Of a stretch of DNA of 35,933 nt, positions 1 to 35,933 are shown one piece after another. The notes beneath the pieces were generated by a model, which worked only from the letters and a program-made list of their open reading frames with translations, was not told the origin of the DNA and did no database searches. A program made the translations under genes and the position numbers. The stretch lies in the NCBI GenBank assembly GCA_025363635.1, contig JANYDL010000013.1, forward strand, positions 1 to 35,933. Reading direction: 5' to 3'. This DNA is from Actinomycetes bacterium. GTDB taxonomy: Bacteria; Actinomycetota; Actinomycetes; Nanopelagicales; Nanopelagicaceae. Within the stretch, counting starts at the first letter, position 1; every line of letters begins with the position of its first letter.

Positions 1-504
1 AGCAGGGAAATTTTCTAAGTTTGGAAAAAGATATGATATTGTTGTGACATCTTGTTTTGAAGGGATGGCTCGCAATAAAGCGATCTCCCCTTCGAAATCT
101 TCGAGGGAGTTAAAGTTACGGTAGACCGAGGCATATCGTAGGTAGGCGACCTCATCGAGTTCGCGAAGTGGCGCGAGAATTGCCAACCCGACCTCCTGGG
201 CTTCAAACTCGGCTTGGCCTCTCATCCGTAGAGCTTCTTCAACTCTTTGGGCCAAAAGGGCAAGATCATCATCATTGACTGGTCGACCTTGGCAGGCTTT
301 GCGAACACCGGCGATGACTTTTTCGCGGCTGAAAGGTTCGGTCGCACCACTTCTCTTAATAATGTTGAGAAGGGCCGTCTCCTGAGTTGAAAATCGCGAT
401 CCGCACTCTGGACATTCGCGGCGGCGGCGAATCTGGGTGCCATCTTCAGCAGGACGAGAATCGACGACGCGAGAATCATCATGTCGGCAAAATGGACAGA
501 TCAT
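1..504 (-). CDS. nrdR: Transcriptional repressor NrdR (3' end outside window)
   Basis: NrdR is the zinc-ribbon/ATP-cone repressor of ribonucleotide reductase genes. The reading frame from the ATG at 504 starts [17 protein letters not shown]. It has the two CxxC zinc pairs (CPFC near residue 3, CPEC near residue 32) and the arginine-rich DNA-contact stretch [16 protein letters not shown]. An ATP-cone follows (about residues 49-139), containing [14 protein letters not shown] and the conserved ending [17 protein letters not shown] Shine-Dalgarno lies about 10 nt upstream. The frame stays open to base 1 (168 codons), already longer than the usual 150-160 residues, so the protein has a C-terminal tail of unknown length beyond the window. 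Its nearness to lexA and the LysM gene is the common actinobacterial arrangement. No ribonucleotide reductase gene is visible here. Confidence 0.95.
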
Positions 505-566
505 GCGGCGTGTCTCCCTTCCTCTAGTCCTACTGGGGTGTATTGCGATTACTGACAATTCCCTGT

Positions 567-587
567 GTAGTGCGTGAAAACCACTAC
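567..587. promoter_or_regulatory. Inverted repeat upstream of nrdR
   Basis: GTAGTG and CACTAC form a perfect 6-bp inverted repeat separated by 9 nt, about 65 nt upstream of the nrdR start. It could be an operator for nrdR. It does not match the usual NrdR box closely, so no regulator is assigned. The rest of 505-738 shows no gene. Confidence 0.25.
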
Positions 588-738
588 TTATGGAACTATA
601 TCGCGCTTGGACCCCTACATCTAGTATCAACTGTAAAGGAGGTCTTGAGGGTTGTGTCACATTGCCCAACAATTATCTTTTTAGAGCGTGTCGCGAGGCT
701 AGCGTAAGTCAGTTGCTCAATTCGCGTCCGCTTGATCC

Positions 739-1125
739 CTATTTTATGAGTACTGCCCCTTTGTGTGCCCTTGCCAGCTTCTTATCTAGGGTCCACAAAG
801 TTGCCCCACTCAGTTTCGCCGATGCGCTTATAACGGCGTCTGGAAGTCTCACATTTGCAGTGGCGCGGATTCTGGCTGCCTCCACCGCCACTTCCTCGTC
901 CACAGAATGGATCGACTCGACCACCGAAGTTATCTTCTTTTTCACATCGCTTGCTCGGCGCGCATTTACCTGTGATGGGCCCACCAAAGTTTCTGCCAAG
1001 GCAATGGCACAAATTTCATAGATATTTTCTTCTGACTCGAAACGAGAGTAAACGGCGCTATGGTGTACATCATCGCGATTGATGAGTGCGATGAGAACCG
1101 AGGAATCGAGAGCTACTTTTCCCAT
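739..1125 (-). CDS. PIN-domain toxin, VapC-like ribonuclease
   Basis: A 128-residue protein of typical VapC length. The PIN-domain acidic residues can be seen: Asp7 in ALDSSVLIAL, Glu45 in ALAETLVG, Asp96 in RLPDAVISASA and Asp114 in TLDKKLA. These coordinate Mg2+ in VapC-type endoribonucleases, which cleave tRNA or rRNA when released from the antitoxin. The start codon lies inside the end of the upstream AbrB-like gene (13-nt overlap), the standard antitoxin-toxin coupling. The pair sits between nrdR and the lexA/LysM locus, genes that are usually close neighbours in actinobacteria, which suggests an inserted module. The family call is firm; the RNA target cannot be read from sequence. Confidence 0.85.
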   Translation of the reverse strand: MGKVALDSSVLIALINRDDVHHSAVYSRFESEENIYEICAIALAETLVGPSQVNARRASDVKKKITSVVESIHSVDEEVAVEAARIRATANVRLPDAVISASAKLSGATLWTLDKKLARAHKGAVLIK

Positions 1126-1514
1126 GAGTCTCGTTCTACTTCAAGATCGAAGTTGTCGTATAAACCAGTGCCGATACCGGCCAGACTCAATATCGGTTTT
1201 TGTTGACGAGAAAGAGCAATCGTTCCATTGGCCATAACGGCGCAATTAATGCTGTCCCCTACTTTAAATCCGGCCTTTCGGAGGATATCCACTGGAATCG
1301 TAATTTGATTCTTCGCACTTACTCGTGTTGTCATCGTTCTTCCCGCGCGTTGTGCTCGCTCTTTAACATCAATTTTCTTAACCGCTTTTGAAAGTTTCGC
1401 TTCAACTTTGCTTGAGGAACTCTCCGAAGATTTTGCGCCTCTGCCCCTAGAAGCAACTTTCGCAACCGCAGGACTATTCGCAGTGGTTACCTTAGCCTTT
1501 ACTTTAGGAGTCAT
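1113..1514 (-). CDS. AbrB/SpoVT-fold antitoxin (VapB-like) with basic N-terminal extension
   Basis: This 133-residue protein carries a swapped-hairpin AbrB domain at about residues 62-103, with TRVSAKNQITIPVDILRKAG followed by the VGD turn. It is the predicted antitoxin and autorepressor for the overlapping PIN toxin. The C-terminal tail (about 104-133, ending DNFDLEVERDSWEK) is acidic and fits the toxin-wrapping segment. Unusually, the first 60 residues are a low-complexity Lys/Ala/Ser/Arg-rich segment that plain VapB proteins (75-90 residues) lack. Met61 (TMTTRVSAK) is an alternative start giving a standard-size antitoxin. The long form is open from the ATG at 1514 with no internal stop. 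Confidence 0.8.
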   Translation of the reverse strand: MTPKVKAKVTTANSPAVAKVASRGRGAKSSESSSSKVEAKLSKAVKKIDVKERAQRAGRTMTTRVSAKNQITIPVDILRKAGFKVGDSINCAVMANGTIALSRQQKPILSLAGIGTGLYDNFDLEVERDSWEK

Positions 1515-1762
1515 AAGTCAAGGATAACAGTCTAATCCATGTCGCGACATTGGATGTGTAAATTTTGCACTACGAGTCTCGTGAGTTATGAAACCGTATT
1601 TTTCGTTCGCTGTTAATATCGACCAAAAGGCATTTCTATAAGTACGAGACTTTTAAAGACAAGTGCCTTGACACGGGGATTTTGACGCAGCAGGGATTTT
1701 GGGGAAAACCAAGGTGTTTCCGGAATTTTCTGGCATAATCTTAACCACTTCTGATTGGCGAG

Positions 1763-1799
1763 AAAATGACCCGAGATTCATCGGGTCATTTTTCTTTTT
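1763..1799 (+). terminator. Rho-independent terminator
   Basis: AAAATGACCCGA pairs perfectly with TCGGGTCATTTT (12 bp, six-base loop) and is followed by TCTTTTTC. The T-rich side is on the + strand, so it ends + transcription coming from 1515-1762, where no ORF is apparent. The hairpin could also stop minus-strand transcripts less efficiently. An extended -10-like TGGCATAAT sits just upstream at 1731-1739. Confidence 0.8.
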
Positions 1800-1881
1800 C
1801 TGCCCACACTCTGCCAATCTCCACGTTCTTTAAAGACCGAGCAAGTTTGCCGACCCAGGAGTCCCATTATTCAGATACGTT

Positions 1882-1953
1882 GTTCATGTGGTGTAACGGC
1901 AGTATTTCTGTTTTCGCCAATCAGAAGGTGCGGGTTCAAATCCCGTCATGAAC
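1882..1953 (+). tRNA. tRNA-like element, tRNA-Gly-like with enlarged anticodon loop (possible pseudo-tRNA)
   Basis: Most of a cloverleaf can be folded. Acceptor GTTCATG (1882-1888) pairs perfectly with CATGAAC (1947-1953). The D-arm has the conserved GGTGTAACGGCAG with GG in the loop, but a weak stem of two G-U pairs and one U-A. The T-arm is GCGGG-TTCAAAT-CCCGT (1930-1946) with the invariant TTC and A. The anticodon arm is abnormal: TTCTG/CAGAA enclose 11 nt, or 9 nt if a U-U pair is allowed, instead of 7. The loop contains GCC and the base after the acceptor is T followed by CC, both typical of tRNA-Gly. No encoded CCA is present. It is tRNA-derived; whether it decodes is doubtful. It lies between two strong terminators. 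Confidence 0.6.
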
Positions 1954-2017
1954 TCCGCAGTCTCGGATTTTCATGACTGGTCTCTTGGCGCCGACCCTAT
2001 AGTTTGGAGAGCTGAGC

Positions 2018-2050
2018 AAGGGCTTCGAGGAAACTCGAAGCCCTTTTTAT
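2018..2050 (+). terminator. Rho-independent terminator downstream of the tRNA-like element
   Basis: AAGGGCTTCGAG and CTCGAAGCCCTT form a perfect 12-bp stem closed by a GAAA tetraloop, followed by TTTATTTA on the + strand. It would end a + transcript covering the tRNA-like element. It can also serve the LysM gene arriving from the other side. Between 1954 and 2017 no other gene is seen. Confidence 0.85.
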
Positions 2051-2114
2051 TTACTTTCTGTCAGCATCATCATCACGTGGCTCGCTTGCGCGCATAATGT
2101 AAAATTTGAGCCGC

Positions 2115-2480
2115 TTAAGCGGGCACCCGCAAACTTTGCCCAGCCTGCACATCGGCCGAGTTCAAGGAATTCACGGACATGATCTCATCCACCATCGCGC
2201 GAACATCGCCGCCTCCCGCCGCGGCCGCAGCGTCGGAGGCAACAGTCCACAAAGTTTCACCAGGCGCCACGATCACGGTAATAAATCTCGCGCTCGCCGG
2301 CGCCGATCCAGAGACTGCCCCGCCCGCGCCAGCCTTCATGGCAAATCCAGCGCCCAAGACCACAGTCAGTGAAAGCACCACGAGGAATCGCGCCAAGCGA
2401 CCCTTGCGGGTCAGCGACGGATAGGACGAAGTACGTGTGAAAACAGTGCCAGACACTGTGTTTACCGCGATTGCGCTCAT
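2115..2480 (-). CDS. LysM-domain secreted or membrane-anchored cell-wall protein
   Basis: The supported start is the ATG at 2480, preceded by an AAAGG-like ribosome site, giving 121 residues beginning [11 protein letters not shown]; a longer open frame upstream runs across the SOS boxes and is rejected. A hydrophobic segment at about 30-50 ([23 protein letters not shown]) follows basic residues and acts as a signal anchor. The C-terminus is a LysM peptidoglycan-binding module: [19 protein letters not shown] ... [18 protein letters not shown]. Position divergent to lexA with a perfect SOS box 35 nt upstream suggests an SOS-induced cell-envelope protein, by analogy with YneA-type division inhibitors. 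The role is inferred; the domain assignment is clear. Confidence 0.85.
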
Positions 2481-2514
2481 GGCCTTTACTTTCTCTACAA
2501 CCTTGGGGAAGGTT

Positions 2515-2530
2515 TCGAACAACTGTTCGA
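2515..2530. promoter_or_regulatory. LexA-binding SOS box (perfect palindrome)
   Basis: TCGAACAACTGTTCGA matches the actinobacterial/Gram-positive SOS box with perfect TCGAAC/GTTCGA arms. It lies 35 nt upstream of the LysM gene start and on the lexA side of the shared divergent region, so it probably controls the LysM gene and may contribute to lexA autoregulation. Confidence 0.9.
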
Positions 2531-2574
2531 TAGGACATTTGTACACCACCGCACCGACATAAAGCAAGAAATAT

Positions 2575-2590
2575 TCGAACAGATGTTTGA
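2575..2590. promoter_or_regulatory. Second LexA-binding SOS box, lexA-proximal
   Basis: TCGAACAGATGTTTGA is an SOS box with one mismatch in the second arm. It ends 31 nt before the preferred lexA start and is the likely autoregulatory operator. Two boxes 60 bp apart in one divergent region allow separate control of lexA and the LysM gene. Confidence 0.85.
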
Positions 2591-2621
2591 ATTTTTGGTG
2601 AACTTCCTCTACCCTCACATC

Positions 2622-3338
2622 ATGGCTAAAAAAGTTGACTCGCGCAGGGACCCAGATCCAACCCACGCTCCGGCTGCAATAGCCGAACTCCCCGATGGTC
2701 CAGCCGATGAGCATGGGCTGACCACCCGCCAGCTCAAGATCCTGCAGGCGATCAAATCCGCGATGATTACCAACGGCTACCCTCCTAGCATGCGCGAAAT
2801 CGGTGCCGCTGCCGGCCTCGCCTCCCCCGCCTCTGTCCAATATCAGTTGCAAGCCCTGGAAAAGAAAGGCTTCATCCGTCGCGATCCTTCGCGCGGTCGA
2901 GCCATGGAAGTCCTCCTGCCCGGGGAGACCTCCGATATTGAAAACACTCCGCAAGCAGATAACACGCGCCTTGTCCCACTTGTAGGTCGCATTGCTGCCG
3001 GTGGCCCGATTCTGGCAGAGCAAGTTATCGAAGATACTTTCCCGCTGCCCGAATCCATCGTGGGGCAAGGCGATCTCTTCATGCTCAAGGTCATCGGAGA
3101 TTCAATGATCGATGCTGCTATTTGCGATGGCGATTACGTTGTTATTCGCAGTCAGAAGAATTGTGAGAAGGGCGAGATCGTGGCGGCCTTAATTGATGGC
3201 GAAGCAACGGTGAAGACTTTCTCGCGCAAAGACGGACACATCTGGTTATTGCCAGCAAATGATTCCTACGCGCCGATCGATGGTGATGACTGTGAAATCT
3301 TAGGCAAGGTGACTGCGGTTATTAGGAGTGTTAGTTAA
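2622..3338 (+). CDS. lexA: LexA, SOS-response repressor and self-cleaving protease
   Basis: The start chosen is the ATG at 2622 ([10 protein letters not shown]); the earlier ATG at 2583 falls inside the SOS box. The 238-residue protein has an N-terminal winged helix ([39 protein letters not shown]). The Ala-Gly cleavage site lies in [13 protein letters not shown]. The S24 protease domain has the nucleophile Ser in [13 protein letters not shown] and the general-base Lys in [10 protein letters not shown]. RecA-stimulated autocleavage derepresses the regulon. The N-terminal 35-residue tail before LTTRQ is common in actinobacterial LexA. A partial second copy lies 1.8 kb downstream. Confidence 0.97.
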
Positions 3339-3369
3339 ATAATTCGAAACCTTTGTGTAATTCAGATTA

Positions 3370-3387
3370 GATGTTTTGCCAAACATC
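3370..3387. terminator. Short hairpin between lexA and the AbiE pair
   Basis: GATGTTT and AAACATC form a 7-bp stem with a TGCC loop in the 73-bp gap between the convergent lexA and AbiEii ends. There is no U-tract, so it is at best a weak transcription barrier. Confidence 0.3.
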
Positions 3388-3411
3388 ACAACCCTCGAAA
3401 ATCTATTGATG

Positions 3412-4446
3412 CTATTTTGATCGCTTTTGATTCCAGGCGATTACTCGCTTGTTAATTTCGCGCTCAAGCGCTCTTAGCCGCGTAATGATGGTTTCAAAAT
3501 CCGGCGGTTCGCCGTAGATCAACCCTGCTCTAAGCATTTCCAAATAATCATTCCGAAGGGCGTCAACTCCATCTTCGTCTGGAAGAATTCTAAGTTCACC
3601 AATCAAACAAACGTCGTATTTGGAGGCGGCCGAATAATAAAAACTTTGCTTGTACAGTAGAACGTCTGCAAGTAATTCGATGTCATTCAACGCGGAGTTT
3701 CCGATTGAACCGTCTGAAAGCATAAATAGGTCGTACCAATGCCGTGACATTCGTTCACCGCTTAATTTGGTTCCTCTCGAGCTTTCAGAATGTGCAAGCG
3801 TCACCTTTTCCCAAAATGTACGCTCTCCAGAGAGAGCAAATACTCGTGCAAGTGGAAGTTCAAGATCTGGATCGAGTTCTGCAAGCATGGGACTTACAAC
3901 CGCCTCCGCCCTGGGTTCGACGCTATTCTTTGCGCCGAATTCCATTTTCACCGGCTCTAGCATATAAGGATTGCTGGTCTCCAAGACCGATACATATGAG
4001 ATATGTAATTCTTCACCCGCTTTCTGAATTTCGACCTTCAGAGACCCCCTTGATATTTCCTTCAGGAAGATCGAATTGAAATATGGTTCGACAACATCTG
4101 TCACATATTTTCGAAGCGAACTCTCCATGTCTTCTTTCGCATTGGCCCGCTGCCGAGAACTTAAATTTAAGTTTGGTCCAGCAATTCCAGAATCCAAAAA
4201 CCGATAATCGATCGTGATGTCGATATCTTCGGAGAAGCGAGATATCGCATCATGAACTTTAGACAATGAAGTCCCGCCCTTAAACACAAAATGTTCCCTG
4301 TCCGGCATCTCAAACAGAACTTTCAAACACCAGCAAACCCAGAAATCCTTTTCTATGAATTCTGGAGTGACCCCAATCTTTTCAGCTGCAGCGAGAATAG
4401 CTTCCCTTTTCTTTTCATCAGGCAATGAATGAAATATTTCAGACAC
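3412..4446 (-). CDS. AbiEii/AbiGii-family nucleotidyltransferase toxin
   Basis: A protein of about 344 residues carrying the nucleotidyltransferase signature of AbiEii toxins: FKGGTSLSK near residue 56, followed by RFSEDIDITIDYRF near residue 70. The GGTSL/SEDID pair builds the NTP- and metal-binding site. AbiEii-type toxins act in phage abortive infection; characterised relatives transfer nucleotides to tRNA 3' ends and block translation. The GTG at 4446 (MSEIFHSLPDEKK) is taken as start; a TTG at 4458 adds four residues. Both overlap the antitoxin end, the coupling expected for a type IV-like pair. Further C-terminal family motifs were not checked. Confidence 0.9.
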   Translation of the reverse strand: MSEIFHSLPDEKKREAILAAAEKIGVTPEFIEKDFWVCWCLKVLFEMPDREHFVFKGGTSLSKVHDAISRFSEDIDITIDYRFLDSGIAGPNLNLSSRQRANAKEDMESSLRKYVTDVVEPYFNSIFLKEISRGSLKVEIQKAGEELHISYVSVLETSNPYMLEPVKMEFGAKNSVEPRAEAVVSPMLAELDPDLELPLARVFALSGERTFWEKVTLAHSESSRGTKLSGERMSRHWYDLFMLSDGSIGNSALNDIELLADVLLYKQSFYYSAASKYDVCLIGELRILPDEDGVDALRNDYLEMLRAGLIYGEPPDFETIITRLRALEREINKRVIAWNQKRSK

Positions 4447-5071
4447 TTTGCAGTGCAATCTGAGTCATCTCAAATTTATAAAATGATTCGCAGAGCCATG
4501 ACGGAAACACCCCAAGTGCGTTTTTAAGCAGTTCAAACTCTTCAAACCCAAGAGCTCTCTTTATCTGAGCAATTACCTGTGTTGTTACAAGTTTCTGACC
4601 TAAATAAAGCAATGCCAGCACCGCATCACCCGCAGGTCGACCTGCAAATGCCATGTAACTCGCAGTCGTATGACGAAATTCAATCGTGTGTCCGCCAACT
4701 TGAATCAACCGAGATTTTCCAGAAGTTAAAAACACTGGCCGAGTCGGCATCTGAGTGGTTAAGCCGAAACGACGGGCTGCTTCTGCTCCGGTGATACTAA
4801 ACGTGTGCATTTTTTCCGAGGCGATTGCTTGGGCAACTTTTGCTGGCTCCAATATCGTCTTTCCTGTGTAGCGATTTTTCAAAGGTCTCACATAGACGCC
4901 TCTTGCTACTCTCTCGAGTTCACCTGTTTTGACCATTCGTGACAGGGCTTGATCGATATTAGCCCGCGTGCCCAAGTGGGAGATAAAGGCCGGAGTAAAT
5001 GGCTCTCCAAGATTCTTCCGCTCAATGCGGTTTCGGATTTCCATTGCTGCCGATATTCCACGGGTGCTCAT
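4439..5071 (-). CDS. AbiEi-type antitoxin/transcriptional repressor
   Basis: A 210-residue protein directly upstream of and overlapping the AbiEii toxin. The N-terminal part (about 1-65) reads as a winged helix: FTPAFISHLGTRANIDQALSRMVKTGELERVARGVYVRP, the wing ending in the characteristic GVYVRP. The remainder (EPAKVAQAIASE ... ITGAEAARRFGL ... HTIEFRHT) matches the AbiEi/DUF6088-like C-terminal region that silences the toxin. AbiEi proteins bind inverted repeats in their own promoter, and such a repeat starts at this gene's own start codon. The ATG at 5071 is the only good start and has no Shine-Dalgarno, which fits leaderless initiation. Confidence 0.85.
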   Translation of the reverse strand: MSTRGISAAMEIRNRIERKNLGEPFTPAFISHLGTRANIDQALSRMVKTGELERVARGVYVRPLKNRYTGKTILEPAKVAQAIASEKMHTFSITGAEAARRFGLTTQMPTRPVFLTSGKSRLIQVGGHTIEFRHTTASYMAFAGRPAGDAVLALLYLGQKLVTTQVIAQIKRALGFEEFELLKNALGVFPSWLCESFYKFEMTQIALQSV

Positions 5072-5106
5072 GTCAGAAATAGTACTACTTTATCTGACAA
5101 ACGCAA
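5071..5106 (-). promoter_or_regulatory. AbiE promoter with inverted-repeat operator; predicted leaderless start
   Basis: Reading the minus strand, TTGCGT (5106-5101), a 16-nt spacer and TACTAT (5084-5079) form a -35/-10 pair. The -10 ends 7 nt before the A of the AbiEi ATG, so the transcript would be leaderless. A perfect 7-bp inverted repeat, TGTCAGA (5071-5077) and TCTGACA (5093-5099), brackets the -10 and is the likely AbiEi operator. Confidence 0.6.
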
Positions 5107-5109
5107 TCT

Positions 5110-5532
5110 CGCCAGCTCAAGATCCTGCAGGCGATTAAGTCCGCGATGATTACCAATGGCTACCCGCCCAGCATGCGTGAAATCGGTGCCGCTGCCGGCC
5201 CGATTCTGGCAGAGCAAGTTATCGAAGATACTTTCCCTCTACCCGAATCCATCGTGGGGCAAGGCGATCTCTTCATGCTCAAGGTCATCGGAGATTCAAT
5301 GATCGATGCTGCTATTTGCGATGGCGATTACGTTGTTATTCGCACTCAGAAGAATTGCGAAAAGGGCGAGATCGTTGCAGCGATGATTGATGGCGAAGCA
5401 ACGGTGAAGACTTTCTCACGTACAGATGGCCACATCTGGTTATTGCCTGCGAACGATAATTACGCGCCAATCAATGGTGATGACTGTGAAATCTTGGGCA
5501 AGGTAACGGCTGTACTGAGGTGTGTTGGGTAG
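5110..5532 (+). pseudogene. Truncated second lexA copy (lexA remnant)
   Basis: From CGCCAGCTCAAG onward this is colinear with codons 36-238 of the intact lexA (2727-3338) except for one in-frame deletion of exactly 189 nt. The deletion joins GAAAG directly to PILAEQ. The lost part includes the recognition helix ([11 protein letters not shown]), the linker and the Ala-Gly cleavage site. The protease Ser (GDSMIDAA) and Lys (EATVKTFSR) remain. The copies also differ by scattered, mostly silent changes and a few substitutions (S/T, L/M, K/T, S/N, D/N). It lacks the lexA start and SOS boxes; the first ATG (5146) has no Shine-Dalgarno. If translated it would be a 128-residue LexA protease-like fragment; remnant is more likely. 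Confidence 0.85.
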
Positions 5533-5538
5533 GGCTAG

Positions 5539-5847
5539 TTAAAATCTGCCCTCATTAATAGAAAGTTTCTTTCGCACAACTTCTGCAATATCGACATCGA
5601 GAACGTCTGCGAGCCTTATTAAATAAATTGCTACGTCTGCAATTTCTAGCTCAATGTCGGATAATTTTTCAGGACTCAAAGAGCTCAACATCGATTCGTC
5701 AGAAGTTAGCCACTGGAATTCAGCAACTAACTCGCCAGCTTCCCCAGCCACTGCCATTGACAAGTTTTTCGGAGTGTGAAAAATCTCCCAGCCGCGAGCG
5801 TCCGCAAAAGCTCGAATCTCTAAGGCAAGTTTCTCTAAGTCGCTCAT
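5539..5847 (-). CDS. MazG-like/dCTPase-type nucleotide pyrophosphohydrolase
   Basis: A 102-residue all-alpha pyrophosphohydrolase similar to the single-domain MazG/RS21-C6 group. Metal-binding carboxylates are visible as GEAGELVAEFQW (Glu36, Glu39) and EIADVAIYLIRLAD (Glu68, Asp71), with Trp20 and the KNLSMAVAGE lead-in typical of the family. Such enzymes hydrolyse (d)NTPs to the monophosphate and PPi, acting in house-cleaning or nucleotide depletion. The start is firm: AGGAGG with 5-nt spacing, and the stop codon of the upstream nuclease-helicase overlaps this ribosome site. The two genes are therefore co-transcribed and probably co-function. Confidence 0.85.
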   Translation of the reverse strand: MSDLEKLALEIRAFADARGWEIFHTPKNLSMAVAGEAGELVAEFQWLTSDESMLSSLSPEKLSDIELEIADVAIYLIRLADVLDVDIAEVVRKKLSINEGRF

Positions 5848-5856
5848 TTCTTCCTC

Positions 5857-7713
5857 CTACTTTGGAAGTAATCCTTTGAAGTACCTAGCAGTTTCTGGAT
5901 CAACAAAATACACAAAACAACCTTTCATACCTCGACTCATCAAAGTTCGATATGTATTTCGAATAATCTCATCTGCCTTTAAGTTGGCACTTACAGGATC
6001 TTCCTTGAATTCTTTCTTGTATCCGGCGAGTGACTTATCGGTCTTAGCGCGAGCAGATGGATCTGTCGTGAGAGTTCCCTCGCGCACAATTAAGTCCCGA
6101 CCAACGATCACGCCGATGTAATCGACTTCGAGCCCCTGACAAGTATGAATACACCCAACTTCTTCAACTGACTTGGGGCTAATAATCCATTCACTTCCAT
6201 CCGAGGTTAGGTTCCATGTCGCCTTGTACCCAAATTCTTCAATTGAGATATCCCTGAGTTTTGGTTTGTTCTTACTTATCCAATCCCAACAATATCCCGC
6301 AACTACCCGCGACTTATTGTTCGCCTTGTTTTTTTCTTTGATGGATTGATGCATGTCTTCTGGATTATCAAAAATCTGAAAATCGAATTTATCCAACGAG
6401 AAATAGTTAGCGGTATCCGCACGAATCCCTAGGATTTCATCCAACCATGCAATGTAATCATCAGAACCACTGCAGCGAAACTGTGAAGTAAGTTCCAAGC
6501 GTTCCACTATCGCACCGGCAAAAGCGGCTTGTTCCTCGATCATGGATATCCCACCCACATCAGACCAAGTAACCTTCTGAGCCTCATCGATGAAAAAAAC
6601 AGAAGTACGTGCAGAATTTATAATCTCCTTGACTTGATTTTCTCCCAAATTCTTGAACATTCCAGATTTCATCTTAAGGCGATGAGCCTCATCAACTATC
6701 AGCGTGTCAAAACTTTCACTTGGTATTTCTGTAAACGATCCTGATCCACTAAACAGGTGACTTATTTCAGCTTTTCTAAAGATCTTCTTCAACTTTGCTT
6801 CAAATACGGCCCTTGGAGCTGCGTTAGGAGTTACGTATCGAGCATTCAGTCTTTCGCCAGTAAGCCTTGCCAAAGCATTTATGGAAATAACCGATTTTCC
6901 CGTTCCTGGACCGCCGTTGACAACGATCACTCTTTTTTGTCCGGTGAGCGAGTCTTGGGAAGTCCTCACAATCTTCTCAAGGACGGTCTTTTGGTCATCA
7001 ATTAATACAAACTCTTCTTCTCCTTTAAGCATGGACCCGACTACGTCGGCTAATTGCTGGGAAGGTCGAATTACGGCGCGATCAATACGCTCAAGCAAAG
7101 CGGTTCCAGTTCCTTCACTAATATTTGCATTTATCAAAGAGCGCAATTCAGCGCTCTGACCTTTGATGAAAACAGGAACCTCTCTTAACTTCTCCTCATA
7201 CCTTGATTCGTTTACAACTCGGGAATCCATACAATTGTGAAGGTATGCGCATGCCGTGACTGATACATTCGAGTCATAGATGTACTCGTTGTAGTTCTTT
7301 AAATGGCTTGAATAGCTCCAAGCTTGATACGAAGGGTGCACAGTGTCGTGAATTCCCCCACCTAATCTGGTACGAACATGATCTGACAACTCCGAAAATT
7401 CAATTTCAGTCCATTGCTTCAACTCGACTATTACCAATGACTCTCTTTTGGCTGCGTTCATTCCTGAAAGCATGAAATCGATTCGATAACCTCTTCCGTT
7501 TACCCTGTATTCAATTGCCACCCCAGCATCGCCCGGAATTTCAGGCGAGTGCATTACGTTTGCCATGGCATTTCCTAAAGAATTTCTCCAGGAGTTGTAC
7601 TCCGCGGGTGCCACGTCGTGACCGAGCTTCCGCTTCACCTCTGCTCGAACTCTGTCCTCAATCACAGGAGCATCAACAAGAAACTGATCTTTCGTTGCCA
7701 AATATGCGAGCAT
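5857..7713 (-). CDS. DUF2075-type nuclease-helicase fusion A
   Basis: A 618-residue protein. The N-terminal region has a PD-(D/E)XK-like core, YRIDFMLSG (Asp79) followed by LVIVELKQW (Glu97-x-Lys99). The second half is an SF1-like DUF2075 ATPase: Walker A GGPGTGKS (267-274), Walker B LIVDEAH (338-344), FFIDEAQKVTW, a TSQFR motif, and late helicase motifs CQGLEVDYIGVIVG and RGMKGCFVYFVD. A role in cleaving or unwinding foreign DNA is plausible but inferred. It is followed at a 9-bp gap by the MazG-like gene and diverges from a second protein of the same architecture. All catalytic motifs look intact. Confidence 0.85.
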   Translation of the reverse strand: MLAYLATKDQFLVDAPVIEDRVRAEVKRKLGHDVAPAEYNSWRNSLGNAMANVMHSPEIPGDAGVAIEYRVNGRGYRIDFMLSGMNAAKRESLVIVELKQWTEIEFSELSDHVRTRLGGGIHDTVHPSYQAWSYSSHLKNYNEYIYDSNVSVTACAYLHNCMDSRVVNESRYEEKLREVPVFIKGQSAELRSLINANISEGTGTALLERIDRAVIRPSQQLADVVGSMLKGEEEFVLIDDQKTVLEKIVRTSQDSLTGQKRVIVVNGGPGTGKSVISINALARLTGERLNARYVTPNAAPRAVFEAKLKKIFRKAEISHLFSGSGSFTEIPSESFDTLIVDEAHRLKMKSGMFKNLGENQVKEIINSARTSVFFIDEAQKVTWSDVGGISMIEEQAAFAGAIVERLELTSQFRCSGSDDYIAWLDEILGIRADTANYFSLDKFDFQIFDNPEDMHQSIKEKNKANNKSRVVAGYCWDWISKNKPKLRDISIEEFGYKATWNLTSDGSEWIISPKSVEEVGCIHTCQGLEVDYIGVIVGRDLIVREGTLTTDPSARAKTDKSLAGYKKEFKEDPVSANLKADEIIRNTYRTLMSRGMKGCFVYFVDPETARYFKGLLPK

Positions 7714-9704
7714 GCCGTGAGGCTACTGGACCCGAGCGCCCAAATTTGATAATTGACACTTGTGACCGCCACAGAAGAGTGGTGTTCAATGAATTAGCCG
7801 CACAATGCTGCTTAGCTTGGGGTATGCCACAAGAGCGAATCGCACACGGTTGGTCCGGTTCGGTTCGCCAATTTCTAGATACGCCTGAAAGTTTGGTCGA
7901 GCGTGCCCTACATCAGCATATTTCCGGACTTTTCGGGCATGGCGCATCTCTATCTCAAGCGGATGCATGGAAAGAAGAAATCGGCCTAATCAACTTGGCC
8001 TTTCGCAACTTGGCAATTTCAAGACAAGAATGTCTTGAATGGTCTCTCGTTTTTGAATACGAATTACCTCTTGAAGGAGGGAGACGTCCCGACGTGATCA
8101 TCCTTGGTCCAGGACGATTAATAATCATGGAATTTAAGCAGGATCACGACGTAAGTCGAGCTGGAGTGGATCAAGTATCTGCATACGCCAGAGATTTATC
8201 CGAATATCACTCTGAGACGCACGATCTCGATGTAATTCCCGTCTTGGTACCAACCAAATCGAAGAACCTCAACGTGCAGACGGAAAATGTCTTTGCCATT
8301 TCACCTGAGTTAATTTCAGCGACTCTAGACGGCATGCCGGATGGAGAACTAATCGACTTAGATCGCTGGATGAACGGAGATTACGCCCCTCTTCCAACAT
8401 TAATTGCGGCTGCAAAAATGATTTTTAACAATGAAAGGCTCCCCGCAATAAAACGGGCAGAATCGCTAGGAGTCGGTCGCGCGGTGGAAGCTCTCGAGAG
8501 GATTTCGCTTAACGCGCGAGAAAATTCATATCGCTCCATGGCATTTGTCTCTGGAGTCCCCGGCGCAGGGAAAACGCTTGTGGGTTTGCAATTTGTACAT
8601 CAAGAGTCTTCAGAAAAAGTCAATGCGGTATTTCTTTCCGGGAACGGACCGCTTGTTGATGTGCTAAGTGGAGCCCTAAAGAGCACCGTATTTGTTAAGG
8701 ATTTGCATAGTTTCATCAAAACGCATGGACTCACCACAAAGATTCCAAAGCAACATATTATTGTTTTCGATGAGGCTCAAAGGGCGTGGGACGCAACACA
8801 CATGGATAACAAGAACCGAGTTCCCTTCAGCGAACCTGATCTTCTGGTGGCAATCGGTGAGAGAATTGAAGATTGGGCAACCCTTGTTGGGCTTATAGGT
8901 CAAGGACAGGAAATCAATACGGGTGAAGAATCCGGAATTGTCGGCTGGGCCGAGGCGCTTAATGGATCCAAGTCTGGCGTCGAATGGCGAGTATTCACAC
9001 CTCCTCGATTCACAAACCTTTTTGACTCGCACATCGTATTTGAGGTTCCCGAACTCGATCTAACGAAATCCCTAAGGTCAAAGAAAGCAGAGGACCTCCA
9101 TGAATGGGTAGATAATCTCCTTGAAGGTAAAATCCCCAAGGCTGCATTAAATGCAATGAAAATGTCCAAAGACGACTTCAACGTTTTTGTCTCTCGCGAT
9201 CTCGAACTCGCAAAAGAATATCTGCATAGTCGATACGAAGGTGCGGATACCGCTAGATATGGAATTCTCGCGTCCGCTAAGGATAAATCTCTTCCAGAAT
9301 TTGGAATTCTCAACGGATTTATGGACACGAAGAAAATTAAGTATCGAGATTGGTACAACAATCCCAAAGGAGAAATTTCTTCGTGTGCGAACCTTGAAAG
9401 CCCAATGACCGAATTCGGATGCCAAGGACTAGAACTTGATATGGCTGTCGTCGCGTGGGGCGATGATTTTCTTTGGGATGGAAGCAAGTGGGAAATGCGA
9501 AAAATGCGCACACAATTTCCCCAGAAGGATCCCCATACCCTCCGCAAAAATAGTTATCGAGTGCTCCTGACAAGAAGCAGAGACGGACTCGTTATTTTTG
9601 TACCTCCTATTGAGAAATTCGATTTTACTGAAATCATTTTGTTGGCAAGCGGTGCAAAACCTTTAACTAAGACAGTCCCCCTCCCCGCAGTCAGTGGGCT
9701 TTGA
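7704..9704 (+). CDS. DUF2075-type nuclease-helicase fusion B
   Basis: A protein of up to 666 residues with the same plan as fusion A but little overall similarity. It has a PD-(D/E)XK-like core RRPDVIILG (Asp130) and LIIMEFKQD (Glu143-x-Lys145), then an SF1-like ATPase: Walker A GVPGAGKT (284-291), Walker B IIVFDEAQR (353-360), a CQGLELDMAVVAWG motif and a final RSRDGLVIFVPP. The start is uncertain: ATG 7704 overlaps the start of fusion A by 10 nt, while in-frame TTG 7747 or GTG 7779/7782 would leave room for divergent promoters. The open frame upstream of 7704 lies antisense to gene A and is rejected. A complementary or regulatory role with fusion A is inferred. Confidence 0.8.
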   Translation: MRACREATGPERPNLIIDTCDRHRRVVFNELAAQCCLAWGMPQERIAHGWSGSVRQFLDTPESLVERALHQHISGLFGHGASLSQADAWKEEIGLINLAFRNLAISRQECLEWSLVFEYELPLEGGRRPDVIILGPGRLIIMEFKQDHDVSRAGVDQVSAYARDLSEYHSETHDLDVIPVLVPTKSKNLNVQTENVFAISPELISATLDGMPDGELIDLDRWMNGDYAPLPTLIAAAKMIFNNERLPAIKRAESLGVGRAVEALERISLNARENSYRSMAFVSGVPGAGKTLVGLQFVHQESSEKVNAVFLSGNGPLVDVLSGALKSTVFVKDLHSFIKTHGLTTKIPKQHIIVFDEAQRAWDATHMDNKNRVPFSEPDLLVAIGERIEDWATLVGLIGQGQEINTGEESGIVGWAEALNGSKSGVEWRVFTPPRFTNLFDSHIVFEVPELDLTKSLRSKKAEDLHEWVDNLLEGKIPKAALNAMKMSKDDFNVFVSRDLELAKEYLHSRYEGADTARYGILASAKDKSLPEFGILNGFMDTKKIKYRDWYNNPKGEISSCANLESPMTEFGCQGLELDMAVVAWGDDFLWDGSKWEMRKMRTQFPQKDPHTLRKNSYRVLLTRSRDGLVIFVPPIEKFDFTEIILLASGAKPLTKTVPLPAVSGL

Positions 9705-9728
9705 TACCGTTCCTATTGCGCGAGATGT

Positions 9729-9792
9729 GAGTCGCAAGCCCTCTGGCTGACTCGCTGCTAACCGCGTCCTTCGTACACGGTGGCTCCAGAGG
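9729..9792 (+). other. Strongly structured spacer after fusion B
   Basis: Competing stems occupy the 137-bp gap before the small ORF. GAGTC (9729-9733) with AGCC pairs with GGCT and GACTC to form a 9-bp stem with a bulge. Alternatively CCTCTGG (9740-9746) pairs with CCAGAGG (9786-9792) around an inner ACCG-CGGT hairpin (9761-9781). There is no U-tract, so it is not a classical terminator. It could be an attenuator-like or small structured RNA; no known family is recognised. Confidence 0.4.
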
Positions 9793-9841
9793 AAGAGCTG
9801 CTCGTGTGTGAAAGCGCGCGGGAAGAGCGAAAGGTGCTGCT

Positions 9842-9988
9842 ATGAAAAAAGACAAGATGTTTTATGCCATCCCGGGGAACATTTCAAAAATGTCAGATGA
9901 AGAAATTGAAGAGTGGGCAAAGAGCGTTTACCAAGACTTTGTCCAAAGCGCCAAAAAAGAATTTAGGCGATTGCGATTCTTCAACTAA
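9842..9988 (+). CDS. Small hypothetical protein, 48 residues
   Basis: Starts MKKDKMFYAIPGNISKMSDE and ends in a basic KKEFRRLRFFN. The middle part (about 17-38, MSDEEIEEWAKSVYQDF) is strongly amphipathic and probably helical. An AAAGG ribosome site lies 7-8 nt upstream of the ATG. It follows fusion B on the same strand and may be part of that transcript. A 22-residue GTG-initiated frame (9991-10059, containing HHLEWDRDLLKMKEVRK) follows 2 nt after its stop and may be a second mini-gene. No family is recognised. Short length limits confidence, but ribosome site and composition are gene-like. Confidence 0.5.
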   Translation: MKKDKMFYAIPGNISKMSDEEIEEWAKSVYQDFVQSAKKEFRRLRFFN

Positions 9989-10079
9989 GTGTGGCAAAAG
10001 TTAAGCACCATCTTGAGTGGGATCGGGATTTACTCAAAATGAAGGAGGTGCGCAAGTAAAGGAAGTGGACGAGATCTCT

Positions 10080-11132
10080 CTACTCAGGTTCTTGGAGGGC
10101 GATTGAAATTGTGTTGATGAGAGCGCGGATTGTCTCTTCACTCATGTCCCGCAGCAAAGGATTGGGGCGTTTGGAGTATGCAACGCTTCTGACCAAGGCA
10201 CCATCGATCGGCACGCCAGGTACCGATTCCACGGCTTTCAAATATCTCTCCGCAATCTCGGGAAGGCTTTTCAGATCTTCAAAGCGCAACTCGATACTCG
10301 TTCCCTTGCGTTGCGTATAGAGACAAACGGGCCACCGAGATCCCGCGCCGACAACATCCATGCGAATAATGAGCGAGGGGGTCTCGGCTTTGCCTCCTGC
10401 AACTTCCAAACCTTCAGTCGCCAGCGCAAGCAGTACGACTCGCGCCTTGGCCGAACTCTCTGGCTCATGCTCATCAATCCAAGAAAGAAATTGTTCTTGA
10501 GTCCAACGTTCTCGATCTTCACGAGATCGTTGGGATTTAGCCTCGGCCAACTCCTCGCCATAAATCTGACGACTCAATATTTCAACTCCTTCATCTTCGC
10601 TACGCGAATAGACAACTGCAATCAGGGCAACTGATGGCTTGGTCACGTGGTTGAGATACTCCACAATGCGACGCAGATCGTCATTGATTTCATCCACCGC
10701 CAAGACCACACGGAATTCGCCACTGGAAAGACTTTTCTCAAGTTTCGTCCAAAGCTCATTCGAGTCACCCTCTTCGAAAAAAAGTGAGCGGCCAGTTCTT
10801 ACCTTCCATTGCGCATCAAAATCTTCCACGCTCATCCGCCAAAAACGCGAAGCGTAATCGAGCACTTGACCAATGATTTTACGACGCACCTCACTATTGG
10901 AGGCAAGCTTGCATTCAACCAAAGTGAGTCCGTTCTCCAGATCAATAGCCATAACATCTGATGGACCAACCCCTGATTGAAATTCAATACACACGCGTGC
11001 ATCTTTTCGCACTCCAGGTATCAACCAGGGGTGCTCCAGCAAAATGCTCTGCAGGTGAGCCTCATCGGTGTAGCCAGTTTGATTTGGCTCATGCCAAGAT
11101 TCACCGCCTCGACGAATCAGAACGTCTGCCAT
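10080..11132 (-). CDS. PD-(D/E)XK nuclease-like protein (NucS-like N-terminus)
   Basis: A 350-residue protein. The N-terminal third has a restriction-endonuclease-like core: PSDVMAIDLENGLTLVECKL gives Asp59, Glu73-x-Lys75, followed by KIIGQVLDYASRFW whose Gln89 fits the QxxxY element of NucS/RecB-like nucleases. The preceding EAHLQSILLEHPWLIPG resembles the lead-in of many such cores. The remaining 200 residues are not recognised; they include a highly charged stretch near 190-225 (AEAKSQRSREDRERWTQEQF). A GGTGG ribosome site precedes the ATG at 11132. It ends convergently with the small ORF of the nuclease-helicase cluster. Defence or repair function is inferred from fold and context. Confidence 0.7.
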   Translation of the reverse strand: MADVLIRRGGESWHEPNQTGYTDEAHLQSILLEHPWLIPGVRKDARVCIEFQSGVGPSDVMAIDLENGLTLVECKLASNSEVRRKIIGQVLDYASRFWRMSVEDFDAQWKVRTGRSLFFEEGDSNELWTKLEKSLSSGEFRVVLAVDEINDDLRRIVEYLNHVTKPSVALIAVVYSRSEDEGVEILSRQIYGEELAEAKSQRSREDRERWTQEQFLSWIDEHEPESSAKARVVLLALATEGLEVAGGKAETPSLIIRMDVVGAGSRWPVCLYTQRKGTSIELRFEDLKSLPEIAERYLKAVESVPGVPIDGALVRSVAYSKRPNPLLRDMSEETIRALINTISIALQEPE

Positions 11133-11630
11133 TTAGTTTCCACCGCTAGTCGCACAAGTTGTCATACCTGAGGATAAAGCGACTCTTAGACATTGACCAC
11201 AGTTTCGGACGTCATTTCGCAACTATAGATTGTTACATTTTTATCCTGGAACAAAGTTCCATTCGCTCATGGAATCGACTTCTTCGGCTAGCCCCCCGAC
11301 CGACACCACTATCCGCTAGTCCGTACACGACAGGCAATTTGAATTCGGCACGGGTAAATGAGATTCAGTTCTCCTCGAATTTACCTTACGCATTGGCCGC
11401 TAGCACCAATCGGGTTGGCTTCCTAGTCCATGCAAGTACACGCCAGACTAAAAGCCAGAGCCCGACCGCGAGAAGTGAAATTAAAAGTGAAGGCAGAGGT
11501 CAAGTTGTGGGTTTGGCGGTTGAATAAAACGTCGCGCCAAGAAAGGATCCTCTGCCCTCACTGAAAAAAACGGTACGCCTACTCCCTGTGCTTTACAAGG
11601 ACATTTTCTGTGAAAAGGGGGTTAGTATTT
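11133..11630. other. 498-bp gap without a convincing gene; possible membrane-protein remnant
   Basis: No intact gene is supported. On the minus strand, 11386-11592 is open except for one TGA (11500-11502). Read through, it encodes a C-terminal hydrophobic segment (LPSLLISLLAVGLWLLVWRV) followed by basic TRKPTR, like a membrane anchor, but there is no start codon. It may be a decayed gene. A plus-strand frame at 11159-11527 has random-looking composition. A GGAAC-AAA-GTTCC inverted repeat is at 11248-11260. Confidence 0.35.
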
Positions 11631-12857
11631 TTACAGCAAGCCGAACTCAGTGGCCTTTTCGCGAAGCGAATCGCGCACGTCAGGATGCGCTACGTTCTCA
11701 ATGATGTTGCGTGCTTGCTCATTTTGTGAATGACCAAAACAATTTGCAATTCCGTACTCAGTTGCAACGTGGCTGTGTTGGAAACTTGTGACGTTGGTGG
11801 CGAGTCGTGGAACGATCGTCGAAACATTTGCCTTTGGATGCCAGGAAGGCAAAGCCATAAACGACTGCCCCCCTCGTGAATGTAGTGAGCCAACAATAAA
11901 GTCAGTCGATCCACCGAAGCCGGAATAAATCTCACCGCGAACATGGCTGGCATTTGCTTGATCGAAGAGGTCAATCTCTAGTGCGGCGTTAATACTCGTC
12001 ATCTTGGCTTGACGAGCAATCTGGCTTGGATCATTGGTGCGCTCCGTGCGCATCATGCGCACCTTACGGTTGAGATTGAGCCATTCGTACAATTCTTGTG
12101 ATCCAAAAATGAATGAGGCGGTCAGGAGAATTTCATCGTCGAGAATGCCGGCTTTATGCAGGTCAAGAACTCCGTCACTAAACATCTCAGTCCAAATGCG
12201 CAATCCTTTGCGTTGGGTGAGCCCGGCGAGCACTGCATCTGGAACGGCGCCGATTCCAAGTTGTAAAGTCGAATTATCTTCGATCAGGGCCGCGATTCGT
12301 GAGCCAATTTCTCGGGCAGTATCGTTGAGAACCGTTGGCGGTTTTACAGCCAAAGGTTCGTCAACTTCCACCAGATAGTCAATCTCGTTCTCATAGATTT
12401 GAGCATCGCCATATGTGTAAGGCATCTGCGCATTGGCTTGAGCAATCACGATTCCGTCGCGTGCACGCGCAGCTTCAATCGCCGCAGGAAGAATGTTGAC
12501 CTCAGTACCAAGACTTACGGTGTCAAAGCGAGGTAAAGAGGTATTGAGCATCACTACATCAGGACGATAGTGATCACGATAAAGAACCGGTAAGAGACTC
12601 AGCCGAGTGGGGATGTAATTGAGGCGAGGGTGGCGACGCATTCCAGCACCGACAAATGCGGTTTCGTAGCTGATTCCTTCGCGATCTGGAATGCCCGGCT
12701 GGCCATTGAGCATGTGGAGTTTGAATTCCGAAATGCACGCATCAGCCAGAGAGAGCAGCGTTTTTGGTGTTGCGAAGTTGCCGGAGGAGACAATTCGAGG
12801 GTTTGCTGGCAGTGACGAGAGGATGGATTTCAATTGTTCTGTACTAATCACGCGCAT
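11631..12857 (-). CDS. Acetyl-CoA hydrolase / CoA-transferase family protein
   Basis: A 408-residue member of the Cat1/4-hydroxybutyrate CoA-transferase family. Features are the family-typical LGIGAVPDAVL at about 200-210 and the IWTEMFSDG motif whose Glu224 forms the glutamyl-CoA thioester. SGFGGSTDFIVGS and HVATEYGIANCFG lie toward the C-terminus. These enzymes swap CoA between short acyl groups, for example succinyl-CoA and acetate, in organic-acid metabolism. The ATG at 12857 (MRVISTEQL) is preferred over an upstream TTG. A GATAAC hexamer 8 nt before the ATG and no Shine-Dalgarno suggest leaderless expression. The exact substrate cannot be told; the gene stands alone. Confidence 0.88.
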   Translation of the reverse strand: MRVISTEQLKSILSSLPANPRIVSSGNFATPKTLLSLADACISEFKLHMLNGQPGIPDREGISYETAFVGAGMRRHPRLNYIPTRLSLLPVLYRDHYRPDVVMLNTSLPRFDTVSLGTEVNILPAAIEAARARDGIVIAQANAQMPYTYGDAQIYENEIDYLVEVDEPLAVKPPTVLNDTAREIGSRIAALIEDNSTLQLGIGAVPDAVLAGLTQRKGLRIWTEMFSDGVLDLHKAGILDDEILLTASFIFGSQELYEWLNLNRKVRMMRTERTNDPSQIARQAKMTSINAALEIDLFDQANASHVRGEIYSGFGGSTDFIVGSLHSRGGQSFMALPSWHPKANVSTIVPRLATNVTSFQHSHVATEYGIANCFGHSQNEQARNIIENVAHPDVRDSLREKATEFGLL

Positions 12858-12917
12858 GAGCAAAGGTTATCACGCGACTTTACGATGCTACTTTGAAAGT
12901 CCAATAGAGTTGGAGTC

Positions 12918-13358
12918 ATGAAGCCCACTCGTTCGATGATAATTTTCTTAGCGTTAGTAACTGTGATGGGTATCTCGTGGGGCCTGTACACATATGTAAG
13001 CAATGCCGAGACAGAGCACGTTTATGCATACAACTGCGGACTCATTGATTACAAACCATTATCTCTCACTCCCTTCTGCGCAGATGCTGGCGTTGGAATT
13101 TCCGGTATTAAATGGGAGCTCTGGGGCGCCAAAAAAGCCGCGGGAGTTGGTCGGTACGAGATGAATTTGTGCGATCCATCATGCGCCGCCGGAAAGTGGG
13201 TTTACGCGAAAGTAAATGTGACTTTAACGAAGGCACTTTTAGATAAAGGTAAAAAGGTCCTATCGAGAATTGATTTTGCAAGTGTGGATGGAAAAAACTT
13301 ACCTCTAAGCAATAAGTCAACGAACGGTTGGGATTTGGCGACGAAGCCGCTCAAGTAA
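12918..13358 (+). CDS. Secreted or membrane-anchored hypothetical protein
   Basis: This 146-residue protein begins with a basic MKPTR and a hydrophobic helix (residues 7-27), which is a signal peptide or N-terminal anchor. The exported part contains four cysteines in the pattern YNCGL, TPFCADAG, NLCDPSCAAG, probably two disulfides, around a GIKWELWGAKKAAGVGRYE core. A GGAG element sits 3-4 nt before the ATG. It diverges from the CoA-transferase and converges on the LysE gene. No domain family is recognised. Confidence 0.7.
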   Translation: MKPTRSMIIFLALVTVMGISWGLYTYVSNAETEHVYAYNCGLIDYKPLSLTPFCADAGVGISGIKWELWGAKKAAGVGRYEMNLCDPSCAAGKWVYAKVNVTLTKALLDKGKKVLSRIDFASVDGKNLPLSNKSTNGWDLATKPLK

Positions 13359-13382
13359 TGGCACGTGAATTCTTACCTCGCT

Positions 13383-14021
13383 CTAGCGCGGAGAGGCTAA
13401 AAGCAAAGTCGCTGCCAGGAAGAGAATTCCTACGGCAGAAAAGGCAGTGAGCGCGCGTCGAACCTGCGGTCTTGCCAAAGTAGCCGATGCCTTGTCAACG
13501 ATGCTAATAAGAAAGGTATACCAAAGAGTCGAGACGAATGCTTGAACGCAGGCCAAAATAAATATCCCAGCCCCGAATGAAAAACTTTTTGGAACAAATT
13601 GCGGAATGAAAGCCACTGCGAATACGGCTGCTTTCACATTCGTAAGATTGGTGAGCAAACCTAAGCGATAGGCAGACCACGAACCCACTTTTGCACCGCT
13701 CTCGTCGTAATCGAATTTGCCATATTCGTTGCGCAAAGTAAGAAGTGTTTGGATACTGAGCAATACCAAGAACGCAACGCCGGTGTATTTGAGGACGTTA
13801 TAAGCGGTATGCGAATGGGCGAAAACTTCGGAGAGTCCAATGGAAGATGCAGCTCCCCAGATCACAAGTCCAGAGCTGTTTCCAGCCACTGAAATGAAGG
13901 CCGCCCGACTTCCGCCGACGATGGATTGCCGCAATATCATCGCCACTCCCTGCCCAGGCACTATGGCCAGCAGTAACGCCGTGAGCGCGAAGGGTGGGAT
14001 TACTTTGAGTAGATCAATCAT
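13383..14021 (-). CDS. LysE/RhtB-family amino-acid exporter
   Basis: A 212-residue inner-membrane protein with about six hydrophobic segments and the N-terminal LysE/RhtB hallmark VPGQGVAMILRQSIVGGSRAAFISVAGNSSG at about 22-52. The loop before TM4 carries RLGLLTNLTNVKAAVFAVAFIPQFV, the conserved NLxNxKA..FxxAFxPQF motif. Members export amino acids or homoserine lactones by proton antiport. ATG 14021 (MIDLLKV) is chosen; an in-frame TTG at 14033 adds four residues. The specific substrate is unknown. Confidence 0.9.
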   Translation of the reverse strand: MIDLLKVIPPFALTALLLAIVPGQGVAMILRQSIVGGSRAAFISVAGNSSGLVIWGAASSIGLSEVFAHSHTAYNVLKYTGVAFLVLLSIQTLLTLRNEYGKFDYDESGAKVGSWSAYRLGLLTNLTNVKAAVFAVAFIPQFVPKSFSFGAGIFILACVQAFVSTLWYTFLISIVDKASATLARPQVRRALTAFSAVGILFLAATLLLASPR

Positions 14022-14046
14022 CGATGTGCGCAAATTTCGAACGAAT

Positions 14047-14110
14047 TCTCAGCCAAAAGTGATGTTGATGCGAGCACGGGCTTAAAGTAGCATCGAACTC
14101 TCAGCCAAAA
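14047..14110. repeat. Pair of 12-bp direct repeats upstream of lysE-like gene
   Basis: TCTCAGCCAAAA occurs at 14047-14058 and 14099-14110 in the 139-bp divergent region between the LysE-like and YHYH genes. The copies are 52 nt apart, about five helical turns, and could bind one regulator. No regulator is identified. Confidence 0.4.
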
Positions 14111-14160
14111 TTATGCCTTTCTGGTGCTAAACCCCTGCTTACCTTTGAGACGATTCCCCC

Positions 14161-15105
14161 ATGAAAAAGAGTTTCTGGATCCCAACTCTTGTGCTGATTT
14201 TGGGCGCTGGACTTGGCCTTTCGAATTACTCCGCATCTGCTGCCGATCGCATCAAGCAGATGTGTCCGTACGATTATTTTCCCAATCTTTCTAATTCCGT
14301 AGGCGCTGGACAGAATTATTCAAAGCCAGATATTTCGGTGGCGTGCACGCCATCGGAGGCCATTGTCGAATCCAATGGCATGATCAGTTTTCCTTTCGTC
14401 AAGATGACTCCTAATTCTTTGAAAGAGCAGGATTGGACATGGCACATTCCGCTTTCTCCAAAAGTGGCATCGACTACCACCTCTATTAAAAATGTACTCG
14501 GAACTTTGGGATTTACTGTTACTGGACTGCCGATTTATGGACCAACTGAGGGGCCGATGCCTGCATCTCAGTCATTTGGAGATCCGGCGTATAACAAGAT
14601 CTTAGATTCTTGTGGCGGGCACACGGGGCCATCAAGTGAATATCATCAACATGCGATTTACTTAGCCGCCGCGTGCAATCTCTCCAAGCAAACTATCGTG
14701 GGATACGCGCTTGATGGTTTTCCAATCTACAACGGAGTGGGTTGCCTCGATAAAGCGTGCAAGACCACAGCGAAAATGACTTCTGGTTATGTGATGACAG
14801 GAAACCCAACGACGAATAGTTGGGACGCATATACATATACAAAAAGCACTAAGACATCAGTGTTAGACGCTTGCAATGGTCGCACTGAACCCGATGGAAC
14901 TTACGGCTATCACATCACTGAAACATTTCCCTACATCATTGGTTGCTATAAAGGAACGCCAACTCAGCAAGAAGGAAAGTCAGCAGCCGCGATGGCTCCG
15001 ATGAAAATGGGTCCAGGACAAGGTGCTGCGCCAAAGCGGCCAGAACTAGATCGAAAAAGAATGTCTCCGCCCCCGGTGCTCGCGAAAAATATCAGCAAGA
15101 ACTAA
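14161..15105 (+). CDS. Secreted YHYH-domain protein
   Basis: A 314-residue exported protein. A signal peptide occupies about residues 1-28, with a hydrophobic core (IPTLVLILGAGLGL) ending at SASAAD. The mature part matches YHYH-domain proteins: a DSCGGHTGPSSEYHQHAIY block near 160, YALDGFPIYNG, and GTYGYHITETFPYIIGCYKG near the end of the domain (about 265). His/Cys-rich blocks suggest metal binding, but the biochemical function of the family is not established. The last 40 residues are a Met/Pro/Lys-rich tail. There is no clear ribosome site, so translation may be leaderless. The stop overlaps the convergent amidotransferase by 4 nt. Confidence 0.85.
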   Translation: MKKSFWIPTLVLILGAGLGLSNYSASAADRIKQMCPYDYFPNLSNSVGAGQNYSKPDISVACTPSEAIVESNGMISFPFVKMTPNSLKEQDWTWHIPLSPKVASTTTSIKNVLGTLGFTVTGLPIYGPTEGPMPASQSFGDPAYNKILDSCGGHTGPSSEYHQHAIYLAAACNLSKQTIVGYALDGFPIYNGVGCLDKACKTTAKMTSGYVMTGNPTTNSWDAYTYTKSTKTSVLDACNGRTEPDGTYGYHITETFPYIIGCYKGTPTQQEGKSAAAMAPMKMGPGQGAAPKRPELDRKRMSPPPVLAKNISKN

Positions 15106-15842
15106 AGGGCGACAATCTTCATTGCGAAAGTTTTTCGATCGACAACCATGACATGATGATTAGGAAGCACAACCCATCCCTCTTGTGGCCACCCACTTGA
15201 GGCAACTACTACTCCCTCAGCATCACTTCGGTATTTCAATTCATAATAGGTTTCATCGCCAAACGAGGGACGTTTTGCAGGATCGTGCTCGCAAATGGCG
15301 ATGTACGTCTCTTCATTCATGATCATCGCGTTGATACTTGAGTACTCGCATGCGTTTTTGATCTGGGCGACACCTTTGAGTACTCCCTCGATAAATCCAT
15401 ACTTCTCAATAGAGGTGAGCAACGCATAAAAATACCTTTCGCTATCGGTCTCCCCGGTGATGTTGGCCATGAACTCTGGACCAATAAAAGGTTCAAGGGA
15501 TGAAGGGGGTTTGATCGAACCATTGTGGGTAAATGTGAAATCTCGATAGATAAATGGGTGAGCGTTGTTTTCACTAATCGGCAGGCCAGCGGTTGCCCAG
15601 CGAAGATGCAATAAACCCCCGTCAGCGCGGGATTCACTGATGGCTGATGCAAATTGAGGGCTGGTGTGGGCCATTTCGGCAGCGCGCAGGAGGTGGGCGA
15701 TCTTCTCATCATGGCCAATCGTGGAAACCCCCCATCCGTGGCAATGAATAGAGGAAAGGGCGACGAATTCATCAAATCCCGCGCCAGCGATCTGGGGGAA
15801 AGAAGTCTTCTCGTGCGAGACATACCCCATCAAACGACACAT
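15102..15842 (-). CDS. Class II (Ntn-type) glutamine amidotransferase
   Basis: A 246-residue Ntn-hydrolase. After Met removal the N-terminal nucleophile is Cys2 (MCRLMGYVS). Other family motifs are SSIHCHGWGVS, LLHLRWATAG, ENNAHPF and FTHNGSIKP. This is a stand-alone GAT-II domain of the EgtC/YafJ type, which hydrolyses gamma-glutamyl amides. ATG 15842 is the start because the catalytic Cys must be residue 2; AAGGA lies 9 nt upstream, while the in-frame TTG at 15848 would bury the Cys. It diverges from the permease/ligase operon, so it may release glutamate from gamma-glutamyl intermediates made there; that link is inference. Confidence 0.88.
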   Translation of the reverse strand: MCRLMGYVSHEKTSFPQIAGAGFDEFVALSSIHCHGWGVSTIGHDEKIAHLLRAAEMAHTSPQFASAISESRADGGLLHLRWATAGLPISENNAHPFIYRDFTFTHNGSIKPPSSLEPFIGPEFMANITGETDSERYFYALLTSIEKYGFIEGVLKGVAQIKNACEYSSINAMIMNEETYIAICEHDPAKRPSFGDETYYELKYRSDAEGVVVASSGWPQEGWVVLPNHHVMVVDRKTFAMKIVAL

Positions 15843-15855
15843 TAGCAAGGTCCTT

Positions 15856-15885
15856 ATCTCTCAAAATCTCTCAAAATCTCTCAAA
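15856..15885. repeat. Three tandem 10-bp repeats before the amidotransferase start
   Basis: Three perfect copies of ATCTCTCAAA lie directly upstream of the class II amidotransferase ribosome site. A 10-bp period puts every copy on the same DNA face, as expected for an activator or repressor array. In mRNA orientation they read TTTGAGAGAT. They could also be simple slippage repeats. Confidence 0.55.
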
Positions 15886-15956
15886 TCCCGATGCTACCGC
15901 GAATGTAAGAAAACAATTGAGAGGAATTCACGCAACTTTTACAAAAAGAAGTGCAC

Positions 15957-15971
15957 ATTTGTGAGACAAAT
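15957..15971. promoter_or_regulatory. Candidate GntR/FadR-type operator
   Basis: ATTTGTGAGACAAAT is a perfect 6-bp inverted repeat with a 3-nt spacer and fits the TNGTNNNACNA pattern known for FadR-subfamily GntR regulators. It lies between the divergent amidotransferase and the permease-ligase operon, 107 nt before the permease start. No GntR gene is present in the window. Confidence 0.5.
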
Positions 15972-16007
15972 TACACGTGACGAGGCACACTATCCCCTAG
16001 AAAGCCT

Positions 16008-16025
16008 TTCGGTATCCCCACCGAA
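16008..16025 (+). other. Hairpin in the permease leader
   Basis: TTCGGT-ATCCCC-ACCGAA forms a 6-bp stem about 55 nt before the permease start, followed by a GC-rich CGCGGACTCGCG stem (16043-16054) just ahead of the ribosome site. The leader could be a structured regulatory RNA; no known riboswitch class is recognised. Confidence 0.35.
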
Positions 16026-16077
16026 GCGTACGACGTGAGCCAACGCGGACTCGCGGTTATCGCCTGTAGGAGGAATC

Positions 16078-17631
16078 TTGCCAAATAGAACAGATGACGA
16101 GCGTCGCTTAGCCGAGCTCGGATATAAACAGGAGCTCAATCGAAGTTGGAGCGGGTTCTCCAACTTTGCGATTTCGTTCTCCATCATTTCAATCCTCGCC
16201 GGTTGCTTCACGACCTTCGCACAAGGGTGGAATAACGGCGGACCGATCGCTATCTCAATCGGCTGGCCCGTAATCTCGGCCCTCATCCTTATTATTGGAT
16301 TTTGCATGTCAGAACTCGCTTCGGCTTATCCAACATCCGGAGGAATTTACTGGTGGGCCTCCAAACTCGGCGGAGCAAAGGCTGGGTTCTTTACCGGTTG
16401 GTTAAACCTCATCGGGCTTCTCGCGGTAACAGCCTCGGTTGGTTATGGAGCAGCGACATTCCTTAACATTTTGATCGGTGATATTTCGCCTAAGTACGCC
16501 ACGAGCTTTATGGGCGGGGACTACCTCAAACAACAGTTTGCTTGGTTCGTCATCTTGATGTTGCTCGTAACTCTGATCAATATCTTCGGGGGTCACCTAC
16601 TTGCAATCATCAATAACGTCTCAGTCTGGTGGCACGTATTCGGTGCAGCCACGGTTATTGGTATTTTGATCTTCGCACCTTCACATCACCAATCACTGAA
16701 GTGGATGTTTACTACCCAGATCAACAACTCAGGATTTGGTGGAGGTAGTACCGGCTACTGGCTCTACGTCTTACCTCTTGGATTCTTGTTGACCCAATAC
16801 ACGATTACAGGATTTGATGCATCCGCTCACCTTTCCGAGGAGACGCAAGGCGCCCACCTAGCAGCGGCTAAAGGCATCTGGCAGTCAATCTTCTACTCCG
16901 CAATTGGTGGATACATCTTGTTGATGGCATTCCTATATGCCGCGACTCAGACCGACATCATCAACTCCTTTGACACAAAGGTGAATCCATACGGTGGCGG
17001 ATCAATCATCACCCTGCTTATCACCGCACTTGGCGATGGGGCGCTCTTTAAATTAGTAATGATCATTACGACCGCCGGACAGATATTCTGCGTTGCCGCT
17101 TGCCTTACATCCTGCTCGCGCATGATGTATGCATTCTCGCGAGACGGTGCGGTACCTGGAGGACGGCTTTGGAAGAAAGTTAACAAGCACCGCGTGCCTT
17201 TGAACGCTGTTCTTGTCTCCTCTGTCATCGGAATCTTGATCACCGTGCCAGCTCTTTACAAGAGTCCATCGGGTGCTCCAACCGCTTTCTACGCCGTTGT
17301 ATCGGTCTCCGTTATTGGACTTTATCTCGCATTCTTGATTCCAATTTACCTTCGTTGGAAAATCGGAGATAAATTTGTTCCTGGAGAATGGCACAATGGT
17401 TCACGATACAAGTGGATGAATATTGTCGCATCAGTAGAAATCGTTGTTATTTCAGTTTACTTCATCCTTCCTTTCGCACCGGCTGGAGTTCCCGGAAATA
17501 AGGACTTCACATGGACTGCAGTTAACTACGCGCCAATTCTTGCTGGTGGATCTCTTCTCGTCATTTGGATTTGGTGGCAGATGTCCGCAAAGAAATGGTT
17601 CAAAGGTCCAATCCGAACTATCGATAACTAA
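16078..17631 (+). CDS. APC-superfamily amino acid/amine permease
   Basis: A 517-residue membrane protein with about 12 hydrophobic helices. The N-terminus reads RLAELGYKQELNRSWSGFSNFAISFSIISI, the typical opening of amino-acid/GABA/polyamine permeases. The TM2-3 region SAYPTSGGIYWWASKLGG is another family signature. The start is TTG 16078, supported by a near-perfect AGGAGGAATC ribosome site 4-5 nt upstream; no ATG fits. It is the first gene of a run with a glutamine-synthetase-like ligase, aldehyde dehydrogenase and SDR. That context points to uptake of an amine or amino alcohol. A strong terminator separates it from the ligase gene, so it may be expressed at a different level. Confidence 0.88.
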   Translation: MPNRTDDERRLAELGYKQELNRSWSGFSNFAISFSIISILAGCFTTFAQGWNNGGPIAISIGWPVISALILIIGFCMSELASAYPTSGGIYWWASKLGGAKAGFFTGWLNLIGLLAVTASVGYGAATFLNILIGDISPKYATSFMGGDYLKQQFAWFVILMLLVTLINIFGGHLLAIINNVSVWWHVFGAATVIGILIFAPSHHQSLKWMFTTQINNSGFGGGSTGYWLYVLPLGFLLTQYTITGFDASAHLSEETQGAHLAAAKGIWQSIFYSAIGGYILLMAFLYAATQTDIINSFDTKVNPYGGGSIITLLITALGDGALFKLVMIITTAGQIFCVAACLTSCSRMMYAFSRDGAVPGGRLWKKVNKHRVPLNAVLVSSVIGILITVPALYKSPSGAPTAFYAVVSVSVIGLYLAFLIPIYLRWKIGDKFVPGEWHNGSRYKWMNIVASVEIVVISVYFILPFAPAGVPGNKDFTWTAVNYAPILAGGSLLVIWIWWQMSAKKWFKGPIRTIDN

Positions 17632-17643
17632 GCAATACGTCAT

Positions 17644-17678
17644 AAAAGAACCCGTCGCTCATGCGGCGGGTTCTTTTA
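17644..17678 (+). terminator. Rho-independent terminator after the permease
   Basis: AAAGAACCCG and CGGGTTCTTT flank an inner CGC/GCG stem with a TCAT loop (one T-G pair), followed by TATT. It lies 12 nt after the permease stop. Downstream genes need read-through or the AT-rich region 17675-17716 as their own promoter. Confidence 0.85.
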
Positions 17679-17716
17679 TTGATTAATAAAGTTTTTCAAC
17701 ACTTTCTTCACAGTAG

Positions 17717-19126
17717 ATGAGAACTGGCGGGGTTGCGAATTCAATGGAAACTGGAATACTTGCCAACATGTCAACTTATAGCGTAGATGAACTTAAAAAA
17801 GATATTGAGAGCAAGAAGATCGATACAGTGATCGTCGCGATGACAGATATGCAAGGTCGGTTAGTTGGAAAAAGAATTCATGGAGAACATTTTCTCAATG
17901 ACACCCTCGCCCACGGTACTGAAGGATGTAACTATCTCCTTGCGGTAGACATGGACAACAACACCGTACAGGGCTACGAGATGTCATCGTGGGAACGCGG
18001 GTACAGCGACTTCGTAATGGCCCCTGATATGGCAACACTTCGACGCGTGCCATGGCAAGAAGGCGCCGCGATGGTCTTGGCGGATGTGAAGTGGCTGGAC
18101 GATAAAGATGTCGTAGCCTCTCCTCGCCAGATTCTTCGCAAGCAAGTTGACGCTCTCGCTTCTCACGGTATGAAAGCAATGGTCGGCACCGAACTTGAAT
18201 TCGTTGTCTTTGATAATTCCTACGAAGATGCTTGGAACCGTCACTACATAGGTCTGACTCCGGTCAACCAGTACAACGTTGACTACTCACTCATGGGCGG
18301 AGCGCGCATCGAGCCACTCCTGCGCGAAATTCGTCTTGCCATGTCCGGTGCCAACATGATGGTGGAATCAGTCAAGGGCGAGTGCAACTTCGGCCAGCAC
18401 GAGATCGCATTTAGGTATTCCGACGCTCTGAGCAACTGCGACAACCACGTCATATATAAGAATGGTGCAAAGGAAATTGCTGCCGCTGCTGGATACGCCC
18501 TGACATTCATGGCTAAGCCCAATGAGAAGGAAGGCAACTCCTCTCACATCCACTGCTCGTTCCGCGGACTCGATGACTCCATGGTGATGGTCGATGATGG
18601 CGACAAAGAACACGGCATGAGCGATATCGGGCGCCAATTCATCGCAGGACAGATTGCTCACCTTCAAGAGCTTTCACTGATGTTCGCTCCAAATATAAAC
18701 TCGTACAAGCGCTATGTGCCTGGATCCTTTGCGCCAACGGCTATTCGCTGGGGACGTGATAACCGCACATGTGCACTGCGGTTGGTCGGACACGGCGGCG
18801 GATTGCGACTTGAAAATCGCGTACCTGGTGGAGATGTGAACCCATATCTGGCGGTCGCTGGAATCATCGCGGCCGGCCTTGATGGCATCAAGAAACAATT
18901 GCCACTAGAACCTGCGTTTGAAGGCAACGCCTACGCTTCAGATTCCAAACGCGTCACCCCCACAATGCAACAAGCTCAAAAGTTGTGGGCAGAGAGCGCG
19001 TGGGTCAAAGAAGTATTCGGATCTGAAGTCCAAGCCCATTATGCCAATATGGCTGAGATCGAACTATCCGCTTACGGCAAAGCCGTTACCGACTGGGAAC
19101 TATTCCGCAACTTCGAAAGGTCTTGA
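17717..19126 (+). CDS. Glutamine-synthetase-like gamma-glutamyl-amine ligase
   Basis: A GS-fold protein of 452-469 residues. GS motifs include the beta-grasp segment VAMTDMQGRLVGKR, catalytic GTELEFVVFD, GECNFGQHEIAFRYSD, NSSHIHCSF (ATP/glutamate site), SYKRYVPGSFAPTAIRWGRDNRTCALR and the C-terminal ENRVPGGDVNPYLA. It lacks the adenylylation-loop Tyr context of biosynthetic GlnA. It resembles the GlnA-like ligases (PuuA, actinobacterial GlnA3/GlnA4) that gamma-glutamylate polyamines or ethanolamine. Starts at 17717, 17744 or 17768 are in frame; MSTYSVDELKK at 17768 is where the fold begins and may be the true start. It is followed at 4 nt by the aldehyde dehydrogenase. The substrate is inferred. 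Confidence 0.9.
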   Translation: MRTGGVANSMETGILANMSTYSVDELKKDIESKKIDTVIVAMTDMQGRLVGKRIHGEHFLNDTLAHGTEGCNYLLAVDMDNNTVQGYEMSSWERGYSDFVMAPDMATLRRVPWQEGAAMVLADVKWLDDKDVVASPRQILRKQVDALASHGMKAMVGTELEFVVFDNSYEDAWNRHYIGLTPVNQYNVDYSLMGGARIEPLLREIRLAMSGANMMVESVKGECNFGQHEIAFRYSDALSNCDNHVIYKNGAKEIAAAAGYALTFMAKPNEKEGNSSHIHCSFRGLDDSMVMVDDGDKEHGMSDIGRQFIAGQIAHLQELSLMFAPNINSYKRYVPGSFAPTAIRWGRDNRTCALRLVGHGGGLRLENRVPGGDVNPYLAVAGIIAAGLDGIKKQLPLEPAFEGNAYASDSKRVTPTMQQAQKLWAESAWVKEVFGSEVQAHYANMAEIELSAYGKAVTDWELFRNFERS

Positions 19127-19130
19127 TTCT

Positions 19131-20486
19131 GTGTCAACGTATGACGTTATTAACCCCGCAACTGAAAAACTTGTCACAACTATCGAACACCTCGACCTAT
19201 CTGGCACGGATGCCGTCATCGCAAGAGCCGCGAAAGCTTTTGAAACGTGGCGACATGTCGCACCAGGTGAGCGTGGCAAGATGCTTCGTCGCTTTGCAGA
19301 CGTTGTCGCAGAGCACAAAGAAGAGTTGGCGCAATTAGAAATTGCGAACTCTGGCCACACTCGCGGAAATGCTTTATGGGAAGTCGATAACGTCGTCAAT
19401 GTTTTGACGTATTACTCGGCGGCCCCTGAGCGACTCTTCGGTCGTCAAATTCCCGTCCCTGGTGGTATCGACGTCACATTTAAAGAACCACTTGGAGTTG
19501 TCGCAGTGATTGTTCCGTGGAACTTCCCGATGCCAATTGCCGGTTGGGGTTTTGCTCCAGCGCTCGCTGCAGGAAACACCGTCGTCTTAAAACCTGCCGA
19601 GTACACGCCACTTACTGCGATGAAGTTGGGCGAACTTGCACTTCTTGCTGGAATTCCTGAAGGCGTATTCAACGTTCTGCCAGGCAAAGGAAGCGTCATC
19701 GGTGCTCGCTTTGTAACACATCCTGCAGTACGCAAGGTTGTCTTCACGGGTTCCACTGAAGTTGGTAAATCAATTATGGCTGGCTGTGCCGATCAAGTGA
19801 AGCGGGTGACCTTAGAACTCGGTGGCAAAAGTTCTAACATAATCTTCGCCGACGCCGACATCGCAAAGGCAGCAGCAAGTGCGCCTGGATCAGTATTCGA
19901 TAATGCGGGACAAGATTGCTGTGCACGTTCGCGCATCCTGATTCAAAAGAGCGCTTTCGATACCTTCATGGAGCACTTTGAAGTCGCAGTCAAGAAATTC
20001 CGTGTGGAAGATCCTTCACTGGCAACGGCCGACATGGGCCCACTTATCTCGAAGAAGCAATTTGATGCTGTTTCTTCTTTCTTGGATGAGCCAGTGGCAT
20101 TTACTGGATCTGCACCAACTGGTGCCGGGTACTGGATGGCACCTACCGTTTTGCTACCCAAGAACACACAAGCCCGTTCGTGGCGTGAAGAAGTCTTTGG
20201 TCCCGTCGTCTCAGTCATGACTTTTGAGGACGAGGCAGAAGGTATAGCCATGGCAAATGACAGCGAATATGGCTTATCTGGATCGATCTGGACCCGAGAT
20301 GTCGGTCGAGCCCTTCGAGTCTCTCGTGCAATTGAAACTGGAAATCTTTCCGTCAATTCGCATTCATCGGTTCGTTTTTGGACACCATTTGGTGGATTCA
20401 AGCAATCAGGACTTGGGCGCGAGCTTGGTCCCGACGCACTAGATTCATTTACAGAGGTAAAGAACGTTTTCATATCTAACGACTAA
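19131..20486 (+). CDS. NAD(P)-dependent aldehyde dehydrogenase
   Basis: A 451-residue ALDH. The Rossmann and active-site motifs are all present: VVAVIVPWNFPMPIAGWGFAPAL, NTVVLKPAEYTP, VFTGSTEVGKSIM, the general base Glu in VTLELGGKSSNI, the nucleophile Cys in NAGQDCCARSR, and EEVFGPVVSVM near the C-terminus. The start is GTG 19131, 4 nt after the ligase stop, with AAAGG about 10 nt upstream; a longer frame that begins inside the ligase gene is rejected. In PuuA-type pathways an ALDH oxidises the gamma-glutamyl aldehyde to the acid. The position between the ligase and an SDR fits that role; the substrate is not determinable here. Confidence 0.93.
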   Translation: MSTYDVINPATEKLVTTIEHLDLSGTDAVIARAAKAFETWRHVAPGERGKMLRRFADVVAEHKEELAQLEIANSGHTRGNALWEVDNVVNVLTYYSAAPERLFGRQIPVPGGIDVTFKEPLGVVAVIVPWNFPMPIAGWGFAPALAAGNTVVLKPAEYTPLTAMKLGELALLAGIPEGVFNVLPGKGSVIGARFVTHPAVRKVVFTGSTEVGKSIMAGCADQVKRVTLELGGKSSNIIFADADIAKAAASAPGSVFDNAGQDCCARSRILIQKSAFDTFMEHFEVAVKKFRVEDPSLATADMGPLISKKQFDAVSSFLDEPVAFTGSAPTGAGYWMAPTVLLPKNTQARSWREEVFGPVVSVMTFEDEAEGIAMANDSEYGLSGSIWTRDVGRALRVSRAIETGNLSVNSHSSVRFWTPFGGFKQSGLGRELGPDALDSFTEVKNVFISND

Positions 20487-20513
20487 GTACAACGATAAGG
20501 GAGCAATAGAAAT

Positions 20514-21287
20514 ATGTCACAACGTCTAGAAGGTCGCGTCGCAACTATTACTGGCGGCGGAAGTGGAATTGGTTTTGCTACCGCAAAACGATTCGCAAGC
20601 GAAGGCGCCAAAGTCGTCATCGTGGATATGAATACTGAGTCGGGCGAGGCTGCTGCAAAGGAAGTAGGCGGAATATTTGTTAAGGCCGATGTCACAAATA
20701 CCGCCGATGTAGAAAATATGTACAAGGTTGCCTTTGATACGTATGGTCGCATTGATATCGCATTTAACAACGCAGGTATTTCACCCCCTGATGATGACTC
20801 GATTCTCACAACAGGACTAGATGCATGGGATCGCGTAAACCGCGTCAACCTCACTAGCGTCTTTCTCTGCTGCAAGTATGTAATTCCCTACATGCAAAAG
20901 GCGGGCAAGGGTTCCATCATCAACACTGCATCATTTGTTGCGACGATGGGCGCTGCTACCTCGCAGATTGCGTACACCGCATCAAAAGGTGGCGTGCTAT
21001 CGATGAGTCGCGAACTCGGCGTGCAATTTGCACGTGAGGGCATCCGCGTTAACGCTCTCTCTCCTGGACCGGTCAACACTCCTTTGCTTATGGAGTTATT
21101 TGCCAAGGACAAAGAGCGAGCCGCACGTCGCCTCGTCCATATCCCCATAGGTCGTTTTGCTGACGCATCGGAAATCGCAGCAGCGGTTGCCTTCTTGGCA
21201 AGTGATGACTCGTCCTTTATTACCGCTTCAAACTTCTTAGTAGATGGTGGTATTTCAGGAGCGTATGTAACTCCGCTTGATGCCTAA
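20514..21287 (+). CDS. SDR-family NAD(P)-dependent alcohol dehydrogenase
   Basis: A 257-residue classical short-chain dehydrogenase. Motifs: TGGGSGIG at 14-21 (cofactor), NNAGIS near 90, catalytic Ser in INTASFVATMG and the YTASK Tyr/Lys pair near 154, PGPVNTP after the active site. Asp39 after the second strand (VVIVDMN) favours NAD. AAGGGAG precedes the ATG. As the last gene of the run it could oxidise the hydroxyl of a gamma-glutamyl amino alcohol to the aldehyde used by the adjacent ALDH. A FabG-like reductase role cannot be excluded. A strong hairpin follows 11 nt after the stop. Confidence 0.9.
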   Translation: MSQRLEGRVATITGGGSGIGFATAKRFASEGAKVVIVDMNTESGEAAAKEVGGIFVKADVTNTADVENMYKVAFDTYGRIDIAFNNAGISPPDDDSILTTGLDAWDRVNRVNLTSVFLCCKYVIPYMQKAGKGSIINTASFVATMGAATSQIAYTASKGGVLSMSRELGVQFAREGIRVNALSPGPVNTPLLMELFAKDKERAARRLVHIPIGRFADASEIAAAVAFLASDDSSFITASNFLVDGGISGAYVTPLDA

Positions 21288-21298
21288 TTAGTCCTGAG

Positions 21299-21335
21299 AC
21301 AAACGCCCCTTCGATTCTTTCGAGGGGGCGTTTGT
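21299..21335 (+). terminator. Terminator of the catabolic operon
   Basis: ACAAACGCCCC and GGGGCGTTTGT form a perfect 11-bp stem around a 15-nt loop (21310-21324). The poly-T is only TTTGT, moderate for an intrinsic terminator, but its place right after the SDR stop supports the call. Confidence 0.75.
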
Positions 21336-21349
21336 ATACCCACAGCTCT

Positions 21350-21377
21350 TATAATTCTATACAGAATACTGTACAGT
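21350..21377 (+). promoter_or_regulatory. Promoter and operator of the Phd/RelE-type pair
   Basis: A consensus -10 TATAAT lies at 21350-21355. It is followed by overlapping inverted repeats ACAG-AATA-CTGT (21361-21372) and the perfect palindrome ACTGTACAGT (21368-21377), which ends 6 nt before the antitoxin ATG. This is the expected autoregulatory site for a Phd/YefM antitoxin. A good -35 is not evident. Confidence 0.65.
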
Positions 21378-21383
21378 TTGAGC

Positions 21384-21713
21384 ATGAAGAAATTACTCGA
21401 ATCGGCGCAAACCTTTTCAATTACCGAGGCCGCTGAACGGGGTCTCCCCTCTGTTGTGAGAAGCGCAAATGCTGGCACAGATTTTATTATCGAACGTCAT
21501 GGAAAGCCTCAAGCGGTCATTCTGGGTATGGAGAGCATCCACAAACTCGAAGAACTTGAAAAAGACCTTCAGAGCGCCGCTTTAGTCTTAAGTCGCGTTG
21601 CCACTGACAACGGAAATCGCACCGATCTCGACGAAGTTATCAAGAAATTCGGCTTCGATCCAAGGAAATTGCGCGCCGAAGTACTCAATCAATTCGAAAT
21701 TACAGAAGATTAA
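21384..21713 (+). CDS. Phd/YefM-family antitoxin
   Basis: A 109-residue protein starting MKKLLESAQTFSITEAAERG. The Phd/YefM fold is suggested by the N-terminal ITEAAERGLPSVVRSANAGTDFIIERHGKPQAVILGMESIHKLEEL, which follows the beta-alpha-beta pattern with the 'I.RHGKP.AVI' strand. The acidic, flexible C-terminal part (about 60-109) would bind and block the toxin encoded 29 nt downstream. The ATG 21384 is preferred to an in-frame TTG at 21378. Autorepression through the adjacent palindromes is likely. Confidence 0.85.
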   Translation: MKKLLESAQTFSITEAAERGLPSVVRSANAGTDFIIERHGKPQAVILGMESIHKLEELEKDLQSAALVLSRVATDNGNRTDLDEVIKKFGFDPRKLRAEVLNQFEITED

Positions 21714-21742
21714 CGCCCTGTTTTTCCTAGCGTGAAAGACTT

Positions 21743-22294
21743 ATGGCTTACCTTCGATTAACTGATGCCGCGATCGAAGACCTCAATCATATCTTTCGAC
21801 GCGATCCTTCAATTCTGCGAATTGTCTTCACGAAACTCCTTCTTCTCGAAAAGAATCCCAAAGCTGGTGAGCCGCTTCTAAGTGACTTGATCGGTTGGCG
21901 AAAACTTACCGTCGGAAATCGACATTGGCGGATTATTTGGAGAATACAGACTGATGTACACGGAGAGATTGAAATTGAAATCGCCCAGGTCTGGGCAATT
22001 GGCGCTCGCAGCGATTCACAGATTTACAACGAAATGAAAGAAAGAATTGCATCCGTCTCTCCTTCACCGAATGCAACGGCTATCAGCGAGGTGTTTGCGC
22101 TATTTGGAGAAAAATTTGGAGAAAAATTTGGTGAATCTACTTCATTAGTCGAACCGAAGGATCATCCTGCTCCTCCATGGTTGCTCGAGCGACTGGAGCA
22201 CTCTGCCGGCATGAGAAAGGAACAAGTGCGCGGCCTTTCAGTAAACCAAGCTATGGAGATTTGGGAAGATTTCATCCGAAAAGAAAAGGATTAA
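21743..22294 (+). CDS. RelE/ParE-superfamily toxin with a long C-terminal extension
   Basis: A 183-residue protein. Residues 1-100 form a RelE/ParE-like core: LTDAAIEDLNHIFRRDPSILRIVFTKLLLLEKNP, GWRKLTVGNRHWRIIWRI, EIEIAQVWAIGARSD. Basic residues in RKLTVGNRHWRIIWR correspond to the usual RNA-contact strand. Standard family members end near 90-105 residues. Here about 80 more follow, starting with a tandem FGEKFGEKFGE repeat and ending in a helical, charged stretch (NQAMEIWEDFIRKEKD). It may target ribosome-bound mRNA or gyrase; this cannot be decided. The antitoxin is directly upstream. Confidence 0.8.
   Translation: MAYLRLTDAAIEDLNHIFRRDPSILRIVFTKLLLLEKNPKAGEPLLSDLIGWRKLTVGNRHWRIIWRIQTDVHGEIEIEIAQVWAIGARSDSQIYNEMKERIASVSPSPNATAISEVFALFGEKFGEKFGESTSLVEPKDHPAPPWLLERLEHSAGMRKEQVRGLSVNQAMEIWEDFIRKEKD
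22103..22135 (+). repeat. 12-bp in-frame tandem repeat in the toxin gene
   Basis: The unit TTTGGAGAAAAA occurs twice, followed by a partial TTTGGTGAA, encoding FGEKFGEKFGE at the junction between the toxin core and its extension. Tandem repeats of this kind can expand or contract without frameshift. Confidence 0.8.
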
Positions 22295-22308
22295 CTCTTC
22301 CAGCCGGC

Positions 22309-23046
22309 TTAGAGTGAGGCGCGCATAAGAGGTGCGCCTGCGATCTGATCAAGAAATTGATCAACAAGATTGTAGGCGCGTTTGTTTGAGTGAGGCTCTT
22401 GAAAACGGGTTTGCTCGCGAAGCGTTTCTACTACGAGTCCCTCACCTTCGACCTCGGCACACCCGCCATCCATCTCAAGCCAGAGATCCAGAACATAAGG
22501 ATCGATCTCTGGATGAAATTGAAGAGCAAGAGTTCGTCCATAAATGAACGCCTGCGGACCGACATCGGTCCTCGCAATTTCAGTGGCTCCCGGCGGGCTC
22601 ACCCATCGATCCCAGTGATATTGGAACCACGGGCCTGAAGGTATGAACTCTGGTCGGTCGGTCGCGATATCGAACCAACCAACCTCGGCCCGTGGTGCAC
22701 GACCGACAGAGCCTCCTAAGACTCGCGCCATCAGTTGTCCGCCAAAGCAGATTCCCAGAATTGGAACTCCTGCATCATGAACTTCTCGCATGAGCTTTAC
22801 TTCAGGCAATAGCCAATTACCAATGCGCTCGTCTTCCCACGCCCCCCACGGGGCGCCCATCACCACGACAACGTCAAATGAAAGTAAATCGGGCCATTGG
22901 ACAGTCACATTTGGTTGATTGAAATTGGCTTCGGAAACAATATGGAAACGAGTGATCTCGAATCCTCGATTAACGAACTGCTCCCAAATGGGACCTGCTT
23001 CGCTCACATGGTCGTGCTCAATGAAAAGAACTTGCTTGCTCGACAT
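22309..23046 (-). CDS. Class I glutamine amidotransferase (GuaA-N/PuuD-like hydrolase)
   Basis: A 245-residue Triad-type GATase with Cys100 in PILGICFGGQLMARVLGG, His178 and Glu180 in LALQFHPEID. There is no synthetase domain, so it is a free-standing gamma-glutamyl hydrolase or transferase like those near gamma-glutamyl metabolism. The ATG at 23046 shares one base with the stop codon of the upstream SDR (TGATG), so translation is coupled. It is the last gene of the desaturase-SDR-GATase operon. The N-terminal VLFIEHDHVSEAGPIWEQF is typical of actinobacterial type 1 GATases of unknown substrate. The stop lies 14 bp from the convergent toxin gene. Confidence 0.87.
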   Translation of the reverse strand: MSSKQVLFIEHDHVSEAGPIWEQFVNRGFEITRFHIVSEANFNQPNVTVQWPDLLSFDVVVVMGAPWGAWEDERIGNWLLPEVKLMREVHDAGVPILGICFGGQLMARVLGGSVGRAPRAEVGWFDIATDRPEFIPSGPWFQYHWDRWVSPPGATEIARTDVGPQAFIYGRTLALQFHPEIDPYVLDLWLEMDGGCAEVEGEGLVVETLREQTRFQEPHSNKRAYNLVDQFLDQIAGAPLMRASL

Positions 23047-23843
23047 CAATACATTACCAATCCGCCGTTGATATTGAGGTCATCACCAGTGATACCCAAA
23101 GATCGATCACTTGCAAAAAAGAGCACGCCCTGAGCAATCTGTTCAGGGGTCACATATTCTCCCGTTGGAACCATCGAGAGCCACTGCGCGTGCACCTGCT
23201 CTGGTGAAGTTCCTTCACTCTCTGCAACTTTTTCAATAACGGAGTCAAGACGTGGGCCACCGACATATCCCGGAGACACGAGATTCACTCGAACTCCGTG
23301 CGGAGCCAACTCGAGTGCCAGCGTGCGCATCAGCCCTACCATGCCAAGTTTTGATGCAGCATAAACACTGCGATTTACCAGCGGGCGCTTGCCAGTGATG
23401 GATCCAATAAAAATTATCGAACCACTCTTTCGAGCAATCATCGAGGGAATAACCGCTTTGGAAACTAAATACGAACCTTTGAGATTTGTATCCATTGTTT
23501 CGTCCCACTCGGCTTCGCTTAACTCCCAGAGCGGAGCATTCTTTCCCGCGATACCGCTGTTATTCACGAGAACGTCGACGTGTCCAAAGGTCGAGATGGT
23601 CTGTGCCGCCATTGATTCGATGTTTCTGGGGTCGAGCAAATCCATCTGACAGATAAGTGCAGGAGAGGCTCCATTTCCCAATTCGCCAATGAGCTGCGCC
23701 GTTTCTTCAAGCCCTGCAATATCTCGACTAGCAAGAACAAGCTGGGCACCTTCGCGCGCAAGAGCGATGCTGGTGGCCCGACCAATGCCTTTTCCAGCAC
23801 CTGTAACAAGAGCGACTTTGTTGGCGAGCTGACCGTGAACCAT
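23046..23843 (-). CDS. SDR-family oxidoreductase
   Basis: A 265-residue classical SDR: TGAGKGIGRATSIALAREGA (cofactor loop at 14-21), NNSGIAG, catalytic Ser in IIFIGSITGK, and YAASK around residue 160. Arg40 in LVLASRDIAG suggests NADP(H). It starts at the TAATG junction with the desaturase stop and ends at the TGATG junction with the amidotransferase, so all three are translationally coupled. It could reduce or oxidise a keto/hydroxy group on the product of the desaturase pathway. It is only distantly related to the other SDR of the window. Confidence 0.9.
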   Translation of the reverse strand: MVHGQLANKVALVTGAGKGIGRATSIALAREGAQLVLASRDIAGLEETAQLIGELGNGASPALICQMDLLDPRNIESMAAQTISTFGHVDVLVNNSGIAGKNAPLWELSEAEWDETMDTNLKGSYLVSKAVIPSMIARKSGSIIFIGSITGKRPLVNRSVYAASKLGMVGLMRTLALELAPHGVRVNLVSPGYVGGPRLDSVIEKVAESEGTSPEQVHAQWLSMVPTGEYVTPEQIAQGVLFFASDRSLGITGDDLNINGGLVMY

Positions 23844-24808
23844 TATGTAAGTCTAATTGGCTCTTGCCCGCGCGCAATCTGGCGCTCAAAATACACTTCG
23901 CGTTTTTCACTAAATCGAGCCGCGTCTTCACCAGAAGTCTTTAAGAAGACGGCGAGCTCTTCACGAGCCTTTGCGCCTTCGCCCGTGAAATCATCTCGTT
24001 CGAATACATTCCACGCTCGCAAAACGGGTGCTACTACTTCATCCAGATGTTGCTGTAAGTCGTAGATACCAGCAAGGGCAATCTGCACTGCCTTGCGGCC
24101 AAAACCGGGCATCCCTACTCCTGGCATTGCGAAGTTAGTGACGACATCAGTGATTGCGCGCATGGCGGCATTGGGCTCCAGATCAATCGCCTTACCCAAC
24201 AAATTGCGATAAAAAATCATGTGGAGATTTTCATCGAGTGCAATCCGCTGCAACATTCCTTCGCATGTTGGGTCGTTAGAGATTCGACCTGTATTGCGAT
24301 GAGAAATACGGGTGGCAAGTTCCTGAAATGAAACGTATGCAACCGTGTGCAACATATCTGTCTCATATGGAGTTTGATAGCCCAAAGACATATGAGCCAT
24401 GCGCAAATCTTCTAACTCGTAAGGATCAACTCCGCGTGTGGCCATCAAGTAATCCCTCATCACGATGCCGTGGCGATTTTCCTCAGCTGTCCATCGTTCG
24501 ATCCAATTACCCCATGCCCCATCCCGGCCCATCGCAATCGCAATTTCAGTGTGGTAACTCGGCAGGTTGTCCTCAGTCATCAGGTTGAGAACAAGAGAAT
24601 CTTGAGCAATAGCGGTCAGTTTGGAATCCTTTGCCTCCCACGCGTCCCCGTTGAGAGGTCCAGCGAAGGTGCGACCTTCACTCCATGGGACATATTCGTG
24701 TGGATACCAATTCTTTTGGACCGCGATGTGACGTTCGAATTCGACGGCAACCGCAGGCTCTAAATCTCTAATAAGTCGAGATTGAATAGCTGGATCTAGG
24801 TTTGCCAC
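23843..24808 (-). CDS. Acyl-ACP desaturase (fatty acid desaturase type 2, DesA-like)
   Basis: A 321-residue soluble di-iron protein. The two carboxylate/His motifs are present: WTAEENRHG (ExxH, about 110) and ALDENLHM (DExxH, about 198), with ligand Glu residues on neighbouring helices (TEDNLPSYHTEI and SFQELATR). The family introduces double bonds into ACP-bound acyl chains using O2 and ferredoxin, or in some lineages N-oxygenates. The start is GTG 24808; the GAGGG just before it lies inside a hairpin, so initiation may be regulated. It heads a three-gene coupled operon with an SDR and a class I amidotransferase, 28 nt after trmD on the same strand. Confidence 0.9.
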   Translation of the reverse strand: MANLDPAIQSRLIRDLEPAVAVEFERHIAVQKNWYPHEYVPWSEGRTFAGPLNGDAWEAKDSKLTAIAQDSLVLNLMTEDNLPSYHTEIAIAMGRDGAWGNWIERWTAEENRHGIVMRDYLMATRGVDPYELEDLRMAHMSLGYQTPYETDMLHTVAYVSFQELATRISHRNTGRISNDPTCEGMLQRIALDENLHMIFYRNLLGKAIDLEPNAAMRAITDVVTNFAMPGVGMPGFGRKAVQIALAGIYDLQQHLDEVVAPVLRAWNVFERDDFTGEGAKAREELAVFLKTSGEDAARFSEKREVYFERQIARGQEPIRLT

Positions 24809-24830
24809 GCCCTCAACAGTACGCGAGGGC
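24809..24830 (-). promoter_or_regulatory. Hairpin covering the desaturase ribosome site
   Basis: In mRNA sense, GCCCTC, ten bases and GAGGGC form a 6-bp stem that ends directly at the GTG start of the desaturase and includes its only purine-rich element. It fills most of the gap after trmD and could slow read-through or hide the start. Confidence 0.45.
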
Positions 24831-24836
24831 TAGCAC

Positions 24837-25496
24837 TCAAGGCGAACTCGGATGGGCGTGTTCTGCCCGCCAGGTGGCGATCGCCGCATGATTGCCACGT
24901 AAGAGAACCTCAGGAACTGCAAGGCCGCGCCAATTCGCAGGCTTGGTGTAATTCGGGTATTCCAAATAACCCTCCTCCACGTGGGATTCCTCTGACAACG
25001 ATTGAGGGTTTCCAAGCACGCCGGGCAAGAGTCGTGTGATCGCTTCAATCATCACAAGTGCAGCAACCTCTCCTCCACCAAGTACGTAATCGCCAATGCT
25101 GATGTAATGCACTGCGAATTTTTGCGCTGCATAATATTCACCCACTCGCGCATCGATACCTTCATACCTACCACATGCAAAAAGTAGATGTGATTTCGTC
25201 GCGAACACTTCAGCCATACGTTGCGTAAATGGTTTTCCCGCTGGAGTAAGAATGATGAGATCGGTTTCAGGAATCATGAGCGGGTCAAGTGCCTGGCCCC
25301 AAATCTCGGGTTTCATCACCATTCCCGCACCGCCGCCATAAGGAGTGTCATCGACGCTGTGATGGTTATCTATAGTGAAATCTCGCAAATCATGAATCGC
25401 GATATCGAGAATTCCACTCTCTTGAGCTTTTCCTAAAAGTGAAAGTTGAAGAGGTGCAAAGTAATCAGGAAATATCGTGACCGCATCAATCTTCAT
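24837..25496 (-). CDS. trmD: tRNA (guanine37-N1)-methyltransferase
   Basis: TrmD makes m1G37 on tRNAs reading CNN/GGN-type codons and prevents +1 frameshifts. The 219-residue protein begins [13 protein letters not shown] and has the SPOUT trefoil-knot motifs [44 protein letters not shown] and the [12 protein letters not shown] segment. [16 protein letters not shown] is another family signature. It overlaps rimM by 11 nt, as in most bacteria with the rpsP-rimM-trmD cluster. It is slightly shorter at the C-terminus than typical TrmD. Confidence 0.97.
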
Positions 25497-25983
25497 CGCG
25501 CACCGGTGGGATTACTATCATTCGTCGATTCTTAATATCAACTACTGGGACCAATTGACGGACAAAGGGAATAAGTACTTCACCGTTGGGCGTATCGATT
25601 GCAAGTAGATCTTGACCTGGGAGATTTATGACATCACTTACTCTGCCAAACTCTTCATTTGATTCTAGAAATGCTTTGCACCCAACGAGTTGCATCACGT
25701 GATAGTCATCCTCATATTCACTGGGTTCTTCAATGTTGACTTCGCAATACATCAACGTGTCCCGCAACTTTTCAATCGCATTGCGGTCGTGTATGCCAGC
25801 AAAACCTAAAAGCAAAATGCCGTTGTGAATTCGATACGAGGTAATGGTCAATTCACCAAGCGTATCGGTCTCAACGCGAGCGCCAATGGCAAAGCGGGAT
25901 TCAGGCATATCGGTACGAACTTCTACCGTCGCTTCACCGAGAATTCCGTGAGCGCGACCAATCCGCCCCACGAGCAAGCGCAT
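25486..25983 (-). CDS. rimM: Ribosome maturation factor RimM
   Basis: A 165-residue 30S assembly factor acting on the S19/head region. The N-terminal RimM barrel begins [25 protein letters not shown]. The C-terminal PRC-barrel contains [34 protein letters not shown] and [25 protein letters not shown]. It starts 2 nt after khpA and overlaps trmD, a normal translation-coupled arrangement. Confidence 0.96.
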
Positions 25984-25985
25984 GG

Positions 25986-26225
25986 TTACCTTGGTTCGTC
26001 TGTCTCGACGAGGTCAACACGAATAGATCGGCCAGCCAATGCGCTCACAACGGTGCGCAACGCTTTTGCGGTGCGACCGTTGCGGCCAATGACCTTGCCA
26101 ATATCTTCTGGGTTCACATGCACTTCGAGGGTACTTCCGCGACGATGCGTCTTCTCTTTGATGACTACATCTTCGGGGTGATCAACGATTCCCTTAACCA
26201 AATGTTCTAGGGCTTCATCAATCAT
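25986..26225 (-). CDS. khpA: KH-domain RNA-binding protein KhpA
   Basis: A 79-residue single KH domain with the GxxG-type RNA loop in VIGRNGRTAKALRTVVSALAG. EALEHLVKGIVDHPEDV precedes it. KhpA is found between rpsP and rimM in Gram-positive bacteria and binds RNA with KhpB, affecting division and elongation. It begins 2 nt after the rpsP stop and ends 2 nt before rimM. Confidence 0.95.
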   Translation of the reverse strand: MIDEALEHLVKGIVDHPEDVVIKEKTHRRGSTLEVHVNPEDIGKVIGRNGRTAKALRTVVSALAGRSIRVDLVETDEPR

Positions 26226-26227
26226 TG

Positions 26228-26782
26228 TTATTCAGCAGCCTCTGCTGGTGCATCCGCTACAACTGCAGATTCGACAACAGCCTCTACAGCGGGAGTCTGG
26301 ACAACAGCCTCAACAACAGCCTCAACAACTGGCTCAACAACTGGCTCAACAACTGGCTCAACAACTGGTGGAGCAGATTTAGCGGCAAGCTTTTCTTGCG
26401 CCTTCTTCTTGAGTGTTGTTGCACCTTCTTTTGGCTCATCCATTGCTTGCTTGACGGCTGCTTCGTAGGCGATGCTCTTGTGAGGCTTAGGTGTTGCAAA
26501 ACGAAGTGTGCCTTCAGTCCCAGGGAGTCCCTTGAATTTTTGCCAATCTCCAGTGACCTTCAAGATCGCCTCTACAGCAGAAGTTGGTAGAGCGCCTACG
26601 CCAAGCCAATAGAGAGCGCGCTCAGAGTTAACCTCAATAATTGATGGCTCTTGGGCTGGTGAGTAGCGGCCAATCTCTTCGATCGAAAGACCATTACGTG
26701 CTTTGCGCGAATCGGTAACAACGATGCGGTAGTAAGGGGTGCGGATCTTGCCCATGCGCATCAAGCGAATTTTTGTAGCCAA
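26228..26782 (-). CDS. rpsP: 30S ribosomal protein S16 with long repetitive C-terminal tail
   Basis: Residues 1-80 are standard S16: [30 protein letters not shown] and IEEIGRYSP. The protein reaches 184 residues, whereas many S16 are 80-90. Residues 80-135 are a charged linker ([12 protein letters not shown]), and the end is Ala/Val/Pro/Glu-rich with tandem PVVE/AVVE units. Actinobacterial S16 often has an acidic Ala-rich extension; the regular 4-residue repeat here is more extreme. The start is TTG 26782, supported by AGGAG 8 nt upstream. It leads the rpsP-khpA-rimM-trmD operon; its promoter must lie in 26783-26944. Confidence 0.96.
26301..26369 (-). repeat. 12-bp tandem repeats encoding PVVE/AVVE in rpsP
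   Basis: Units of CTCAACAACTGG (four near-identical, with two CTCAACAACAGC variants) encode the PVVE and AVVE repeats of S16. Nearly identical DNA units indicate recent slippage rather than long-term codon drift. Confidence 0.9.
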
Positions 26783-26944
26783 GTGTTGTGAACTCCTATA
26801 AGTGAAGGTCGTACGAGATTCTCGCAGCGGGGTGCGCGATCACACACGTACTAACTATGAATACGAATGTTTGGGGGTAGAGGGCCCCGAACAGGGTCGT
26901 AATTCTGCCATCTGGGGGGCCAAAGGCGAAATCGCGTACGGTTT

Positions 26945-28390
26945 TTAGCCGCGCTCCTCGGCTGCTCGCTTGGCCGGATTACCAGATTTAGACTTCTTTT
27001 TGTTGATAGGCCTTTGCCTCTGTGCAAGAGGCATCCCCGCACCCATCCCCGCAAGGGCCGGAGGAAGACCTTGGGGAACTCCCCCGCCTCGCATTTGACG
27101 CATCATTTTTTGGGCTTGAGCGAAGCGCTCGACTAAGGAATTCACCTCAGAAACGGCTCGGCCACTGCCCTTGGCTATTCGCGCGCGCCGTGAGCCATTC
27201 AGAACTTTCGTATCTCCTCGCTCCAATGGGGTCATGGATTGCACGATTGCTTGGGTGCGAACGATCTCGCCTTCATCAAAATTCTCAATCGCTTTCTTCA
27301 TCTGTCCAGCACCGGGCAACATTGAAAGCATTTTCGACATTGAGCCCATCTTTGACATAGCTTGCATTTGCTCAAGGAAATCATCCAAAGTGAAATCCTC
27401 CCCACTTGCGAATTTAGTTTCTAATTTTGCTGAGGCCGCAGGATCAAATGCCTTCTTCGCTTGCTCTGCAAGAGTTGCAACATCTCCCATACCAAGGATT
27501 CGAGAAGCCATTCGCTCCGGATAAAAAATATCAAAGTCTGCAATTTTCTCACCAGTCGAGACGAACATGATGGGTCGCTTAGTCATCTGTGCAATGGATA
27601 GTGCGGCTCCGCCTTTGGCGTCGCCATCCAGTTTTGTCAAAACGACACCATCAAATCCCACACCATCAAGGAATGCTTGCGAAGTTCGCACCGCGTCCTG
27701 CCCGATCATGGCATCAACTACGAAGAGAATCTCATGTGGACCGATCGCATCTCGAATTGCGATCGCTTCTTTCATCAAAGTCTGATCCACGCCGAGTCGT
27801 CCTGCTGTATCCACTATGACCATGTTGTGTTGTTTGGCTTTTGCAAAAGAGACGCTATCTCGCGCAACCTTGACGGCATTTCCCACGCCATTTCCCGGCT
27901 CAGGAGCAAAGACAGGAATACCAATACTCGAACCAACAACTTGCAATTGCGTTACTGCGTTGGGTCGTTGTAAATCAGATGCCACAAGAAGGGGTGTATT
28001 GCCTTGGTCAGCGAAATACTTTGCTAACTTGCCAGCCAAAGTAGTCTTACCAGCGCCTTGCAGACCAGCAAGCATGATGATCGTCGGACCAGTCTTGGCG
28101 AATCGCACTCGGCGCGCATCATGACCAAGGATCGAAATAAGTTCAGAGTTTATAATGTCAAAGATTGCGTTGGCTTGGTTTGAGCCAGATTGCAAAGTTG
28201 GAAGTGCGGCTAGGGATTGCGCGCGGACATTTTCAATGAATTCATTAACAACGGAGAGGGCCACGTCTGCTTCTACTAGAGCAAGGTGGAGCTCATCACA
28301 TGTTTTGTCGATATCACCTGCAGAAATTTTCCCTCGCGAGCGAAGATTGGAGAGAACTCCCCCGATGCGCTCGGTCAATGAATTGAACAT
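26945..28390 (-). CDS. ffh: Signal recognition particle protein Ffh
   Basis: The SRP54 GTPase, which binds signal sequences and 4.5S RNA and docks with FtsY at the membrane. The start is ATG 28390 (MFNSLTERIGGVLSNLRSRG), giving 481 residues; the longer open frame lacks the family N-terminus. Motifs: P-loop GLQGAGKTTLAGKLAKYF near 107, DLQRPNAV, DTAGRLGVD, TKLDGDAKGGAALS, then the Met-rich M domain (FTLDDFLEQMQAMSKMGSMSKMLSMLPG). The C-terminal QRQRPINKKKSKSGNPAKRAAEERG is a basic tail. It diverges from the secreted-protein gene at 28463. Confidence 0.97.
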   Translation of the reverse strand: MFNSLTERIGGVLSNLRSRGKISAGDIDKTCDELHLALVEADVALSVVNEFIENVRAQSLAALPTLQSGSNQANAIFDIINSELISILGHDARRVRFAKTGPTIIMLAGLQGAGKTTLAGKLAKYFADQGNTPLLVASDLQRPNAVTQLQVVGSSIGIPVFAPEPGNGVGNAVKVARDSVSFAKAKQHNMVIVDTAGRLGVDQTLMKEAIAIRDAIGPHEILFVVDAMIGQDAVRTSQAFLDGVGFDGVVLTKLDGDAKGGAALSIAQMTKRPIMFVSTGEKIADFDIFYPERMASRILGMGDVATLAEQAKKAFDPAASAKLETKFASGEDFTLDDFLEQMQAMSKMGSMSKMLSMLPGAGQMKKAIENFDEGEIVRTQAIVQSMTPLERGDTKVLNGSRRARIAKGSGRAVSEVNSLVERFAQAQKMMRQMRGGGVPQGLPPALAGMGAGMPLAQRQRPINKKKSKSGNPAKRAAEERG

Positions 28391-28462
28391 AATGTGGGAG
28401 CCTACCAAGCCCGCCCGCGTGGTTTTCCACGCTCGATTCAATTTCTACTTTAGACTACCCAA

Positions 28463-30046
28463 ATGAGAAAATCTAGAATCTTCCGCACCGTCATTTCACT
28501 TGTGATTGGCGTTATCTGCCTTTCTTCATCCTCAACTCTGGTAGCAAATGCATCAACAGCACAAGCACCTAAATCTGGTGCTCCATGTACCAAGGAAGGG
28601 ATTCGGCAAGCCGATGCAAAGGGCTTGGGGTATGAGTGCCTTCGATCTGGAAATAAACTTATCTGGTCTGCTCCGCATGAAGGAGGTATTGGACAAAACA
28701 ATAGTTCAGGTTCCTTTTCTCTTGGGCCTATAGGTTCGTCGTGTAGCAAGAACGGTCTCCTTGCCTTCAATGGTCAATCGACTATGACATGTAAACTAGG
28801 AAAAGTTGCTTACCCGCTAGCATCGGATGTTCCGCCTACTCCTATCTCCGGCTATAAGGCTCGACCACAGTGGTACCCAACCCTCGCCCAAATTTTTCAC
28901 GGAGAATCATCGGGTGAACCTACATGCTCGCCCCGATCAATTACTTTTACAAAACCAGTTCTCCCTCTCGATCAATTAGCTCCATCCATCCCCTATGGAA
29001 TGACCGTAGGTGATCATGTCACCCCCATCGATCATGCCTATCTCGGTATCAAGGCTCTCTATCTTTCCGATGCAATTCGAGCTACGAAAGATTATCTTCC
29101 GATAACTTCTCCCGCAGATGGAACGATCGTCGAAGTATCAAGCCTCGGGTCTCCCGATTCACATCGAGTTGTCATCGACCATGGATGCAATCTCTTCAGC
29201 GTGTACATGGTGATCAATAAAGTGACGGGAGTACTTGCTCCATATGCAAAAGTTGTCGAAACAAAACGCTACCTTGCTCCCAATTTGAAAATTAAAGCAG
29301 GCCAGGAATTCGGACGTCAGCGCGACAATATGTTGGATTTCAATATATTTCGAGGAGACGGATGGCTATCGGGATTCCAAAATGTTCAAAGTTATCTGGG
29401 TGCCGAACCCTGGAAGCCATATACAGCAGATTTTCTTCCATTCTTTACGCCGAGTATCCGAACCGCAATGGAAAATCAGATGCAGAGAACTTCGGCTCCG
29501 CGGACAGGCAAAATCGACTATGACGTCGCTGGAACTGCATCTGGAAATTGGTTTCTGTCAGGAACGCATGGATACAGCGGAATTTCGAATAGCGTCTTTG
29601 CCAACGCAAAAACAATGATTCAAGGAGGAGTACCTACTGGGAAAAATAGCTACGCATGGAGTCATTTATCCATCGCACCCGAACAGGTGGACCAGAGCGC
29701 CTGGGTCTTCTCCGTAGGTTGGTGGAGTGACCCCAAAGGGGATGCCCGACAATCACTACTAGTGGTGGGTAAAGATCAACCTGCCCCTGACAAAATAACG
29801 GCCTCTTCGGGAATGGTCGTCTATTCACTTGCTCAGCTTTCATTTGTAGAGCCCGCGAATGCGCCTGCTACCGAACCCGGATCGAGAGCCCCGCGACCTA
29901 TCGGATATACCATATCGAAAGAGGGCCAGTCAGTCGGGGTGGTTGCATTACAAGTCAATTCCGATGGTTCTCTCAGCGTTGAAATTAATCCAAACGGAGG
30001 CACCATCAGCGCCTTCAGTTCCGCCAAACGCACGTACAACCGATAG
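28463..30046 (+). CDS. Secreted protein with degenerate M23/LytM-like domain
   Basis: A 527-residue exported protein with a signal peptide in residues 1-31 (IFRTVISLVIGVICLSSSSTLVANASTA). A Cys-containing N-terminal part repeats the short GxxC/Gly-rich pattern (GAPCTKEG, GSSCSKNG, then LIW- and MTC-type ends), resembling actinobacterial surface repeats. The middle region (about 185-280) looks like a LytM/M23 fold: VGDHVTPIDHAYLGIK, SPADGTIVEV, HRVVIDHGCNLFSVYMVIN. The usual second zinc motif HxH at this place is VYM, so endopeptidase activity is doubtful. The C-terminal 200 residues are of unknown fold. The call on M23 similarity is tentative. Confidence 0.7.
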   Translation: MRKSRIFRTVISLVIGVICLSSSSTLVANASTAQAPKSGAPCTKEGIRQADAKGLGYECLRSGNKLIWSAPHEGGIGQNNSSGSFSLGPIGSSCSKNGLLAFNGQSTMTCKLGKVAYPLASDVPPTPISGYKARPQWYPTLAQIFHGESSGEPTCSPRSITFTKPVLPLDQLAPSIPYGMTVGDHVTPIDHAYLGIKALYLSDAIRATKDYLPITSPADGTIVEVSSLGSPDSHRVVIDHGCNLFSVYMVINKVTGVLAPYAKVVETKRYLAPNLKIKAGQEFGRQRDNMLDFNIFRGDGWLSGFQNVQSYLGAEPWKPYTADFLPFFTPSIRTAMENQMQRTSAPRTGKIDYDVAGTASGNWFLSGTHGYSGISNSVFANAKTMIQGGVPTGKNSYAWSHLSIAPEQVDQSAWVFSVGWWSDPKGDARQSLLVVGKDQPAPDKITASSGMVVYSLAQLSFVEPANAPATEPGSRAPRPIGYTISKEGQSVGVVALQVNSDGSLSVEINPNGGTISAFSSAKRTYNR

Positions 30047-30053
30047 CTAACTT

Positions 30054-32359
30054 TTAAGAGAGAGCTTCTCTCAAACTATTGGCTACTTCTTTGGCCCGAT
30101 CTTCACTTAGTTGGCCACCGGAGATTTCGGTGACGTACAAAGTATCGATGGCTTCGGCTCCCAAAGTGGTCACAATCGCAGATCGAATATCTACCCGAGC
30201 ACGCGTGACCGCCTCACCAATGCGAAAGAGAAGACCAGGTTGATCATGACTGCGAACTTCAAGAACAGTGCAATCAGTGGATGCACCTGCAAAAGTTTCG
30301 ACTACAGGCGCCGGCACGGGAATCGAGGGAAGTTGTGAATACGAATTAACGCGTTCTTGAATACGTCGAGCTAAATCTCCTTGTCCTTTAAGGGCATCAT
30401 CAATATCGCGATGGATCTTTTCTGCAGTTGGAACAGGTGCGTGAGGATCTAGGGTAACAATCCACTTCATTACGGCTGACTGGCCATGTGATTTCGTACG
30501 CGCTGATTTCACATCTAGTCGGGCCAAGTTAAGGACCCCCGCAATAATTGAAAGCAAACCGGGGCGATCTGGAGCAATAATATTTATCGCGTATTCATTG
30601 TCATGGGTAGAGACATCAACTCTGAGGGCGCCAATTTCTGCAAATGACCTCTGCTCTGACGTAATTTCAGGTTGAGGCGCAATGGTTGTTCCGCTCATTG
30701 CGGCCCGCACACGACGAACGAGATCAGAAACTAGAGTCGCTTTCCAATCACTCCAAGCAGCGCTCCCAGTTGCCTCTCCATCGGCAATGCTCAGAGCATG
30801 AAGTAATTCAAGAGTTTGAAGATCCGGGACCAACTCAAGCACGGCAGAGATAGTTGCAGGATCATTAAGATCTCGGCGGGTGGCGGTAGCAGCAAGCAAT
30901 AGATGTTGTCGAACGAGCAATTGCAAAGTCAGAACATCTTCTTCACTAAAACCCATTCTCTGTGCCATGGGCTTAATGAGAGATGAACCTCGCTGCGAAT
31001 GATCCTCTCGCCCACCTTTACCAATGTCATGAAAGAGAGCAGCTACGAGAAGGAGATCCGGTCGATGGACGATGCGCGTAAGAGCGGCCGCGTGTACCGC
31101 TGTCTCTACCATGTGACGGTCGACAGTGTGTCGATGCAAAAAATTGCGTTGCGGAAGAGAGCGCACTGCACTCCACTCAGGAAACCACGAGGTGATGATG
31201 CCTTCTTGATCAAGGGCTTCCCACACTCGCACCATCGCGGTTCCAGCACCAATCAAAGAAACCAAATCTTCTCGCGCCTCCGGTGGCCATGGGAATGGCA
31301 AAGAGCCAATTCCATCGTGTATCGATTTTGCTAAGACAACGGCAGAATCAAGTGAAAGCGGGAGGCCAAGTTGAGCTGCCCGTGAAGCGGCTCTGAGTCC
31401 TAATACAGGGTCTTGTGCGGAAGGTGCATCAATATCGATCACTACCTCTTGATGAGCAACGCTAATACCGTGCGCAACACTTGTCGTACGCGGCTTTCGT
31501 AGTATTCGCCCTAAACCGTCCTTACCCTGATGATCTAAACGGTGCCACGTGGACTGCATTAAATAATCCACATCCCGCGCAGATTGAGCAACAATTCCCA
31601 TCAATTCATCTGCGTCTCGGTAACCCAACTGCAAAGCAACCTTATCCTGCTCTTGGAAAAGCAACCGATCGCGCGAACGTCCACTCACTGTGTGAAGGGC
31701 TTCTCGAATATCGGTGAGTTTCGATTCTGCGGCGCTAATGCGATCCAAAGGAATCTCGATCGCTCCCGCTGCTGCCACTGCTCTTAAAGCGGTGATATCA
31801 CGTAAACCACCGCGCGCTTCTTTAATATCTGGCTCCAAGAGAAATGCTAATTCGCCTGCACGTGAATGACGATCGGAAAGCAACTTCCGCAATTCTGCAA
31901 ATCTGCGCTTTGAATCCTTACGCCATGAATCAATAGCATCGTGTTGAACCGCAGCAACAAGATCTGGATCACCGGCTAGTAAACGTATATCCAACAATCC
32001 CATAGCGACTTTCACATCAGATTGTGCAGCTTCGCGAGTTTCGATCCGAGTACGAACTGAGTGATCAACGCTTCGAGGAATTGCTGCGTTCGCCGTGGTG
32101 CCGTCCCAAATGGGATAGAGAAGAGCATTCACGAATTCCAACAATTTTTCTGCTGATAGTTGATCGTTATGCAAAATGAGAATGTCTAAATCAGAACCTG
32201 GACATAACTCGCCGCGGCCGAAACCTCCAACCGCGGCGAGGGATATGCCCACTATCTCTCGCGTGCGCTCTCCTCGAGCCTTCTCGTGTGCAGCAAGGAA
32301 GAGTGAAGTTAGTTCTCGGTCGCTCTCGTTTGACCGAGCCCTACGCTCACGAGTGCTCA

Positions 32360-32360
<1 letters not shown>
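30054..32360 (-). CDS. glnD: [Protein-PII] uridylyltransferase/uridylyl-removing enzyme
   Basis: A 768-residue nitrogen sensor that modifies PII according to glutamine level. Domains in order: nucleotidyltransferase with GGFGRGELCPGSDLDILI near residue 48; the HD phosphohydrolase region with HTVDRHMVETAVHAAAL and FHDIGKGGREDHS near 430; and two C-terminal ACT domains (YAINIIAPDRPGLLSIIAGVL and TVLEVRSHDQPGLLFRIGEAV) that bind glutamine. All catalytic motifs look intact. The start is GTG 32360, sharing a base with the glnB stop (TAGTG). It is the third gene of amtB-glnB-glnD. In actinobacteria GlnD may adenylylate PII rather than uridylylate it. Confidence 0.95.
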
Positions 32361-33999
<1,639 letters not shown>

Positions 34000-34081
34000 G
34001 TGTCACGCTTTCGTGAGATCTACTCGCCGTTGAGATGTAGCGAAATATGGACTATGTGCGTTACGCGAAAACGTGTCGCAG

Positions 34082-34097
34082 GTTTCCACTGGGTCAC
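34082..34097 (-). promoter_or_regulatory. GlnR-type nitrogen-regulator binding site upstream of amtB
   Basis: On the minus strand GTGAC-CCAGTG-GAAAC matches the actinobacterial GlnR consensus GTNAC-N6-GAAAC exactly. A further GTAAC half-site is 20 nt upstream (34117-34113), close to the tandem spacing seen at amtB promoters. It implies induction of amtB-glnB-glnD under nitrogen limitation. Confidence 0.7.
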
Positions 34098-34129
34098 AAA
34101 GTCGGGCAGAATGTTACAGAGACGTTAAA

Positions 34130-34915
34130 TCAGGGCCGAACCTCCAGGGAATCTTGATAATCCAGCCAGCCAAAGGCGGTCTTGGCGATTTCCTCCCACC
34201 CCGGTTCATTGCAAATAAAGTGAGAGCGAGAGGAAAACTCTCTAAATTCGACGTCGCCTGCTTCATGCGAATAAGCTGCAAAATTTCTCATCGCCAAAGC
34301 AAGAGGTATCAAATGATCCGAGCCCCCAGAAATCATCAAAAGCGGTACATGGCTCTTTCGAAAATCAATTTTCGCCTGATTGGTCAATGTACTTCGCGGA
34401 ACGTTGCGACTTTCTGGGACTACGTATGCGTCATAAGCAAGATCTGAATCGGCTCGAGCCATTGTGTTACAAAAAGTAAAATGAAACCTCTCGCGTGTCA
34501 TGCAAATCGGACGGTTTCCAGCAAAAGGATTGATATGCGGAAAATTCGCCTTCAAGAATGTGGCATCTAAAGTCATGATTCCCTGCGGTGGTGCCGAACT
34601 TATGGTTACGGCGGCGCGCGCGTAACCATCATTCACAAGTTTCTGAACTACAAGCCCACCAATGGAATGTCCGATGAGCAAAGGTCGCGAATCCATTGAA
34701 TCAATCTGGTCTTTGTAATACTGCACGATCTTTCCAAAAGAAAGCTTTCCCAAACTTGGATCGATCTTATCCCTCAAAATCTCGGGTAATCCCTCATGAT
34801 ATGGCCATGAAATCGCATTGCACTCGAAATTACTTTTTCGACCAATATCAACCCACGGCGCCCAACTTTTTGCGTTCATGTACATCCCGTGCACGAAGAG
34901 AACTTCCTTTGTCAT
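34130..34915 (-). CDS. Alpha/beta-hydrolase fold protein
   Basis: A 261-residue hydrolase. Family motifs are the oxyanion HGMYMNAKSW at residue 9, nucleophile Ser in IGHSIGGLVVQKL near 83, acid Asp in ISGGSDHLIPLAL near 199 and catalytic His in SSRSHFICNEPGW near 230. It begins inside the end of ftsY (ATGA, 4-nt overlap). The substrate cannot be determined; many actinobacterial homologues are annotated as alpha/beta hydrolases without function. It separates the ftsY gene from amtB. Confidence 0.88.
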   Translation of the reverse strand: MTKEVLFVHGMYMNAKSWAPWVDIGRKSNFECNAISWPYHEGLPEILRDKIDPSLGKLSFGKIVQYYKDQIDSMDSRPLLIGHSIGGLVVQKLVNDGYARAAVTISSAPPQGIMTLDATFLKANFPHINPFAGNRPICMTRERFHFTFCNTMARADSDLAYDAYVVPESRNVPRSTLTNQAKIDFRKSHVPLLMISGGSDHLIPLALAMRNFAAYSHEAGDVEFREFSSRSHFICNEPGWEEIAKTAFGWLDYQDSLEVRP

Positions 34916-35748
34916 AGCAAAGAGTCTATATACTCTTTCGAGTCAAAGGCTTTAAAATCACTTGCGCCTTCGCCAGTACCAATCCACTTAACAGGAACGC
35001 CAAGGCTTGCCTCTATGGCCAGTGCGATTCCCCCTCGGGCGCTTCCGTCGGTTTTGGTCAAGATTATTCCAGTTAACTCAACTGCTTCTGCAAAGACTCT
35101 TGCTTGAGCCAGACCATTTTGCCCCGTGGTCGCATCTAGAACGAGTAGCACCTCAGTAACAGGCAACACTTTTTCGATTACTCGCTTTACCTTGCCTAAC
35201 TGATCCATCAAGTCGACCTTTGTATGCATACGGCCCGCAGTATCAACAATAAGGAAACTCACGTTGCGTGCCAGACTTTGTTGAGCGGCATCAAAGGCAA
35301 CAGAGGCAGGATCAGCGCCTTCCTTCCCGTACACAACTTCGATATCGAGTCGCTCACCCCATGTACGAAGTTGATCTACCGCTGCCGCGCGAAAAGTATC
35401 TCCCGCTGCGAGAAGTACTTTCTCGTCGTTGCTTACCAATAATTTCGCAAGCTTCGCAGTCGAGGTCGTCTTTCCAGTTCCGTTTATTCCGACAACCAAT
35501 ATCGCACTGGGTCCTGATGAAGCACGCTCTATTTCGCGACTCCGATTGGAGAGAGAACTTGCAAGGGTGAAAGTGATTGCATCGAGAGCGCTTTCCGTCT
35601 TCACTGATCGGGCAGCCATTACGACTTTACTCGAGAGTTCTGGACCAATATCCGATTGTAAAAGTGCCGCCTCGAGTTCATCCCAATCAGCAGTCGTTGC
35701 GTTCGGCGTCCGCGTAATCTTTGAAATGAACTTTCCAAAAAGTCCCAT
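34912..35748 (-). CDS. ftsY: Signal recognition particle receptor FtsY
   Basis: A 278-residue SRP receptor GTPase, essentially only the NG domain: MGLFGKFISKITRT, DWDELEAALLQSDIG, P-loop GINGTGKTTSTAKLAKLL near 89, DTFRAAAVDQLRTW, DTAGRMHTKVDLMDQL, TKTDGSARGGIALAI and GTGEGASDFKAFDSKEYIDSLL. It lacks the long acidic N-terminal A domain of E. coli FtsY, as is common in actinobacteria; the amphipathic N-terminal helix could mediate membrane contact. AAGGAAG precedes the ATG. It follows smc by 14 nt. Confidence 0.97.
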   Translation of the reverse strand: MGLFGKFISKITRTPNATTADWDELEAALLQSDIGPELSSKVVMAARSVKTESALDAITFTLASSLSNRSREIERASSGPSAILVVGINGTGKTTSTAKLAKLLVSNDEKVLLAAGDTFRAAAVDQLRTWGERLDIEVVYGKEGADPASVAFDAAQQSLARNVSFLIVDTAGRMHTKVDLMDQLGKVKRVIEKVLPVTEVLLVLDATTGQNGLAQARVFAEAVELTGIILTKTDGSARGGIALAIEASLGVPVKWIGTGEGASDFKAFDSKEYIDSLL

Positions 35749-35762
35749 GCAACTTCCTTTGA

Positions 35763-35933
35763 CTAAACGGTTTGCGCATCACGCAAGCGCTGCGAAATAA
35801 CTTCAGTAACGCCATCACGTTTCATCGTCACTCCGTAGAGCGCATCTGCAATTTCCATTGTGCGCTTCTGGTGCGTAATGATGATCAACTGCGAACTTTC
35901 GCGGAGCTCTTCAAAGATTGCCAATAGGCGACC
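35763..35933 (-). CDS. smc: Chromosome segregation ATPase SMC (C-terminal end only)
   Basis: The last 56 codons of a gene that enters from the right edge. The encoded end, containing [20 protein letters not shown] followed by [19 protein letters not shown], is the characteristic SMC head ending, including the H-loop THQ. SMC with ScpA/B organises and segregates the chromosome. The smc-ftsY order is standard for Gram-positive bacteria. Confidence 0.93.

Follow-up and report, generated by a model that had tools for sequence, protein, structure and literature searches.

The window that we analyzed is a 35,933-nucleotide stretch of a contig from the actinobacterial family Nanopelagicaceae. A reading of this sequence alone had proposed an undescribed five-gene defence island, comprising two nuclease-helicase fusions (which we will call A and B), a MazG-like gene, a 48-residue open reading frame (orf48), and a 'NucS-like' nuclease gene. 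Do these genes work together against phages, and if so, which of them belong to the system?

Layout of the locus

The main features are as follows.

5107..5526, forward strand: lexA remnant (blastn search with lexA), a boundary scar of the variable island
5539..5847, reverse strand: mazG-like gene, 102 amino acids, predicted pyrophosphohydrolase of the dCTP-pyrophosphatase/RS21-C6 type (PF12643; PDB 4qgp)
5857..7713, reverse strand: gene A, 618 amino acids, predicted PD-(D/E)XK nuclease and SLFN-g3/DUF2075 SF1 helicase (PF09848)
7714..7823: 110-nt intergenic region from which A and B diverge, a putative shared promoter region
7824..9704, forward strand: gene B, 626 amino acids, predicted PD-(D/E)XK nuclease and SLFN-g3 helicase (PDLC05014, PF09848)
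9718..9833: SAM-IV riboswitch (43 bits; cut-off 38)
10080..11132: 'NucS-like' gene, whose NucS scores are below the cut-offs

A (reverse strand) and B (forward strand) are head to head. The long open reading frame of B, from a TTG at 7515, is over-extended: the N-termini of its homologues (GWSGS...) align to an ATG at 7824. With this start, A and B do not overlap and are 110 nt apart. The intergenic region is 110 nt in genomes G000, G014, and G008, and it is 84 nt in G343. Scanning this region for sigma70-consensus promoters found none. A search for LexA/SOS boxes found none there either, while lexA itself has a perfect SOS box. So we rejected SOS control of A and B. On the other side of A, its stop codon (TAG, 5859-5857) overlaps the ribosome site of mazG (TAGGAGGAAGAAATG; TAGGAGG). 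MazG is translationally coupled to A through this overlap, as had been claimed.

Two nuclease-helicases and a pyrophosphatase

A and B do share an architecture, with their motifs intact. Both match nearly all of PF09848: A at positions 1-354 of 354 (E = 4e-98, 329 bits versus a cut-off of 24) and B at positions 1-353 (E = 3.9e-62, 211 bits versus the same cut-off). The nuclease motifs are in order in both proteins (D79, E97xK99, and Q130xxxY134 within the N-terminal domain of A; D90, E103xK105, and Q117xxxY121 in B). The helicase motifs of A are a Walker A at 267-274 and a DEAH at 341-344. The nuclease and Walker A/B residues are invariant across 22 homologues of A and across 11 homologues of B, and in a wider alignment the catalytic residues of A are also conserved in those sequences that include the N-terminal domain. 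By profile and motif, A is predicted to be a RecB/Cas4-like PD-(D/E)XK nuclease fused to an SF1 helicase of the SLFN-g3 type. A scan of genome contigs found only 3 close relatives. The structure model of A has fair-to-weak matches to SF1 helicases and to SLFN11/14, and its fold neighbours include the repair and replication enzymes Dna2, RecD2, UvrD, and PriA. (The structure models are weak, with pLDDT of 69 and 60, and were built from 5-7 sequences.)

MazG matches PF12643 (29.7 bits versus a cut-off of 27). Among proteins of solved structure, its best relatives are dCTP-pyrophosphatase/RS21-C6-type enzymes such as dCTP pyrophosphatase 1. Furthermore, the catalytic E-x2-E ... E-x2-D pattern is present, and its residues (E36, E39, E68, and D71) are invariant in 23 homologues. 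Motif and profile thus make MazG a putative all-alpha NTP pyrophosphatase, with dCTP as a predicted substrate. It has no match among the PADLOC models.

MazG is consistently found beside A

We surveyed 296 genomes of the same family. A is present in 19 of them. MazG of this type is present in 14, and all 15 of its copies immediately adjoin an A gene (hypergeometric P = 3.5e-20, uncorrected for kinship); no copy was found away from A in the 296 genomes. B also adjoins A in 5 of 5 cases (hypergeometric P = 6e-7), and again in G611, which is outside the family. But B is solitary in 5 of the 6 actinobacterial genomes from other families.

The adjacency of A and MazG recurs in the haloarchaeon Halalkalicoccus, in Priestia, Halomonas, and Marivirga, on plasmids of Ligilactobacillus and Lactiplantibacillus, in the Microcystis phage Mwe-JY31, and in all three full-length copies from viral contigs. 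(A MazG-like local stretch within one viral A protein, L123, was judged to be a chance similarity.) MazG may be upstream of A, downstream, or divergent. On the tree of A, the presence of MazG must have changed at least 10 times to fit the well-supported branches, and MazG is retained where the nuclease of A is replaced by a GIY-YIG domain. The pairing of A with MazG is beyond chance, and its occurrence in bacteria, archaea, and phages points to an unnamed system for defence against viruses. About 27 of the 59 A loci that we sampled lack an adjacent MazG, so A can act alone or with another partner.

A variable island beside lexA

The neighbourhoods raise the question of whether these genes have simply accumulated together. 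The A locus adjoins lexA, and the lexA remnant at its edge shares 93% and 91% identity with intact lexA, with a 185-nt internal deletion (blastn). Remnants of the 3' end of lexA flank the island in G000, G005, and G039, and the content of the interval from lexA to a CoA-transferase gene differs among relatives. One explanation is that unrelated defence genes pile up in this hotspot and have no joint function. This is a fair explanation for B, which has solitary copies, and it would account for two bystanders in the proposed island. The first, orf48, follows what had been described as a structured spacer. The spacer is the SAM-IV riboswitch; orf48 is homologous to parts of longer open reading frames that are 3' of SAM-IV in other genomes, and it is not a partner of A in the relatives that we fetched. 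So we rejected orf48 as a member. The second, the 'NucS-like' gene, scores too low to be assigned to NucS (15.1 bits for NucS_C versus a cut-off of 24; 15.6 bits for the NCBIfam NucS model versus 252), which makes 'NucS-like' a weak label. It does match PADLOC's PDC-S11 (E = 2e-15). We rejected this gene as well, because of the NucS scores and because the other A loci among the fetched relatives lack it. For A and MazG, a mere pile-up is improbable, as it seems inconsistent with a MazG whose copies in the 296 genomes are all next to A, with pairing in three gene orders across several phyla and an archaeon, and with the translational coupling.

Given these neighbourhoods, the candidate island shrinks to A and MazG, plus B as an optional partner. 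Within the family, the expected co-occurrence was found for MazG and B; it was not found for orf48 or the 'NucS-like' gene in the relatives that we fetched.

It is the context of A that suggests a role in defence. Here the neighbours include the AbiE pair that had been noticed, with both AbiEi and AbiEii present (PADLOC PDLC02226, E = 5.4e-55, and PDLC02289, E = 2.1e-90). Across A loci, the neighbours include C5 methyltransferases, Druantia, GmrSD, McrBC, MrcB_N/NOV_C (McrB-like), and T5orf172. The distribution of A is also patchy and includes mobile elements (plasmids, a phage, and viral contigs). The reported VapBC-like pair exists, as a PIN and an AbrB/MazE-like gene (Pfam), but we rejected it as island cargo because it is a constant neighbour of lexA in relatives.

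We also considered that A and MazG might be a module for nucleotide sanitation and DNA repair, in which MazG would clean up damaged or modified dCTP, A would process stalled forks or breaks, and lexA would provide a link to the SOS response. MazG/RS21-C6 enzymes are house-cleaning hydrolases, and the closest solved structures of this MazG agree with that role; the repair enzymes among the fold neighbours of A and the adjoining lexA also fit. However, we think that a repair role is unlikely, given the rarity of A within the family, its presence on mobile elements, the restriction and Abi genes around it, and the lack of an SOS box between A and B.

Proposed role of A and MazG

We propose that A and MazG probably constitute a two-gene module that defends against phages or other mobile DNA, with B as an optional second nuclease-helicase. 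The proposal builds on three observations: the pairing is conserved, the active sites are intact, and the domains are ordered as described above. The SLFN-type SF1 motor of A would move on invading DNA, at ends, forks, or single strands, and its D-ExK-QxxxY nuclease would cleave that DNA. MazG, made from the same message, would hydrolyze (d)NTPs; from what is known of the family, our guess is that dCTP or a modified dCTP is the likeliest substrate. This hydrolysis might starve phage replication (we can only guess at the order of action). Or, MazG might clear nucleotides that hold A inactive, so that cutting occurs only in cells whose nucleotide pool is disturbed. B, from the facing strand, would contribute another activity like that of A.

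A more specific idea is that this is a Type IV-like restriction system for phages with modified cytosines, in which MazG would destroy the precursor (such as 5-hydroxymethyl-dCTP) and A would cut the DNA. This would suit the similarity of MazG to dCTP pyrophosphatases and the recurrence of GmrSD, MrcB_N/NOV_C, T5orf172, and C5 methyltransferases nearby. However, those neighbours vary and may merely reflect shared islands, a preference of MazG for modified dCTP is purely hypothetical, and the archaeal, Firmicutes, and actinobacterial copies meet different phages. We consider this quite improbable.

If A and MazG are indeed an immune module, then an attack on DNA by a nuclease-helicase and the depletion of the nucleotide pool would be joined in one small operon. 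The widespread DUF2075/SLFN-g3 family, whose helicase is common to the human Schlafen antiviral proteins, would also gain a function. With two genes, the module is easy to test.

Comparison with known systems

Our literature search found no paper that contains both DUF2075 and MazG; in the literature found, DUF2075 appears once each in five papers whose titles are on unrelated topics. In the sources that we searched, 'undescribed' is thus accurate for MazG with A. It is not accurate for B, which is a member of PDC-S41, a predicted single-gene candidate system in PADLOC: B matches PDLC05014 at near full length (positions 114-706 of the long open reading frame, E = 1.4e-137). In contrast, A has a weak, partial match (E = 4.9e-14) and is not a member, and the PADLOC model does not include a MazG.

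A and B share their helicase family with the vertebrate group III Schlafens SLFN11 and SLFN14. In the low-confidence models, the fold matches of A and B seem to start at around Schlafen residues 395-414 and to span the middle region into the helicase. A and B do not appear to be Schlafens proper, as neither has a Pfam match to the AlbA_2 or AlbA-type RNase core down to E = 0.1. By sequence, the N-terminal nuclease does not match the middle domain of Schlafens, so the likeness stays a fold-level lead from these models. Defence by bacterial Schlafens is reportedly the subject of a preprint. More speculatively, there might be an unnamed cross-domain immune system that combines a dCTPase-type MazG with a Schlafen-motor helicase and an exchangeable nuclease (PD-(D/E)XK or GIY-YIG). 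Nucleotide hydrolysis would license or complement DNA cleavage, and the PD-(D/E)XK-SLFN unit would correspond, in prokaryotes, to the middle-plus-helicase half of SLFN11/14. We consider this broader view less likely than not.

Like A, the single-protein systems Nhi (from Staphylococcus) and AbiO combine a nuclease with a helicase. Nhi can nick phage DNA and unwind it, and it responds to the phage SSB (PMC12904381). But the matches of A to Nhi (E = 9.8e-11) and AbiO (E = 1.3e-10) are confined to its helicase part, residues 232-464, and leave out the nuclease. A is not a full-length member of either family, and neither model has a MazG partner.

Clover (the dGTPase CloA with CloB; PMC12265719) and other nucleotide-depletion systems resemble our proposal in their use of a nucleotide-pool enzyme. 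However, Clover has an HD-domain dNTPase and a nucleotidyltransferase instead of an all-alpha MazG, and it lacks a nuclease-helicase partner. Hachiman (HamAB) and Gabija (GajAB) are defence systems with a nuclease and a helicase, as here. Gabija couples the sensing of DNA ends to the hydrolysis and depletion of nucleotides (PMC11514479; PMC12278908). In Hachiman and Gabija, the nuclease and the helicase are separate proteins from other families, whereas here they are fused in A, and MazG is the second gene.

Genes at the locus

The window is contig 77 of a 1.85-Mb actinobacterial genome (98% complete, G000), and its variable stretch is bounded by an intact lexA and a CoA-transferase gene.

Features of the locus (coordinates, strand, description)
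2583-3338, +, lexA, intact
3412-5071, -, AbiE pair
5107-5526, +, lexA remnant (91–93% identical to intact lexA, 185-nt internal deletion)
5539-5847, -, MazG
5857-7713, -, gene A (nuclease-helicase)
7824-9704, +, gene B (nuclease-helicase)
9718-9988, +, SAM-IV riboswitch and 48-codon ORF (orf48)
10080-11132, -, weakly NucS-like gene
11631-12863, -, CoA-transferase gene

The sequence-only reading described A and B as head to head with at most a short gap, and this is borne out. The longest ORF for B starts at TTG 7515, within A, but the N-termini of its homologues (M...GWSGS) place the start at ATG 7824, so the gap is 110 nt. The gap is also 110 nt in two related genomes (G014 and G008) and 84 nt in a third (G343), so the divergent layout is retained down to 60–64% protein identity. 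The proposed coupling of MazG to A was found as well: the stop codon of A overlaps the ribosome site of MazG (TAGGAGGAAGAAATG). We found no SOS box between A and B; lexA itself has a perfect one.

Other proposed members do not belong. The structured spacer after B is present, but it is a SAM-IV riboswitch (RF00634, 43 bits versus a cut-off of 38). orf48 begins 8 nt after it, and we rejected this ORF too because it resembles segments of longer SAM-IV-linked ORFs in four other genomes (G005, 394 amino acids; G246; G050; and G015, 285 amino acids). In these actinobacteria, the orf48-type ORF stands out as an unusual target of SAM-IV. The NucS-like gene falls below the NucS cut-offs and is absent from the other A loci of the relatives compared. 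The VapBC-like pair exists, as a PIN/AbrB pair, but it is a standing neighbor of lexA rather than part of the island.

Pairing of A, MazG, and B

We searched for A, MazG, and B in the same 296 genomes of the family Nanopelagicaceae. A is present in 19 of these genomes, MazG of the A-linked type in 14 (15 copies), and B in 5. The co-occurrence check supports A with MazG: all 15 MazG copies directly adjoin an A gene. So do all five B genes (hypergeometric probability, uncorrected for kinship, 3.5e-20 for MazG with A and 6e-7 for B with A). The head-to-head layout holds for four of the five A-B pairs. In the fifth, in G039, the two genes are tail to tail with MazG in between, and a genome from another family of the phylum (G611) has the same order. 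Five further actinobacterial B genes, from outside the family, have neither A nor MazG nearby, so we consider B to be an optional partner.

Two A genes are broken, one by a frameshift (G008:C117:2213-4067; this genome also carries an intact copy on C55) and one by an in-frame TGA (G002:C303:198-2048). These are either decaying copies or assembly errors.

MazG adjoins A-type proteins well beyond the family. A-type proteins at 39–48% identity that adjoin MazG were found in Halomonas, Halalkalicoccus (archaea), Marivirga, Priestia, and Microcystis phage Mwe-JY31; more distant ones are in Ligilactobacillus, Lactiplantibacillus, Nocardiopsis, a gut phage contig, and other actinobacteria. On viral contigs, MazG adjoins A in 3/3 full-length relatives. 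Among sampled loci, MazG may be upstream, downstream, or divergent, and about 27 of 59 A loci lack it. In a quick tree of 55 A proteins, with some long branches, MazG presence must have changed at least 10 times to fit the well-supported branches (the MazG label was corrected by hand for L054 and L087, where overlapping stop-to-stop frames had made it wrong).

Several loci without MazG have MrcB_N or NOV_C (DUF3578/DUF3883) proteins close by. MrcB_N and/or NOV_C repeatedly adjoin helicases of the SLFN-g3 family (PF09848, formerly DUF2075), at times replacing MazG (L098, L100, L101, L142, L045).

In two plasmid-borne, MazG-paired lactobacillar copies (L102, L138), the N-terminal nuclease is GIY-YIG instead of PD-(D/E)XK, so MazG tracks the helicase rather than a particular type of nuclease. 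Tandem A-type genes in Hymenobacter, Marivirga, and G190 (L093, L097, L052) imply that paired SLFN-g3 nuclease-helicases recur beyond A-B.

Protein anatomy and proposed role

As first described, A and B share one architecture with intact motifs: an N-terminal PD-(D/E)XK nuclease and a complete SLFN-g3 helicase domain. Across 22 homologues (30–82% identity), A shows no variation at E68, D79, E97, K99, Q130, Y134, Walker A, or DEAH, and these residues are kept in nearly all rows of a wider set with an alignable N-terminal domain. In B, D90, E103xK105, Q117xxxY121, GVPGxGKT, and DEAQ are invariant across 11 homologues. RecB/Cas4-like nucleases typically carry such a Q-x3-Y motif downstream of ExK. 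The superfamily's four acidic residues are present in 23/23 MazG homologues. Among solved structures, MazG is nearest in sequence to a pyrophosphatase (4qgp) and to dCTP pyrophosphatase 1.

AlphaFold models are only fair (pLDDT 69 for A and 60 for B), with the first 200 residues of A mostly at 80–94. The models match the SF1 helicases Dda, RecD2, UvrD, and Dna2, and also human SLFN11/14. For both proteins the Schlafen alignment begins at about SLFN residues 395–414, so the match includes the Schlafen middle region. We found no sequence-level support for this apparent likeness, so we treat it as a lead only.

The conserved pairing, intact active sites, and coupling of A and MazG are established. 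We lean towards the view that they form a joint defense module; any single biochemical order of events is clearly less probable. A would translocate on invading DNA and cut it, and MazG would lower a (d)NTP, plausibly dCTP or modified dCTP. This loss would either starve replication or free A from nucleotide inhibition. Such coupling has precedents in the nucleotide-linked defense of Gabija (PMC11514479), in the Ppl nuclease, which nucleotide depletion releases (PMC12904381), and in Clover (PMC12265719).

Genomic context

In relatives, the neighbors of A include C5 DNA methyltransferases, Druantia components (DruM/DruF), GmrSD, MrcB_N/NOV_C, T5orf172, and a large DEAD-box helicase; McrBC adjoins one lone B. 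The interval from lexA to the CoA-transferase gene, which spans 8.3 kb in G000, 13.4 kb in G014, 31 kb in G010, and 32 kb in G015, appears to be a hotspot where islands accrete. Copies of the lexA 3' end lie near A, B, or MazG in G000, G005 (C17:2010-2171), and G039 (C112:5-220), and elsewhere too in G015 (C2:766086-766229). Such partial copies in or near variable islands by intact lexA suggest repeated recombinational insertion at lexA.

Comparison with known systems

In the literature searched, which was mostly open access, we found no link between DUF2075 and MazG. Compared with PADLOC, A has no model match over its length and MazG has none; B is already a PADLOC candidate (PDC-S41). As a candidate defense module, A with MazG would fall within the nuclease-helicase kind of defense and would not be categorically new.
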